Assembly (NCBI GenBank): GCA_028687425.1 | Contig: JAQUAD010000008.1 | Location: 1 to 64,000, forward strand | DNA from: Sideroxydans sp. | Lineage (GTDB): Bacteria; Pseudomonadota; Gammaproteobacteria; Burkholderiales; Gallionellaceae | Length of the DNA stretch: 64,000 bases | Reading direction: 5' to 3' | Shown here: positions 1 through 64,000 of the stretch, piece after piece | Layout of the letters: every line of letters starts with the position of its first letter | Position numbering within the stretch: position 1 is the first letter of the stretch | Notes under the pieces: generated by a model | Told to the model about the DNA's origin: nothing | Databases searched by the model: none | The model's input: the letters and a program-made list of their open reading frames with translations, nothing else | Program-made: the position numbers and the translations under genes

Positions 1-554
1 CTTGCCTCGACACCGCTGGAAACATCCACCGCGTAAGGGCCTACTGCACGTACCGCTTCGGCCACATTGCCCGGATTCAATCCACCGGAAAGGATCACCG
101 GCAACGACAATGCCTGCGGGATCAGCCCCCAGTCGAACGACTCGCCGGTACCGCCCTGCACGCCTTCCACATAGGCATCCAGCAACAACGCCTGGGCATC
201 CGCGTAACGGGCCGCGCATTCTACCAAATCCACCCCTGCCCTGACGCGTATCGCTTTCAGATAGGGACGCCCGAACTGGCGGCAGAATTCAGGCGATTCT
301 TCGCCATGGAACTGCAGCACATCCAGCGGCGCGAGCGCCAATACCTCGCGCACAAAATCCGCATCTGGATTGACGAACAGGCCGACACTGCTCACGAATG
401 GCGGCAAAGCGCGCAACAACGTTGCTGCTTGAGCGATCTCGATATTGCGCGGGCTTTTGGCATAGAACACGAAGCCGAGCGCATCCGCTCCGGCCGCTAC
501 CGCAGCCTGCAGGTCTTGTTCACGTGTGATGCCGCATATCTTGATCCGGGTCAT
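1..554 (-). CDS. trpF: Phosphoribosylanthranilate isomerase, partial (C-terminus off window)
   Basis: Catalyses the Amadori isomerisation of phosphoribosylanthranilate in tryptophan synthesis; cytoplasmic TIM barrel. The minus-strand reading begins [10 protein letters not shown], the family's usual start with the catalytic Cys in KICGIT, and continues through LQFHGEE and an [13 protein letters not shown] phosphate-binding loop to VDVSSGVEA at the window edge, so only about the last 20 residues are missing. It starts 6 nt after the truA stop, so the two are probably co-transcribed. No stop is seen because the gene runs off the left edge. Confidence 0.93.
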
Positions 555-560
555 CGGGAG

Positions 561-1343
561 TCAGTCGTTTTCCGAGGACGGCATTGTACCCTGCGGCAGC
601 CCCCACTTCGCTTCGTAGCCGATATGACGCAGATAAAGCCCGTCCGGCATGAAAGTCGGCGCAGCCAGTTTCCGCGATTTTGACTCCAGTATCTGCTTCA
701 TCCATTCCGGCTCGTGCTTGCCCTTGCCGACATACACCAGACAGCCGACGATGTTGCGCACCATGTGATGCAAAAAGGCATTCGCGGTCAGGTTGAAGAT
801 GATGGTCTCGCCCTGCTGCTGGATGTCCAGCTGCGTCAGTGTCTTGATCGGCGATTTGGCCTGGCACTGCGACGCGCGGAAGGCGCTGAAATCATGTTCG
901 CCCAGCAGGTAGTTCGCAGCTTGCTGCATCGCAGCCACATCCAGCGGCGCATGGAACCAGCCCGCCTTGCCCGCATGCACAGCCAGCCGCGTGGGACGAT
1001 TGAACAGCACATACTGGTAGCTGCGCGAATGCGCGGAGAAGCGCGCATGGAATTCATCGCGCACCTCATACGCCCACAACACGGCGATGCCGGTCGGCAA
1101 CAACGCATTGCAGCCACGCACCCAGGCAGTAAGCTGACGAGCCGTGGAAGTATCGAAATGCACCACTTGTTCCAGCGCATGCACGCCGGTATCTGTGCGA
1201 CCCGCCGCGATGATGCTGATCGGCTCGCAGGCGATAGCCGACAATGCATCCTGTAACGCATCCTGCACGTTTACCATATCCGGCTGGCTCTGCCAGCCGT
1301 GATAGCGGCTGCCGTCATATTCCACCCCGAGCGCGATCCTCAT
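561..1343 (-). CDS. truA: tRNA pseudouridine(38-40) synthase
   Basis: Converts U38, U39 and U40 of the tRNA anticodon arm to pseudouridine. The 260-residue product starts MRIALGVEYDGSRYHGWQ, carries the catalytic Asp in AAGRTDTGVHALEQV, and has the normal family length. The start at 1343 was chosen because the upstream 14 codons lie inside the preceding gene and the family begins at this Met. The start overlaps the stop of the membrane-protein gene at 1340 in an ATGA arrangement, which points to translational coupling. trpF follows directly. Confidence 0.95.
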   Translation of the reverse strand: MRIALGVEYDGSRYHGWQSQPDMVNVQDALQDALSAIACEPISIIAAGRTDTGVHALEQVVHFDTSTARQLTAWVRGCNALLPTGIAVLWAYEVRDEFHARFSAHSRSYQYVLFNRPTRLAVHAGKAGWFHAPLDVAAMQQAANYLLGEHDFSAFRASQCQAKSPIKTLTQLDIQQQGETIIFNLTANAFLHHMVRNIVGCLVYVGKGKHEPEWMKQILESKSRKLAAPTFMPDGLYLRHIGYEAKWGLPQGTMPSSEND

Positions 1344-1951
1344 CTCCAGACTCCGTAAAGTAGCGCCGCACACACCAGCAAACAAACGCCGTCGATCGCT
1401 TTCAGCGAAATCCTATCCAGTTGCACTTGATGTCCAACCTCCTGTGGCGGCCGCAGGGAATCGTCAATCGCCTGCCGCCAGTCTGCCGCGGTATCACGCA
1501 TGGTCGGTTCTGCATATTGCAGCGTCAACGCAAGCCGCACGGCAACGCGCTCACGCGAACCTCCGAACCAGTTCAATGGATATGCCAGTGCGTGGATGCC
1601 GCTGATGAATTGCGACTCTGTCAGCAACGACAGCAGGATCGCCAGCCCGGACAGCATGGACAGCAATCGCCCCAGTTGCGCCGTTCCATCCGACAGCCCT
1701 TCCAGGGTCGGTGAGTAACGCCCCATGCCTGACAGCAAAGCCATGCCTGGCGTCGTGTACGCATAGATCAGCAATAGCGAAAACAATATCCAGCGTGTGC
1801 GTCGAATCAAGCTGTAGAGTTGGCGTGAATTGAGTCTCGCTGCTGCGACGAACAGCACTGCAGTCATCGCCAGCAAAACCGGCACGGATAATACTTGCGC
1901 CATGATTGCCAGCGTCACCCAGATAAGTATCTGTACCGCGGGATGGGGCAT
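1340..1951 (-). CDS. CbiQ/EcfT-like membrane protein
   Basis: A 203-residue hydrophobic protein with about four to five predicted membrane segments: near residues 8-37, 55-72, 95-113 and a C-terminal one in KAIDGVCLLVCAALLYGVW. Its layout resembles the transmembrane T component of energy-coupling-factor transporters (CbiQ/EcfT). No ATPase or substrate-binding subunit lies beside it, so transport is not shown. It overlaps truA by 4 nt and lies downstream of fimV on the same strand, separated by a terminator-like hairpin. The family assignment is by overall resemblance; function is unknown. Confidence 0.6.
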   Translation of the reverse strand: MPHPAVQILIWVTLAIMAQVLSVPVLLAMTAVLFVAAARLNSRQLYSLIRRTRWILFSLLLIYAYTTPGMALLSGMGRYSPTLEGLSDGTAQLGRLLSMLSGLAILLSLLTESQFISGIHALAYPLNWFGGSRERVAVRLALTLQYAEPTMRDTAADWRQAIDDSLRPPQEVGHQVQLDRISLKAIDGVCLLVCAALLYGVWR

Positions 1952-1971
1952 CAGCCTATCCTTTGTTCAAA

Positions 1972-1999
1972 TAAAAACGGCAGCCGTGATGGCTGCCGT
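1972..1999 (-). terminator. Rho-independent terminator after fimV
   Basis: An 8-bp perfect stem, cggcagcc at 1978-1985 and ggctgccg at 1991-1998, closes a 5-nt loop. Read on the minus strand it is followed at once by a T-rich run (complement of 1972-1977). It lies 20 nt past the fimV stop, so it should end or attenuate fimV transcription before the CbiQ-like gene. Confidence 0.8.
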
Positions 2000-2017
2000 C
2001 GTGTTCATGCAATATGC

Positions 2018-4912
2018 TTAGAGTTGATCAAGGATGCTTTGCGCACTGGCGCGCTGCTGCTCATCGCCATCACGCATCACTTCATCGAGGATCTCTTTCG
2101 CACCGGCGGCATCCCCCATCTCCTGATAGGCTTTGGCCAGATCAAGCTTGGTGGCGACCTCCTGCCAGCGCTCATCCTTGATCGCGCTTGTCGGGCTGGC
2201 TTCTTCGCCACCGCCCAGGGCATCCAGATTCAGACTGATATCACTCAGCCCGATATCCATCGGAGCCGAAGGCTTCTCTTCTTCGGACTTGAAATCGGAA
2301 GGAATATCCAGCGAGAAGGTCAGGCCATCGTCGGTAGTTGCTTCTGCGGCTGGGGGCGTCAAAGTCGATTGCTCGTTATGCACGGCAGTCACATCGAACA
2401 TCAGGTCACCCAATCCCTCCGATGCAGCCGGCTCTTCAACCTTTGCAGCGTCAAGTGGCGCCTGGAAACCGGAATGAGTGGATGTGACATCGAACACCAG
2501 GTCATCGGCAGATTCTGCCTGACCAGCAGAAACTGCAACCTCTTCAGCCATCTGGCTGGGGACTCCCGGATGTGTCGATGTGACATCAAAGATCAGGTCA
2601 TCAGAGGATGTCGTGTCCGTATTATTTGCATCTGCCACCGCTTCCGATTCTGCATTGTCACCCAGATTTGCACCTGTGATATCGAAATCCATCGGGGCTT
2701 CGCTTGCAGCCTGCATCTCGGAAGGAGAGAGAATAGTCGTGGTCTCGCTCGATGTCGGCTGCGGCTGGGTCACCACTGTAGACAGGAAGTCCTCGACAGG
2801 TGCCGTTTCCTCGCGCTGCTCGGTCGCAAAGGTGTCCATCAGCATGGTGTCAAATGCGTTGGGCTCTTCTTTTTCAGGCGTTGAAGTACCGAAACCAAGA
2901 TCGAAATCGACCGCAGGCTCTGCTGCTTCTCCAACTTGAGGCGTCATGACTTCGCTTGCCTCACCCTCTCCACCGTAGAACGGGTTGTTTGGCTCCAGCT
3001 CGCGCCCCATAGCAGCAGTCTGCTGCCAAGCTGCCTCATTACCGGAATCCTTGATCTCGCGCGCATAGGTCATGAATGCGTTAGCATCCTTGCGTGTCGA
3101 GTAGATCGACAGCAGCTTGAGGATGATTTGCACATCGCCCGGCCTGGAATTCAGCGCTTCTTTCAGAACTTCCTCGGCCTGCACGTCGCGACCGAAAGTA
3201 AGGAACAGGTCTGCTTCGGCGATCGGATCGACTTCATCAGAGGAGCTCACTTCGTCAGCATCTGCAGCATGCTGTGTAAAGTCGCCCGTATCGGGAGAAG
3301 GCATTACTGGCTCTGCAATACGTCCGGTCGAACTACCGATGTCATCGACATCAGCAGAAACCGCAGCAACTTTCTTGGCAACCGGCTGTCCGCGGCGACG
3401 CGATAACCACAAACCACCGCCCAGCAAGGCGATCAGTCCGGCGGCACCGCCACCCAGTAGGACTGGATCTTCCAGCAGGGTATCGATGAACGAAACTTCG
3501 ACTGGCGGCACCGGTACCGGTGCAGGTACCGCAGGCTTGGCAACAGGTTTTGCCGGCACAGGCGCACTGGCACCGACCGATGCTGCAGGCGTCCCCGCCT
3601 CAGGTGCAGGTGCGGCTTTTGGTGCTGCTTCAGCCTGTTGCTTGAGCTCTGCCAGACGCTGCAGATCCTTTACATTCTTTTCAAGCAGTGCCGTACGCTG
3701 TTCTGCCTCTTTCAGTGCCTTGGCTTTGGCGACAGACTCTTCTTCCTTACTGCTGGCCGAGCTGCCAGCGACTTCATCACCGGGGGCCTCGCCCTTGGAA
3801 AGCTTCAACACTTCTGTTGGCGCTTCTTTGCTTGCAGTCGTTTCGGTCACTGCCGCAGTCACCTTACCCGAAGTCTCCTGTTGGGCGGTTTGTTCACGCG
3901 CTTCAGCACGAACTGCAGCAAGCTGTTGGCGATATGCGTTCCAATCCTCTACTTGCGCACGGTAGACCTTCACCGCCTCGCCTTGCTGGACCGCCTCGAT
4001 CTCTGCGGCATCAGGCATGCGGATGATCTTGCCGGCTTTCAGGCGGTTCATGTTCTTGCCCATGAAAGCATCGCTATTGGCGCGATACATTGCTACCAGC
4101 ATGCGCTCAAGGCTGACATCGGCAGGCTTGACCTTCAACGCGATTTTGCTCAGTGAATCACCGCGCACTACCTTTACGTTGGTAATCTCGGCGACAGGGA
4201 TCGCTTCTTCCTTGCTCAGCGCATCTTCGACGACCAGAGGCGATTCTTCCTTCACAGGCTCCGCGGGCATTGCTGCGACTTCTTCAACTGCCGGCGCCTG
4301 TTCTGCCGATGCTACCGGTGCTGGCGCTTCCGTTGCCGCTGTGACTTCGGCAGCAGCTTCCGCTGGGGCAACTTCCTCCGCCACTTCCGGAGCAGCTGGA
4401 GCGATTTCCGGTTCCGGCATTGCGGGAGCAACAGGCAACGGCTCGCTCAATATTGGAGGTGTCGAAACAACGGGTGCGACAGGTTTTACGGTTTCAGCCT
4501 GCGGTTCGATATTGAAATCGACCGGATCGAGCAGGAAAGTGTACTCACGCATAAGCTTGCCGGAAGGCCAGGCAACCTCGACCAGCAGCGTGACAAAGGG
4601 TTCGTTTACAGGCTGGACAGATGTGATTTGTACGCGCGGCTGAGCACTGTCTCGATTGGTGATGGCGAATTTCAGCTTGGGAAGTGCATAGGGGTAGTCG
4701 ATACCGGCTGCTTTGAAGGCTTCTACCGATGCCAGTTTGGCGACGATACTGTTTCTGTCGGCTTTGTCGACAGCGACCAGTTCAATCTCAGCTTTCAGTG
4801 GTTGCCCCAGATTGGAACTGACCGCCATGCCGCCCAGACCCGTCGCACTCGCGATACCGGATACCAGCAAGCAGGCAAGATAGCCTGATGTTTTTAGAAT
4901 CGTTTTCAGCAC
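2018..4912 (-). CDS. fimV: FimV-like pilus/polar hub protein
   Basis: FimV is an inner-membrane protein that organises the cell pole and supports type IV pilus assembly and twitching. The 964-residue product has a signal peptide (about 1-24), an N-terminal FimV domain, an Ala/Pro/Glu-rich stretch, a LysM peptidoglycan-binding motif near 245-300 (VVRGDSLSKIALKV), a coiled-coil segment, one membrane helix near 485-505 followed by SRRRG, an acidic TPR-bearing cytoplasmic part, and the conserved FimV C-terminal helix pair (KLDLAKAYQEMGD). Three near-repeats of a DxxFDVT(S/A)xH motif occur in the acidic region. Located between asd and truA as in other betaproteobacteria. Confidence 0.92.
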   Translation of the reverse strand: MLKTILKTSGYLACLLVSGIASATGLGGMAVSSNLGQPLKAEIELVAVDKADRNSIVAKLASVEAFKAAGIDYPYALPKLKFAITNRDSAQPRVQITSVQPVNEPFVTLLVEVAWPSGKLMREYTFLLDPVDFNIEPQAETVKPVAPVVSTPPILSEPLPVAPAMPEPEIAPAAPEVAEEVAPAEAAAEVTAATEAPAPVASAEQAPAVEEVAAMPAEPVKEESPLVVEDALSKEEAIPVAEITNVKVVRGDSLSKIALKVKPADVSLERMLVAMYRANSDAFMGKNMNRLKAGKIIRMPDAAEIEAVQQGEAVKVYRAQVEDWNAYRQQLAAVRAEAREQTAQQETSGKVTAAVTETTASKEAPTEVLKLSKGEAPGDEVAGSSASSKEEESVAKAKALKEAEQRTALLEKNVKDLQRLAELKQQAEAAPKAAPAPEAGTPAASVGASAPVPAKPVAKPAVPAPVPVPPVEVSFIDTLLEDPVLLGGGAAGLIALLGGGLWLSRRRGQPVAKKVAAVSADVDDIGSSTGRIAEPVMPSPDTGDFTQHAADADEVSSSDEVDPIAEADLFLTFGRDVQAEEVLKEALNSRPGDVQIILKLLSIYSTRKDANAFMTYAREIKDSGNEAAWQQTAAMGRELEPNNPFYGGEGEASEVMTPQVGEAAEPAVDFDLGFGTSTPEKEEPNAFDTMLMDTFATEQREETAPVEDFLSTVVTQPQPTSSETTTILSPSEMQAASEAPMDFDITGANLGDNAESEAVADANNTDTTSSDDLIFDVTSTHPGVPSQMAEEVAVSAGQAESADDLVFDVTSTHSGFQAPLDAAKVEEPAASEGLGDLMFDVTAVHNEQSTLTPPAAEATTDDGLTFSLDIPSDFKSEEEKPSAPMDIGLSDISLNLDALGGGEEASPTSAIKDERWQEVATKLDLAKAYQEMGDAAGAKEILDEVMRDGDEQQRASAQSILDQL

Positions 4913-5032
4913 ACTGCCACCCTCATTCTTTCCCTGACGATATTCAGACTAACATCAGAGGGTTAGTGATGCAAGCTCACCCACCCTCTAGATTCAGGCA
5001 CTAACCAGCGGTAATCAACCGGATTTTTGCTT

Positions 5033-6133
5033 CTAGCCCAACAAGATTCGCAACATCCTGCGCAACGGCTCAGCAGCTCCCCACAGCAGCTGATCCCCGC
5101 AAACAAAGGCGCTGACGTATTCCGGCCCGATCTCCATCTTGCGCACACGACCAACCGCGACATCCAGTTTTCCCGTTACGGCAGCCGGTGTCAGTTCGCG
5201 CACCGACAGCTCGCGCTGGTTCGGCACGAACTTGACCCAAGGATTGCCCTCCTTGATCAATGACTCGATCTCGGCCAACGGCACATCCTTCTTCAACTTG
5301 ATCGTGAGCGCGAGGCTGTGGCTGCGCATCGCTCCGATGCGCACACATAGTCCATCCACCGGGATGACCGAAGTCGTACCCAGCATCTTGTTGACCTCAG
5401 CCTTGCCCTTCCATTCTTCTTTTGACTGCCCATTGTCGAGCTGTTTGTCGATCCAGGGGATCAGGCTGCCGGCCAGCGGCGCGCCGAAATTCGCCACAGG
5501 CATGACATCTGAACGCAAGGTTTCAGCGAGCACGCGGTCTATCTCCAGGATCGGGGACTTCGGATCGGCCAGCAAGCTGGCGACAGAAGCGTGTGCAACA
5601 CCCATCTGGCTCAGCAGTTCGCGCATGTTCTGCGCGCCCGCCCCGGAAGCAGCCTGGTAGGTCATCGATGAGACCCACTCCACCAAGCCTGCATGGAACA
5701 AACCACCCAAACCCATCAGCAGGATGCTGTTGGTACAGTTGCCGCCGATGTAGTTCTTGACACCCTTGCTCAGCGCAGCGTCGATGACATTGCGATTGAC
5801 CGGATCTAGGATGATCACCGCATCATCCTGCATGCGCAAAGTGGAAGCGGCATCGATCCAGTAACCGTCCCAGCCGGCGCCACGCAGCTTGGGAAATATC
5901 TCGGTCGTGTAATCCCCCCCCTGACAGGAGATGATGACATCCATCGTTCTCAGCTCATTGATATCCATGGCGTCCTTCAACGCCACACCACGCCCCTCGA
6001 CGGGAGCTTCCCCGCCCACATTGGAAGTGGTGAAGAACACTGCCTCGATCAGGTCGAAATCCTTCTCCTCACGCATACGCTGCATGAGTACAGAACCGAC
6101 CATCCCGCGCCAACCGATCAAACCGACTTTCAT
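5033..6133 (-). CDS. asd: Aspartate-semialdehyde dehydrogenase
   Basis: Reduces aspartyl phosphate to aspartate semialdehyde with NADPH, feeding lysine, diaminopimelate, threonine and methionine synthesis. The 366-residue product shows the NADP-binding start [18 protein letters not shown], the active-site Cys in [13 protein letters not shown], and the histidine of the [12 protein letters not shown] segment. This is the long Gram-negative Asd form. The start is supported by the ribosome-binding sequence ggaac upstream. It lies 21 nt after leuB in the leu run and about 120 nt before fimV. Confidence 0.96.
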
Positions 6134-6154
6134 GATTGTTCCTTGATTCCGAAT

Positions 6155-7210
6155 TTAAAGCGCTGCAACGACTGCGTCGCCCATTGCGGCACAGCCCACC
6201 TTGTTACACCCCTCGGTATGGATATCCGCTGTGCGATAACCTTGCGCCAAGGCCTTCTTCACGGCTTCTTCGATGCGCAGCGCATTCGCTTCATCATTGA
6301 AGGTGTAACGCAACATCATCGCCGCGGACAGGATGGTCGCCAGCGGATTGGCGATGTCCTTGCCGGCGATGTCGGGCGCAGAACCGTGGCTGGGCTCGTA
6401 CATGCCCTTGTTGTTGGCATCCAGCGAAGCGGACGGCAACATGCCGATGGAACCCGTCAACATCGAAGCCTCATCGGACAGGATGTCGCCGAAGATGTTG
6501 CCGGTCACCATCACGTCGAACTGCTTGGGTGCGCGCACCAGCTGCATCGCCGCATTGTCCACATACATGTGGCTCAGCTCGACTTCCGGATATTCTCTGG
6601 ACAACTCGATCATCACCTGACGCCAGAGTTCCGTCGTTTCCAGCACGTTGGCCTTGTCGACCGAGCACACCTTCTTGTTGCGCTTCATGGCGATCTCGAA
6701 CGCAACGCGGCCGATGCGTTTGATCTCGGATTCGTTGTAACGCATGGTGTTGATACCCTCGCGCTCGCCATTCTCCAGCGTAGAAATGCCACGTGGCTGC
6801 CCGAAGTAGATGTCGCCGGTCAATTCGCGCACGATCATGATATCCAGACCGGACACCACTTCCGGCTTCAGCGTAGAAGCAGAAGCCAGCTCCGGATACA
6901 GCAAGGCAGGACGCAGGTTGGCGAACAGGTTCAACTCCTTGCGGATGCGCAGCAGACCGCGCTCGGGACGCAGATGACGTTCCAGCTTGTCGTACTTCCA
7001 GTCACCCACGGCACCCAGCAGCACTGCATCGGCAGCCTTGGCCAGCGCCAGCGTCGCATCAGGCAGCGGATCGCCTGCCGCCTCATACCCGGCGCCGCCG
7101 ATAGGCGCTTCTTCCATCTCCAGACCGATGTTCAGTGCATTCAAAACCTTCACGGCTTGCGCCACGATCTCGGGACCGATGCCGTCACCCGGCAAAACTG
7201 CGATCTTCAT
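6155..7210 (-). CDS. leuB: 3-isopropylmalate dehydrogenase
   Basis: Oxidatively decarboxylates 3-isopropylmalate with NAD, the third dedicated step to leucine. The 351-residue product starts [16 protein letters not shown], has the substrate arginines in [14 protein letters not shown], and ends in the usual metal-binding and C-terminal region ([19 protein letters not shown]). The ATG at 7210 is preceded by ggaagag; an in-frame ATT upstream would add four residues and is unlikely. It lies 23 nt after leuD in the same operon. Confidence 0.96.
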
Positions 7211-7233
7211 CTTCTCTTCCAATCGAATATTAA

Positions 7234-7872
7234 TTATGCGTACAGCCAGGGTTGCGCGGCGCGATGTTTGGCCTCGAAGCCCTTGATGTCTTCCACGTGC
7301 TGCAAGGTCAGGCCGATATCATCCAGTCCATTCAGCAAGCAATGCTTGCGGAAGGCATCCACCTCGAAGGCAATCTGCTTGCCATCGGGCGTAGTGATGA
7401 CTTGACGCTCAAGATCCACCTTCAGCTTGTAACCTTCGTTCGCAGCGACCGACTTGAACAAGCCGTCTACGATGGCGGCATCCAGTTTGATCGGCAACAG
7501 ACCGTTCTTGAAACAGTTGTTGAAGAAAATATCGGCAAAGCTCGGCGCGATGATGACCTGAAAACCGTAATCCTCCAACGCCCATGGCGCATGCTCACGC
7601 GACGAACCGCAACCGAAATTCTCGCGCGCCAGCAACACTTGCGCGCCCTGATAGCGCGACTGGTTCAACACGAAGTCCGGATTGAGCGGACGCTTGCTGT
7701 TGTCCATGCCCGGTTCGCCATGGTCGAGATAGCGCCATTCGTCGAACGCGTTGGGGCCGAAACCGGATCGTTTGATCGACTTCAGGAATTGCTTGGGAAT
7801 GATGGCGTCGGTATCCACGTTGGCACGATCCAACGGCACGACCAAACCATCAAGCAAGTTGAATTTGCGCAT
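7234..7872 (-). CDS. leuD: 3-isopropylmalate dehydratase small subunit
   Basis: Small swivelling subunit of isopropylmalate isomerase, partner of LeuC. The 212-residue product has the family motif [18 protein letters not shown] and begins [22 protein letters not shown]. Only 2 nt separate it from the upstream entericidin-like gene, so translation is probably coupled. Confidence 0.96.
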
Positions 7873-7874
7873 AA

Positions 7875-7997
7875 TTATTTAGAGGCAGCCTTCTCGATCG
7901 CCTGCCCGCCCTTTTGAATATCTTCACCCAAGCCCTTGAACGTGTTGCAACCAGCCAATGCCACGAGAACGACAACACCCACAAACAGTTTTTTCAT
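7875..7997 (-). CDS. Entericidin-like small lipoprotein within the leu operon
   Basis: A 40-residue gene that standard length cut-offs miss. It reads [17 protein letters not shown], then [17 protein letters not shown] and EKAASK: a lipoprotein signal with lipobox LAGC (Cys17) and a short amphipathic helix, the pattern of the EcnA/EcnB entericidin family. The Gly-Glu-Asp-Ile-Gln-Lys-Gly-Gly core is typical. It sits 11 nt after leuC and 2 nt before leuD on the same strand. From memory, such lipoproteins occur in this position in other betaproteobacteria. Its role in a biosynthetic operon is unknown. Confidence 0.8.
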
Positions 7998-8008
7998 GCC
8001 CATCCCTT

Positions 8009-9412
8009 TCACGATTTGCTTACGTCAACAAAATGCCCTGCGATCGCTGCAGCCGCCGCCATGGCAGGACTCACCAAATGCGTGCGACTGCCCTGCCCCT
8101 GGCGCCCCTCGAAGTTGCGGTTCGAAGTCGAAGCGCAACGCTCTCCCGGCTCCAGACGATCATCGTTCATCGCCAGACACATCGAACAACCCGGATCGCG
8201 CCATTCGAATCCAGCATCGATGAATATCTTGTCCAGCCCTTCCTTCTCGGCCTGCGCTTTCACCAGACCGGAACCCGGCACCACCATCGCCAGCTTGACG
8301 TTGGCGGCGACCTTCTTGCCCTTCGCCACAGCAGCCGCTTCGCGCATGTCTTCGATGCGCGCATTGGTGCAGGAACCGATGAACACCTTGTCCACCTTGA
8401 TCTCGCTGATCGGCGTATTCGCCTGCAAACCCATGTATTGCAAGGCACGCTCCCAGTCGCCGCGTTTGACAGCGTCCGGTGCAGACGCCGGATCCGGCAC
8501 GCGACCGTTGATATCCGTCACCATTTCCGGCGAAGTGCCCCAGGTCACTTGCGGCTTGATCTGCGCAGCATCCAGTTCCACCGTCGCGTCAAACTTCGCG
8601 CCTGTATCGGAATGCAAGGTCTTCCAGTAGGCGACCGCCTTGTCCCAGTTCTCGCCTTGCGGCGCGAACGGACGTCCCTGCACATATTCGATGGTCGTAT
8701 CATCCACCGCCACCATACCCGCGCGCGCTCCGGCTTCAATGGCCATATTGCACAAGGTCATGCGACCTTCCATGCTCAAACCGCGGATCGCAGAACCGGC
8801 GAACTCGATGGCATAGCCGGTGCCGCCTGCCGTACCGATCTTGCCGATCACGGCCAGCGCGATGTCCTTGGCTGTCACCCCTCTACCCAAGGCGCCCTCC
8901 ACCTTGACCAGCATGGCTTTGGATTTCTTCGCCACCAGACATTGCGTTGCCATCACATGCTCGACCTCGGAAGTGCCGATGCCGTGCGCCAATGCTGCGA
9001 ATGCGCCATGGGTGCTGGTATGCGAATCGCCGCACACCACGGTCATGCCCGGCAGGGTCGCGCCCTGCTCCGGCCCCATCACATGCACCACGCCCTGACG
9101 GATATCGCCCATCTTGAATTCGACGATGCCGAATTCGGCACAGTTCGCATCCAGCGTTTCCACTTGCAGGCGCGAGATCGGATCGGCGATACCGGCAGCG
9201 CGATTGGTCGTCGGCACGTTGTGATCCGGCACAGCCAGCATGGAGGCGGTACGCCACGGCTTGCGCCCTGCCAGCTTCAGGCCTTCAAAGGCCTGCGGAC
9301 TGGTGACTTCATGCACCAGTTGACGGTCGATATAGATCAACGCCGTGCCGTCGGCATCCTGCCGCACCACGTGCGAATCCCAGAGTTTGTCGTATAAGGT
9401 TTTGTCGTTCAT
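8009..9412 (-). CDS. leuC: 3-isopropylmalate dehydratase large subunit
   Basis: Large subunit of isopropylmalate isomerase, an aconitase-type enzyme with a [4Fe-4S] cluster. The 467-residue product starts [16 protein letters not shown] and has the cluster cysteines in [17 protein letters not shown] and [13 protein letters not shown], plus [14 protein letters not shown]-type substrate residues ([15 protein letters not shown]). The ATG at 9412 has the ribosome site aggaactgcaa just upstream; longer in-frame readings run into leuA and were rejected. It starts 25 nt after the leuA stop. Confidence 0.96.
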
Positions 9413-9437
9413 TTGCAGTTCCTGAATTAGCGGGCGA

Positions 9438-11165
9438 TTATGCCACAGCGGAGGCACCATCCAAAGCAACAGTACGCCCTTCGCCTTCCTGCTCGACACA
9501 TCCTGTTCCCACGCGATTGATGCCGCTCAGCAACGCCCGGATCGATGCCGTCACGATGTTGGCATCGATGCCCACGCCATAGCCGCCGACACCGCCTTCC
9601 GCATGCGCGATCTCCATGAAAGCACACGCGCGCGCATCGCTGAACTCGCTGCCCGCCCCTATCGAACGCTCTTCATAACTGCGCACCCGCACCTGGACAC
9701 CGGCACTTTGCATGGCATGCACGGCGGCATCGATAGGGCCGTTGCCCTCACCCGCGAGCGAATGCTCGACACCCTCGATCTCGACATTGAGGCGTATGCC
9801 CTGCAAATCACCATGCTCGAACAAATGGTGGCCCAGATAGCGAACCGGTGCGACAGCCTCCAGATAGGTTGCCGAGAACAACTGCCAGATCCCAGCTGCG
9901 CTGATCTCCCCGCCATGGCTGTCCGCATGCCGTTGTACAACAGCGGAGAACTCCACCTGCAAGCGGCGCGGCATGACGATGCCGTACTCCTTCTCCAGTA
10001 AATAAGCGATACCGCCTTTGCCCGACTGGCTGTTCACCCGGATCACCGAATCGTAGCTTCTTCCCACATCCCGCGGATCAACCGGCAAATAAGGCACCTG
10101 CCATATCGCCTCCGGCTGCTGGGCCGCGAAGCCCTTCTTGATCGCATCCTGATGCGAACCCGAGAAGGCGGTGAACACCAGATCGCCGACATAGGGATGG
10201 CGCGGATGTACGGGCAACTGGTTGCAATATTCCACCGTGCGCGCCACCTCGTCGATGTCGGAGAAATCCAGTCCCGGATCTATGCCTTGCGTGTAGAGAT
10301 TCATCGCCAGCGTCACGATATCCACATTGCCGGTGCGCTCCCCGTTCCCGAACAGACAGCCTTCGACGCGGTCCGCCCCTGCCATCAGTGCGAGCTCGGC
10401 GGCAGCCACCGCACAGCCCCTGTCGTTGTGCGTATGCACGCTGAGGATGACGCTGTCGCGTCGCGCAAGATGGCGGTGCATCCACTCGATCTGGTCGGCA
10501 TAGACATTGGGCGTGGCAAGCTCCACGGTGGTCGGCAGATTGAGGATCACCTTGTTCTGCGGTGTCGCCCCCCAGGCAGCGGCCACGGCATTGCAGATCT
10601 CCAACGAGAAATCCAGTTCGGCTGCCGTGAATGTTTCCGGGCTGTATTCCAGCATCCATTCCGTTTCCGGCTGCTCATCTGCCAACTGCCTGACCAGCTT
10701 CACCGCCGAAACCGCCATATTCACCACCTCTTCCTTGCCCATGCCGAAGACGATTTCGCGGAACGGTTTGGAGATGGGGTTGTACACATGCACGATGGCG
10801 CGCCTCGCCCCCTTGAGCGATTCCATGGTGCGGCGTATCAAATGTTCGCGCGCCTGTGTCAACACCTCGATGGTGACGTCCTGTGGGATATGACCGCCCT
10901 CGATCAGCCCGCGCACGAAATTGAAATCCGTTGCCGATGCCGAGGGGAAAGCCACCTCGATCTCCTTGAAACCGATCTCGCACAGCATGCGGAACATGCG
11001 CATCTTGCGCTCCGCATCCATAGGCTCGAACAACGACTGATTGCCATCGCGCAGATCGGTGCTCATCCAGATCGGCGCCTGGGTGATGGTGCGATCCGGC
11101 CATTGCCGGTCGGCAAGTGCGATAGCCGGGAATGGACGGTATTTGCTGGCAGGGTGTTTCAACAT
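9438..11165 (-). CDS. leuA: 2-isopropylmalate synthase (long, LeuA2-type)
   Basis: Condenses acetyl-CoA with 2-oxoisovalerate, the first committed and usually leucine-inhibited step to leucine. The 575-residue product begins [20 protein letters not shown] and carries the HMGL-like catalytic motif [34 protein letters not shown] metal ligands and a C-terminal LeuA allosteric domain near 440-560. The length and N-terminus match the actinobacterial-style long form rather than the E. coli form. The ATG at 11165 follows ggagagagatc. It is divergent from an Lrp-type regulator. Confidence 0.95.
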
Positions 11166-11230
11166 GATCTCTCTCCTATGCAATGGGAAAACTACGAGCT
11201 GCATCATAAGAACAAAGCCCCGGCAGACGC

Positions 11231-11317
11231 TTGCAAATTAACCTTGGGAAATTGCCATATCGGCAATATAATTGCGCGTGTATGACATTGAATCAATGTT
11301 AATAGCTCAATTTGCAA
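11231..11317. promoter_or_regulatory. Nested symmetric elements in the leuA/lrp-type intergenic region
   Basis: Three inverted repeats are nested between the divergent genes: an outer pair ttgcaaatt (11231-11239) and aatttgcaa (11309-11317), an inner pair attgcc/ggcaat (11251-11267), and a 15-bp odd palindrome acattga-a-tcaatgt (11285-11299). AT-rich spaced dyads of this sort fit binding of an Lrp/AsnC-type octamer that wraps DNA. Assignment as its operator is inference from position and symmetry. Confidence 0.5.
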
Positions 11318-11332
11318 AATCAGGAGAATGAT

Positions 11333-11794
11333 ATGCAACTAGACAACTACGATCTGGAGATATTGCGGGTATTGCAGGAGAACGGGCGTATCAGCAATCA
11401 GGAACTGGCCGACCGCATCAGCCTCACCCCCTCGCCCTGTTTGCGCCGCCTGCATGCGCTGGAAGATGCCGGTCTCATCACCGGCTACCGCGCCATGCTG
11501 GATGCAAAAAAACTCGGCCTGTCGCTGATGGCACTCATTCTTATATCAATGGACAAGCACACCCCGGAACGTCTGGATAACTTCGAAGCGAAAATCGCGG
11601 AGATCCCGGATGTGCTCGAATGCCTGCTGATCACCGGACAGGATGCCGACTACCAGCTCAAGGTGGTCGTAAAGGATATGGATGCCTACCAGGAATTATT
11701 GCTCAACCGCATCACCCGCATCGAAGGGGTCACCGGCGTGCATTCCAGTTTCGTATTGCGCCGGGTGGTGGACAAGACTGCGCTGGCGCTTTGA
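11333..11794 (+). CDS. Lrp/AsnC family transcriptional regulator
   Basis: A 153-residue feast/famine regulator. An N-terminal helix-turn-helix lies in LDNYDLEILRVLQENG through LTPSPCLRRLHALEDAGLI, followed by an RAM ligand-binding domain (VLECLLITGQDADYQLKVVV). The start MQLDNYDLE was chosen because the ribosome site aggagaatgat lies directly upstream. It is divergent from leuA, which suggests that it senses leucine or another amino acid and acts on the leu operon; this is inference, since Lrp paralogues vary in effector. Confidence 0.88.
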   Translation: MQLDNYDLEILRVLQENGRISNQELADRISLTPSPCLRRLHALEDAGLITGYRAMLDAKKLGLSLMALILISMDKHTPERLDNFEAKIAEIPDVLECLLITGQDADYQLKVVVKDMDAYQELLLNRITRIEGVTGVHSSFVLRRVVDKTALAL

Positions 11795-11796
11795 AC

Positions 11797-12963
11797 TTAT
11801 GCAGCAGCTGCCTGCTCCCCGGCCGTCTGGCGCATCTGCCACATCATCAGCAGCAAGCCGGCGAAACCCATCAGTGCACTGAAGGTATACAAGGCCGAGC
11901 CGCCCCAGTGCTGCCAGATCGGGCCGCTGGCCAGTCCGCCCAGTACGCCGCCGGCGCCATACGTCACGCTGCCGAACAAGGCCTGCCCGCGCGACTGGTG
12001 CCGCCCCTGGAAGAACTCATGTATTTGGCCCACCGACGCCGCATGGAAGGAACCGAAGGTGAAAGCATGCAACACCTGCGCCAATAGCAACAGATAGACG
12101 ATATCCACCGTCCAGCCGATCAGCAGGAAGCGGATGCCTGCCATCGCGAAACTGAACAGCAGGATGCGCTCGAAACCGAAGCGACGCACCAGCGCCGGCA
12201 TCAGGAAGAACACGCCGATCTCGCAGATCACGCCCAGCGCCCACAAGCCGCCAACTGCACTCTTGGCGTAGCCATGCTCCACCAGATAGATGGAAAAGAA
12301 GGTGTAGTAAGGGCCGTGCGCCACTGCCATCAGAAAGCTGGCACCCAACAAGGCCAGCACGCGTGGCTGCATCACGATCTGCCGGATGGGCTGATGATCG
12401 GTGTGATGCGCCAGCACTTCGGTCTTGGGAATCTCGCGCGCAAACAGCAGGATGCCGATCTCGCACAACAGCCCCGCCCACAGCAGCCAGGCGATGGCGA
12501 CGTAATCGAAGGCATAGCCCAGACCGACCACCGCCAGGATGAAACCGACCGACCCCCAGGAGCGCAGACGTCCGTAATGCGCCGTGTTCTTGCCCAGATA
12601 GGTCAGCGTGGTCGCCTCGACCAGCGGCATGGATGCGCTCCAGAAGAAGTTCATCAGCAGCATCACCGCGAACAGCCCCCAGAAGCTTTCGGTAAAGAAC
12701 ACCCCAGCATAGAACAACGCGCTCAGCCCTGCCGCGGCCACCACCACTTCCTGCCGCTTGCCGGTGTGGTCGGCCAGCCAGCCCCACAGACTGGGCGCGA
12801 CCATGCGCATCACCGGTTGCAAGGTCATCAGGATGGCGATATCGATGGCATCGAAGTGCAGCGACTGGAGATAGAGACTCCAGTAAGGTGAGAACATCCC
12901 CACGAACGCGAAGTAGAAGAAGTAGAACCCGGCGATACGCCAGTGATAGTTACGGGCAGTCAT
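11797..12963 (-). CDS. MFS transporter, HcaT/LacY-like
   Basis: A 388-residue membrane protein with twelve likely membrane segments and the MFS loop between helices 2 and 3 (WGWLADHTGKR). The start MTARNYHWRIAGFYFFYFAFVGMFSPYWSLYLQ resembles the 3-phenylpropionate/nucleoside-type proton symporters (HcaT family). Substrate cannot be told from sequence. The gene is convergent with the Lrp-type gene, with only 2 nt between stop codons, and no catabolic genes adjoin it. Confidence 0.82.
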   Translation of the reverse strand: MTARNYHWRIAGFYFFYFAFVGMFSPYWSLYLQSLHFDAIDIAILMTLQPVMRMVAPSLWGWLADHTGKRQEVVVAAAGLSALFYAGVFFTESFWGLFAVMLLMNFFWSASMPLVEATTLTYLGKNTAHYGRLRSWGSVGFILAVVGLGYAFDYVAIAWLLWAGLLCEIGILLFAREIPKTEVLAHHTDHQPIRQIVMQPRVLALLGASFLMAVAHGPYYTFFSIYLVEHGYAKSAVGGLWALGVICEIGVFFLMPALVRRFGFERILLFSFAMAGIRFLLIGWTVDIVYLLLLAQVLHAFTFGSFHAASVGQIHEFFQGRHQSRGQALFGSVTYGAGGVLGGLASGPIWQHWGGSALYTFSALMGFAGLLLMMWQMRQTAGEQAAAA

Positions 12964-13045
12964 GATCTGAAGTTGGTAATGCGAACGGGATTATCGCATG
13001 CGCCCCCGGCTTTCGAGGCATTTCAATAGTGCGGAACGCGACAGA

Positions 13046-13249
13046 TCAGAACGACCAGGTCAGCTGCATGCTGGCACGGTTCGCCAGGTTGCCGGCGATG
13101 GCCAGTGCGTTGTCGCGCAACGCCCCTGCCGGGATCGCGAACGGCTGACCGACGAACGGCGGCGCCTGTCCGCCGACCACCATGCCGCGTGCGCACAGAT
13201 ATTCAGTTGAAACGCGATAGTCCCCTGCAGATATTTTCCGCCCAAGCCT
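13046..13249 (-). pseudogene. Orphan C-terminal fragment of an outer-membrane beta-barrel protein
   Basis: In the roughly 400-nt stretch between the MFS gene and the large GGDEF-EAL gene, one minus-strand frame stays open for 67 codons with no clear start. It reads GDYRVSTEYLCARGMVVGG, then QAPPFVGQPFAIPAGAL, and ends ASMQLTWSF at 13046. Alternating polar/hydrophobic residues and a terminal Phe are the signature of the last strand of a Gram-negative barrel. An in-frame stop at 13250-13252 cuts it off upstream. It is most likely the remnant of a decayed or deleted porin or autotransporter-like gene; a chance open frame is possible. Confidence 0.35.
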
Positions 13250-13365
13250 TCACGCACCCGCGGGTAAGCTGCCGAGCCAAAGCGTCTGACAGCCTGCTGG
13301 TGCCAGACGAAGAAGCTGACATCCTCGCGGTTCTGCCCAGCCGGGCAGCAAGACCCACAGGAACC

Positions 13366-16300
13366 TCATCCTGCTCCCTGACGCTCGCCATCGAAGACAT
13401 GGCCGGCCTCGACCGGTTTGCTGAAATAATAGCCTTGGACCATATCGCAACCGTGCGCGCGCAGGAAGGTCAGTTGCTCGGCGGTCTCCACCCCCTCCGC
13501 GATCAGTTCGAGTTGCAAGGCATGGCCGAGCTGAATGATGGCACGCACGATGGCGTCCGAGTCCGCGCTCCGGTTCAGGTCGCGCACGAACGACTGGTCG
13601 ATCTTGAGCTTGTCCACAGCCAGACGTTTCAGGTACGACAGGCTGGAATAGCCCGTGCCGAAATCATCGATGGAGAGTCGCACCCCCAGTTCTTTCAGTG
13701 CATGCAAGGTCTTGATGGCCAGCTCCACATCCTGCAACAGGATGGATTCCGTCAATTCCAGCTCCAGCGACTCGGCTGGCAAGCCAGATTGCTGCAAAGC
13801 CTGAGAGACAGTCTCGACCAGATTGCCGCGTTTGAACTGCAGGGCCGACAGATTGACCGCAACCATCAACGCCTTGCCCTGATCATGCCAGACGCGCCCC
13901 TGCCGGCAGGCTTCATGCAACACCCATTCGCCGATCGGGATGATCAAACCGCTACGCTCCGCCAGCGGGATGAAGCGGGAAGGCGGGATCGTCCCCATCT
14001 CAGGATGGCTCCAGCGCAACAGCGCTTCCACACCCACGATGCGTCCGTCATCCAGATCGATCTGCGGCTGGTAGTGCAACTTGAACTCGTTGTCCTTGAG
14101 CGCCGTGCGCATCCGTCCATGCAGGAACATCTGCTCCTGCGCATCCAGATTCATCTTCTCCGAATAGAAACGGTAGGTGTTGCGCCCGCTCTCCTTGGCC
14201 TGAAACATCGCGGTATCGGCGTTGCGCAACAGTGCATCGAAATCCCGGTCGTCGCGCGGGTAATGACTGATGCCCAGACTGACCGAGGTATTGATGGAAT
14301 ACTCTCCCACCTCGAACGGTTCGTTGAACACGTCATTGATGTGCTGGGCGATATTGCTCATCACATCGGTGCCCTCCACTTCCGGCAACAGGATGATGAA
14401 TTCATCACCGCCCTGACGACTGATCGTATCGCTGTCCCGCAGCGCTTCCCGCAAGCGACCGACCACCTCGACCAGGAGTTTGTCGCCCAGACTGTGCCCC
14501 AGCGTATCGTTCACTTCCTTGAAGTTGTCCAGATCGAGGAACATCACGGCCACGCCGGTATTCGTCCGCTCAGACTGCGCAACCGCCTGCTCGAAGCGAT
14601 CCCGCAGCAGGATACGGTTGGGCAATCCGGTGAGTGCATCGTGGTGCGCCAGGAACTCCAGCCTGAGTTCGGCTTCTGCATGTTTCTGGCGCGTCCGCAA
14701 CGTCTCGATCCCGAAGGCAAGGTCCTCCGCCATCTCTTCCAGCAAGCGCACCTCTTCCTCCTCGAAAGCTTCAGTGTCCCTGGCGTAGATGGACAGACTA
14801 CCCAGACACGCCCTTTCCACCAGCAGAGGCAAGGCGATCCCCGAACTAAAACCGTGTTCCAGCATGGCTGTCTTCCAGCGCGTATCACCGTGATGTTTGG
14901 CGATGTCCGGATCGATCACCGTCTGACGCGTCAGGCAGGCCTGCACAGACAGATCGTGCTCGGCGATCAATTCGATCGGCATCTGCTGCGTCGCAGCGGC
15001 CGCATGTCCTGCTTCGCTCGCATACGCGATCGGACGCATACCCGTGATGCCATCCGGCTTGGCGTACCCCACCCAGGCCATGCAATAACCGCCGCGCTGC
15101 ACGATCAGCTGGCAGATGTCTGCCAGCAAGGCATTCTCGTCCACAGCATGCACCAGGGTCGTATTGCAATCGCTCAGCAGTTTGAGCGCCCGGTTCAGCT
15201 TCCGTTGCGACGCTTCTGCATGTTTGCGCTCGGTGATGTCCTGTGCGGCACCGATCAGCCGCACCACTTGCCCCTGCTCGTTCAACTCACGCCTGAAAGT
15301 TACCTCCAGCCAGCGGATCGAACCGTCCATACCGAAGATACGCGACTCATCATGAAACTTGATGCTTTCCCCCGCTGGCCGCAGCCCCTCTTCGACACGT
15401 TCGCCCACGCGTGACACATCCTCAGGGTGCACCCAGCGCTGCATGAATGCTGCCGCCTTCTGCCGGTAACCACCGAACTGTTCTGTAGTGCCGCCGTACA
15501 AGGCGTAGTAATGGTCGTTGAAGATGAATTCGCCGCTGGCCACTTCATATTCCCAGTAGCCGATGCGGGCGATGTGCAAGGCCTCGTTCAGCTTGGCTTC
15601 GCTGGTGCGCAATGCCGCTTCAATGCGTGAACGCACCTCCAGCATGTCATTGAATTCACGCGCCACTTCGCGCAACTCGGGCGGCCCGGCCAACTGGGCA
15701 CGTGCCTGATGATCCCCTTGCCGCACACTGCGTGCCAGCGAGGCCAACCCCAATACCGGACGGGAGATACGCCTGGCGATCCACCATGCCAGCAACAGGA
15801 TGGAAACGAATATCCCGCCTCCGACCACACCGTTCTGCCAGAACGTATCGCCCAACTTGGCATAGCCCCCCTCGACAGGTATGCCCACATAGGCATACCA
15901 GTTCACGCCCTTGATCGGCTTGATCGAATAGAAGCGCCTGACGCCATCTACCCCGGTTGCGGACATCTCGCCGTCGCGCAGTGCCAGCAGCGATCTCACC
16001 TGCTCATTGTTGATCAGGCGCTTCCCCACCCATTTTTCGGCATCGATGTTGCGCCACACCACCACACCGCTTTCGGTGATGACCCCGACTACCGTGCCCG
16101 GCTCCAACGGTGCCTGGGAGAGGTTAGGTTCATACAGTGCCAGATCGAGCGGTAATCCAAGATAGCCGAGCTTGCGCCCCTGACCGGTACGGATCGGATA
16201 GGTCAGCACGGTCACCCAGCGGCCGGTGATCGGGCCATAGAAGGGATCGCTCACCACTTCAGACTCGGCCGTTCGGGTACGAGGAAACCAGGGGGAATTG

Positions 16301-16677
16301 ACGATGGATACCTTGTTGCCGCCCGGCTGGGGCACGGCAGAGCAGATCGCCGTCCCCGCCAGGTCGATCACGGTCATGTTGGCGGACTTTGGGAAGAGCT
16401 GACGGAAGTCCCACAGGATAGGGTCACAGCGATGCTCGTCGACCAACCGTATACCCGGCCGTTTGGCCATCTGCTGCAACAGATCGATATTGGTCTGCAA
16501 GACCCGTGAAATATCCGAGGCGGTTATGACCGTGAGGGTACGGGCGTATGCCTGTTCGTTCTCGGTCTCGTGTTGGACGTTCTCCAGTGCGACATAGGCC
16601 ATGAGCGCCAGCGCCGGGATGGCGAATGCCACCACCAGAGCCAGTAACTGCGCACGGATTGTCAGCAACAATTTCAT
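13366..16677 (-). CDS. Membrane c-di-GMP enzyme: Cache-HAMP-PAS-GAF-GGDEF-EAL
   Basis: A 1103-residue bifunctional c-di-GMP protein. It has a membrane helix (about 8-30), a periplasmic Cache-like sensor (31-280), a second helix (about 283-302), HAMP (302-355), PAS (about 365-490), GAF (505-660), GGDEF (675-840) and EAL (860-1095). The cyclase site is intact (FLDLDNFK, GGDEF at 756-760) with an RxxD inhibitory site five residues upstream. The phosphodiesterase residues are also present (EAL, LELTES, IDDFGTGYSS, KIDQSFV, EGVET). Start at 16677 is chosen because the mature helix follows; an ATG at 16701 preceded by aggggg is an alternative. Divergent from grpE. Confidence 0.92.
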   Translation of the reverse strand: MKLLLTIRAQLLALVVAFAIPALALMAYVALENVQHETENEQAYARTLTVITASDISRVLQTNIDLLQQMAKRPGIRLVDEHRCDPILWDFRQLFPKSANMTVIDLAGTAICSAVPQPGGNKVSIVNSPWFPRTRTAESEVVSDPFYGPITGRWVTVLTYPIRTGQGRKLGYLGLPLDLALYEPNLSQAPLEPGTVVGVITESGVVVWRNIDAEKWVGKRLINNEQVRSLLALRDGEMSATGVDGVRRFYSIKPIKGVNWYAYVGIPVEGGYAKLGDTFWQNGVVGGGIFVSILLLAWWIARRISRPVLGLASLARSVRQGDHQARAQLAGPPELREVAREFNDMLEVRSRIEAALRTSEAKLNEALHIARIGYWEYEVASGEFIFNDHYYALYGGTTEQFGGYRQKAAAFMQRWVHPEDVSRVGERVEEGLRPAGESIKFHDESRIFGMDGSIRWLEVTFRRELNEQGQVVRLIGAAQDITERKHAEASQRKLNRALKLLSDCNTTLVHAVDENALLADICQLIVQRGGYCMAWVGYAKPDGITGMRPIAYASEAGHAAAATQQMPIELIAEHDLSVQACLTRQTVIDPDIAKHHGDTRWKTAMLEHGFSSGIALPLLVERACLGSLSIYARDTEAFEEEEVRLLEEMAEDLAFGIETLRTRQKHAEAELRLEFLAHHDALTGLPNRILLRDRFEQAVAQSERTNTGVAVMFLDLDNFKEVNDTLGHSLGDKLLVEVVGRLREALRDSDTISRQGGDEFIILLPEVEGTDVMSNIAQHINDVFNEPFEVGEYSINTSVSLGISHYPRDDRDFDALLRNADTAMFQAKESGRNTYRFYSEKMNLDAQEQMFLHGRMRTALKDNEFKLHYQPQIDLDDGRIVGVEALLRWSHPEMGTIPPSRFIPLAERSGLIIPIGEWVLHEACRQGRVWHDQGKALMVAVNLSALQFKRGNLVETVSQALQQSGLPAESLELELTESILLQDVELAIKTLHALKELGVRLSIDDFGTGYSSLSYLKRLAVDKLKIDQSFVRDLNRSADSDAIVRAIIQLGHALQLELIAEGVETAEQLTFLRAHGCDMVQGYYFSKPVEAGHVFDGERQGAG

Positions 16678-16812
16678 CGAGGAAGAGCCACGTCCGCACA
16701 TCAGCAGGCCCCCTGCCGCTGACATCCGGACCGTCCGGGATCGTGATGGATTGAATGATACCCAGTAATACCCAGCTAATGAGGTCGAAATCAAACAAAT
16801 TTCACATTCCCT

Positions 16813-16840
16813 CTTGAAATCCCATTCTGCGCCCCCATTC
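16813..16840 (+). promoter_or_regulatory. Sigma-32 heat-shock promoter of grpE
   Basis: A -35 box CTTGAAA (16813-16819), a 13-nt spacer and a -10 box CCCCATTC (16833-16840) match the RpoH consensus throughout. Transcription would start near 16847, 20 nt before the grpE ATG, which excludes a longer upstream reading. Confidence 0.88.
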
Positions 16841-16867
16841 ACGACCAGTCGCCAACAGGAGAACCAA

Positions 16868-17413
16868 ATGGAACAGCAGGAAAACAAGCCACAGATCGAA
16901 CAACACGAAGCCGTTGAAACTCGGGCAGATGCGGTTGAAACAGGCAGCGAATCCATGCCCAGCATGGAAGAGATGCTGCAGGAAGCCGAGCGCAAGGCGC
17001 AGGAGCACTACGACGCCTGGATGTACGCCAAGGCCGAAGGTGAGAACATCCGCCGCCGCGCCGCTGAGGACGTGAGCAAGGCGCAGAAGTTCGCAGTGGA
17101 ACGCTTCTCCAACGAGATGCTGGCCGTGATGGACAGCCTGCAAGCCGGCTTGTCCGTCGAGACCGAGAATGTGGAGAGCTTCAAGAACGGCATGGAGCTG
17201 ACCCTGAAGCAGCTCGCCTCCGTGTTCGAAAAATTCAACATCGTCGAGATCAACCCGGTCGGTGAGAAGATGGACCCGAACAAGCACCAGGCCATTGGTA
17301 TGGTAGACAGCGAACAGGACGCCAACACCGTGGTCAGCGTGATGCAGAAAGGCTACACCCTGAACGACCGCGTATTGCGCCCCGCGCTGGTGATGGTGAG
17401 CAAAGGCAAATAA
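16868..17413 (+). CDS. grpE: Nucleotide exchange factor GrpE
   Basis: Releases ADP from DnaK in the Hsp70 cycle. The 181-residue product has an acidic Gln/Glu-rich N-terminus, a long coiled-coil helix ([20 protein letters not shown] through [14 protein letters not shown]), and the beta-domain motif [18 protein letters not shown]. The ATG at 16868 follows an aggagaacca ribosome site and lies downstream of a sigma-32 promoter; an earlier in-frame Met at 16814 overlaps the promoter and is not the start. dnaK and dnaJ follow. Confidence 0.95.
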
Positions 17414-17415
17414 CA

Positions 17416-17443
17416 CTTGAAATCGCTGACTGACGCCCCATTT
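17416..17443 (+). promoter_or_regulatory. Sigma-32 heat-shock promoter of dnaK
   Basis: CTTGAAA (17416-17422), a 13-nt spacer and CCCCATTT (17436-17443) match the RpoH consensus. It starts 2 nt after the grpE stop, so dnaK has its own heat-shock promoter in addition to readthrough from grpE. The leader is about 55 nt. Confidence 0.88.
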
Positions 17444-17503
17444 ATGGCGACAAGGCAGCAACAGGATTCCAACATTTACGTATTGAACTGAAAGGAAAGC
17501 ATC

Positions 17504-19426
<1,923 letters not shown>

Positions 19427-19451
19427 GACACTCCATCCTTGATGCTGTAAC

Positions 19452-19475
19452 CGGTGGGGCGCATGCGCCCCACCG
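19452..19475 (+). terminator. Perfect 24-bp palindrome between dnaK and dnaJ
   Basis: The sequence from 19452 to 19475 is an uninterrupted GC-rich palindrome centred on gcatgc, 26 nt after the dnaK stop and 16 nt before the dnaJ start. In RNA it forms a strong stem but has only an A-run, not a U-run, after it on the plus strand. It probably attenuates readthrough or protects the dnaK mRNA 3' end, giving less DnaJ than DnaK. Confidence 0.6.
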
Positions 19476-19490
19476 TCACATGGAAAAAAC

Positions 19491-20615
<1,125 letters not shown>

Positions 20616-20640
20616 ACCGACTACCGGCAAGGAGCAGCGC

Positions 20641-21081
20641 ATGCAAGTCAAAGCACTCGGTCATGTCGTGCTCAAGGTCCGCAACCTTGAACGCTCCATT
20701 GCCTTTTATCGGGACGTGCTGGGCATGAAAGAAGTCGCACGCTACCAGGGCGTGATGGCTTTCTTCACGCTGGGCGAGGACCATCACGACCTGGGACTGA
20801 TGCAGATCGGCGCGCACGCGGCGGAAGCCGATCCCGGCAGCGTCGGCCTGTATCACGTGGCATTCAAGGTGGGCGACAGCCTGGATGAACTGCGTGCGTA
20901 CAAGGCGCATCTGGAAGCCAGTCATGTGAGCATCTTCGGCATGAGCGACCACGGCGTAAGCCAGTCGCTCTATATCCAGGACCCTGACGGGATCGAGATC
21001 GAATTGTATGTGGATACCGATCCGGCAGTCTGGCGCGACGATCCCGGTGCCGTGTTGACCACCAGGCGACTACAGCTCTGA
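20641..21081 (+). CDS. VOC/glyoxalase-family metalloprotein
   Basis: A 146-residue vicinal-oxygen-chelate protein. The first half begins LGHVVLKVRNLERSIAFYRDVLGMKE with the metal His in GHVVLKV, and the second half has LYHVAFKV and a C-terminal acidic ligand in PDGIEIELYVD, the arrangement of extradiol dioxygenase-like and glyoxalase enzymes. The substrate is not evident. The ribosome site aaggagcagcgc supports the start. It lies 25 nt after dnaJ and may be read through from it. Confidence 0.82.
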   Translation: MQVKALGHVVLKVRNLERSIAFYRDVLGMKEVARYQGVMAFFTLGEDHHDLGLMQIGAHAAEADPGSVGLYHVAFKVGDSLDELRAYKAHLEASHVSIFGMSDHGVSQSLYIQDPDGIEIELYVDTDPAVWRDDPGAVLTTRRLQL

Positions 21082-21147
21082 GCCACACACTCGGGGCTTA
21101 ATTGTTTTATCATGCGCCGCGAAAACCCACTGACTTAGGAATCGCGC

Positions 21148-21717
21148 ATGACCTCTACCCTGCTCCTGCTCGGCGTCACCCTCGTCGCACTGATCTACGG
21201 CATCACGCTGTACAACCATCTGGTCAGCCTCAAGCATGCGGTCAGCAAGGCTTGGGCCAACATCGATGTGGCGCTCAAGCAGCGTCATGACGAGCTGCCC
21301 AAACTGGTCGAAGTCTGCAAACAATACAAACAGTTCGAACAGACGACGCTGCAACGCGTGATCGAAGCGCGCTCCATGGTACAGACCGCACGCGAAGGCC
21401 AGGACATCGCCGCACTGGGCAAGGCCGAAGGCATGTTGCGCATGGGGCTGGGCAATATCTTCGCCGTGGCAGAAGCTTATCCGGAACTGAAGAGCAACGA
21501 ACATTTCATGCAGCTGCAGACGCGCATCAGCGGACTGGAGAACACCATCGCCGATCGCCGCGAGCTGTACAACGAATCGGTGAACATCTACAACGTCGGT
21601 ATCGAACAGTTCCCGGCCGTGCTGATCGCCAACATGTTCGCCTATCCGGCCAAGCCTTTGCTGGAATTCGCCACGGCGGAAAAGGCTGACGTCGATCTCA
21701 AGAAACTATTCGACTAG
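21148..21717 (+). CDS. LemA family protein
   Basis: A 189-residue inner-membrane protein with one N-terminal helix (LLLLGVTLVALIYGITLYN) and a long helical LemA domain facing away from it; motifs include AWANIDVALKQRHDELPKLV and RELYNESVNIYN, which define the family. LemA function is poorly known and it is often linked to envelope quality control. It precedes a small outer-membrane-like protein and a GIDE-domain protein, a partnership seen elsewhere for LemA. Confidence 0.88.
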   Translation: MTSTLLLLGVTLVALIYGITLYNHLVSLKHAVSKAWANIDVALKQRHDELPKLVEVCKQYKQFEQTTLQRVIEARSMVQTAREGQDIAALGKAEGMLRMGLGNIFAVAEAYPELKSNEHFMQLQTRISGLENTIADRRELYNESVNIYNVGIEQFPAVLIANMFAYPAKPLLEFATAEKADVDLKKLFD

Positions 21718-21807
21718 GAACCAAAACCGGTTTCCCCACTCACAGTGCAGCCTGCGCCGGAATCAGCGACGTGGACAACACTTTCTATATACAAAAGGAA
21801 ATACAAC

Positions 21808-22515
21808 ATGAAGAAACTGCTCGTACTGACCTGCGCCCTGGGCATCGCCCAGCCTGCCCTGGCCGGCAACATCAACCTGGGCAACCTGACTGGTGGACAA
21901 GCATCTTTCCGCAGTGTCTCTGAAGATCTCGGCTCCGCATTGAGCTATAAAGGCGTCGTGCCCGCGGAATCCATGGGTATCACCGGTTTCGATATCGGCC
22001 TGGAAATCACCCAGACCGACCTGGCGAAAAGCGCCCCGCTGTGGAACAGCCTGACCGGCAGCGACTTCAGCAACCTGTACGTTCCCAAGCTGCATGTCAC
22101 CAAAGGCCTGCCGCTGAACATCGACATCGGCGCCTTCTATTCTGCCGTTCCCACGACCGACATCAGGCTGATGGGTGGTGAACTGCGTTGGGCCTTCATC
22201 GAAGGCGGCGTCGCCATGCCGGCAGTGGCCGTGCGCGGCGCACTGACCAAGCTCTCCGGCGTGAACCAGCTGTCGCTGGACACCAAGAGCCTGGACGTTT
22301 CCATCTCCAAAGGCTTCGCCATGCTCACGCCTTATGCAGGTGTCGGCCAGGTCTGGACCAACAGTTCCTCTGAACTGTTCGCGACCGAAAGCTTCACGCA
22401 AGGCAAATTGTTCGCCGGTGCGAACCTGAACTTCGGTCTGACCAATCTTGCCATTGAGTTCGACAAGACCGGCTCGGCCAAATCCACCAGCCTGAAACTG
22501 GGTTTCCGTTTTTAA
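21808..22515 (+). CDS. Small outer-membrane beta-barrel protein
   Basis: A 235-residue secreted protein with a signal peptide (MKKLLVLTCALGIAQPALAG) and alternating hydrophobic/polar strands ending STSLKLGFRF, the terminal-Phe signature recognised by the BAM complex. No closer family is recognised. The ATG at 21808 follows aaaggaaatacaac. It sits between lemA and a GIDE/EF-hand gene on the same strand, with no gap large enough for separate regulation being obvious. Confidence 0.72.
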   Translation: MKKLLVLTCALGIAQPALAGNINLGNLTGGQASFRSVSEDLGSALSYKGVVPAESMGITGFDIGLEITQTDLAKSAPLWNSLTGSDFSNLYVPKLHVTKGLPLNIDIGAFYSAVPTTDIRLMGGELRWAFIEGGVAMPAVAVRGALTKLSGVNQLSLDTKSLDVSISKGFAMLTPYAGVGQVWTNSSSELFATESFTQGKLFAGANLNFGLTNLAIEFDKTGSAKSTSLKLGFRF

Positions 22516-22547
22516 ATATCGATGAAAAAAGCGCACGGAGAACAGTC

Positions 22548-23447
22548 ATGCTGAACTCCCTGCGGCAGCAATACGCACAACTCATCACCTCCGGCGGACA
22601 GCTCGTATTGCTGTTCGCCGGTTTTCATTTGGGCAGCCGTGATGGCTGGCTGTGGACGCTGGGCGGTATCGCCTTCATCAGTATCTTCGCCTGGTATTCC
22701 GCACTGCACCGCTACCGCATGATCAGCGGCACCCCCACTTCACACATCGCATCGGCGGCACAAGGCTATGTCGAACTGGTCGGCCGCGCGCAAGCGCAGG
22801 GCGAGCCCATACTCGGCAAATATTCCATGCTGCCCTGCCTGTGGTATCGCTACAAGGTCGAGCGCAGGAACAGCAAGAATGAGTGGAGTACCGAATCGAC
22901 TGGCCAGAGCGAAACCCCCTTCTGCATCGACGACGGCAGCGGCATCTGTGTGATCGATCCCCGGGGGGCCGAGGTCATCACGCAACACAAGGACACCTGG
23001 CAGGTTGCCGACCATCGCTATACGGAATGGAAGCTGATCCGGGAAGACAATCTGTACGCGCTGGGTGAGTTCAGGACCATGGGCGGAAGCAACAACCCGC
23101 TCACGCGCAACGACCTGATCAAACAGGTCATCGCCGAATGGAAGCTGGACAACGCAGAACTGATGCGCAGGTTCGACCTGGATGGGAATGGTCACCTGGA
23201 CATCGATGAATGGATGCTGGCCAGACAGGCGGCGAAACGCGAAGCGGACAAGCGATTGACAGCTGTACGCAATGAACCGGACACCCACTTCCTGCGCCTG
23301 CCGCAAGACGACAGATTGTTCCTGCTCAGCAACTTGTCCCCGGACCGGCTGGCGCGGCGCTATGCCGCGTGGGCATGGGCGCACCTGACCTTCTTTTTCA
23401 GCGCCCTTGCAGGTACGGCCTGGGTACTGAACTCACTGCCCGGCTGA
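22548..23447 (+). CDS. GIDE-domain membrane protein with an EF-hand
   Basis: A 299-residue protein with N-terminal membrane segments (about 14-52), a GIDE-type domain (about 70-180; GYVELVGRAQAQGEPILGKY, LPCLWYRYKVE, ALGEFRTMGG), an EF-hand calcium loop in FDLDGNGHLDIDEWM near residue 210, and a C-terminal membrane helix. GIDE domains occur in MULAN-like E3 ligases of eukaryotes but bacterial forms lack the RING finger, and none is seen here. The ribosome site ggagaacagtc supports the start. Its stop abuts the convergent ankyrin gene with no spacer. Confidence 0.78.
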   Translation: MLNSLRQQYAQLITSGGQLVLLFAGFHLGSRDGWLWTLGGIAFISIFAWYSALHRYRMISGTPTSHIASAAQGYVELVGRAQAQGEPILGKYSMLPCLWYRYKVERRNSKNEWSTESTGQSETPFCIDDGSGICVIDPRGAEVITQHKDTWQVADHRYTEWKLIREDNLYALGEFRTMGGSNNPLTRNDLIKQVIAEWKLDNAELMRRFDLDGNGHLDIDEWMLARQAAKREADKRLTAVRNEPDTHFLRLPQDDRLFLLSNLSPDRLARRYAAWAWAHLTFFFSALAGTAWVLNSLPG

Positions 23448-24344
23448 TCACACCGCGTAAGCGCCTCCCGGGTTCAGCATGGCGACGATCTCCTGATGCC
23501 CGGCGCGCTCGGCCAGATCCAGTGCCGTCCTGCCATCGCTGTATCTGGCATAGCGATTGGCACCTTTATCCAGCAGTAATTTGACCACTTGCGTGTGGCC
23601 GTTGTTGGCCGCCTTGTGCAAGGCCGTCCAGCCGTCCACCGTGGCCAGATTCACATCCGCACCGCGCAATATCAGATATGCGCAAGCGATCAGGTGTCCG
23701 CGCGTGGCGGCCTGCATCAGCGCGGTCCAGCCGAACTGGCTTTGATGGTTGGGGTTGGAACCCTTGTCGATCAGCAGTTTGACCACATTCGAATAGCCGT
23801 TGAAAGCCGCCCAATGCAGCGGGTTATAGCCGTTCTTGTCGCAGGCATTGATCTTGGCCCCGCATTTGATCAACAACAGCGCGAACGCTTCGTTGCCGTT
23901 GAATGACGAGATCATCAACGGCGTCCAGTGACGTTCGTCCCGCACCTCCAGGTCAACGCCGCAGGACAGGAATTCATGTACCGCATTCTGGTTGTTCTCT
24001 TCTATGGACTTGATCAGCCCGCCCGCGCTGAACTCATATCCCAGTCGTTCCAGCTCGTTGCGCTTGTAATCGGGCACATCGTCCCAGACCCCGACCTTCT
24101 TGTCGTCACTGTGCAGCCTGTCCAGAAAATTGCTCAACCGGATGATCTCGGCCGCAGCCTCGGGCGGAAAGCCGGCCCGGTCGCCACTGCGCTTGTCCAC
24201 CATCAGATCCTGCAGATAGACATCGATATCAGGGGTATCGATCAACTCCACGATCTTGTTGAACACACGCGGGAAACGTGCTTCCAGGATCTCCGGATAC
24301 AACGATTCGTCATTCCCCAGCAACATCAACAAACGCTTATCCAT
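23448..24344 (-). CDS. Ankyrin-repeat protein
   Basis: A 298-residue protein with an N-terminal helical part (1-115) and about five ankyrin repeats in the C-terminal half (RHWTPLMISSFNGNEAFALL, GYNPLHWAAFNGYSNVV, GWTALMQAATRGHLIACAYL, GWTALHKAANNGHTQVV, GRTALDLAERAGHQEIV). No signal peptide, so probably cytoplasmic and protein-binding. ATG at 24344 was chosen over an in-frame TTG just upstream. The start overlaps the stop of the HD-GYP gene by one base, so the two are coupled and may work together in c-di-GMP signalling. Confidence 0.85.
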   Translation of the reverse strand: MDKRLLMLLGNDESLYPEILEARFPRVFNKIVELIDTPDIDVYLQDLMVDKRSGDRAGFPPEAAAEIIRLSNFLDRLHSDDKKVGVWDDVPDYKRNELERLGYEFSAGGLIKSIEENNQNAVHEFLSCGVDLEVRDERHWTPLMISSFNGNEAFALLLIKCGAKINACDKNGYNPLHWAAFNGYSNVVKLLIDKGSNPNHQSQFGWTALMQAATRGHLIACAYLILRGADVNLATVDGWTALHKAANNGHTQVVKLLLDKGANRYARYSDGRTALDLAERAGHQEIVAMLNPGGAYAV

Positions 24345-25696
24345 CAATCACTGAACCTCTCCGCAATCTGCATGAATTCCGTCTGGATCGACAGGAATGC
24401 GTCCACGACATCCGGATCGAAATGCTGGCCACGTCCTTCCACGATGAAGGCCACGGCATCTTCATGGCTTAAAGCCTTCTTGTAGACACGCTTGCAGATC
24501 AAGGCGTCATAGACATCGGCCAGCGCCATCAAACGTGCGGAGATGGGGATCCCGTCGCCCTTCAGTCCATTGGGATAACCGCTGCCGTCCCATTTTTCGT
24601 GATGGCCGGAAGCGATCTCCCGGCCGATATGCAGGAATCTGTTGGGAGCCGGCAGACTCGCTTCCGCCGCCGCCAGCGCCTCGCCGCCCAGTGTCGGGTG
24701 TGTCTTCATGATCTCGTATTCTTCCGGCGTCAGTTTGCCCTGCTTGAGCAGGATGTGATCGGGGATGCCCACTTTGCCTATGTCATGCAAGGGAGCAAGT
24801 TTATACAGGGACTCTATGTAGTCATCGCTCAGATATGCGCTGAAGCGGGGATGCGAACGCAGTTGCATCGCCAACGCCCGGATATAGGTCTGGGTGCGCT
24901 TCAGATGATTGCCGGTCTCCTGGTCGCGCGTCTCCGCCAGCGTCGCCATCGCGATGATGGTGACATCGCGGATCTGCGAAACCTCCTCGGTCTTGCGCTG
25001 CAACTGTTCGGTGCGCTCGCGCACCATAGCCTCAAGCCCGTTGTTCAGCTGCTCCAACTGTTTGGCCAACGACTGGTTCACAAAACGCTGGCGCAGGGAT
25101 TGCATGATGAGCCGGCTCAGGAACTGGCCGGCGCCCAGCATCACAGCCATGAACAACAGCAGCATGATAGCAAGCGCGATATGCGTCTCGTCCTGCTCCA
25201 CCGCCACCCGGAAGATGAGCGGCAACATCAGGCCGAACAGGTAGGCATAGAAAGCCGGCGGATGCGTGGCATTCATGGAGGTCGCTCCGGCGGCAAGGCC
25301 GAGCATCAGGCAGATGAGCAACACCTGATCCAGCAGGACAGGCGGGAAGAAGAACAGAGTCGCGAAACCCCACATCATGCCGACCACCAACGAAAACCAG
25401 AGGAATCGCCTGCTCCATTCCCGGCATTCTCCGGCCGTGTCGGCACGGTCGCGGTACCCCAGCCAGGTCACGAATTCCGCCAGGTGCAGCAGATAGGCGC
25501 AACTGATCCATAACAACAGCTCACGATGCGAGTCTGCCCCCCACATCAGCCAGACGAAAATGGGCTCGGAAAGCACCTGCCCCAGCAACATGTACGGGAA
25601 CAGTTTCAAGCGCGCGCGCAGCTGTTCCGAACGCACGGCAAGATTGTGCGCATCGATACGGAACAACAACTCCTCGAAGAAACTTCCTGTCACCAT
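24344..25696 (-). CDS. Membrane HD-GYP domain protein (probable c-di-GMP phosphodiesterase)
   Basis: A 450-residue protein. The N-terminal part has about five to six membrane segments (35-190), then a coiled coil (LEQLNNGLEAMVRERTEQLQ), then an HD-GYP domain (about 245-440). The catalytic HD is in LAPLHDIGKVGIPDHIL and the GYP motif in HHEKWDGSGYPNGLKGDGIP. HD-GYP enzymes hydrolyse c-di-GMP to GMP or pGpG. The sensed signal at the membrane is unknown. It is the first gene of a pair with the ankyrin protein and is divergent from a globin-coupled cyclase. Confidence 0.9.
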   Translation of the reverse strand: MVTGSFFEELLFRIDAHNLAVRSEQLRARLKLFPYMLLGQVLSEPIFVWLMWGADSHRELLLWISCAYLLHLAEFVTWLGYRDRADTAGECREWSRRFLWFSLVVGMMWGFATLFFFPPVLLDQVLLICLMLGLAAGATSMNATHPPAFYAYLFGLMLPLIFRVAVEQDETHIALAIMLLLFMAVMLGAGQFLSRLIMQSLRQRFVNQSLAKQLEQLNNGLEAMVRERTEQLQRKTEEVSQIRDVTIIAMATLAETRDQETGNHLKRTQTYIRALAMQLRSHPRFSAYLSDDYIESLYKLAPLHDIGKVGIPDHILLKQGKLTPEEYEIMKTHPTLGGEALAAAEASLPAPNRFLHIGREIASGHHEKWDGSGYPNGLKGDGIPISARLMALADVYDALICKRVYKKALSHEDAVAFIVEGRGQHFDPDVVDAFLSIQTEFMQIAERFSD

Positions 25697-25841
25697 AGAT
25701 AGAACTCAATTGCTGCAAGGCACCCGTCGTACAGTGGACAACAATATGCCACACCAGTCAACGTACTTTGCCAGCATCCCCGAATAAACGACCCGTCACC
25801 GGTATAATCGCCGCCATTCGAACAACCTCCCCGGACGCTTC

Positions 25842-27212
25842 ATGAACAGAAACAACAAGGCTGCAGAATTCGCCCATGAGTGGCAGCGCCTGCACACCCA
25901 AACACCGGAATCGGTTCAGCAGCTTGTCTATCAGACCGTAGACCGGCATTGCCATGATCTGGCCACATTATTCTATGAACACATGCTGACCGATCCTGAA
26001 GCCAAACCTTTTCTCGATCACGACATGGTGAACCAGCGGCTGCACAGTTCCATGCAACTCTGGCTGCGCCAACTGTTTGCGCTGGAGCAGTCGGATGGGT
26101 TGACGGTCTACAGGCATCAATGCCATGTCGGCGCAGTGCATGCACGCATCCAGATACCCATCTCGATGGTGATGCGCGGCGCCCGCCTTTTGAAGCAGGC
26201 GATCACCGAGCATCTCATCGACTCCCATCTGGACCGCTCGGGCCTCGTCCAGGGCACCAGTTTCATCTCGGACTCCATGGAACTGAGCATGTCCGCCATG
26301 ACCGACTCCTTCATCATCAATGTCGGCAAGAGCGTGCGTACCGACGAATCCTACCGGATGTTCGCACTGGGTCAGAACATGCTGGCCGAGCGTGAACGAC
26401 AGCGCGCTGCGCTGCTGGAGTGGGCACAACACCTGCTGCTGCACCTGCTGAGCGATTCCGGCACGAGCATTCCCGTGATGCGGCATTCCGAATTCGGCAT
26501 GTGGCTGCAGCACAAGGCCAGCATCATCTTCCACGATGCACCGGAACTGGATCGCATCCGCAGCTGCGTGGAAAAACTGGAACAACGGCTGATCCCGCAA
26601 GTGATCGAAGGACGAAGCAACGGCGAAGATACGCGCGATGCGATGAAACAGGTCGAAGCTGACATCAGTGAAGTGAAGTTCCTGCTTACCGGTCTTTTCG
26701 ATCGCTTCCTCGAAGTTGAAAGCGGTCGCGACAGCCTGACACGCCTGCTCAATCGTCGTTACCTGCCCACCATCCTGATGCGCGAGGTCGCGCTGGCCCG
26801 ACGCGCCGGCGCTTCATTCGCCGTCCTGCTGCTGGATATCGACCATTTCAAGACCATCAATGACACCTATGGTCACGCCGGAGGCGATCTGGTGTTGCAG
26901 CACGCCGCGGACCTGGTCACAGCCAATGTGCGCGTGGGAGACTTTGTATTTCGTTACGGCGGCGAGGAATTGCTGGTGGTGCTGGTGGAAGTCGGCCTGG
27001 AGCAGGCAAAACAAGTCGCCGAAAACATTCGCGAGCGATTCGCTGCCGAGACGATCAGGGTAAGCGACAGTCAAACGACATCGATCACGGTCAGCATCGG
27101 CATCTCCGCCTATAGCGGCCACCCGGATTACGAAAAGATCGTCAAAGACGCCGATGACGCGCTATACCGCGCCAAGGCGGAAGGACGCAACCGCTGCATC
27201 GCAACGGCTTAG
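25842..27212 (+). CDS. Globin-coupled diguanylate cyclase (oxygen sensor)
   Basis: A 456-residue protein with an N-terminal sensor globin (1-160), a middle helical domain (about 175-285) and a C-terminal GGDEF domain (about 290-456). The proximal haem ligand is likely His100 in HVGAVHARIQIP, with Tyr45 in LFYEHMLTDPEAKPFL as a distal residue; this matches the DosC/DgcO type. The cyclase motif is GGEEL, a known functional form, with RxxD (RVGD) five residues before it. It is expected to make c-di-GMP in response to oxygen. Stops overlap the convergent helicase gene. Confidence 0.9.
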   Translation: MNRNNKAAEFAHEWQRLHTQTPESVQQLVYQTVDRHCHDLATLFYEHMLTDPEAKPFLDHDMVNQRLHSSMQLWLRQLFALEQSDGLTVYRHQCHVGAVHARIQIPISMVMRGARLLKQAITEHLIDSHLDRSGLVQGTSFISDSMELSMSAMTDSFIINVGKSVRTDESYRMFALGQNMLAERERQRAALLEWAQHLLLHLLSDSGTSIPVMRHSEFGMWLQHKASIIFHDAPELDRIRSCVEKLEQRLIPQVIEGRSNGEDTRDAMKQVEADISEVKFLLTGLFDRFLEVESGRDSLTRLLNRRYLPTILMREVALARRAGASFAVLLLDIDHFKTINDTYGHAGGDLVLQHAADLVTANVRVGDFVFRYGGEELLVVLVEVGLEQAKQVAENIRERFAAETIRVSDSQTTSITVSIGISAYSGHPDYEKIVKDADDALYRAKAEGRNRCIATA

Positions 27213-29134
27213 TCTCGGGTAAAGAAAGCCACGGCGTCGGCCTCGACGCGCGTGCGCTTGAACGGCGGCAGGCTCTGCCAGATACGTTTTCCGTAGTGTT
27301 TGGAGATCAGCCGCGGGTCGCAGATCATCAGTACACCGCGGTCGCTTTCGTCGCGGATCAGACGCCCCGCACCCTGCTTCAGGTTGATGATGGTGCGCGG
27401 CAGCTGGAATTCCATGAAGGCATTGCGCCCCTGCTTGTTCATCTCGGCGATGCGTGCGGCCAGCACCGGATCGTCCGGCGGCGCGAATGGCAGTTTGTCG
27501 ATCACCACCAGCGACAGCGCCTCGCCGCGCACATCCACCCCTTCCCAGAACGACTGGCTGCCCAACAACACCGCATTACCGTGCTCGCGGAAGCGCGCCA
27601 GCAGCTCGTTGCGCGAACCTTCGCCCTGGATCATCAGCGGATACTTCAGGTTCTTGCGGTCGAACTCCGCCTGCAAAATCTCGTAGGCGCGCTGCATCGC
27701 ACGCAGACTGGTGAACAGCAGGAAGGCTCTGCCCTTGCTCGCTTCGATCAGCGGCAAGGCCGCTTGCACCACCGCATCGGTATAACCATCCGTGTTCGGC
27801 TCCGGCAGTCCCTGCGGCACATACAGCAAGGCCTGCTCGGGATAATTGAAGGGACTGTCCCAGCACGCGGTGCGCGCATCCTGCAGCCCCATCTCGGCCT
27901 GATAATGCGCAAAGTTCTGTTTCACCGCCAGCGTCGCCGAGGTGAATATCCAGGCGCGCGGATGGCCGCCGATCTGTTTCTTGAATATCTCGGCGATGGA
28001 CAGCGGCGTGGTGTTCAGTTGCAGGGAGTGATGGAACACCTCCAGCCAGCGCACCGTCTCCGGCACATCGCCGTCCTGCCAGTGCTTCAACTGCTGCGCC
28101 AGCGTCAATGCGCGCTGATGGCAGTTCTCCAGTCCTTCGCTGCGTTCCGCCTGCTTCTCCAGCATGGCAGCCAGATTGCTCAGCTTCTCGCCCAGCGTCT
28201 TGAGTGTCGGGGCGAAATCCTTGAAGTCTTCTGCCGCCTGCGCCGCCATGCGCCCCTCGCGTTTGAACACCAGCCGCATGTCGCGCGCGGCCTTGTCCAG
28301 CGCATCACAGGCCACCGGCAAGGGCGCGAAATCCTTGGCCGAGGTCAGTGCCTCGATGCGCGCATCCTGCGCCAGATCGAACAGCTGTGAAGTGGAAAGA
28401 CTCTCGCCGAAGAACAGGCTGGCCGTCTCCGGCAACTGGTGCGCCTCGTCGAAGATCACCGTATTGCAGGCCGGCAGCAGTTCCGCCACGCCTTCGTCGC
28501 GCAGCATCACATCGGCGAAGAACAGGTGATGGTTCACCACCACGATGTCCGCCTCCATCGCCTCCTTGCGCGCCTTGAGCACGAAGCACTCCTTGTGCTG
28601 TGGGCAATCCTGTCCCAGGCAGTTGTCGCGCGTCGAGGTCACGTTCATCCAGATCGGCGCAGTCTCCGGCACATCCGCCAGCCCGCTCTTGTCGCCGCTC
28701 TGCGTGACCTTGGCATAGTTCACGATCTTCGCCAGATGCTTCACATCCTCGCGCGTCTTGAACAGGCCGTTCGACTGCGCCAGCTCCAGATGGTAGTGAC
28801 ACACATAGTTGGAACGCCCCTTGAGCAAGGCCACAGACACCGGCGCCTTCAGGGCATCTCGCACCATGGGCAGGTCTTTCTGGAACAGCTGGTCTTGCAG
28901 GTTCTTGGTACCGGTGGAGATCACCACCTTGCCGCCATTGAGCAGCGCCGGCACCAGATAGGCGAAGGTCTTGCCCGTACCCGTGCCCGCTTCAGCGATC
29001 AGGATGGCGTTGTCGCGTATCGCCTCCGCCACCGCCATCGCCAGCTCGCGCTGTTGCGCGCGCGGACGGAACGAGGCCACCTCAGTGGCAAGCGGGCTTT
29101 GTTCGGAAAAGAAACGTTCGACTTCGGCGGACAC
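27209..29134 (-). CDS. DinG/YoaA-type ATP-dependent DNA helicase
   Basis: A 641-residue superfamily 2 XPD-like helicase. It has Walker A AEAGTGTGKTFAYLVPALL, four cysteines (one in NYVCHYHLEL; three in NCLGQDCPQHKEC) expected to bind a [4Fe-4S] cluster, DEAH box VIFDEAHQL, and motif VI near GAGRLIRDESDRG. Likely resolves damaged forks or R-loops. The start is a GTG at 29134 without a strong ribosome site. It is convergent with the globin cyclase gene, with a 4-nt overlap of stop regions. Confidence 0.9.
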   Translation of the reverse strand: MSAEVERFFSEQSPLATEVASFRPRAQQRELAMAVAEAIRDNAILIAEAGTGTGKTFAYLVPALLNGGKVVISTGTKNLQDQLFQKDLPMVRDALKAPVSVALLKGRSNYVCHYHLELAQSNGLFKTREDVKHLAKIVNYAKVTQSGDKSGLADVPETAPIWMNVTSTRDNCLGQDCPQHKECFVLKARKEAMEADIVVVNHHLFFADVMLRDEGVAELLPACNTVIFDEAHQLPETASLFFGESLSTSQLFDLAQDARIEALTSAKDFAPLPVACDALDKAARDMRLVFKREGRMAAQAAEDFKDFAPTLKTLGEKLSNLAAMLEKQAERSEGLENCHQRALTLAQQLKHWQDGDVPETVRWLEVFHHSLQLNTTPLSIAEIFKKQIGGHPRAWIFTSATLAVKQNFAHYQAEMGLQDARTACWDSPFNYPEQALLYVPQGLPEPNTDGYTDAVVQAALPLIEASKGRAFLLFTSLRAMQRAYEILQAEFDRKNLKYPLMIQGEGSRNELLARFREHGNAVLLGSQSFWEGVDVRGEALSLVVIDKLPFAPPDDPVLAARIAEMNKQGRNAFMEFQLPRTIINLKQGAGRLIRDESDRGVLMICDPRLISKHYGKRIWQSLPPFKRTRVEADAVAFFTRD

Positions 29135-29198
29135 GGGATATGGTTATTGGACAGGGACAGCGCTATAGTGCGGCGAGATTTTACGCGAGGTAGAGGCT

Positions 29199-29735
29199 AT
29201 GTCTAAGAAGAACTTTCCGCTCTCCAAAGCCTACCGCCTGCTGGAGCCGGGTCCGGTCCTGCTGGTGACGACCGCACACAAAGGCAAGGCCAACATCATG
29301 ACCCAGTCCTGGCACACGATGATGGAGTTCACCCCGCCACTGGTGGGGTGCGTAATCAGCGGGCGCAACCACAGTTTCGAAGCGCTGGTGAAGACCGGAG
29401 AATGCGTGCTCAACATCCCGGCCGTGGAACTGGCGAAGCAGGTAGTAAAGGTGGGCAACTGCTCGGGTCGCGAGGTGGACAAATTCAGGAAATTCAAACT
29501 GACACCGGCGCCTGCCGCCAAGGTCGCTCCGCCGCTGATCGCGGAGTGTTACGCCAATCTCGAATGCAAGGTGGTCGATCGCCGCATGGTGAACAAGTAC
29601 AACTTTTTCGTGCTGGAGATCGTGCAGGCATGGATAGATCCCGCACAGAGGAACCCGCGTACCTTGCATCATCAAGGCATGGGCGTATTTGCCGTGGACG
29701 GGGAGCGCATCAAACTGCCCTCGAAGATGGCATGA
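29199..29735 (+). CDS. Flavin reductase-like FMN-binding protein
   Basis: A 178-residue protein of the flavin reductase/flavoredoxin fold. Features include an early AYRLLEPGPVLLVTT strand, the NIMTQSWHTMMEF motif, and VLNIPAVELAKQV. It probably binds FMN and reduces flavin or acts as a small electron carrier; its partner is unknown. A membrane-protein gene overlaps its stop by 4 nt (ATGA at 29732). Confidence 0.8.
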   Translation: MSKKNFPLSKAYRLLEPGPVLLVTTAHKGKANIMTQSWHTMMEFTPPLVGCVISGRNHSFEALVKTGECVLNIPAVELAKQVVKVGNCSGREVDKFRKFKLTPAPAAKVAPPLIAECYANLECKVVDRRMVNKYNFFVLEIVQAWIDPAQRNPRTLHHQGMGVFAVDGERIKLPSKMA

Positions 29736-30148
29736 GCAGGTCGCGTCCGCTTCTTGGCTGGCTGGTCTTGCTGGTGATTGCCATGATCAACGGCACCCTG
29801 CGCGACTTTACCTATGGACGATATGTTTCCGAACTGTCTGCGCATCAGATTTCATGCGTGACGGGCATCCTGCTGTTCGCGGTGGTGATCCGCCAGTATG
29901 TGCGACGCTGGCCGCCGGCATCGGCGCAGGTTGCCTGGCGCATCGGACTGTTCTGGATGGCGTTGACCATGGCCTTCGAGTTCCTGTTCTTCCACTATGT
30001 CGCCGGACATCCGTGGCTGGAATTACTGGCAAACTACGACATGACTGAAGGCAGACTGTGGCCGCTCATCCTGCTCTGGGTCGCCTGTGCGCCCTGGCTG
30101 TTCTTCCGCCTGGGCCGGATGCCGGACGGCGCGACAACTGACAAATAA
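29732..30148 (+). CDS. Conserved four-helix membrane protein of unknown function
   Basis: A 138-residue protein starting MSRSRPLLGWLVLLVIAMIN with four hydrophobic segments (about 8-22, 38-55, 69-88 and 110-128). No family function is recognised. The ATG overlaps the flavin reductase stop, which fixes the start and suggests coupling; a longer in-frame reading upstream lies wholly within that gene and is a shadow. A UPF0178 gene follows after 9 nt, so the three form a small operon. Confidence 0.7.
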   Translation: MSRSRPLLGWLVLLVIAMINGTLRDFTYGRYVSELSAHQISCVTGILLFAVVIRQYVRRWPPASAQVAWRIGLFWMALTMAFEFLFFHYVAGHPWLELLANYDMTEGRLWPLILLWVACAPWLFFRLGRMPDGATTDK

Positions 30149-30157
30149 ACATACCTC

Positions 30158-30607
30158 ATGAAGATACTCATCGACGCCGACGCCTGCCCCAAGGTCATCA
30201 AGGAGATCCTGTTCCGCGTTGCGGACAGGAGACAGTTGCAGACCACGCTGGTGGCGAACAAGCTGCTGCACTGCCCGCCCTCGCCCTATATCCGTGCCAT
30301 GCAGGTGCCGGCCGGATTCGACGTGGCGGACAACAAGATCGTGGAGATGACCGAAGCAGGCGATCTGGTCATCACGGCGGACATCCCGCTGGCCGCCGAG
30401 GTGATCGCCAAGGGCGGACATGTATTGAACCCGCGCGGCGAGTTATATACCCGCGACAGCATCAAGGAACGATTGGCGATGCGCGATTTCATGGATGTGC
30501 TGCGCAGCAGCGGGGTGGAGACCGGTGGACCGGCTGCCTTGAACCAGAAGGACCGGCAGGCATTCGCGAATCAACTCGACAGGATGCTGGCCAGACATAC
30601 CAAGTAA
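30158..30607 (+). CDS. UPF0178 (YaiI/YqxD) family protein
   Basis: A 149-residue protein with the family's opening [18 protein letters not shown], the ASP-rich PIN-like acidic residues in IDADACP, and [18 protein letters not shown]. The fold resembles PIN-type nucleases, but activity is unproven for the family. Full length. The third gene of the flavin reductase group. Confidence 0.88.
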
Positions 30608-30654
30608 AACAGCCTTCCTGCCCATTGCTCTGTACCAGCAAGCGTACTTTCGAT

Positions 30655-30855
30655 TCAGGATTGTTCGTCCATGCTGTCGGGCTCGTCTTCCGTCACGCGC
30701 CGGTCTTGCCACTGCGCGTAGCATTCGAGTCCGCAAAAATGGGCAACGTAATCCCCCACCTCAAAATCCACCGCATCAGCGCGGGGAACTTCCTTCTTGC
30801 AGACCGCACATTTGACGGACTCCGACAAGACCTGGAATTGGTTTTCACGGTTCAT
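30655..30855 (-). CDS. Small zinc-finger-like protein, DUF3330 type
   Basis: A 66-residue protein starting MNRENQFQVLSESVKCAVCKKEV, with two cysteine pairs (CAVC, and FCGLECYAQW) that fit a zinc-ribbon or treble-clef fold, and an acidic tail. Resembles the DUF3330 family. The ATG at 30855 is preferred to an in-frame start upstream. It is alone on the minus strand between the UPF0178 gene and the bacteriohemerythrin gene. Role unknown. Confidence 0.68.
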   Translation of the reverse strand: MNRENQFQVLSESVKCAVCKKEVPRADAVDFEVGDYVAHFCGLECYAQWQDRRVTEDEPDSMDEQS

Positions 30856-31035
30856 GGCACACCTCCTGCAGGGTGTTGACATGGCATCAGACTATTCCTG
30901 CCCCATCGAAGTGGCAAGTACCAATATCATCCCCGACTCATCCCATGAGCACAGCATGGAGATAAGCATTTCACGCACGGAGTACAATCCCTCCGCAGAT
31001 GCCGCCATGATCCTTAGCAAGAGGAGACCACGGTC

Positions 31036-31482
31036 ATGCATATCATCTGGAAAAAAGAACTGGAGATCGACAACGAGATGATAGATACCCAGCATCGCAT
31101 GCTGGTGCTGTTGCTCAAGAAACTCGACCTCGCACTGACCAGCAGGATGGATCACAAGGTGGTCATGGGCATCATGCTGGAGATCAAGAAGTTCACCGAA
31201 TTCCACTTCCTGAGTGAAGAAAATCTGATGGCAGAGCTACGCTACCCGGGACTGGCCGATCACGAACGCATCCATTCTGAATTGCTCGCCGTGCTGAACG
31301 TCTTCATCGCCCAGATAAACCGCAAACAGGAAGCACCGGAAGACATCCTGCCGCAGATCGTTTCCTGGGTCGCCAACCACGTGGTCAGCGAAGACCTGAA
31401 GATCGCTGAATATGTGAGAAACTCCTCATACCGTCCCATCGCAGAAGAATGCTACGCGCTGTACTTCAAGCGCTACGAATGA
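31036..31482 (+). CDS. Bacteriohemerythrin
   Basis: A 148-residue non-haem di-iron oxygen-binding protein. The ligand set is complete: His20 (DTQH), His57 and Glu61 (FHFLSEE), His76 and His80 (HERIH), His115 and Asp120 (NHVVSED), the classic order for hemerythrin. It probably stores, delivers or senses oxygen in the cytoplasm. The ribosome site gaggag precedes it. It stands alone, divergent from the zinc-finger gene and convergent with mltC. Confidence 0.93.
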   Translation: MHIIWKKELEIDNEMIDTQHRMLVLLLKKLDLALTSRMDHKVVMGIMLEIKKFTEFHFLSEENLMAELRYPGLADHERIHSELLAVLNVFIAQINRKQEAPEDILPQIVSWVANHVVSEDLKIAEYVRNSSYRPIAEECYALYFKRYE

Positions 31483-31486
31483 AACC

Positions 31487-32689
31487 TCACATCACGGCGT
31501 ACAGCTTCTTGGCCTCCACTACCTTGACCACATAACCGCGCGTCTCCTCGTAGGGCAACCTGGTGCGCAATGCCGCATACACCTGCTCCGGCTTCATCCC
31601 GTTGATCTTGTTGATCGCCTCGTACTGGCGGTCGCGGCTGTTCCTGGCATCGCTGAAAGCACGGAACACATTCGACGGCCCGGTGTTGTAGGCTGCAATG
31701 GCGCAGTATTCGCGTGACACCGGGTTCTGTATTTCGCGCAGCGGGCTGTCCTTGAGCAGCACCCCCAGATAAGTGGAGCCCAGCTCGATGTTGTTGTTCG
31801 CGTCGAACAGGTATTCCTTGCTCGGCATCACATCCTCACCCTTGGCCTTTCGATAAGCCTCACGCCCGCCGCTGGCAGGCACCAGCTGCATCATGCCGTA
31901 GGCTGGCGCACTCGACACGGCGTAAGGGTTGAACGCACTCTCGGTCTTGATCACGGCATAGATCAGGCTGCGGCTGACATGGGTGCTGTCCGAATGGCGG
32001 CGCACGGTTGCGGCATATTGCATGGCACGCTTGTCGAGATGTGAATTCACCATGTTGAAACTCACGTAATACACGTTCTTGCGCGTGCCGTTCGCATCGA
32101 TGCTGCGCGACTGCAACCTGTTATCGACCAGGTAGTCTGCGTAGCGCTCGACATCCTCGCGCGACTTGAGCAGGTTGCCGTTCTGGTCGGCCACCATCTG
32201 CTCCAGATAGGGATCGCCGTTGAGTGATATCTCCTTGTCGGAGAACAGGTCGACCGCGCCCGGATCGCTCGGCGTCAGTAGCGCCACCACCACTGCGTTG
32301 CGCAGCTTGTCCTTTACGCCGGCTTCGTCCAGATGCTCGATGAGGATGCTGCCCGCGTCGTAATCCACCACCACGCGGTTCTTGTAGTTCTCGGTGTATT
32401 TGACGTAGCGCGTGCGACTCGGCAGGGTGCGCGATTCCTTCTTGCCCCATTTCGAACCGCTCTCTTTTTGCACATTCCCCATCAGCCGGTTGTATTCGGT
32501 ACGCACCTTGCGCAGGTCGGACAGGATCAGTTGCGGATTGTACTTGTAGGCTTCGACGCGGTTCGTGGCGACCCTGCGCAAAGCTTGCTTGGGATCGCTG
32601 GCCGTGGCGATATCGATCAATTGTCTGGTGGAGCAGGCCGGCAGACACAACAGCCCCGCACCCAGTGCCATCAACAGTTTGCGTTTCAT
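31487..32689 (-). CDS. mltC: Membrane-bound lytic murein transglycosylase C
   Basis: Cleaves peptidoglycan to 1,6-anhydromuropeptides. The 400-residue lipoprotein has a signal with lipobox LPAC (Cys19), an N-terminal MltC-specific domain (about 25-215) and an SLT domain with the catalytic Glu in VIKTESAFNPYAVSSAPAYG and the GMMQLVP loop. The start ATG at 32689 follows the strong ribosome site gggagggga. It lies 21 nt after uup on the same strand. Confidence 0.92.
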   Translation of the reverse strand: MKRKLLMALGAGLLCLPACSTRQLIDIATASDPKQALRRVATNRVEAYKYNPQLILSDLRKVRTEYNRLMGNVQKESGSKWGKKESRTLPSRTRYVKYTENYKNRVVVDYDAGSILIEHLDEAGVKDKLRNAVVVALLTPSDPGAVDLFSDKEISLNGDPYLEQMVADQNGNLLKSREDVERYADYLVDNRLQSRSIDANGTRKNVYYVSFNMVNSHLDKRAMQYAATVRRHSDSTHVSRSLIYAVIKTESAFNPYAVSSAPAYGMMQLVPASGGREAYRKAKGEDVMPSKEYLFDANNNIELGSTYLGVLLKDSPLREIQNPVSREYCAIAAYNTGPSNVFRAFSDARNSRDRQYEAINKINGMKPEQVYAALRTRLPYEETRGYVVKVVEAKKLYAVM

Positions 32690-32710
32690 CTCCCCTCCCT
32701 TTCCCACTGC

Positions 32711-34609
32711 TCAGCGCGACTCCAACGCCTCCCAACGGGTCATCAGATCCAGTATCCGTTCCTCGATCTCGGCAGCACGCTGACTCAACTGTTTGGCATG
32801 GGCCGGATTGTCACGAAACAAGGTACCGGCGCCCAGCGCCGCTGCGATCTCTTCCTGCTCACGCTCAAGCTGCTCGATGTGGCGCGGTATCTCTTCCAGT
32901 TCCTTCTGTTCCTTGAAACTCAGCTTGCTGGCAGTCTTGGCCTTGGGCGCATCAGGCTTTGCCGCCGGCTTGGCGGGTGCCGGTGCTGCCACACGGTTCT
33001 TCGCCTCGAACTGCTTCACGCGTACCCAGTCCTCGTAGCCGCCCACATATTCCATCAGCTTGCCGTCGCCCTCGAAGGCGATCACCTGCGTCACCACGTT
33101 ATCCAGGAAGGAACGGTCGTGGCTGACCAGGAACAGCGTGCCCTCGTAGTTGGCCAGCAACTCTTCCAGCAATTCCAGCGTCTCGATGTCCAGGTCGTTG
33201 GTCGGTTCGTCCAGCACCAGCACGTTGGCCGGCTGCGTGAACAGGCGCGCCAGCAACAGGCGGTTGCGCTCGCCGCCGGAACAGCTCTTCACCGGCGAAC
33301 GCGCACGTTCCGGCGCGAACAGAAAATCGCCCAGATAGCTGATGACATGTTTCTTCTGTCCGCCGATCTCGATGAAGTCCGAACCCTGACTGATGGTGTC
33401 GGCCAGTGTCGCCTCGTCGTCCAGCTGCGCGCGCAGCTGATCGAAATACGCCACGGATATCTTCGTCCCCAGCTTCACATCGCCGCTGTCCGGTTTCATC
33501 TCGCCGAGGATAATCTTGAGCAAGGTGCTCTTGCCTGCACCGTTGGGACCGAGCAAACCGATCTTGTCGCCGCGCTGGATGCGACAGGAGAAGTCGCTGA
33601 TGATCCTGCGCTCGCCGAAAGACTTGCTGACATGCGTCAATTCGGCCACCAGCTTGCCAGAGCGGTCACCCGCATCCAGGTTCATCTCGACCTTGCCCAC
33701 CTTCTCGCGGCGCGCTGCACGTTCCAGTCGCAAGGCTTCCAGTCGCCGCACGCGGCCCTCGTTGCGGGTACGGCGCGCCTTGATGCCCTGACGTATCCAT
33801 ACCTCTTCCTGCGCCAGCACCTTGTCGAACTTGGCATTGACCACCGCCTCGTCCGCCAGCATGCGTTCCTTGATCTTCTGATAAGACGCGAAATTGCCGG
33901 GGAAGCTGGCCAGTTGGCCACGGTCCAGTTCGATGATGCGGGTGACGACGTTATCCAGGAAGCGCCGGTCGTGGGTGACCAGCAGCACGCTGCCGCGGAA
34001 TTCCTTGAGCAGGCCTTCCAGCCATTCTATGGAGGCGAAGTCCAGATGGTTGGTCGGCTCATCGAGGATCAGCACCTCGGGTTCGGCCACCAGCGCCTGC
34101 GCCAGCGCCACGCGTTTACGCACGCCACCAGATAGAGAACCTACGATAGCTTCAGGATCCAGTTCCAGACGCTGGATCGCCGTCTCGATACGCGCCTGCA
34201 CCGACCAGCCGTCCTGCGCTTCGAGCGCGGTCTGCAAAGGCTGCATCGCCTCCAGCAGCTTGTCGTAATCGGCGTCCGGTTCGGCCAGTTGATGCGACAG
34301 ATGGTGATAGTCGGTGAGCAGCTGATGCAACTCGCCCAGCCCGCGTGCGACCTCATCGAACACGGTCGCCTCCGCGTCCAGCGGTGGTTCCTGGCTGACA
34401 TAGCAGACCCGCGCAGACGGCTGACGCCACAAGGTACCGTCGTCCAGATGTGCTTGCCCTGCCAGCACCTTGAGCAGACTGGATTTGCCGCCGCCGTTGC
34501 GCCCGATAAGTCCGACGCGCTCGCCCTCGTCGAGTTGGAAATCCACATGGTCCAGCAGTGCGACGTGACCGAAAGCCAGCGAGGCCTTATCCAGCGTAAT
34601 GTACGGCAT
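32711..34609 (-). CDS. uup: ABC-F ATPase Uup
   Basis: A 632-residue soluble protein with two ABC domains and no membrane part, so it is an ABC-F factor acting on ribosomes or DNA rather than a transporter. Walker A motifs are GRNGGGKSSLL and GPNGAGKSTLL; the signatures are LSGGVRKRVALA and CSGGERNRLLLA. A charged linker joins the domains, and a C-terminal coiled coil typical of Uup is present (EIPRHIEQLEREQEEIAAAL). mltC follows. The upstream gap is filled by a long inverted repeat. Confidence 0.93.
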   Translation of the reverse strand: MPYITLDKASLAFGHVALLDHVDFQLDEGERVGLIGRNGGGKSSLLKVLAGQAHLDDGTLWRQPSARVCYVSQEPPLDAEATVFDEVARGLGELHQLLTDYHHLSHQLAEPDADYDKLLEAMQPLQTALEAQDGWSVQARIETAIQRLELDPEAIVGSLSGGVRKRVALAQALVAEPEVLILDEPTNHLDFASIEWLEGLLKEFRGSVLLVTHDRRFLDNVVTRIIELDRGQLASFPGNFASYQKIKERMLADEAVVNAKFDKVLAQEEVWIRQGIKARRTRNEGRVRRLEALRLERAARREKVGKVEMNLDAGDRSGKLVAELTHVSKSFGERRIISDFSCRIQRGDKIGLLGPNGAGKSTLLKIILGEMKPDSGDVKLGTKISVAYFDQLRAQLDDEATLADTISQGSDFIEIGGQKKHVISYLGDFLFAPERARSPVKSCSGGERNRLLLARLFTQPANVLVLDEPTNDLDIETLELLEELLANYEGTLFLVSHDRSFLDNVVTQVIAFEGDGKLMEYVGGYEDWVRVKQFEAKNRVAAPAPAKPAAKPDAPKAKTASKLSFKEQKELEEIPRHIEQLEREQEEIAAALGAGTLFRDNPAHAKQLSQRAAEIEERILDLMTRWEALESR

Positions 34610-34754
34610 CAGGCCACCTCAATAAAAACAATACTTCGTCGCAATGCTGCGTTGCTCACAAAAAATTGCTCCTTACATATATCAATATGCCGCGTCGCGA
34701 TTTTTTGCTCGCGCCTTGCCTTGCTTAGAACTATTGCTTTTCTTGAGGTAGCCA
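34610..34754. repeat. Long imperfect inverted repeat filling the uup upstream gap
   Basis: Two arms of about 55 bp (34616-34670 and 34695-34749) are inverted copies with a few mismatches: they share acctcaa...aaaa...caata...ttc...gcaa and gag/ctc...aaaaaat blocks. The AT-rich centre is ttacatatatcaatatgc. The element exactly fills the 145 nt between two genes that read in the same direction. It is probably a mobile intergenic repeat (MITE-like) or an RNA processing hairpin; which is not known. Confidence 0.7.
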
Positions 34755-35204
34755 TTAACTATTCTTCTCTTCCTGCGGCATCGAAGACTGGTAGATGAAA
34801 GAGAAACCGCCCGCGAAGAAGCCCATGCACAGGTAACCGAACATGGTGGTGAACTTGTCCAGCACCAGATGGGTGTTGTAGTCGGTGATCTGCAACGCGA
34901 AGAAATGGAACACGAACAGACAGGCGGCGAGCACATTGCCGACCAGTGTCAGCCTGTGACCGAAGGTATACCCGTTGCCGCCTTCCTTGCCCTGCGGCGG
35001 CAGGCCATGCTTCAGATACCAGACGACGAACACGCCTGCGAACAGCAGCAGCGCCCCCACCAGACGGCTCGGGATATCGCCTTCGGTGGTCGGCAGACCG
35101 AGGATATTGAGCACGGTGCCGCCCGCAGCAGCGACCCAGCCCATGAAGATGGTCTGCGGCATGAAGAACCACGCGGCAAAGATATTCACATTCGGATACT
35201 TCAT
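34755..35204 (-). CDS. Four-helix membrane protein of unknown function
   Basis: A 149-residue protein starting MKYPNVNIFAAWFFMPQTIF with four hydrophobic segments (about 8-30, 46-63, 80-100 and 118-138). No family is recognised. The start overlaps the peroxiredoxin stop by one base (TGATG), so translation is coupled. A different frame spanning 34755-35762 was rejected as a shadow. Confidence 0.7.
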   Translation of the reverse strand: MKYPNVNIFAAWFFMPQTIFMGWVAAAGGTVLNILGLPTTEGDIPSRLVGALLLFAGVFVVWYLKHGLPPQGKEGGNGYTFGHRLTLVGNVLAACLFVFHFFALQITDYNTHLVLDKFTTMFGYLCMGFFAGGFSFIYQSSMPQEEKNS

Positions 35205-35743
35205 CACTTCCCTTTCGCAATCATTGCTTTCAAATCCTCGATGACATCCGTCGAATGCCTCGAAGTCTCCACTTTCAGATAAACCCTGGCGACCCTGCCC
35301 TGCGGATCGATCAGGAAGGTGTAACGTTTGGCCACCTTGAACAGCACCATATCCAGCAACGCCCCATAGCGCGCCGCCACTGCACCGGACTTGTCCGCCA
35401 GCAACGGGAATGGCAGATGGTATTTTTCGGCGAATTCGGCATGGCTCTGACTGTCGTCCACGCTGATCCCCACCACCGCAGCCCCCATCGCCGTCAGCTT
35501 GTGCAAGTCGTCGCGGAATGCACAGGCTTCCTGCGTGCATCCGGGCGTATCGTCCTTGGGGTAGAAATACAGCACCAGCCACTTGCCCGCATACTGTTGC
35601 AGACCATGCTTCACGCCATGCTGATCGGGCAGCTCGAAATCCGGCGCTGCCTCCCCTTCCCTGGGCAACTCGCCCGCACGCGCCATCTGCATCACCAGCA
35701 AACTCATCGCCGCGAACAATCCGAACAGAAGCAGCCATTTCAT
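35204..35743 (-). CDS. Exported PrxQ/Bcp-type peroxiredoxin
   Basis: A 179-residue thiol peroxidase. The signal peptide (about 1-23, ending ARA-GE) suggests the periplasm. The peroxidatic Cys is in DDTPGCTQEACAFRD, with a second Cys five residues on, the CX4C arrangement of PrxQ. It should reduce peroxides using a thioredoxin-like donor. It precedes the membrane protein at 34755-35204 with overlapping codons. Confidence 0.88.
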   Translation of the reverse strand: MKWLLLFGLFAAMSLLVMQMARAGELPREGEAAPDFELPDQHGVKHGLQQYAGKWLVLYFYPKDDTPGCTQEACAFRDDLHKLTAMGAAVVGISVDDSQSHAEFAEKYHLPFPLLADKSGAVAARYGALLDMVLFKVAKRYTFLIDPQGRVARVYLKVETSRHSTDVIEDLKAMIAKGK

Positions 35744-35821
35744 AGCGAATCTCCTCAGGCAAGCGTAAGCGAGGGCGGGATTTTACGTTAGAATGCGCGG
35801 TACCTAACGTGAATCACGCGC

Positions 35822-35896
35822 GTCCTCGTAGTTAAATGGATATAACCGCCCCCTCCTAAGGGGCAATTACAGGTTCGATTCCTGTCGAGGACACCA
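35822..35896 (+). tRNA. tRNA-Arg (anticodon CCT)
   Basis: A full cloverleaf: acceptor gtcctcg (35822-35828) pairs with cgaggac (35886-35892); the anticodon stem gcccc/ggggc closes the loop ctCCTaa; the T-arm has gttcgat. Discriminator A and an encoded CCA (35894-35896) follow. Reads AGG arginine codons. It lies 21 nt before the next coding start. Confidence 0.95.
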
Positions 35897-35916
35897 CACG
35901 GACGCGGAGTACAGCG

Positions 35917-38607
35917 ATGCAAGGCAAAGACCACGCACGCATTACCCATCTCGACACCGCACGAGTCGTGGTGCTGTATGCCGTCTTCGCCAGCTTGTGG
36001 ATATTGATCTCGGACGAAGTCATCCGCTGGCTGGCCACCGACCCCATCTATTTCCACTTTGCGCAAACGTTCAAGGGGCTGCTCTTCGTTGGCATCACAT
36101 CCATCCTGCTCTACCTGTTGCTGAATCACCGCTTGTGGCCGCAGGACGCCTCAAGTTCGCTCAGATTGCAAGGCAGCCTGCTGCACTGGCCCGCCTGGCA
36201 ACTCTATCTGCTGGCGGCGGGCCTGCCCCTTATGACGCTACTGATGCGGAATGATCTCGCCCCCCTGTTTTCCGATCGTCCCTTGATGATGCTGTTCATG
36301 GTGCCAATTCTGGTTTGCGCAGTCATCGGCGGTCTCGGCCCCGGCCTGTTCGCCACGCTAGTCTCTGCCGTCGTGCTGGATGCCTATATCCTCGACGACC
36401 TTGCGCCGGCGCACAGGCTCGACATGATCCAGCTGGCCATCCTGGTGGGAAACGGCATTTTGATCAGCCTGCTCAGCATGATGTTGCACCAGGCACGCTA
36501 CCGGACAGAAATGGCCAGACGCATGGCAGAGAAGAACCTCGGCGAACAGGAAAAACTGGCTTCCTTGCTGAATGCCATCGCCGAAGGTTCGACGGATGCG
36601 ATCTTTGCCAAGGATCTGCAAGGTCGCTACCTGTTATTCAATCGGGCGTCGGAAAAGTTCGTCGGCAAACCGGCCTCGGTGGTGATCGGCAAGGATGACA
36701 ACAATATCTTCCCGCCCCAGGAGGCGGAATTGATCATCAAAAGCAACAACCGTGTCCTGGATGAGAACCGGATCATCACCGCGGAAGAAGAGCTCACCAC
36801 CACCAATGGCTCGACATTCTTCCTCGTCACCAAAGGCCCGCTGCATGATGCGAACGGTCAGGTGACCGGCTTGTTCGGCATCTCGCGCGACATCTCCTAT
36901 CTGAAGAACGCGGAACTGGAGATGCGCAAACAACGCGACTTCGCCGAGACATTGATCGACACCGCCCAGGCCATCGTGCTGGTGCTGGATTGCGAAGGAC
37001 GCATCGTGCGCTTCAATGCCTATATGGAGCGACTCAGCGGATGGCGCCTGGACGAGGTGCGCGGCAGGGACTGGTTCGAGACATTCCTGCCGCCCGCAAG
37101 TCGCAATGCCGACCGTGAAATGTTCAAAGCCGCGATCCACGACGTCCAGACCGTCGGCAACATCGACATCGTGCTCACGCGCGACGGCACCGAATTGAGC
37201 GTCGAGTGGTACGACAAAACGCTCAAGGATGAGCATGGCAACATCACCGGCCTGCTTGCCATCGGCATGGATGTCACGCAGCGACAGAAAGCGGAACAAC
37301 AGATACACAGCCTGGCGTTCTACGATAGCCTGACCGGCCTGCCCAATCGCGCCCGTCTGCTTGATCGTCTGGGCATGATGTTGCCCATCGCGGTGCGCCA
37401 GAGCCGCCACGATGCCTTGTTGCTGGTCAATATCGACCGCTTCAAGAATATCAATGACGCCAGCGGGCAAAATGTAGGCGACGAGCTGCTCAAGGCCGTC
37501 GGTGCAAGGCTAAGTAATTTATTGCGCGAGGGAGACATGCTGTCCAGGCTCTCCGGCGACGAATTCGCCATCCTGCTGCCTGATCTCTCCAAACAGCAGC
37601 AAACAGCCGCACACCAGTCCATGCATGTCGCGCAAAAGATCCACCTCAACATGCGCGAGCCGCTCCTGCTCGGGGACGACAGTTTCACGCTTACGGTCAG
37701 CATCGGTATCGCACACTTCCCGCTGCGCAAGGATGAAGATTCGGCGCTCGATATCCTGCGCCGCGCCAACACCGCCCTGCATCGCTCCAAAAATGCAGGC
37801 GGCGGGCAAACCGCGCTGTTCGAACACAGCATGGACGAGACCACCAAGCAACGCTTCCAGATCGAAAGCGAACTGCGCCAGGCGATCCCCGGCGGACAGT
37901 TGCGCCTGTATTTGCAACCGCAGGTGGATGCATCCGGCAGGACGGTCGGGGCGGAAGCACTGGTGCGCTGGCAGCACCCGCAGCGAGGTCTGCTCATGCC
38001 CGGCCTGTTCATTCCCGTGGCCGAAGAGTCCGACCTCATCATCGAGATCGGCCAATGGGTGATGGGCGAAGTGTGCAAACTGCTCACACATCAAGCCCTG
38101 CAAGGACGCCCCTATCGCATCGCGGTCAACATCAGCCCGCGCCAGTTCCGCCAGCCGAACTTCGTGGAATGGGTGAATGCCTCGCTCGCCGCCACCGGCG
38201 CGGAACCCACGCACCTGACCATAGAGGTGACGGAAGGCGTGGTGATCGACAACGTCGGCAGTGTGATCGCCAAGATGAACGAGCTGGCCGTGACCGGCAT
38301 CCACTTCTCGGTGGACGATTTCGGCACCGGCTATTCTTCACTGGCGTACCTGAAACGTCTTCCTATCCACGAGCTGAAGATAGACAAGACCTTTGTGCAG
38401 GATGCACCCAGCGACCCGAGCGATGCTGCCCTGATCGAATCCATTCTGGCGGTCGCCAAGCACATGCATCTGAAGATCGTGGCCGAAGGTGTGGAGACGC
38501 AGGAACAGGCGGACTTCCTCAACCAGCGCGGCGAGGTTGTCCATCAGGGGTATCTGTTCGGCCGGCCCGAACCGGCCGAACTCGTGCTGGCGTCCCTGGC
38601 TGACTAG
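35917..38607 (+). CDS. Membrane PAS-degenerate GGDEF-EAL protein (likely c-di-GMP phosphodiesterase)
   Basis: An 896-residue protein with four to five N-terminal membrane helices (20-200), two PAS domains (about 215-330 and 340-460), a GGDEF domain (470-630) and an EAL domain (640-890). The cyclase site is degraded: SGDEF replaces GGDEF and the first metal Asp is Asn (LLVNIDRFKNIND), although RxxD remains. EAL residues are all present (AEALVRW, IEVTEG, DDFGTGYSS, KIDKTFV, EGVET). It therefore most likely hydrolyses c-di-GMP. It starts 20 nt after the tRNA and its stop codon overlaps the selD stop as CTAG. Confidence 0.9.
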   Translation: MQGKDHARITHLDTARVVVLYAVFASLWILISDEVIRWLATDPIYFHFAQTFKGLLFVGITSILLYLLLNHRLWPQDASSSLRLQGSLLHWPAWQLYLLAAGLPLMTLLMRNDLAPLFSDRPLMMLFMVPILVCAVIGGLGPGLFATLVSAVVLDAYILDDLAPAHRLDMIQLAILVGNGILISLLSMMLHQARYRTEMARRMAEKNLGEQEKLASLLNAIAEGSTDAIFAKDLQGRYLLFNRASEKFVGKPASVVIGKDDNNIFPPQEAELIIKSNNRVLDENRIITAEEELTTTNGSTFFLVTKGPLHDANGQVTGLFGISRDISYLKNAELEMRKQRDFAETLIDTAQAIVLVLDCEGRIVRFNAYMERLSGWRLDEVRGRDWFETFLPPASRNADREMFKAAIHDVQTVGNIDIVLTRDGTELSVEWYDKTLKDEHGNITGLLAIGMDVTQRQKAEQQIHSLAFYDSLTGLPNRARLLDRLGMMLPIAVRQSRHDALLLVNIDRFKNINDASGQNVGDELLKAVGARLSNLLREGDMLSRLSGDEFAILLPDLSKQQQTAAHQSMHVAQKIHLNMREPLLLGDDSFTLTVSIGIAHFPLRKDEDSALDILRRANTALHRSKNAGGGQTALFEHSMDETTKQRFQIESELRQAIPGGQLRLYLQPQVDASGRTVGAEALVRWQHPQRGLLMPGLFIPVAEESDLIIEIGQWVMGEVCKLLTHQALQGRPYRIAVNISPRQFRQPNFVEWVNASLAATGAEPTHLTIEVTEGVVIDNVGSVIAKMNELAVTGIHFSVDDFGTGYSSLAYLKRLPIHELKIDKTFVQDAPSDPSDAALIESILAVAKHMHLKIVAEGVETQEQADFLNQRGEVVHQGYLFGRPEPAELVLASLAD

Positions 38608-39644
38608 ACTGCCGCCACGCGCGCCGCGCCGGTAGTCATCTCGCCAACCACGGCTGCCTGCGCAAAACCTGCCGCACGGAAACTTGCCAGTACCGCCTCG
38701 ACGCCTTCCGGGGCGACCGACACCAGCAGCCCGCCGCTGGTCTGCGGATCGGCGAGCAGTTGGCGCTGCCATTCCGACAGCCCGGCCGCAAAGTCCACCT
38801 CGTGCCCGTAGCTCGCCAGATTGCGCGCAATGGCGCCGGCCACGATGCCTTGCTGCACCAGCGGCAGCGCCTCGGACAAGGTCGGCACCTGATCGAAGTG
38901 CACCGTCGCGCCCAGCTGCGAACCGCGGCAGATCTCCAGCAAGTGACCCAACAGACCGAAGCCGGTCACATCGGTCAGCGCATGCACGTGCGGCATCGCT
39001 GCCAGCTCGCTGCCCACGCGGTTGAGTTTGGTCGTGGTTTCTATCATCTGCGCATAGCCCGCTTCGCTCAGAAGTTCTTTCTTCATCGCGGCTGCCAGCA
39101 CACCGACGCCCAGGCCCTTGCCGAGGATCAGTACATCACCGGCGCGCGCCGCGTTGTTCTTCTTCACATACTCCGGATGCACAATGCCGAGCGCGACCAG
39201 TCCGTAGATCGGTTCCGGCGCATCGATGGAATGTCCGCCCGCGATGGGGATGCCCGCATCGCGGCACACGGCTTCGCCGCCTTCGAGGATGCGGCGGATG
39301 ATATCCGGCTGCAGCGTATTGATCGGCATGCCGACGATGGCCAGCGCCATGATGGGGGTGCCGCCCATGGCATACACATCGGAGATGGCATTGGTGGCCG
39401 CGATGCGCCCGAAATCGAAGGCATCGTCGACGATGGGCATGAAGAAGTCGGTGGTGGCGATGATCGCCTGTTGATCGTTGAGACGATACACCGCCGCATC
39501 GTCGCTGCTCTCGATTCCCACCAGCAGGTCGGGGAACGGCATCGCCTGTGAGGTCTTGCCTAGTATCTCCTGCAACAAGCCCGGTGCTATTTTGCAGCCG
39601 CATCCGCCGCCATGCGACAATCGGGTCAATTTCACTTCAGACAT
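38604..39644 (-). CDS. selD: Selenide, water dikinase
   Basis: Makes selenophosphate from selenide and ATP. The 346-residue product starts MSEVKLTRLSHGGGCGCKIAPG, where the essential residue is Cys17 rather than selenocysteine, and it has the AIR-synthase-like ATP fold (DDAAVYRLND, DFFMPIVDDAFDFGRIAA). The start was set at 39644, the family's Met, and longer readings were rejected. It is divergent from selU, 16 nt apart. Confidence 0.95.
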   Translation of the reverse strand: MSEVKLTRLSHGGGCGCKIAPGLLQEILGKTSQAMPFPDLLVGIESSDDAAVYRLNDQQAIIATTDFFMPIVDDAFDFGRIAATNAISDVYAMGGTPIMALAIVGMPINTLQPDIIRRILEGGEAVCRDAGIPIAGGHSIDAPEPIYGLVALGIVHPEYVKKNNAARAGDVLILGKGLGVGVLAAAMKKELLSEAGYAQMIETTTKLNRVGSELAAMPHVHALTDVTGFGLLGHLLEICRGSQLGATVHFDQVPTLSEALPLVQQGIVAGAIARNLASYGHEVDFAAGLSEWQRQLLADPQTSGGLLVSVAPEGVEAVLASFRAAGFAQAAVVGEMTTGAARVAAV

Positions 39645-39660
39645 CTTCACTCCAGCACGC

Positions 39661-40713
39661 ATGTTATTCAGAACCGCGAACCTAACACAGCTCGATGAGT
39701 TTGACGAAATCATCGACGTGCGCACCCCGGCGGAATTCGCCGACGACCACATCCCGGGCGCGATCAACTGCCCGGTGCTGTCCGACGAGGAACGCATCAC
39801 CGTCGGCACCCTGTACAAGCAGGTGTCGCCGTTCGAGGCTCGCAAGGTCGGCGCGGCGCTGGTGGCGAAGAACATCGCCCATCATCTGGAGACGCGCTTC
39901 ATGGACAAGCCCAAGTCATGGAAGCCGCTGGTCTACTGCTGGCGCGGCGGACAGCGTAGCGGCGCGATGAGCATCATCATGGCGCAGATCGGCTGGGCGG
40001 CGCACAAACTGGAGGGCGGCTACAAGACCTACCGGCGCGACGTGCTGGAAAAACTGGAAACGCTCCCCGCCCGCTTCAACTTCCGCATCGTCTGCGGCCC
40101 CACCGGCTCCGGCAAAAGCCGGCTGCTGGCTGCGCTGGCAGCCAAGGGCGCGCAGGTGCTCGACCTCGAGACCTTGGCCCATCATCGCGGCTCGGTGCTG
40201 GGCGGCATCCCGTCCCAGTCACAGCCCTCTCCCAAGTCGTTCGAAACTGCGCTGGTGCAAACGCTGGGCAAGCTGGATTCCGCGCGCATGGTGTTTGTCG
40301 AATCCGAAAGCAGCAAGATCGGTCGCCTCACGATTCCTGCACCGCTGGTGAACGCCATGCATAACAGCAAATGCGTGATGCTGGACACCTCGCGCGAAGC
40401 GCGCATCGCCCTGCTGATGGACGAATACCGGCACTACATCGACGACCCCGAGGCACTGATCAAACGGCTGGAAATATTGAAGCCCTTCCACGGCGCGAAA
40501 CGCCTCGCGGAATGGGAGCAACAGATACGCTCAGGGAAGTTCGACACCCTGGTCGGCGAACTGCTAGCCCTGCATTACGACCCGGGTTATCTGCGTTCGC
40601 TGAACAGCCATTACGGCAATATGGAACGCGCACAACTGCTTACGCTGACGGATACCTCCACACCTGCCATGCGTCAGGCCGCCAGCGAACTGCTGCAAGC
40701 GCTCAGCGCCTGA
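39661..40713 (+). CDS. selU: tRNA 2-selenouridine synthase
   Basis: Also called MnmH/YbbB. Replaces sulfur with selenium at the wobble U of certain tRNAs using selenophosphate. The 350-residue product has an N-terminal rhodanese domain with its Cys in LVYCWRGGQRSG and a P-loop domain (CGPTGSGKSRLL). The ATG at 39661 is the family start. It is divergent from selD, giving a compact selenouridine pathway. Its 3' end overlaps alr by 11 nt. Confidence 0.94.
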   Translation: MLFRTANLTQLDEFDEIIDVRTPAEFADDHIPGAINCPVLSDEERITVGTLYKQVSPFEARKVGAALVAKNIAHHLETRFMDKPKSWKPLVYCWRGGQRSGAMSIIMAQIGWAAHKLEGGYKTYRRDVLEKLETLPARFNFRIVCGPTGSGKSRLLAALAAKGAQVLDLETLAHHRGSVLGGIPSQSQPSPKSFETALVQTLGKLDSARMVFVESESSKIGRLTIPAPLVNAMHNSKCVMLDTSREARIALLMDEYRHYIDDPEALIKRLEILKPFHGAKRLAEWEQQIRSGKFDTLVGELLALHYDPGYLRSLNSHYGNMERAQLLTLTDTSTPAMRQAASELLQALSA

Positions 40714-41764
40714 CCGGCACGCGCGGCGCCAGTGCGCACAGCAATTCGTAGCTGATGGTACCGGCGGCGCGCGCCACATCGTCTATCGGCATGCCCTCGC
40801 CCCACAGCACCACGCGACTGCCCACGCGCGCTTCCGGCAAATCGCTCAGATCGACACTGAGCATATCCATCGACACCCGCCCCACGGTATGCGTGCGTTT
40901 GCCATCCACCAGCACCGGCGTGCCGCTCGCGGCATGGCGCGGATAGCCATCGGCATAGCCGCAAGCCACGGTACCGATGCGCATGGCCTGCCCGGCACGG
41001 AAGGTCGCCCCATAACCGACCGCATCGCCCGCCTTGATCTCGCGCACCGAGATCAGCTCGCTGGACAGCGTCATCACTGGCTGCAAACCCAGCGCTTCCG
41101 CACTGACATCGGCGAACGGCGAACTGCCGTAGAGCATGATGCCGGGCCGCACCCAGTCACCGTGCGAAGCGGGGTGATGCAGGATGGCGGCAGAGTTCGC
41201 CAGCGAGCGCGGCAAACGATGATTGGCAGTGAGCTGCTCGAACAGCGAGAGCTGCGTGGCGACACCGGGCGCTTCGTCCGCCAGCGCGAAATGCGTCATC
41301 AGCGTCACCTCGCGCACTGCGCGATGCGACTTCAGTCTTTCCATCACGGCGGGGAATTCCTGCGCGGCGAAGCCGAGCCGGTTCATGCCGCTGTTGATCT
41401 TGAGCCACACCGCCAACCCGTTACGGCGCGGGTAGGCTTCCAGCCATTCGATCTGCTGCTGGCTGTGGATCACGGTCGTCAGTTCATATTCGGCCAGCAA
41501 TGGCAGTTCGTCACGCGAAAAGAAGCCCTCCAGCAACAGGATGGGCTGACGAAAACCGGCCTCGCGCAGCGCCACCGCATCGCGCACATCCAGCAAGGCA
41601 AAGCCATCCGCATCGCTCAACGCCTCCGCCGCCTGTAGCAGACCATGACCGTAGGCATTGGCCTTGACCACCGCCATCACGCGTGCCGATGAAGCACGGC
41701 GTACCACGCGCAAGTTGTTGCGCAATGCGGAAAGTTCGATATGGGCCTGGATGGGGCGCGACAT
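40703..41764 (-). CDS. alr: Alanine racemase
   Basis: PLP enzyme making D-alanine for peptidoglycan. The 353-residue product starts MSRPIQAHIELSALRNNLR, has the PLP Lys in AVVKANAYGHGL, and the catalytic Tyr in VGYGATFRAG. The start was placed at 41764 because further upstream sequence lacks family similarity. Convergent with selU with an 11-nt overlap. Confidence 0.94.
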   Translation of the reverse strand: MSRPIQAHIELSALRNNLRVVRRASSARVMAVVKANAYGHGLLQAAEALSDADGFALLDVRDAVALREAGFRQPILLLEGFFSRDELPLLAEYELTTVIHSQQQIEWLEAYPRRNGLAVWLKINSGMNRLGFAAQEFPAVMERLKSHRAVREVTLMTHFALADEAPGVATQLSLFEQLTANHRLPRSLANSAAILHHPASHGDWVRPGIMLYGSSPFADVSAEALGLQPVMTLSSELISVREIKAGDAVGYGATFRAGQAMRIGTVACGYADGYPRHAASGTPVLVDGKRTHTVGRVSMDMLSVDLSDLPEARVGSRVVLWGEGMPIDDVARAAGTISYELLCALAPRVPVRR

Positions 41765-41910
41765 GGATGCTCTGCAGGAAAAATCTTGCCGCGCATGATA
41801 GCAGGCCTCACTTTCCATTCGCCCCGAAAAGTGCCGCAAATATTCAGAATTTAACAATCCCGCAAGATGTTTCATGTTATAAAACCGCGTCATTTCAACT
41901 TGTACCTATC

Positions 41911-43137
41911 GTGAATCGCGGCTTCTACACCATCCTCGCAGCGCAGTTCTTCAGTGCGCTTGCCGACAATGCCCTGTTGTTCGCCGCCATCGCCCTGCTG
42001 AAAGAACTGGCTTCTCCCAACTGGCACACGCCGGTACTGCAGCAGTTCTTCATCTTCTCCTACATATTGCTCGCGCCCTTCGTCGGCGCCTTTGCCGACT
42101 CGCTGCCCAAAGGGCGCGTGATGTTCATCAGCAACCTGATCAAGCTCGCCGGCTGCATCGCCATGCTGTTCGGCATGCACCCGCTGCTCGCTTATGGACT
42201 GGTGGGACTGGGCGCGGCAACCTATTCGCCCGCCAAGTACGGCATCCTCACCGAGTACCTGCCGCCCAGCCAACTGGTGAAAGCGAACAGCTGGATGGAA
42301 GGCCTCACCGTCGCCGCCATCGTGCTGGGGGCCGTGATCGGCGGCGTGCTCATCTCGCCCAACCTGTTCGGCCCCATGGTCGAGTCATTGCATATCCCGC
42401 TGCTGGGCAGCGTACCCAAATTCGCCATCGCCATCATCGTGCTGCTCTATATCGTTGCGGCCGTGTTCAACCTGTACATCCCGCGCGTCCCCATCGAACA
42501 CAAACCGCTGAGCCGCGACCCGATCACCCTCATGCAGGATTTCTGGCACTGCTTCAAGCTGCTGTGGAAAGACCCGCTGGGCCAGGTCTCGCTGGCGGTG
42601 ACCACGCTGTTCTGGGGTGCGGGCGCGACGCTGCGCCTGCTGCTGATCGGCTGGGCGGCAGTGGCGCTGAACTACGACATCGGCCAGGCCGCACAACTGA
42701 CCGCGTGGTTCGCCATCGGCATCGCCATCGGTTCGGTGCTGGCCGCGCGCTACATCAAGCTGGAACATTCGGTGAACGTGTTGCCGGTCGGCATCGCCAT
42801 GGGGCTGACCGTGCTGCTGATGATCCCCATCAGCAGCAGCGTGCTGGCCGTACTGCTGCTGATCGCGATGGGCGCGATGGGCGGCTTCTTCGTGGTGCCG
42901 ATGAATGCGCTGTTGCAGCATCGCGGCCACCTGCTGATGGGTGCGGGACGCTCCATCGCGGTACAGAACTTCAACGAGAACATCAGCATCTTCGCCATGC
43001 TCGGCCTGTACGCCGTGATGGAAAAGCTGGAACTGCACATCTTCATCATTCTGGTGGTGTTCGCACTCATCCTGTCCGGCGTGATGAGCCTGCTCTACAA
43101 GAAACACAGCCACGACCAGGACAGCGGCGCGATGTGA
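41911..43137 (+). CDS. lplT: Lysophospholipid transporter LplT-like (MFS)
   Basis: A 408-residue inner-membrane protein with about twelve membrane segments. The N-terminus NRGFYTILAAQFFSALADNALLFAAIALL is characteristic of LplT, which flips 2-lysophosphatidylethanolamine into the cell for reacylation. No aas acyltransferase adjoins, so its partner lies elsewhere. The GTG at 41911 is the likely start; longer in-frame readings overlap alr. Convergent with ggt. Confidence 0.85.
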   Translation: MNRGFYTILAAQFFSALADNALLFAAIALLKELASPNWHTPVLQQFFIFSYILLAPFVGAFADSLPKGRVMFISNLIKLAGCIAMLFGMHPLLAYGLVGLGAATYSPAKYGILTEYLPPSQLVKANSWMEGLTVAAIVLGAVIGGVLISPNLFGPMVESLHIPLLGSVPKFAIAIIVLLYIVAAVFNLYIPRVPIEHKPLSRDPITLMQDFWHCFKLLWKDPLGQVSLAVTTLFWGAGATLRLLLIGWAAVALNYDIGQAAQLTAWFAIGIAIGSVLAARYIKLEHSVNVLPVGIAMGLTVLLMIPISSSVLAVLLLIAMGAMGGFFVVPMNALLQHRGHLLMGAGRSIAVQNFNENISIFAMLGLYAVMEKLELHIFIILVVFALILSGVMSLLYKKHSHDQDSGAM

Positions 43138-43138
43138 C

Positions 43139-43160
43139 GCGATAGCCGTCCGGCTATCGC
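43139..43160. terminator. Hairpin between convergent lplT and ggt
   Basis: gcgatagcc (43139-43147) and ggctatcgc (43152-43160) form a perfect 9-bp stem with a 4-nt loop. It fills nearly all of the 23-nt gap between the two stop codons and can serve transcripts from both sides. No strong U-run follows on either strand. Confidence 0.55.
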
Positions 43161-44882
43161 TCAGTAACCCAGCGCAAGACCCGTGTTGTGGCGCGGATCG
43201 TTGGCACCGTAGTAACGATTGTTCCCCACCGCTTCCCCGCCCAGTTTCGGCGCGCCGATCAGGATCGCCGTCACATGGTTGGCATAACCGGTTTCGCGGA
43301 AGTTCTGTCCCCATGATTCGAGCACTGCGCGCGTGTCCGGACTGAGCGCAAAGCGCTCGACGAAAGTGGTATCGGGCAACCACTGCTGATGGAAGCGCGG
43401 CGCATCCACCGCCTCCTGGATATCCATACCGTAGTCGATCACGTTGATGATGGTCAGCATCACTGCCGTGATGATGCGGCTGCCGCCCGGCGTGCCCACC
43501 ACCATCAGCGGCTTGCCGTCTTTGGTGACGATGGTCGGGCTCATCGAACTCAGCGGACGCTTGCCCGGTGCGATCACGTTCGCTTCGCCCTGTACCAGAC
43601 CGTAGCTGTTCGGCACGCCGACCTTGACCGTGAAATCGTCCATCTCGTTGTTGAGCAGCACCCCCGTCCCGGCCGCGGTGACCTTGGCACCAAATGCGCC
43701 GTTCAATGTGTAGGTGACCGACACCGCATTACCCCAACGATCCACGATGGAGTAATGCGTGGTGTTGTCGCCTTCATGCGGCGCGACACCGGGTTTGATC
43801 TGCATGGAGATGCCCGCCTTGTCCTTGGCGATCTTCTCTCTGATCTGTGCGGCATACTGCTTGTCGAGCAAACGCGGCAGCGGGTTGTGCACGAAATCGG
43901 GATCGCCCAGATAACTGTTGCGATCCACATAGGCATGGCGCATCGCCTCGATCTGGTATTGCACGGCCTGCGCCGAATGGAAACCCAGCTCTCCCAGCGG
44001 GTACGCTTCCAGGATGTTCAGCATCTCGCACATCGTCACGCCACCCGAACTCGGCGGCGGCGCGGAGATGATGCCGTAACCGCGATAGCTGCATTCGACG
44101 GGTGCGAGTTCGCGCGTCCGGTACTGGTCGAGGTCGGCTTGCGCGATGATGCCGCCGTTCCCCTGACTGCTCGCCACCAGTGCCCTGGCGACCGGTCCCT
44201 GATAGAAACCTGCACTGCCGTGCTGGTCGATGTAGCGCAAGGTGCGCGCCAGATCTTTCTGCACCAGCCGCTGACCGACACGATAGGGCTGACCGCGCTG
44301 CAGGAAGATCGCGGCGGACGGCGCATCTTTGCTGAACGCCTGTGTCGCCATGCCCAACATAGCCACATCGCTCTGTCCCAGCACGAAACCACGCTGCGCC
44401 AGCTTGATCGCAGGCGACAACACCTTGCCGCGCGGCAACGTGCCGTATTTCTCCAGCGCGTATTGCATGCCGGCCACCGTGCCGGGCACACCAACCGCCA
44501 GATGCCCGTCCGTGCTCGCGCCCGGCACCACATCGCCGTTGCGGTCCAGATACATGTCCGCGCTCGCCGCCAGCGGCGCTTTCTCGCGGAAATCGAGGAA
44601 GGTCTTGCGGCCATCGGCCAGCATGATGGTCATGAAGCCGCCGCCGCCCAGATTGCCCGCCACCGGATACACCACCGCCAGTGCATAGCCCACCGCCACG
44701 CTTGCATCCACCGCATTGCCGCCCGCCTGCAACACCTCGACCCCGACCTGCGTGGCCAGATGATGCGCCGTCACTACCATGCCATGCTCCGCCGCGACCG
44801 GCGCCGGCGAAGCCGCCCAGACACTGCCCTGCAGAATGAGTAACGCGGCCAGCAACGATCTGGCGAGTAGATTGAATCTCAT
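43161..44882 (-). CDS. ggt: Gamma-glutamyltransferase
   Basis: Periplasmic enzyme that cleaves gamma-glutamyl bonds, mainly glutathione. The 573-residue product has a signal peptide (about 1-24, ending VWA-AS), the large-subunit motif AVGYALAVVYPVAGNLGGGG, and the self-cleaving nucleophile Thr in GDNTTHYSIVDRWGN that begins the small subunit, with the PLSSMSPTIV loop. Complete length. Convergent with lplT. Confidence 0.95.
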   Translation of the reverse strand: MRFNLLARSLLAALLILQGSVWAASPAPVAAEHGMVVTAHHLATQVGVEVLQAGGNAVDASVAVGYALAVVYPVAGNLGGGGFMTIMLADGRKTFLDFREKAPLAASADMYLDRNGDVVPGASTDGHLAVGVPGTVAGMQYALEKYGTLPRGKVLSPAIKLAQRGFVLGQSDVAMLGMATQAFSKDAPSAAIFLQRGQPYRVGQRLVQKDLARTLRYIDQHGSAGFYQGPVARALVASSQGNGGIIAQADLDQYRTRELAPVECSYRGYGIISAPPPSSGGVTMCEMLNILEAYPLGELGFHSAQAVQYQIEAMRHAYVDRNSYLGDPDFVHNPLPRLLDKQYAAQIREKIAKDKAGISMQIKPGVAPHEGDNTTHYSIVDRWGNAVSVTYTLNGAFGAKVTAAGTGVLLNNEMDDFTVKVGVPNSYGLVQGEANVIAPGKRPLSSMSPTIVTKDGKPLMVVGTPGGSRIITAVMLTIINVIDYGMDIQEAVDAPRFHQQWLPDTTFVERFALSPDTRAVLESWGQNFRETGYANHVTAILIGAPKLGGEAVGNNRYYGANDPRHNTGLALGY

Positions 44883-44961
44883 GACTGTGCTCCTGAATGT
44901 CTTATCGATTGCAGCGGATCAGGATGTGATCGAAAAAATGAAACCGGACAGTAAACACGCA

Positions 44962-46221
44962 TCACTTGCCGCAATAGAACTTCCAGATATTCTTGCCGCC
45001 GTGCTTGGCGATGTACATCGCCTCGTCGGCATGTTTCACCAGCGCTCTGGCGTCCTGGGTATCGTCGGGGAACAAGGCGATGCCCACACTCGCCCCCACC
45101 TTCGCAAGCTGGCCATTCAGGTCCAAAGGTTCAGCCAGTGAATTGATGACTTTTTCGGCCAGTTGTCCTGCCTTCTCCGCGCTGCCGATATTCTCCAGCA
45201 GCATGATGAATTCGTCGCCGCCCAATCTGGCCAGCGTATCCGACTCGCGTATCGATTTCTTGAAACGTATCGAGACGCCTTTCAACAACTGATCGCCCGC
45301 TTCATGCCCCAGCGTATCGTTGACCTGCTTGAATCCGTCCAGGTCGATGAACAGCACCGCCAGCACGCTCTTGTTCCGTTTTGCCAGGCAGACCGAGTGA
45401 TCGAGGATGGTCAGGAATGACGCACGATTGGGCAGATTGGTCAGGAAATCGAAATGCGCCAGATGGGCGATGCGCTCTTCCGTTTCCTTGCGTTCGGTGA
45501 TGTCGCGCACGATACCGATGAAATAGCGCTGCCCGCCCAGCGTCATCTCGGATGCGGAAAGCTCCATCGGGAATGTCTTGCCGTTCTTGCGCACCGCCAC
45601 CACTTCGCGACCGCGCACGCCAAGGATGCGCGTCTCGCTCCCATGCACGTAACGATGCAGATAACCGTCATGCGCACTGCGATCCGGCTCGGACATCAGC
45701 ATTTTCACGTTCTGCCCGCTGACTTCCTGCGCCGAATATCCGAAGATGCGTTCCGCCGCCGGATTGAAGCCCTGGATCGATCCCGCCTCATCGATGGTGA
45801 TGATGCCATCCATCACGTTGCGGATGATGGCCTGCAACTCGTCCTGACTCTTTTCCAGTTCCTCTTTGACCTTCTTGAGATTGGTCACCATCTGCCAGAA
45901 AAGTTTGACCTCCCCGCCGCCCGTCACGCGGTGGTCTCCGAACACTTCATATGCCTGGTCGGCGACCGATTCGTCGTGCGACAAGTTGTAGATGATGCAG
46001 TCGGTATATGCCTTGCAGGCTTGCAGAGCAACGACGGTATTGGTGTAAGTAGGGATCCCGTACTTGCGGGCCAATGCGAATCCGGGCGCATCCGGGTTGG
46101 TATCCGTGATGGCGACCACGCTGGCCAGATTGTCTTCCATGAACATTTCGAGCAATGCCGAACCGCCGCGCCCGGCACCTATGATCAACACCGGTTGTCC
46201 TGAAACGAGTCGTGATGCCAT
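44962..46221 (-). CDS. Rossmann-PAS-GGDEF diguanylate cyclase
   Basis: A 419-residue protein with an unusual input domain. Residues about 10-125 look like a dinucleotide-binding Rossmann fold (VLIIGAGRGGSALLEMF, AITDTNPDAPGFALARKYGI), followed by a coiled coil, PAS (about 135-250; TIDEAGSIQGFNPAAERIFGY) and GGDEF (260-419). The cyclase site is intact (FIDLDGFKQVNDT, GGDEF, RESD). ATG at 46221 is chosen because ggagg lies 6 nt upstream; the ATG at 46227 abuts ggagg. It may couple NAD(H) or another nucleotide to c-di-GMP synthesis, which is inference. Confidence 0.85.
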   Translation of the reverse strand: MASRLVSGQPVLIIGAGRGGSALLEMFMEDNLASVVAITDTNPDAPGFALARKYGIPTYTNTVVALQACKAYTDCIIYNLSHDESVADQAYEVFGDHRVTGGGEVKLFWQMVTNLKKVKEELEKSQDELQAIIRNVMDGIITIDEAGSIQGFNPAAERIFGYSAQEVSGQNVKMLMSEPDRSAHDGYLHRYVHGSETRILGVRGREVVAVRKNGKTFPMELSASEMTLGGQRYFIGIVRDITERKETEERIAHLAHFDFLTNLPNRASFLTILDHSVCLAKRNKSVLAVLFIDLDGFKQVNDTLGHEAGDQLLKGVSIRFKKSIRESDTLARLGGDEFIMLLENIGSAEKAGQLAEKVINSLAEPLDLNGQLAKVGASVGIALFPDDTQDARALVKHADEAMYIAKHGGKNIWKFYCGK

Positions 46222-46415
46222 ACACATCCTCCATGATCCTGGATCAAGTCCTGCGCAATCCGGAATATGGACCGCGCGACAAATAGGCTGAATCCTACCT
46301 TAGTCGCCCCTGAAAAATGAAATAAATGCCGCGGACTGCGCGAACATTCCGTTCCTGCATGGCCTGCGAGCGGATTTCTGATTATCATGACCGCGTCTGC
46401 CCCAAGGAGAACATC

Positions 46416-46610
46416 ATGCGCTCATATATCGCCGTTATCCTTAGTGTCACCCTGCTACTGTCTGCCTGCGAGCGCAGCGATACGCAACCGCCCCCACCGA
46501 AGCTGTTCGAAGCGCAACGCGATGCGCTGGACAAGGCGAAACAGGCCGGCGCCATGCAACAGGACGCGGCCGAGCAGCAACGCAAGGCGATAGAGCAGCA
46601 GACACAGTGA
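46416..46610 (+). CDS. Small lipoprotein of unknown function
   Basis: A 64-residue protein: signal with lipobox LSAC (Cys18), then a Pro-rich spacer (TQPPPPKLFEAQRDALDKAK) and an Ala/Gln-rich amphipathic helix. The ribosome site aaggagaacatc supports the start at 46416. It lies 13 nt before the 2Fe-2S reductase gene and may be read with it. Confidence 0.72.
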   Translation: MRSYIAVILSVTLLLSACERSDTQPPPPKLFEAQRDALDKAKQAGAMQQDAAEQQRKAIEQQTQ

Positions 46611-46623
46611 TCCGGCTGGCATC

Positions 46624-48096
46624 ATGACCGACTCGCTCAGCCTGACCCGCGCCGCAAGATTGATCGGCGTGACGCGCGCCGAACTGCAACGCAAGATCCA
46701 GCATGGCGAGATGATCGCGCACGATGGCATGGTGACCGTCGGCAACCTGCTCGCCTGCTACCCCGCGGCGCAACTGGAAGACACCGCCGAAACACAGCGC
46801 ATCGCACAGATCAAGGAACGCGCCTTCGGCAAACGCGTGTTCGAACGCGCCCTGCCGGAACCAGAGGTGCTGGCTGCGCGCATCACCGGGCTGGGCAAGC
46901 AACTGGCGAACAGTCAGGCGCAGGTGAATCGTTTCAAGGATTTGCTCGGCCGACTATGGGACAAACTGGACAACACACCGGATATATCGATGACAGAATT
47001 AAAGCAATGGCTGGCACAGGAAGTCGAATCAGCGACTGAACCCGGCTTCATCAATCCGCTGGCGGTGAAGGACAACCTGCTGCGCGTGATGAGTGCCCAG
47101 GTAACGATACTGCCCAGCAAACACGACTTCATGGTCGAAGGCCATGACTCGCTGCTGGAAGCCGCCATGCGTGCCGGCATCCCACTCAACTACGGCTGCA
47201 GCGGCGGCAACTGCGGACTGTGCAAGGCGAAGGTGATCTCCGGCGAAGTGCGCAAGACGCGCAACCACGACTACATCATCAGCGAGGCCGACAAGCAGGC
47301 AGGCTATGTCCTGCTGTGCAGCAACACCGCCGTCAGCGATGTGGTGATCGAAGCGCCGGTGGCGGATAGCGTGCAGGACATCCCCTTCCAGCAGATCGAA
47401 GCCCATGTCAAAGCGGCCGGTCACATCAACGACGATGTCCTGCTGCTGCATCTGCAGACGCCGCGTACCAAGCGGCTGCGCTTCCTCGCGGGACAGAATG
47501 TCACCCTGCGCCTGGCCGGATCGTTCAGCGCCGTGCTGCCCATCGCCAGCTGCCCCTGCGACGACCGCAACCTGCTGTTCCATCTGCAGCGCCAACCCGG
47601 CAACCTGTTCTCGGACTACGCTTTCGACAAACTCAAGACGCATGAAACGGTGGAAGTCGAAGGCCCGCAGGGAGAATTCATCCTGCACGAGAAATCCCCT
47701 CGTCCGCAGTATTTCTTCGCGTTCGATTGTGGCTTCGCCCCGATCAAGAGCCTGATCGAACACGCCATGTCGCTGGAAGTGGAGAACATCCGCCTGCACT
47801 GGATCGGTTCCGACAAACAGCATATCTATCTGCCCAACATCGCCCACGCCTGGGACGATGCGCTGGACAACTTCAGCTATCACGAGCATATCGCCGGCTT
47901 CGACCTGCGCACTCTGAGCGGCAAACGCGAGCAGGCCTTGCACGATCTCCTGCACGACATCCAGATCGCGGACGCGGACATGTTGCTGGGCGACATCTAC
48001 ATCGCCGGCCCGCAGGATGCGGTGGACACGGCGGAAAGTTTCTTCGCGGAATTTGGCTTACCCAAGACCCGCGTCTCCGTGTCTCGCGTAAAATGA
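46624..48096 (+). CDS. 2Fe-2S ferredoxin-FAD/NAD(P) reductase with an extra N-terminal domain
   Basis: A 490-residue electron-transfer protein. An N-terminal helical domain (1-140), whose start looks like a MerR-type helix-turn-helix (LTRAARLIGVTRAELQRKIQ), precedes a plant-type 2Fe-2S domain with Cys192, Cys197, Cys200 (GCSGGNCGLCKA) and Cys232, and a ferredoxin-NADP reductase-like flavin and nucleotide domain (about 255-490). It should pass electrons from NAD(P)H through FAD to the iron-sulfur centre. Substrate and the role of the N-terminal domain are unknown. Confidence 0.82.
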   Translation: MTDSLSLTRAARLIGVTRAELQRKIQHGEMIAHDGMVTVGNLLACYPAAQLEDTAETQRIAQIKERAFGKRVFERALPEPEVLAARITGLGKQLANSQAQVNRFKDLLGRLWDKLDNTPDISMTELKQWLAQEVESATEPGFINPLAVKDNLLRVMSAQVTILPSKHDFMVEGHDSLLEAAMRAGIPLNYGCSGGNCGLCKAKVISGEVRKTRNHDYIISEADKQAGYVLLCSNTAVSDVVIEAPVADSVQDIPFQQIEAHVKAAGHINDDVLLLHLQTPRTKRLRFLAGQNVTLRLAGSFSAVLPIASCPCDDRNLLFHLQRQPGNLFSDYAFDKLKTHETVEVEGPQGEFILHEKSPRPQYFFAFDCGFAPIKSLIEHAMSLEVENIRLHWIGSDKQHIYLPNIAHAWDDALDNFSYHEHIAGFDLRTLSGKREQALHDLLHDIQIADADMLLGDIYIAGPQDAVDTAESFFAEFGLPKTRVSVSRVK

Positions 48097-48142
48097 CGGC
48101 TGCGCGCGCGACCGCGCGCCCACAATAATTCTGGAGGTTTCA

Positions 48143-48562
48143 ATGGGTCTGGTTTCATGGCTGGTGTACGGCGTGCTGTGCATGCTCGCGGAGTTTCTCT
48201 ACGGCTCCATGTATCTGTTCGCGATCGGACTGGCATTCGCCTATCCCGCGCTCGCCGAATACAACGGTGCCAACATGAGCATGCAACTGGTAGCACTCGG
48301 CGCCGGTGCCATCGCCCATTCGCTGGTCGTGTTCTTCATCCGCAAAAGCCGTAAAGGCACAAGCGCCAAACCTGCCCGCCCGGAAGTCGGCGAACGCGTG
48401 GATGTGATCGAATGGCTGGACGAATGCAGCGCGCGCGTGACCTGCAAAGGCCGCGAATGGCAGGCGGACAAATTCGACAGCCGCATGCCCGACGCCATGC
48501 ACGGCACCATCCACTCCGTGCAAGGCAGCCGCCTCGTCATCACCACCGAACAAGCCGGCTGA
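48143..48562 (+). CDS. NfeD-like membrane protein
   Basis: A 139-residue protein with N-terminal membrane segments (about 5-35 and 45-65) and a C-terminal OB-fold domain (about 80-135; VGERVDVIEWLDECSARVTCKGREWQADK), the layout of short NfeD/YbbK proteins linked to SPFH proteins at membrane microdomains. No SPFH gene adjoins. The start follows ggaggtttca. A short GC-rich hairpin overlaps its stop region at 48553-48569. Confidence 0.75.
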   Translation: MGLVSWLVYGVLCMLAEFLYGSMYLFAIGLAFAYPALAEYNGANMSMQLVALGAGAIAHSLVVFFIRKSRKGTSAKPARPEVGERVDVIEWLDECSARVTCKGREWQADKFDSRMPDAMHGTIHSVQGSRLVITTEQAG

Positions 48563-48584
48563 GCCGGCTCCCACCCCGTTCTTG

Positions 48585-50543
48585 ATGCACACACTTGAAG
48601 CCCTGCGCGCCGGCGAACTGGCCGGCGTCACCCGTCTCGACCTCGGTTGTGGCCTGCGCGAGTTCCCGCCGGAGATATTCGCGCTGGCCGATACGCTGGA
48701 GATCCTCAACCTGTCCGGCAATGCACTGAGCGAGCTGCCGGACGACCTGCCGCGTTTGCACAAACTGCGCATCATCTTCTGCTCGGACAATCTTTTCACG
48801 CATGTGCCGGAAGTGCTGGGACGCTGCCCCGAGCTGGAGATGATCGGCTTCAAGGCCAACCGCATCGAAACGCTTTCGCCCTCAGCGCTGCCGCCGAAAC
48901 TGCGCTGGCTCATCCTCACCGACAACCGCCTGCGCGAGCTGCCGCCGGAGCTGGGCCGCTGCACGCGCCTGCAAAAACTCATGCTGGCCGGAAACCAGTT
49001 GCAGCAGTTGCCGGACACGTTGGCCGCCTGCACCCGTCTGGAACTGCTGCGCATCGCCGCCAACCGTTTCGAGCAACTCCCGGCATGGCTGTTCGACATG
49101 CCGCGCCTGGCCTGGCTGGCCTGCTCCGGCAACCCATGCAGCGACATCAACGAAGTCGCCGCGCTCGAGCATCTGCACATCACGCCCGTACAGTGGCATC
49201 AACTGGAGCTGCATCACCAGCTGGGTGAAGGCGCTTCCGGCGTGATCTACCGTGCCCAGCATCAAGAACAGGATGCATCGGTCGCGGTGAAACTGTTCAA
49301 GGGCGCGGTCACCAGCGACGGCCTGCCGCGCAGCGAAAAAGCCGCCAGCATCGCCGCGGGTGCGCATCCGGGGCTGATCCCTGTCATCGGCAAGGTCAGC
49401 GAGCATCCCGAACAGACACCGGGGCTGGTGATGTCACTGATCGACCCGTCCTTCCGCAATCTGGCCAGCCCGCCCAGTCTCGCCTCCTGCACACGCGACA
49501 TCTATGCGAAGAAGCTGCGCTTCAGTCTGCCCGTTGCGCTCAACATCGCCTGCGGCATCGCCGCCGTGGCCGAGCATCTGCATGCGCAGGGCATCATGCA
49601 CGGCGACCTGTACGCGCATAACATGCTGTGGAACGACGCGGGCGACTGCTTGCTGGGCGACTTCGGCGCCGCCTCCTTCCTGCCGCCGGATGCGCAACAG
49701 GCCGCGGCCATGCAACGCATCGAAGTGCGCGCCTTCGCCTGCCTGCTGGAAGAATTGATCGCACGTTGCAAGACCACGCCGAACAGCACCGCGATGCTCG
49801 ATGCCCTGCGCACCCTGCAGCAACGCTGCGACAGCGAGCATGTGCACAGCCGCCCCTTGTTCGCCGAGATCCATCGGGAATTGGTCGCGCTTGTGCAGCG
49901 CATCCCGCAACAGCGAGCCGTACCGGGCAAGGAACAGATCGCGCTGATGGAACCCTACATCGGCCTGCCGCTGGATCGCATCCATCTGCTGGCCACGCCG
50001 GAAGCCTGTGCCGCCGCTGCGGCGGAGATCATGGCGGCAGGCGTGGTCGGCTTCGATACCGAATCCAAACCCACCTTCGCCGTCGGCGAAGTGAGCGACG
50101 GACCGCACGTGGTGCAGTTCGCCTTGCGCGACAAGGCTTATCTGTTCCAGACGCAACGCGCGGAAAGCCTGCCCTGGCTGATCGAATTGCTGCATTCTCA
50201 GCAATTGCTCAAGGTCGGCTTCGGCCTGCGTTCGGATAGCAAACACATCCAGTCCAGACTGGGCATCCGCCCCGGCGGGCTGGTCGACCTGAATCAGGTG
50301 TTCAGCAATGACGGATATCAGAAAGAGATGGGCGTGCGTAATGCCGTCGCGCTGATGTTCGGCAAGCGCTTCCTCAAATCGCGCAGCGTCACCACATCCA
50401 ACTGGGCGCAAGCCGAACTCTCCGCGCAGCAGATGCTGTACGCCGCGAACGACGCTTATGCCGCACTGAAAGTACTGGATGCCCTCGCCCTGCCGCTACA
50501 TCTGCTACCCGTCATGGTCCAGCCGGTGTCGGACAATGCCTAA
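48585..50543 (+). CDS. LRR-protein kinase-DEDDy exonuclease fusion
   Basis: A 652-residue single-chain protein of three modules. Residues 15-190 are about seven leucine-rich repeats. Residues 205-440 are a Ser/Thr-type kinase domain: P-loop GEGASGVIYRA (214), Lys236 in VAVKLFK, catalytic HGDLYAHN (339-346), and DFG (359-361). Residues 450-640 are a 3'-5' exonuclease of DEDDy type: Asp491 and Glu493 (FDTES), Asp551 (SDSKHI), Tyr619 and Asp623 (YAAND). All key residues are present in both enzymes. ATG at 48585 is preferred to an in-frame TTG before it. In other bacteria, as far as recalled, the LRR-kinase and the exonuclease are separate proteins. Confidence 0.85.
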   Translation: MHTLEALRAGELAGVTRLDLGCGLREFPPEIFALADTLEILNLSGNALSELPDDLPRLHKLRIIFCSDNLFTHVPEVLGRCPELEMIGFKANRIETLSPSALPPKLRWLILTDNRLRELPPELGRCTRLQKLMLAGNQLQQLPDTLAACTRLELLRIAANRFEQLPAWLFDMPRLAWLACSGNPCSDINEVAALEHLHITPVQWHQLELHHQLGEGASGVIYRAQHQEQDASVAVKLFKGAVTSDGLPRSEKAASIAAGAHPGLIPVIGKVSEHPEQTPGLVMSLIDPSFRNLASPPSLASCTRDIYAKKLRFSLPVALNIACGIAAVAEHLHAQGIMHGDLYAHNMLWNDAGDCLLGDFGAASFLPPDAQQAAAMQRIEVRAFACLLEELIARCKTTPNSTAMLDALRTLQQRCDSEHVHSRPLFAEIHRELVALVQRIPQQRAVPGKEQIALMEPYIGLPLDRIHLLATPEACAAAAAEIMAAGVVGFDTESKPTFAVGEVSDGPHVVQFALRDKAYLFQTQRAESLPWLIELLHSQQLLKVGFGLRSDSKHIQSRLGIRPGGLVDLNQVFSNDGYQKEMGVRNAVALMFGKRFLKSRSVTTSNWAQAELSAQQMLYAANDAYAALKVLDALALPLHLLPVMVQPVSDNA

Positions 50544-50819
50544 GTGGCGGCGACGCCAGGCATTGATCTGCAACAGGACTCACGCCTGAAAAATCCCTGC
50601 AATATGTCGGAAATATCCTGAACTAGGACTTTCCCTACACCGGCTACACGCAAGACTACACAAGAATCAAGAAGTGCTGACTGTGGCGTCTGACTGCCAC
50701 ATGTATCGTTCGCCCCGCATAAGGAGGAATGTCCTCACAACAAAAATAACAATGCATCCACTCGAAACAGAAACCCTAACCGATCGCCGCAGCAAAATCG
50801 GATCATCAGGAGAGCTGAC

Positions 50820-52430
50820 ATGAAATTGAACATGCCTGTAACCAACGTCGAGCGTCGTTTCAGTGAAGATGAGTACATCGTCTCCAAAACCAATTTGAAG
50901 GGGCAGATCACCTACATCAACCGCCCCTTCCTGGAGATCAGCGGTTTTACCGAACAAGAGCTGCTGGGCGCTTCGCACAATATCGTGCGCCATCCCGACA
51001 TGCCGCCCGAGGCCTACAAGGATCTGTGGCGCACCTTGCAAAGCGGCAAGGCCTGGCGCGGCATGGTGAAGAACCGCTGCAAGAACGGCGACTATTATTG
51101 GGTAGAGGCGAACGCCAACCCGATCTGGGAAAACGGCAAGATCACCGGCTACATGTCGCTGCGTACCAAACCCAGCACAGAGCAGGTCAGAGCCGCCGAA
51201 CAGATCTACAGCAAATTCCGTAACGGCACAGCCAAAGGGCTGACCATCAAGGAAGGTCAGGTGGTACCCGCCGGCTTGCGCGGAAAGCTTGCCGCACTGC
51301 GCGATCTGAATATCTCAGCACGCCTGTCTATCGCCTGCGCCTTAATCGGCACCATCATCCTTGCCGTGGGCGCTGATCACTTGATCGCGCTCGCCGGAGG
51401 CCCAAGCCATGATGAAAATGACAACATCCTCGGCGTGCTGGTCGCCACCGCGACGGCCTCAGTGGCATGGTTATGGTGGTTCCTGACCTACAAAGTATTG
51501 CGCCCCCTCAAGCAGGCTGTACAAGCCTGCCAGGTCATCGCTGCCGGCGACGTCAGATTGCTCAAGCCCGCCGATTTCAAGAACGAAGTCGGACAACTGA
51601 TGCACGGCATCAACACCATGGCGGGCAACATCGCCAGCATCGTCAGCGATGTGAGTTCCGCCGCCAACGAGCTGGCTTCCGCCTCGGAAGAGATCAACAG
51701 CACCGTACAGCACCTGAGCAACTCGGCCAGCAAGCAAGCTTCCAACGTGGAAGAGATCAGCGCCTCCATCGAAGAGATGAGCAGCGCCATCCAGAACAAC
51801 GCCGAGAACACCCGACAGACCGACGAGATCGCCACGCAGGCTGCCGCACAAGCGAGCGAAGGCAGCGAAGTGGTGAGCCAGACCGTGGCCGCGATGAAAC
51901 AGATCGCCGCCAGGATCAGCATCATCGACGACATCGCCTATCAGACCAACCTGCTGGCGCTGAACGCCGCGATCGAAGCCGCCCGCGCCGGTGCGGCAGG
52001 ACGCGGATTCGCCGTGGTCGCCAGCGAAGTGCGCGCACTGGCAGAACGCAGCCAGTTGGCGGCACAGGAGATCGGCGATGTCGCAGGCGGCAGCGTCGAG
52101 CTGGCAGAGCGTGCAGGCAAGCTGCTCGAGCAGATGGTGCCCGCGATCAACAAGACTTCCGAGCTGGTGCAGGAGATCTCGGAATCCAGTACCGAGCAAT
52201 ACAGCGGCGTGACGCAGATCAACACCGCGATGACGCAGATCAGCCAGAGCACCCAGAGCAATGCCGCAGGCAGCGAACAGCTGGCCGCCACCTCGCAGAC
52301 GCTGAACGGCCAGGCGGAACATCTGCAGCAACTGGTGGGATTCTTCAGGATGGGATCGGGCGCTGTCGCACCGGCAAGCAGCTCACTGCAAAGAAAACCT
52401 GCCTTGCGCAGCGAACCGGAGTTCGCCTGA
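50820..52430 (+). CDS. Aer-like methyl-accepting chemotaxis protein with PAS sensor
   Basis: A 536-residue chemoreceptor. A cytoplasmic N-terminal PAS domain (about 15-120; [26 protein letters not shown]) is typical of FAD-binding aerotaxis receptors. Two membrane helices (about 175-190 and 205-225), a HAMP segment and a signalling domain with the conserved hairpin tip ([20 protein letters not shown] and [17 protein letters not shown]) follow. Probably an aerotaxis or redox receptor. It is alone, divergent in surroundings from the thioredoxin-HEAT gene, and no che genes adjoin. Confidence 0.9.
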
Positions 52431-52441
52431 ACGGATGCGAT

Positions 52442-53095
52442 TCAGGCTGGTGCGTGTTTCTGTTTGAGGTTGAGCAAGGCATCGCCGGCGATCTCGCGCA
52501 CTTCCTCCTGCGCATCGTGCAGGCATGCTTCCACGTATGCCTTCGCCGCAGCGCTGCCGGTCAATCCCAGCAGATAGCAGGCATCGGCGCGCACGCGGTG
52601 GTCGGCATGTTTGCTCAGTTCGGCCAGCTCGGGCAGCAGGTTCCGCAACGCGGATGAATAGGCATACGATTCCAGCAAGGCACTCACGCCCAGACGCACT
52701 TCCAGATTCGCCGCGGGATCGGCCACGATGGAGAGTAGCGGTTTGAGGCGGCGCGTATCGGCATGGATGAAGGCACTGGCTTGCACATAGCCGCCTTCTG
52801 AAAGCAGGTGCGCGACATAGTGCGCCGTCCCCTCCTCGCCATGCGCCCAGTCCACCCATTGCCGCAATTCGCCCAGCGAGTGCGCGCCGGTCAGCGTGAA
52901 TACGCCCAGCTTCAACCAGGGCGCGCTGCGTACCTCGTATTCCCGCGCCAGCTCGGTATTCTCCGAAGCATCGACCACACGCACCTGGGCGATCTGCCCT
53001 TCTTTCAGCAACTCGCCCAGCGCATGCTTCACCGTCGCGCAATGCGGACAGTCCGGCGTCACGAATAACAGGGCTTCGGGCGGATAGTTGGTCAT
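52442..53095 (-). CDS. Thioredoxin-like protein with HEAT repeats
   Basis: A 217-residue protein. The N-terminal half (1-85) has a thioredoxin/glutaredoxin-like fold with a CPHC active site (FVTPDCPHCATVKHAL). The C-terminal half has helical HEAT-like repeats (VRLGVSALLESYAY, VRADACYLLGLTG, VREIAGDALLNL). It probably acts as a thiol redox protein that docks on others. ATG at 53095 overlaps the SDR stop as ATGA. A different frame extending upstream to 53914 is a shadow of the SDR gene. Confidence 0.78.
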   Translation of the reverse strand: MTNYPPEALLFVTPDCPHCATVKHALGELLKEGQIAQVRVVDASENTELAREYEVRSAPWLKLGVFTLTGAHSLGELRQWVDWAHGEEGTAHYVAHLLSEGGYVQASAFIHADTRRLKPLLSIVADPAANLEVRLGVSALLESYAYSSALRNLLPELAELSKHADHRVRADACYLLGLTGSAAAKAYVEACLHDAQEEVREIAGDALLNLKQKHAPA

Positions 53096-53895
53096 GGCAG
53101 CCAGTCGCGCAAAGTGTGTTCGGTCCATCGCCACAGCGCATCGTCCAGCTCGTGATCCTTCGCGAGTACGGAACATTGCGCGATCTGGCAATCGTCGAAA
53201 TAGCATCCGGTCACACCGCGCACTTCGGGCGAGGTCGCCAGATAGATCGAAGTGCGCGCGCCGTTTCTCAGCGTATCGCCCTGCATGTTGAAACCGGCAT
53301 GCAACAGCTTGGTATCGATCACGCCCGGGTGCAGGCTGTTGGAACACAACCAGGGAGTGCGATGCGCCAGCGCGTTGGCGAACAGGGTATCGGCCAGCTT
53401 TGAATTGGCGTACGCGTGGTAGGCATCGAACTCGCGCTCGGCATTCATGTTGTCGAACTCGATGCGGCCGCTTTGATGCGCCACCGAACTCACCGTCACC
53501 ACGCGCGGATCGGCAGTCGGCTTCAACACCGGCAACAGCCAGCGCGTCAGCACGAACGGCGCCAGATAATTCACCGCCAACGTCATCTCGAAACCGTCCG
53601 CCGACAACTGGCGCGTCGTCATATACACGCCGGCATTGTGCAACAGCACATCCAGGCCATGCAGGCGCGCGTTCAGTTCCTGCGCCATCTGCACCACCTG
53701 CCCGAGATCGGACATATCGGCACATGCGGTCTGCAACTTTGCATCCGGCACTTCGCGCTGGATCAGTTCGATGGCATGCATCGACTTTTCCGCGCTGCGT
53801 CCATGCAGCACCACCTCGTGGCCCAGCATCGCCAGTTCTTTTACCGTTTCGAATCCGATGCCGTCCGTCGCACCGGTGACCAATATCGTACTCAT
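53092..53895 (-). CDS. Short-chain dehydrogenase/reductase
   Basis: A 267-residue SDR oxidoreductase. It has the NAD(P)-binding motif [14 protein letters not shown], the NAG-type motif [13 protein letters not shown], and an active-site Ser/Tyr/Lys set that appears as SSVAHQ and YANSK. The substrate is unknown. It overlaps both neighbours (acylphosphatase at 53892-53895, thioredoxin-HEAT at 53092-53095) by 4 nt, forming a coupled operon. Confidence 0.85.
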
Positions 53896-54176
53896 GCAAC
53901 ACCCCGTACTTCAAAATTCGTAAAGCTGCCGCTGCCCTGTCCTACGTCGACACGCGACACCTGCGCCAGTTCCGGCCCGCGATGCGCCCATGCCAGCAGC
54001 GCATCCACGGCAACTGCATCGCCTTGCAGCATCGCTTCCACCGTGCCGTCGCTGCGATTGCGGCACCAGCCGTGCACACCCAGCCTTTGCGCTTCGCGCC
54101 GCATCGAATCGCGGAACCACACGCCCTGCACGCGGCCGTGCACTACCAGACTCAGTGTCTTCACGTCGCCGCCCAT
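53892..54176 (-). CDS. Acylphosphatase
   Basis: A 94-residue small enzyme that hydrolyses acyl phosphates. Conserved features are the substrate Arg in [18 protein letters not shown] and the Asn in [14 protein letters not shown]. It lies 1 nt after the YjbQ-family stop and overlaps the SDR start by 4 nt. Confidence 0.9.
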
Positions 54177-54177
54177 C

Positions 54178-54597
54178 TCACTCCCCCTGCACCGTCACCA
54201 CGATGCTGCGGCTGCCGCCGTGGTTGCGATGCTCGCACAGATAGATGCCTTGCCAGGTGCCCAGCGCCGGGCGTCCGTCCGCAACCGGTATGTTCAGGCT
54301 CGCCCCGAGCAGACTGGATTTTATATGCGCCGGCATATCGTCCGAACCCTCGTCCTGATGCCGGTAGTAAGGTTCATCTTCCCGCACCGTGTCGTTGAAC
54401 CAGCTCTCGAAATCCTGTCGCACGGTCGGGTCTGCGTTCTCGTTCAGCGTCAATGAAGCCGAAGTGTGGCGGATGAACACATTCATCATGCCCACCTTGA
54501 ATCCGCGCAATTCCGGCAACGCGCGCAACACCTCGTCGGTCACCAGATGGAAACCACGCGGGCGGGATTGCAGTCGTATCTCTTTCTGTAACCACAT
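54178..54597 (-). CDS. YjbQ/UPF0047 family protein (secondary thiamine-phosphate synthase-like)
   Basis: A 139-residue protein with the family signature [18 protein letters not shown] and the C-terminal [20 protein letters not shown]. YjbQ has reported weak thiamine-phosphate synthase activity but its true role is unsettled. The start [10 protein letters not shown] at 54597 gives the normal family length; a longer reading was rejected. It leads the operon of acylphosphatase, SDR and thioredoxin-HEAT. Confidence 0.9.
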
Positions 54598-54665
54598 GGT
54601 AATAAACCTGAAATAACTATCGGGTGGCTGCTTCATGTAATATCCATGCGACGGAAGCCAGCCGT

Positions 54666-55931
54666 ATGGTGAAAAGGCTATCTCTTCCCGGCGTCTATTA
54701 CAACGCAAAACACACGTTCAATAACCGCATGATGATCAGTCTTTTTCCGAGCAAACCGAACATGCAAGTGCGCGCAGAGCAGATCCGCATGCTCTACGAA
54801 CAGGGGCCGACCATCCAGTTGCTCGGGCTGCTCACCGGCCTGATCGCGGTCGGCGTGTTCTGGGATCTGGCCGATCAAAACATGTTGCTGCTCTGGCTGG
54901 GTGCGCATTTCCTGCTCACATTGCTCAGGCTGAATATCAACGCAAGTTTCACCCGCCTGAACCCCACCGGCGTCGCCGCCCTGAACAAATGGGGCACGCT
55001 CTATGTCGCGCTCACCTTCATCTCGGGTTTGATCTGGGGCAGCTTGTCCATGTTCTACGACCCGGCCTGGCCCGCCTCCTACCAGATCACCCTGTTCGTC
55101 ATCTACACCGGCATCACGGCGGGCTCGTTCAATACGCACACGCCCTACTTCATCGCCTTTCCCGCGTTCTATCTGCCGCCGGTCTGCTGGCTCGCATACA
55201 CGCTGCTCCAGCAACATGGCGAAGGTTATCTGTCTCTCAGCGCGCTGTTCGCCATCTACATCGTACTGATGTACACCTCCGCGCTGCGCTACCACCGCAG
55301 CCTCACCCGCGCGCTGGAAGTACGCTTCGACAACGAGCGGCTGGCCGAGGAACTCTCCTCTTCCAACCTGCGCCTCAGCTCGCTGGCGGACACCGACGAA
55401 CTGACCGGACTGTATAACCGCCGTTCGATGTTCAACCGTCTGCGCAGCGAATGGAACCGCCATTACCGCAGCCAGTCGCTGCTCTCTTTGTTGTATATCG
55501 ATCTGGATTGCTTCAAGCAGTACAACGACACCTACGGACACGAAGCCGGCGACCAATGCCTGACCAGGATCGCCAAGCTGCTGCACAACCATGCGCTGCG
55601 TTCCAGCGACATGGCGGCGCGTTTCGGCGGAGAAGAGTTCGCCCTGATCCTGCCCGACACGAGCCGGCACGATGCGGAAAAGATCGCCGCTTCCATCATC
55701 AACGATCTGGCGCTGTTGCATCTGCCGCACACCGGCTCAACCGTGACCGATTACGTCACGGTCAGCATAGGCATCGCCTCCATGATTCCGAATGAGCCGG
55801 ACAACGATGCGATACTCAGGGAAGCCGCCGACCAGATGCTGTATCAGGCCAAGCACGAAGGGCGCAACCGCCTCGTCTCGACATCGGACGCAGACTTGGA
55901 CGCCGAATTCGCATCGGCGACTGCCGCCTAG
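54666..55931 (+). CDS. Membrane diguanylate cyclase
   Basis: A 421-residue protein from this start (the next candidate, ATG at 54729, gives 400). About six membrane helices (45-220) lead into a GGDEF domain (250-410) with YIDLDCFKQYNDTYGH, the active-site GGEEF (ARFGGEEFALILPD) and an RSSD inhibitory site. The start is uncertain, as no strong ribosome site is seen. It stands alone on the plus strand, divergent from the YjbQ operon. Confidence 0.88.
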   Translation: MVKRLSLPGVYYNAKHTFNNRMMISLFPSKPNMQVRAEQIRMLYEQGPTIQLLGLLTGLIAVGVFWDLADQNMLLLWLGAHFLLTLLRLNINASFTRLNPTGVAALNKWGTLYVALTFISGLIWGSLSMFYDPAWPASYQITLFVIYTGITAGSFNTHTPYFIAFPAFYLPPVCWLAYTLLQQHGEGYLSLSALFAIYIVLMYTSALRYHRSLTRALEVRFDNERLAEELSSSNLRLSSLADTDELTGLYNRRSMFNRLRSEWNRHYRSQSLLSLLYIDLDCFKQYNDTYGHEAGDQCLTRIAKLLHNHALRSSDMAARFGGEEFALILPDTSRHDAEKIAASIINDLALLHLPHTGSTVTDYVTVSIGIASMIPNEPDNDAILREAADQMLYQAKHEGRNRLVSTSDADLDAEFASATAA

Positions 55932-55978
55932 CACGCAGCAACGGCTAGCGTTCCACCTTACATCTGCAGGAGTCGCAC

Positions 55979-56293
55979 ATGGCCGCTTGGCTCGTTCCCG
56001 TCATCAAATCCATACTGCCGCACGTCGGCACCATCATCGCCACGGCCGCACCCGTATTCACACGCAAGAGCGGCGACAGCGCCACACTGCAACAACAGAT
56101 CACCGAATTGCAGAGCGCCGCATCGGCCAACGATGCGCACATCAAAGACCTCGCCGCACAGATGCAGGTCGCCATCAAAGCGCTGGAAAAAGGCACACGA
56201 CTCGCCGAAAAAGGCTATCGCAACGCCATGCTGCTCGGCATCACTTCGTTCATCCTTTCGCTCGCCGCCTTGAGCGTGGTGCTGCTCAACTGA
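55979..56293 (+). CDS. Small membrane protein with coiled coil
   Basis: A 104-residue protein. An N-terminal hydrophobic stretch (MAAWLVPVIKSILPHVGTII), a coiled-coil segment (LQQQITELQSAASAND and DLAAQMQVAIKALEK) and a C-terminal membrane helix (AMLLGITSFILSLAALSVVLL). No family recognised. It lies 10 nt before a DUF2007-type gene, so the two are probably an operon. Confidence 0.7.
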   Translation: MAAWLVPVIKSILPHVGTIIATAAPVFTRKSGDSATLQQQITELQSAASANDAHIKDLAAQMQVAIKALEKGTRLAEKGYRNAMLLGITSFILSLAALSVVLLN

Positions 56294-56303
56294 GCTATAA
56301 GAC

Positions 56304-56639
56304 ATGGCAATGAAAAGCGTCTACGAAACCTCCAGCGGCCTGGACGGCCACATGATCCTCAACCTGCTGGAGCAATACCGCATCAGCGGACGCATCGAAG
56401 GCGAGCACCTGCAAGGCGGCATGGGTGAGTTGCAAGCGTTGGGGTTCGTGCGCGTGATGGTGGCGGAAGAAGATTACGAACAGGCAAAACAGATCATCCG
56501 CGAATGGGAAGCACTGCAGCCGCCGGATGAAACACACTCGCCCGTGCCGCGCGAAACGAATGGCATCCAGCTGTTCCTGGCAGGCGTCATCATCGGCGCG
56601 GCGCTGATGTACTGGCTGCTCAAGCTCGGCGCCGCCTGA
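56304..56639 (+). CDS. DUF2007-type putative signal-transducing protein
   Basis: A 111-residue protein. The N-terminal two-thirds matches DUF2007, a small alpha/beta domain (MKSVYETSSGLDGHMILNLL, GFVRVMVAEEDYEQAKQII), and a C-terminal helix (GIQLFLAGVIIGAALMYWLL) anchors it in the membrane. The function of DUF2007 is unknown. Convergent with the histidine kinase gene, 3 nt apart. Confidence 0.78.
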   Translation: MAMKSVYETSSGLDGHMILNLLEQYRISGRIEGEHLQGGMGELQALGFVRVMVAEEDYEQAKQIIREWEALQPPDETHSPVPRETNGIQLFLAGVIIGAALMYWLLKLGAA

Positions 56640-56642
56640 ACC

Positions 56643-57896
56643 TCAAGCCTGCGGCAGACTCACCTCGAAACAGGCCCCGCCCGACTGAGCGGACACACAG
56701 CGCACACTGCCGCCGTGGCGCTCGGCGATCTGCCGCACCAGCGACAAACCCAGACCATAGCTGCCTTCCTTCTCGCGGCTGCCCGCCGGACGATAGAACG
56801 GTTCGAAGATGCGCTCACGCTCTTCCGGCGCGATACCCTTGCCGTTGTCGCACACACGCAGCAGCGCCTGTCCCGCATCCCGCGTCAGGTCGGCTTGCAC
56901 CGCATCGCCGCCGTGGCGCCGCGCGTTCTCCAGCAGGTTGCGCAGCAGGCGACGCAACAGTCGCTCGTCGCCCTTGATATTCAGCGGCACGGCTTCGCAT
57001 TGCGCATCGCTGCGCGCGCATTCCTCGGCCAGCAGCGCGGCCAGATCGACATCGTCCGCATGCAGCGGCTCACGCGTCGCATCCAGCCGGCTCGCCAGCA
57101 ATATCTCTTCGATCAGTTGATCCAGCTCGTTGATGTCCTTGCGCACCTCCGCCTGCAATTCAGGCGTGGGACGTTCGCCCTGCATCTCCAGCGCGAGGCG
57201 GATGCGCGTCAGCGGCGAGCGCAGTTCGTGCGAAGCGTTCGCCAGCAATTGCTTGTGCGCCATCAACAGCGACTCGATGCGTTCCGCCGCTTGATTGAAA
57301 CTGCTCGCCAGCGACGTCACCTCGTCGCAGCCTTTCGCTTCCACGCGCGTCTTGAAGTCGCCTTCGCCCAAGGCTTCCACCGCCTGCTTCAAACCTTCCA
57401 GCCGCTTGGTCATGCGCCGCGTCATCGGGTACGCCACCACCGCCACCACCAGACCGATCAACAACAGCGTGAGGAAGATGGGCAGCGGCGGACGCGGACG
57501 CTCACGCGGCGGCTGCGCCAGCAACCAGCGGCCGTCCGGCAACTGCATCACCCAGGCCGACTGATGGTCGGGGCGGTGCAGCCATTCGTTCTCCTGCGCA
57601 TTCGGCCCCGGCGGCAGCAGGCGGCGGCCGGTATGCGCCAGCAACTGGCGGTCAACTGAATACAAGGACAGGCGCGGCAAGGCGGGCCGCGCCAGACGTT
57701 CCAGCACCTCCTGTTGCAATTCGCGCGGCGCATCGGCCGGCGGCAAGGCCATCACGATCACATCGCGCACGGTCTGGAATATCTGGTTCTGCGGCGAGTT
57801 CTTGCCCTGGAAATGCCAGAACGTCGCGGCCAGCACCACCAGCAACACCAGGCTGGCAACCACACCCATGTATATCTGGAAATACAGCTTCCTCAT
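56643..57896 (-). CDS. Sensor histidine kinase (RstB/CpxA-like)
   Basis: A 417-residue membrane kinase. Two membrane helices (about 8-27 and 140-158) flank a short periplasmic sensor, then HAMP (158-212), HisKA with phosphorylation His223 (ANASHELRSPLTRIR), and a HATPase domain (NLLENARRHG, VCDNGKGIAPEER, YGLGLSLVRQIAERHGG). It overlaps the response regulator by 4 nt (ATGA). A Spy-like gene lies upstream in the same direction, so envelope or metal stress is a likely stimulus. Confidence 0.92.
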   Translation of the reverse strand: MRKLYFQIYMGVVASLVLLVVLAATFWHFQGKNSPQNQIFQTVRDVIVMALPPADAPRELQQEVLERLARPALPRLSLYSVDRQLLAHTGRRLLPPGPNAQENEWLHRPDHQSAWVMQLPDGRWLLAQPPRERPRPPLPIFLTLLLIGLVVAVVAYPMTRRMTKRLEGLKQAVEALGEGDFKTRVEAKGCDEVTSLASSFNQAAERIESLLMAHKQLLANASHELRSPLTRIRLALEMQGERPTPELQAEVRKDINELDQLIEEILLASRLDATREPLHADDVDLAALLAEECARSDAQCEAVPLNIKGDERLLRRLLRNLLENARRHGGDAVQADLTRDAGQALLRVCDNGKGIAPEERERIFEPFYRPAGSREKEGSYGLGLSLVRQIAERHGGSVRCVSAQSGGACFEVSLPQA

Positions 57897-58594
57897 GCCG
57901 CGTCCCCTTCGCCATCCTGACTGCGCGCGAACACATAGCCCGCGCCGCGCAGCGTGATGATGCGGCGCGGATGTTTGGGATCGTCTTCGATGGCGGCGCG
58001 GATGCGCGAGATGTGCACGTCGATAGAACGGTCGAAGGCTTCCAGCGGCTCGCCCTTCACCGCATCCAGCAGCTGCTCGCGGCTCATCACCCTTCCCGGC
58101 TTCTCGGCCAGCGCCAGCAACAGGTCGAACTGATAGGAAGTCATCTCGCACGGCTTGCCGTCCACGCGCACCAGTCGCGCCGCGCGGTCGATCTCCAGCC
58201 GGCCGAAACGCAACACATCGTTGCTCGCCGTCTTGCCGCGACGCAGGATGGCTTTCAGCCGCGCCAGCAACTCGCGCGGCTCGAACGGCTTGGGCAGGTA
58301 ATCGTCAGCCCCCATCTCCAACCCGAGGATGCGATCCATCGCCTCGCCGCGCGCGGTCAGCATCAACACCGGGATGTCGGAGAAAGTGCGCAGCTGGCGG
58401 CATGCATCCAGCCCGTCGCCGTCCGGCAGCATCAGGTCCAGCACCAGCGCGTCGTAGTCCGCCTGCTTCAAGGCTTGCAGACCGGGCGCGATGGCGTGGC
58501 GCGCATCGACGCGATAACCGGCGTCGCCCAGATACTGCTGCAGCATGCCGCACAGGCGTTCGTCGTCGTCGATGATGAGGATGTGTTGGTTCAT
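57893..58594 (-). CDS. OmpR-family response regulator
   Basis: A 233-residue regulator with a receiver domain (phospho-acceptor Asp53 in LVLDLMLPDGDG; conserved Lys in YLPKPFEPREL) and a winged-helix DNA-binding domain (about 135-230; SYQFDLLLALAEKPGRVMSREQLLDAV). ATG at 58594 follows ggagcgacgc, preferred to an in-frame Met four codons up. Partner of the overlapping histidine kinase. Confidence 0.94.
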   Translation of the reverse strand: MNQHILIIDDDERLCGMLQQYLGDAGYRVDARHAIAPGLQALKQADYDALVLDLMLPDGDGLDACRQLRTFSDIPVLMLTARGEAMDRILGLEMGADDYLPKPFEPRELLARLKAILRRGKTASNDVLRFGRLEIDRAARLVRVDGKPCEMTSYQFDLLLALAEKPGRVMSREQLLDAVKGEPLEAFDRSIDVHISRIRAAIEDDPKHPRRIITLRGAGYVFARSQDGEGDAA

Positions 58595-58663
58595 GCGTCG
58601 CTCCAAAAAACTTGCCCCGCATCATACCAAGCGGCATGCATGCGGGGCGTTGCTGCACTCAGA

Positions 58664-59245
58664 TCATTCGCGGCGCAATTTCGAATGACGCTTCTCCATC
58701 TTCTGCTCCAGCTGCGCACGCTGTTCCGGCGTCAGCACATCCGCCACGGCCAGCATGGTCGAAGTCATGCGCTTGCTTGCTTCGTCCGCCAGCTTGATCT
58801 GCTCGGCGCGCATCGCTTCGATGGCGGCCTTGTCCAGCGTAGCTGCCGACATCAGCTTGCGCATCTGCAAATGGTTGTCGCGCATCTGCTTGGCCAGCGG
58901 CGCACCTTCCTCCAGCGCAGCCTTCACGATGGCGGATGCCTTCTCCTTCTGCGCATCGCTCGCCTTTACATCGTCCAGCATGCGTTGCATGCGCTTGTCG
59001 GCGAATTTGCCCATGCGCGCCGTATCCATCTCCCCACCGGACATGAAGGCCTGCGGGCCGCCGTGACGGAACTCATGTTCGCAGGCCATCACCTGGCCGG
59101 AGAAGAAACCGATGCCGAACACCGCCAGCAGGCCGACCACGCGCGCCAGACAATGGCCGCGACGGCCGTGGCAATGATGGTCATGCTTGCCGTTGCAACG
59201 GCCATTGGTTTCATTGTTAGTTTCCTGTGTGGTTTGCTCGCTCAT
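58664..59245 (-). CDS. Spy/CpxP-family protein with a His/Cys-rich N-terminal tail
   Basis: A 193-residue protein with an N-terminal hydrophilic tail rich in His and Cys (GRCNGKHDHHCHGRRGHC), a membrane helix or signal anchor (about 33-50), and a periplasmic helical Spy/CpxP domain with an LTPEQRAQLEQ motif. Such proteins are chaperones or stress sensors, often metal-induced. The start at 59245 follows aaaggagacagac. It lies upstream of the two-component genes and may be part of their regulon. The metal-binding role of the tail is inference. Confidence 0.8.
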   Translation of the reverse strand: MSEQTTQETNNETNGRCNGKHDHHCHGRRGHCLARVVGLLAVFGIGFFSGQVMACEHEFRHGGPQAFMSGGEMDTARMGKFADKRMQRMLDDVKASDAQKEKASAIVKAALEEGAPLAKQMRDNHLQMRKLMSAATLDKAAIEAMRAEQIKLADEASKRMTSTMLAVADVLTPEQRAQLEQKMEKRHSKLRRE

Positions 59246-59428
59246 GTCTGTCTCCTTTGTCGTTGGACACCGCACCGTGTGGCGGCTGGATGACACTTTA
59301 TGAGCGGGCCGTTGCCCGGATGTGTGGGGAAGGTAAAGTTTTGTGAAGACGCGGCACCGCCGATGCAATCGCCGCTCTCGATCCGCATCCAGATCGAGAT
59401 AGTAAACAATCGGTTAGCGAGGCATATT

Positions 59429-59466
59429 TGTTATACTCTGCTCAACGATTCTCGCCGTCCGGCGAG
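59429..59466 (+). promoter_or_regulatory. Extended -10 promoter and dyad before the Fic antitoxin
   Basis: TGtTATACT at 59429-59437 fits an extended -10 element; no good -35 box is seen. Just downstream lies a perfect dyad ctcgcc-gtcc-ggcgag (59451-59466), 14 nt before the antitoxin ATG. It could be an operator for autoregulation or an RNA hairpin near the ribosome site. No binding protein is known. Confidence 0.5.
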
Positions 59467-59480
59467 GCATTAGGGAGCAT

Positions 59481-59642
59481 ATGATGCAGATCAGCACCAG
59501 CCTGAACCAGAAGATCGAAAAAGCAGTCCAGACATCGATGCGCATCGAAGGCTGCAAACCGGCAGCATCCACGTCGGTCAAGCAACAGGCTCAAGTTCTG
59601 ATGGAACAGCATCGTGTCCAAGTATCAGTTCACAGAAAGTGA
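59481..59642 (+). CDS. Class I Fic antitoxin (VbhA-like)
   Basis: A 53-residue protein starting MMQISTSLNQKIEKAVQTSM after the ribosome site agggagcat. Residues 20-25, SMRIEG, match the Fic-inhibitory motif (S/T)xxxE(G/N) of class I antitoxins, with the inhibitory Glu at position 24 as in VbhA. It overlaps the Fic gene by 29 nt, the usual order of antitoxin then toxin. The antitoxin would block ATP binding by placing the Glu near the Fic active site; this follows the known family mechanism. Confidence 0.75.
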   Translation: MMQISTSLNQKIEKAVQTSMRIEGCKPAASTSVKQQAQVLMEQHRVQVSVHRK

Positions 59643-60252
59643 CATCTACCTTCCCGGCACCGACATCCCCAGAAACAAACTGGGGATAGACAACCCGGAA
59701 CTGCTGCACGAAATCGAAGCCGCCCTGCTGCAACAAGCCTACATCCACTTCATCGCAGAACTTTCCCCCACGGTCCACTTCGATGAGGAATACTTCAAAT
59801 CGCTGCATCGCGACACTTACGAATCCCTTTACGAATGGGGCGGACACTACCGCTCAGTAGACATGAGTAAAGGTGGCTCGCTATTTTGCCGGGCCGCCTA
59901 TCTCGAACAAGAATCCCGACGCATCTTTCGCGAGCTTGCGCGTGAACGTTATTTGCAACCACATGCTGGCGGGACAGCAGAGGCGTTCGCCGAACGCCTC
60001 GCCCATTTCCAATCCGAGTTAATCGCGCTGCATCCGTTCTACGAACTCAACGGACGCATCACGCGTTTGTTTTTCGACCTTATTGCCATCCATAACGGCT
60101 ACGAACCCATCGACTACAGCGAAGCACTGGCGGCAGGGCCATCCGGACTCAATGCCTACATCGAAGCTTCAATACAATGCGTACAGCGTGCTGAAAGCGG
60201 AAAGTTGCAGCAGATCATTCTGCGCGGTTTGCGCAAATCGGAAGCCGTGTAG
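59614..60252 (+). CDS. Fic-domain protein (probable AMP transferase toxin)
   Basis: A 212-residue Fic protein. The active-site loop, HPFYELNGRITR (His140 to Arg151), keeps the catalytic His, Phe, Asn and Arg of HPFxxGNGR but has Leu145 in place of the first Gly. The GTG at 59614 is preceded by ggaac and overlaps the antitoxin gene. Fic enzymes usually transfer AMP from ATP to a target hydroxyl. With the overlapping antitoxin it forms a class I Fic toxin-antitoxin pair. The Leu substitution may alter the phosphate-binding loop. Confidence 0.85.
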   Translation: MSKYQFTESDIYLPGTDIPRNKLGIDNPELLHEIEAALLQQAYIHFIAELSPTVHFDEEYFKSLHRDTYESLYEWGGHYRSVDMSKGGSLFCRAAYLEQESRRIFRELARERYLQPHAGGTAEAFAERLAHFQSELIALHPFYELNGRITRLFFDLIAIHNGYEPIDYSEALAAGPSGLNAYIEASIQCVQRAESGKLQQIILRGLRKSEAV

Positions 60253-60318
60253 ACCTGTTCAAGCCGATCATGCCTCCGAATCAATACATGCCGTTGCCGA
60301 CAGACTGACAACGTACAT

Positions 60319-60549
60319 TCAAGCGGCGTGTCGATAGGCCTCATACTCCCTCTCGATCTCTTCACGGTCGAGCATCAACCCTTGCGGCCCTTCTATCTTC
60401 CATACCACGCCGCCTTTGTAGATGACCTTGAACGCTGCTTCGAGCGCTTCATCCATGGTCAGGAAATCCACCGGCATCAGCAACGACAGGTCCTGCTGCA
60501 CATCGCCGGAAAGCGGAATGTCTGTGTAGTAAACGCTGTAGGTGGTCAT
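60319..60549 (-). CDS. Small protein of unknown function
   Basis: A 76-residue protein starting MTTYSVYYTDIPLSGDVQQD and containing MDEALEAAFKVIYKGGVVW and a charged C-terminal helix (DREEIEREYEAYRHAA). No family is recognised. It stands alone on the minus strand between the Fic pair and the radical SAM gene; the start has gaggacgat just upstream. Its compact alpha/beta pattern and good composition favour a real gene. Confidence 0.6.
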   Translation of the reverse strand: MTTYSVYYTDIPLSGDVQQDLSLLMPVDFLTMDEALEAAFKVIYKGGVVWKIEGPQGLMLDREEIEREYEAYRHAA

Positions 60550-60682
60550 ATCGTCCTCCTTGCAATTGCCGGGACATACACCTGCCGCATATCCCGCATC
60601 ACAGCAATTTATTCATTAGAACAATCAACTGGCGCAACAGTTCCATCCCGCACGCCTGACGCGCTCCCCGTTACAATGCCGC

Positions 60683-61564
60683 ATGCCCCTGCACTACGAC
60701 ATGCCGCTGTTCCGTCCGCCCTCCGAAGGCGACAACCTCATCATCCAGGCCACGCTGGGATGCAGCTTCAACCAGTGCAGCTTCTGCGCCATGTATCGCA
60801 CCAAGGAATATCTCGCGCGCCCGCTGGACGAAGTGTTCGGCGACATCCACGCCGCCGCTGCCGACTGGCCGGATGCACAGCGCGTGTTCCTCGCCGATGG
60901 CGATGCGCTGGCCCTGCCGACTGAACACCTGCTCGCCATCCTGAACGAACTGGCCGTCACCTTGCCGCGCCTGACGCGCGTCTCCTGCTACGCCACGCCC
61001 GGCAACCTCGCACGCAAATCCATCGAAGAACTGGTGCAGTTGCGCGAACACAAACTCAGCCTGCTTTACTTCGGCATCGAAAGCGGTTCCGACCTCATCC
61101 TGAAAAAGATCACCAAAGGCACAACGCAGAAGCGCATGGCCGAAGTGCTGCACAAAGCGCACGACAGCGGCATGAAAATCTCCGCCACCGTCATCCTCGG
61201 CTTAGGCGGCACCACGCACAGCGACGAACACATAGACGGCACCATCGCATTACTCAACGATGCTCCCGTCACCTACCTCTCCACACTGCAGCTGTATCTC
61301 GACGACAGCATCCTCGAAGAATTCCAGCACAAGTTCGGCGAGCCATTCGAGATGCCGAACGACCTCGCCATCCTCAAGGAACAGGAAAGATTCATCGCAG
61401 GCCTCAACCCGCCGCAGCCGGTCATCTTCCGTTCCAATCACGCGTCCAATGCATTGGCGCTGGCGGGCAACCTGCCGCGCGACAAAGACAAACTGCTGGC
61501 GCAACTACAGCAAGCGATGGCAGGCGAACGCCCCCTGCGACCGATCTTCATGCGCGGCTTGTAA
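60683..61564 (+). CDS. Radical SAM protein
   Basis: A 293-residue radical SAM enzyme. The cluster motif is GCSFNQCSFC (Cys27, Cys32, Cys35), a CX4CX2C spacing rather than the common CX3CX2C but seen in a subfamily with GCSxNxCxFC. A glycine-rich region and the SAM-binding segment LLYFGIESGSDLILKKITKG follow. The substrate is unknown. It is followed by a small conserved gene, 88 nt away. Confidence 0.82.
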   Translation: MPLHYDMPLFRPPSEGDNLIIQATLGCSFNQCSFCAMYRTKEYLARPLDEVFGDIHAAAADWPDAQRVFLADGDALALPTEHLLAILNELAVTLPRLTRVSCYATPGNLARKSIEELVQLREHKLSLLYFGIESGSDLILKKITKGTTQKRMAEVLHKAHDSGMKISATVILGLGGTTHSDEHIDGTIALLNDAPVTYLSTLQLYLDDSILEEFQHKFGEPFEMPNDLAILKEQERFIAGLNPPQPVIFRSNHASNALALAGNLPRDKDKLLAQLQQAMAGERPLRPIFMRGL

Positions 61565-61652
61565 AGAACACGCCGCATATCCACTGCACCAGCGTGGCCT
61601 ATTCAGCAGGATTCGGAGTACAGTCTGCCCAGACACTCATCAAGGATCCGCC

Positions 61653-61931
61653 ATGAGCACAGAAGAATTGAGCAAGGAACAACGCATCCTGCGCCAGATG
61701 CGCAAGACACTGGGCAGCGTTGTGCGCGACGCCACACCACTGGGTGGCCGCCCCAACCCGCTCACCGAAAACACCATCGAAGAGATCAAGGCATGCTTCA
61801 CACTCATCGCAGAACGCGAACGTGAACTCGCCACGCAACTCGGCTTCGACGAAGCCAAGCCGTATTACAAGGACGGCAGCGAACACCAAAGTGCGCAGAT
61901 CATCAGCCTCATCAAACCCGCCAAGCACTAG
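61653..61931 (+). CDS. Conserved small protein
   Basis: A 92-residue charged helical protein starting MSTEELSKEQRILRQMRKTLGSVV with LTENTIEEIKACFTLIAERERELA. Short proteins of this look occur in betaproteobacteria and are sometimes labelled segregation-related, a label not supported here by any visible domain. The ATG at 61653 was chosen because a longer reading overlaps the radical SAM gene. Function unknown. Confidence 0.65.
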   Translation: MSTEELSKEQRILRQMRKTLGSVVRDATPLGGRPNPLTENTIEEIKACFTLIAERERELATQLGFDEAKPYYKDGSEHQSAQIISLIKPAKH

Positions 61932-61938
61932 AAATGCG

Positions 61939-62054
61939 CTGATTTATTCCTCTGTTCGTAGTGAGCTTGTCGAACCATGAACGGAGGAATTCAACAAATC
62001 ACAGGCTTGCAATACTCACCCTTCGACAAGCTCAGGGCGAACGGGATAAATCAG
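61939..62054. repeat. Long inverted-repeat element with a REP-like core
   Basis: The outer arms ctgatttattcc (61939-61950) and ggataaatcag (62044-62054) are complementary, and inside lie opposed copies of the widespread core gagcttgtcgaac and ttcgacaagctc. The element begins 7 nt after the small conserved gene and may form a long RNA hairpin ending that transcript. Similar cores occur as repeated intergenic elements in many proteobacteria. Confidence 0.75.
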
Positions 62055-62451
62055 CTCTTTCCTGGCGAAACAAAGATTCATCGTTCGCATGGCCCGCAGA
62101 ATTCCTTCCCAAGCCGACATGGCAAAACCCCATGAAAGATTTAACAACGAGCATCTTATTAAAGGTTTTGCACTGAAACATTTAATAAGGCCGTTGCCGT
62201 GATCGAGGATGTCGAACAGCACCCCCGCTTCAACACCTGAACAAGTGATCCGCCAGAGCTTGATGGGCATTGACACACCCCAGCCCGCTCCAATACATTC
62301 GAGCCCACTTGCAAGTCTGAAGTGATGTACATCCCGCCGCACGAACGGCGCGAGGCACGCCTCAGATTCCCCAGAACAGGATGGCTGGCGCAAGATAAGA
62401 GCCCGCATCGACGGAACGAAGCTAGCCGCACGACTGTGAACAAGGGGAAGC
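62055..62451. other. Intergenic stretch without a convincing gene, holding one strong hairpin
   Basis: About 400 nt separate the inverted-repeat element from the defence-like cassette. Open frames here lack family likeness and were not called. One strong hairpin is visible: cttattaaa (62155-62163) and tttaataag (62181-62189), with an inner gttt/aaac pairing, no U-run after it. It may mark the left boundary of the inserted cassette. An aggggaagc ribosome site ends the stretch. Confidence 0.5.
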
Positions 62452-62715
62452 ATGTCTCAAACACCAAACTATTCGCTCGCCACCCGCGAGCCATGGAACC
62501 GCATAACCGAGACCGGCATGCGCGCCTTCCTGCGCTTTACAGCAGTGGCCCTGCCCTATACGAACGAAACCATCAAAGCCGGATTCGAGGACGTAGAGGT
62601 ACGACCCCTCGCCCAAGGCTTCCCCGTCGCCACCATTACCCGATTCTTGGAAGACATGATCAAGGACTGCGCTGCGAGTGATGAGAAAGAAAGTGATGTG
62701 GGAGAGGTATTATGA
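62452..62715 (+). CDS. Unknown 87-residue protein upstream of the ABC-3C-like effector
   Basis: An 87-residue protein beginning MSQTPNYSLATREPWNRITE and ending in an acidic tail, with KAGFEDVEVRPLAQGFPVAT in the middle. No domain is recognised. The start has a good ribosome site (aggggaagc) and its stop overlaps the next ATG as ATGA at 62712, so it is coupled to the effector gene and may be an extra component of the cassette. Confidence 0.6.
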   Translation: MSQTPNYSLATREPWNRITETGMRAFLRFTAVALPYTNETIKAGFEDVEVRPLAQGFPVATITRFLEDMIKDCAASDEKESDVGEVL

Positions 62716-63926
62716 CAACTAGTTTTTCGGCAGGACCTCATGCCTTGGGTTATCTATACCAAGCAAGAGTCGCACTGTTCTTGCTTCTTGATAGCCCCGA
62801 TGAATCCATCGTAAAAATTGAGGCGCTAGACGATATCGAATTATCTCCCCAAAGCACGGGAAACAAACTTACGTTAACGCAACTGAAGCATCATATAAGC
62901 AAACAGGCTGAGCTTACGGACTACAGCCCTGACCTTTGGAAAAGCATCAGAGTATGGGCAACACAAGTGACGGATCGTCGCTTCGCACTTCAAGATACGC
63001 GTCTCAATTTAATTACAACTGCAACTGCCGCACCCGGCAGCATTGCATCGCTCCTGGGCGTAAAAGATAGAGACCCTCAAAAGGCCGAGAATCAACTCAT
63101 CCATGTATCGAACAATTCTAGTAATAAAAGTTTAATTGCCTCGTTCAATGCATTCAAAGCGCTAACACCAGCCCAGAGAACTGCGCTTGTTTCTTCAATA
63201 ACGATTCTCGATCAGCACGAAAATATCGATGAATACAAAATAAAAATCTGTCAGCTCATTAGACCAGCAGTCAGAAAAAAATATGTTGATAGCCTATATG
63301 AGCGACTGGAGGGTTGGTGGTTTAATCAAACTGTTCGGCACTTGATCAACATAAGCCAAACTCCATTTATTACCGCTTTTGATCTAAATGAAAAAATCGC
63401 ATCACTGGCCGAAGGTTTTCATGAAGAGAACCTCCCAATAGATTTTTTAGGCGAGGAGCCTGATGCCGCCTTTTTAGCGGACAACCAAGACAAGCTTTAC
63501 GTCCGTCAATTGGAGGTCATAGGCGTCAAACCCCGTGTGGTTAAAAAAGCCATTTTTGACTACTACCGCGCATTCCATCAGAGAAGCCGCTGGCTCGATG
63601 AGGCTCTAGTGTTTCCAGAAGAGTTAACAGCATATGAGATGCTTTTGGTGGATGAGTGGGAACGCTATTTTGATAGCATCTGCGACCCTTCACTAGATGC
63701 CAAAACAGAGGAAGAATTAGTTGCCTATGGAAAAAGAATTTTCGAGTGGGCCGAGCTAGAAGCAACTCATCTAAAGATACGGCCTCGTGTAGAAGCTGAT
63801 TTTGTTCGACGCGGTAGCTTCCACATACTGGCAAATAAAGAGCCTACTCCTTCAGTACATTGGCATCCGAAGTTTACCGAAAAGGTTTTGGGCACAATGC
63901 ACGTGGCCGCTAAAACGACCAAATGA
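62712..63926 (+). CDS. ABC three-component system effector with PD-(D/E)xK nuclease-like N-terminus
   Basis: A 404-residue protein. Its N-terminus fits a Cap4/DUF4297-like restriction-endonuclease fold: GYLYQARVALFLLL, then Glu37, Asp40, Asp41 (IEALDDIE) and Gln57, Lys59 (TQLKHH). The C-terminal region (VVKKAIFDYYRAFHQRSRWL, LVDEWERYFDSICD) resembles the ABC-3C C-terminal domain. Codon use is more AT-rich than in nearby genes, a sign of transfer. It overlaps both neighbours by ATGA. Expected to cut DNA when activated by the ABC partner; that partner lies off the edge. Confidence 0.72.
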   Translation: MTTSFSAGPHALGYLYQARVALFLLLDSPDESIVKIEALDDIELSPQSTGNKLTLTQLKHHISKQAELTDYSPDLWKSIRVWATQVTDRRFALQDTRLNLITTATAAPGSIASLLGVKDRDPQKAENQLIHVSNNSSNKSLIASFNAFKALTPAQRTALVSSITILDQHENIDEYKIKICQLIRPAVRKKYVDSLYERLEGWWFNQTVRHLINISQTPFITAFDLNEKIASLAEGFHEENLPIDFLGEEPDAAFLADNQDKLYVRQLEVIGVKPRVVKKAIFDYYRAFHQRSRWLDEALVFPEELTAYEMLLVDEWERYFDSICDPSLDAKTEEELVAYGKRIFEWAELEATHLKIRPRVEADFVRRGSFHILANKEPTPSVHWHPKFTEKVLGTMHVAAKTTK

Positions 63927-64000
63927 ATAATCTACCAGCCTGGAACAAACGCCCCACAGAGGTGGCAAACCTACTTAATCCTGCATACTTTTCGATGCTC
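63923..64000 (+). CDS. Probable ABC-3C middle component, partial (C-terminus off window)
   Basis: The window ends 26 codons into this gene: MNNLPAWNKRPTEVANLLNP, then AYFSML. The RPxEVANLLNPAYF stretch matches the N-terminal pattern of ABC three-component system middle components. The ATG overlaps the effector stop (ATGA). An ABC ATPase gene is expected next, beyond the right edge. Confidence 0.65.
   Translation, partial: MNNLPAWNKRPTEVANLLNPAYFSML

Follow-up and report, generated by a model that had tools for sequence, protein, structure and literature searches.

A leucine-rich-repeat kinase fused to a WRN-type exonuclease in a small clade of Gallionellaceae

A single gene in a 64,000-nucleotide stretch of a Sideroxydans genome (contig JAQUAD010000008.1, hereafter the window) joins leucine-rich repeats (LRRs), a protein kinase and a 3'-5' exonuclease in one chain. 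This fusion is real, narrowly distributed and intact in its parts (Table 1); it is a new combination of domains and not a new kind of system. Among the papers listed by literature searches, no title or abstract opening described such an architecture. We read it as a genuine fusion, most likely of single origin, of two enzymes that most likely serve one process, a reading that we consider evenly poised between right and wrong. Below, we set out the evidence for the fusion itself, and then weigh what may have brought and kept its halves together.

Table 1. Features of the fused gene and its upstream neighbours (window positions; residue numbers refer to the 652-residue protein).
Feature	Position	Strand	Basis
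2Fe-2S ferredoxin/FAD oxidoreductase, upstream, syntenic	46624..48096	+	Pfam, gene-order comparison
Small NfeD-like membrane protein, 22 nt upstream of the fusion	48143..48562	+	Pfam NfeD only at E 0.13, below cut-off
Fused coding sequence, LRR - kinase - 3'-5' exonuclease, 652 aa	48585..50543	+	ORF reading, Pfam
Leucine-rich repeats, about seven to eight, residues 17-198	48633..49178	+	LRR_8; pLDDT mostly >90; entropy
Hanks-type kinase domain, residues 205-438, non-RD (HGD), K236/E251/D341/N346/D359 intact, short activation segment	49197..49898	+	Pfam, alignment, AlphaFold2, Foldseek
Linker, about ten residues (439-448), low confidence in the full model; 429-455 is the variable stretch	49899..49928	+	AlphaFold2 models, dN/dS comparison
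Fusion point, aligning with the ATGA overlap of split relatives plus one extra base; stop and exonuclease start both absent	49907..49911	+	Junction alignment
DEDDy 3'-5' exonuclease domain, WRN type (D491, E493, D551, Y619, D623)	49929..50504	+	Pfam, alignment, profile search, AlphaFold2, Foldseek

The frame runs uninterrupted from an ATG at 48585 to a stop at 50541-50543, confirming the original prediction of one 652-residue product. Matches above the curated Pfam cut-offs were obtained for LRR_8 (E 4e-21, three stretches), PK_Tyr_Ser-Thr (2.5e-14, residues 207-382), Pkinase (2.7e-13) and DNA_pol_A_exo1 (6.7e-15, residues 470-635), in line with the LRRs, kinase and DEDDy exonuclease that had been predicted for this chain. 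The linker had been put at about ten residues, and the structural models agree: their last kinase helix ends at residue 438 and their first exonuclease helix starts at about 449. A search of the window genome with the fused protein returned a single match, and neither half has a second copy there. Mapping where the fusion occurs, a point raised with the prediction, placed it in 3 of 158 genomes of the Gallionellaceae, a family of iron oxidisers, namely the window genome and two others of the same genus that carry it at full length, G032 (81% identity) and G009 (80%). No further kinase-exonuclease fusion was present among the matches listed in the family, order and other-family genome searches. 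Five candidates with long open reading frames at the exonuclease or kinase (G884, G816, G941, G1069 and G1111) were inspected and rejected, as none joins a kinase to an exonuclease; they are extended starts or long frames in GC-rich DNA, or a separate gene. A further candidate, G033, was rejected on its stops and a 75-nt gap between the two genes, although the search table gives one open-frame length for both. Separately, the exonuclease of G138 (L142, G138:C3) has an in-frame run-on of about 150 residues, 365 aa in total, possibly another fusion, with a downstream gene.

The prediction took the halves to be separate proteins elsewhere, and stand-alone genes are indeed what nearly all the relatives listed contain. 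In G006, G016 and G018, the kinase gene ends and the exonuclease gene begins within a shared ATGA, while in G176, G072 and G122 the two genes lie about 13-20 kb apart; among the matches listed with both places, the remaining Gallionellaceae genomes also have them apart. An alignment of the junction in the three fusions and the three ATGA genomes revealed one extra base at the overlap in the fused genes (four relative to G016), and the stop and the old start codon are gone from all three. It had been foreseen that relatives might encode two genes and that a lost stop or an assembly error might explain the junction. The first part of this stands, since the junction fits loss of a stop through a one-base difference, but the second does not, as the change is kept in three diverged genomes and is no error.

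Phylogenies of the two halves agree in part. In the kinase tree (55 rows, quick search), the seven genomes with adjacent or fused genes formed one clade (SH-aLRT 100), inside which the three fused genomes formed another (SH-aLRT 93, below the 95 mark). The exonuclease tree also recovered the seven as a clade (SH-aLRT 99); the window copy has a longer branch there and did not group with the other two fusions. Because of the kinase tree and the shared junction, a single fusion event is favoured, which the exonuclease tree alone does not do, and the fusion most likely arose once, in one Sideroxydans-like clade of Gallionellaceae. In the order that we infer, stand-alone genes for an LRR-kinase and a WRN-type DEDDy exonuclease would first have become neighbours, overlapping as ATGA, and a one-base length difference would then have removed the stop and the start and joined the frames. 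The small NfeD-like gene upstream of the fusion, probably in the same operon judging from the 22-nt gap, precedes the kinase in all seven adjacent or fused genomes, the window included. The same holds in Ferriphaselus R-1, whose kinase has no exonuclease beside it, which suggests that the exonuclease moved to the kinase locus.

The kinase part has the residues of a Hanks-type kinase (Lys, helix-C Glu, HxD, Asn and DFG), with K236, HGDLYAHN at 339-346 and DFG at 359-361. Once partial hits and identical rows had been removed, 113 distinct relatives were available for counting, and all of them share the P-loop glycines 214, 216 and 219 together with K236, E251, H339, G340, D341, N346, D359 and G361; F360 (112/113), L342 (109/113) and A344 (101/113) are near-invariant. 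The predicted catalytic residues of both enzymes were thus correctly placed and are intact, being conserved in these 113 kinase relatives and in 57 relatives of the exonuclease. AlphaFold2 modelled the LRR-kinase part with high confidence to about residue 444, and Foldseek found its kinase domain to resemble those of RIPK2, RIPK3 and EGFR/receptor kinases. Two features absent from the prediction bear on how the kinase may be controlled. Its catalytic motif, HGD, makes it a non-RD kinase, and in a sequence alignment made by eye only about 18 residues separate DFG from the helix-F acidic residue E380, with the APE-containing canonical activation segment missing. Measured against the canonical length, the kinase would therefore be without such a segment, which speaks for control by binding rather than through phosphorylation of an activation loop. 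Conservation also extends beyond the usual signature to two motifs, TSDG (243-246) and CTRD (302-305), each position of which is kept in 112 or 113 of the 113 relatives.

We also assessed how the LRR part varies among the 113 sequences, which come from two phyla. Positions on the concave face (35 positions of the seven LRR strands, in a register that we assigned) had an entropy of 0.37 bits, compared with 1.52 bits for the loops, a difference matched by none of 10,000 shuffles. The face is therefore unlike that of an arms-race receptor, whose ligand face should vary more than its loops, and its near-invariance suggests that the LRRs hold a conserved partner, or the kinase itself. Two known classes of LRR protein did not fit. 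The profile for XopAC-type LRR effectors (NF041381) gave 101.5 bits against a cut-off of 450 bits, with its best stretch at residues 32-160 in the LRR part. Between LRR and kinase there is no transmembrane segment of the kind found in plant-type LRR receptor kinases: the highest 19-residue Kyte-Doolittle mean for starts at 165-225 was 0.53, and only segments starting at 311 and 627, which coincide in part with predicted kinase and exonuclease helices, have means above 1.6.

Within the exonuclease part, D491, E493, D551, Y619 and D623 are identical in 57 of 57 relatives (partial hits removed), so that the three Exo motifs of the DEDDy family PF01612 (D-E, D and Y-D) are complete in every one. 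Modelled alone, the domain reached a mean pLDDT of 93.7; the full-length model is unreliable over this part because only three alignment rows cover it. The nearest solved structure by Foldseek was WRN (2fbt, E 6.4e-14, 25% identity), followed by Nibbler and RNase D, and mouse WRN was the best match in a sequence profile search (E 8.3e-29). The predicted fold and the sequence thus both place the exonuclease closest to the WRN type. WRN carries a RecQ helicase. The fusion has the DEDDy exonuclease fold in common with the WRN exonuclease domain (PDB 2fbt, 2e6l) but joins it to an LRR-kinase, without that helicase; RNase D, NrnC and EXD2 belong to the same superfamily and are more distant than WRN. 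The RNase D profile TIGR01388 gave only 27 bits against a curated cut-off of 298.95. Replacement of RNase D by the WRN-type exonuclease was considered and rejected: among 61 genomes of families f1, f26 and f5, chosen as 32 without and 29 with the exonuclease, RNase D was seen in neither group (61 of 61). In a PF01612 scan (E up to 1e-8), the 32 negative genomes had one match, in a Pol I-sized frame, and the 29 positive genomes had the same match plus the WRN-type exonuclease, although control genomes in these scans do not indicate which protein gives a match. The same two matches appeared in four of the five genomes of another scan (G000, G032, G009, G006 and G016); in G009 the second consists of a weak fragment at the end of a contig.

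Between the three copies of the fusion, all parts are under purifying selection, with dN/dS of 0.07-0.13 for the LRRs, 0.10-0.13 for the kinase and 0.11-0.30 for the exonuclease, at a dS of about 0.5-1.0 in the domains. The 27-residue stretch round the linker had values of 0.19-0.40 and has the same length, with no indels, in all three fusions. The exonuclease is less constrained in pairs that include the window genome, where it evolves faster than in G032 and G009.

The LRR-kinase stands alone in Janthinobacterium, Herbaspirillum, Variovorax, Burkholderia and Stutzerimonas, and in Bacteroidota such as Hymenobacter. Records named "leucine-rich repeat-containing protein kinase family protein" (BEI72309.1, WP_089418300.1) match the whole LRR-kinase part, with the same catalytic motifs in aligned relatives; unlike the fusion, they end after the kinase and have no exonuclease. 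Their function is given only as protein phosphorylation, an inferred annotation, and the titles and abstract openings of the papers listed yielded neither studies on this bacterial LRR-kinase family nor a report of kinase or nuclease activity for these proteins. Fifteen records of a plasmid collection, on replicons of 0.28-4.9 Mb, encode relatives of the LRR-kinase, 12 with 48.5-63.2% identity over 97-100% of 430 aa and three with 44.5% over 92%. In a check for a mobile origin, a phage search returned three records for the kinase part, with LRR matches of 26-31%, and three partial records for the exonuclease, two of them named Acinetobacter phage (49% over 63%). LRR-kinases in Hymenobacter, Cytophagales and Chitinophagaceae (L091, L106, L107 and L108) have 50-62% identity, about as in other Proteobacteria; these Bacteroidota-labelled copies reflect either transfer between phyla or mis-binned contigs. 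In G1150:C41 and G1141:C1, the LRR-kinase seems broken, its two pieces lying in different frames, as would fit an accessory gene. The exonuclease is a stand-alone accessory gene as well. Small groups within f1 share its neighbours, and among its neighbour clusters (the 25 largest, from 44 exonuclease regions), nothing but the exonuclease itself and overlapping frames linked families.

The two genes are mostly unlinked, and in three of four families they co-occur more often than expected. Among the best 80 of 154 stretches encoding a kinase relative, the exonuclease lay within the flank in four, those of G006, G016, G018 and G033. In G913, from another family, the two genes share a strand at a distance of about 1 kb, with small opposite-strand frames between. 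An evenly drawn order-level sample of 399 genomes, which mixes families and was counted by hand, contained the kinase in 38, the exonuclease in 94 and both in 27 (Fisher p 6e-11); a class sample of 274 genomes besides the window genome contained four, three and two, respectively. Within families, where shared ancestry was not removed, both genes were found in 23 of 200 genomes of f26 (15.6 expected, p 0.0066) and in 21 of 43 genomes of f5 (12.8 expected), while the 3 of 150 in f21 (1.9 expected) were not significant. The corresponding figure for f1, a set that includes incomplete genomes and in which the second gene was taken to be the exonuclease where the matches listed lacked a second match, was 54 of 158 (40.6 expected). 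Ku, a DNA-repair gene present in 59 of 200 f26 genomes, served as a control and accompanied the kinase in 15 (11.8 expected, p 0.15) and the exonuclease in 26 (23.0 expected, p 0.21), so that the excess over this control is modest (odds ratio 2.6 vs 1.6); 17 genomes of f26 have the kinase only and 55 the exonuclease only. Kinase and exonuclease thus co-occur beyond expectation in three of four families, with a modest signal that may include kinship within families.

Given these results, the main rival to a shared process is a near-neutral operon fusion, in which a one-base indel joined adjacent but unrelated enzymes that both work independently, neither regulating the other. We lean against this explanation while regarding it as a serious possibility. 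It would account for the confinement of the fusion to one small clade, for a short linker between two intact active sites, and for separate genes in nearly all the relatives listed. The faster evolution of the window exonuclease and the many genomes with one gene only speak in the same direction, and both count against our preferred reading, as do the restriction of the fusion to three genomes, with adjacency in four more, and the failure of the fusions to group in the exonuclease tree. What near-neutrality explains less readily is that the joined frame and its indel-free linker have been kept over three genomes at the observed synonymous divergence, that three relatives couple the genes through ATGA, and that co-occurrence exceeds expectation in most of the families compared.

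All seven genomes with adjacent or fused genes largely share the gene order round the locus, except that G032, G009 and G006 lack the chemotaxis gene (50820-52430) at this place and that the G016 contig stops short. Most annotated neighbours have roles in metabolism or signalling, and no family was assigned to three (two of ten in one Pfam scan at 0.001, and a 139-aa protein). Among the best 80 kinase regions no neighbour is common to most. The widest, present in 15 regions, is a NIR_SIR (sulphite/nitrite reductase-like) gene at 1.0-3.4 kb downstream of the kinase gene; a DUF934 gene comes after it in 12 of these, with both families assigned by Pfam for L049 and L109. These 15 come from two distant families (two Gallionellaceae, L043 and L049, and 13 Pseudomonas/Stutzerimonas), while further neighbour clusters join sister genera.

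The original prediction saw in this domain order the logic of a defence or damage sensor, in which the LRRs would sense an invader or lesion, the kinase would switch and the exonuclease would degrade nucleic acid. Apart from that logic, the idea draws on kinase-domain matches, to PD-T4-6 and mad6 in PADLOC (E about 1e-16) and to a PHROG serine-threonine kinase (4.7e-11), and on one weak neighbour match. PD-T4-6 and MAD6 have a Hanks-type kinase domain in common with the fusion, but nothing in them matches its LRRs or exonuclease, and the MAD6 profile (NF047741) gave 42.9 bits, best at residues 205-287 in the kinase, against a cut-off of 460, a shortfall of a factor of ten. Of 13 neighbouring window proteins, a single one matched PADLOC (LeoC, E 1.6e-4, on the chemotaxis protein), and none of five candidate stretches in a viral-contig scan was confirmed as a relative. 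The conserved concave face of the LRRs also speaks against a sensor of this kind. Defence thus has little support, and we consider it improbable. Least credible of all is an assembly or sequencing artefact, by which an extra or missed base would have joined truly separate genes: four close relatives do have two genes and the overlap differs by one base, but three genomes have the joined frame without the old start codon, and assembly error is excluded because G032 and G009 carry the same fusion at such divergence, which in effect already refutes it.

We return to the preferred reading, that of two enzymes serving one process. Both probably act in one nucleic-acid pathway, and control of the nuclease by the kinase, through phosphorylation or through gating by LRR binding, is plausible as a guess. 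Since the kinase seems not to be gated by a loop of its own and some ten residues tether the exonuclease, the simplest mechanism would be a local one. The LRRs would dock either on a conserved partner in the cell or on the kinase of the same chain. The non-RD kinase would phosphorylate this partner, the exonuclease of its own chain, or both, and the exonuclease, being tethered, would trim 3' ends of DNA or RNA at the docking site, in 1:1 stoichiometry. More tentatively, and in our judgement rather unlikely to hold in full, the LRR-kinase and the WRN-type exonuclease may be halves of an undescribed kinase-nuclease module of Burkholderiales and relatives, encoded mostly by unlinked genes, in which the invariant LRR face anchors the kinase to a conserved partner and phosphorylation by this kinase gates the exonuclease.

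If the halves do act together, the fusion would serve as a Rosetta-stone link and provide the first functional lead for a widely spread family of bacterial LRR-kinases. It would also represent a bacterial WRN-type exonuclease under kinase control. The overlapping and the fused genes stand one base apart, and with both states alive in sister species they constitute a clean natural experiment.
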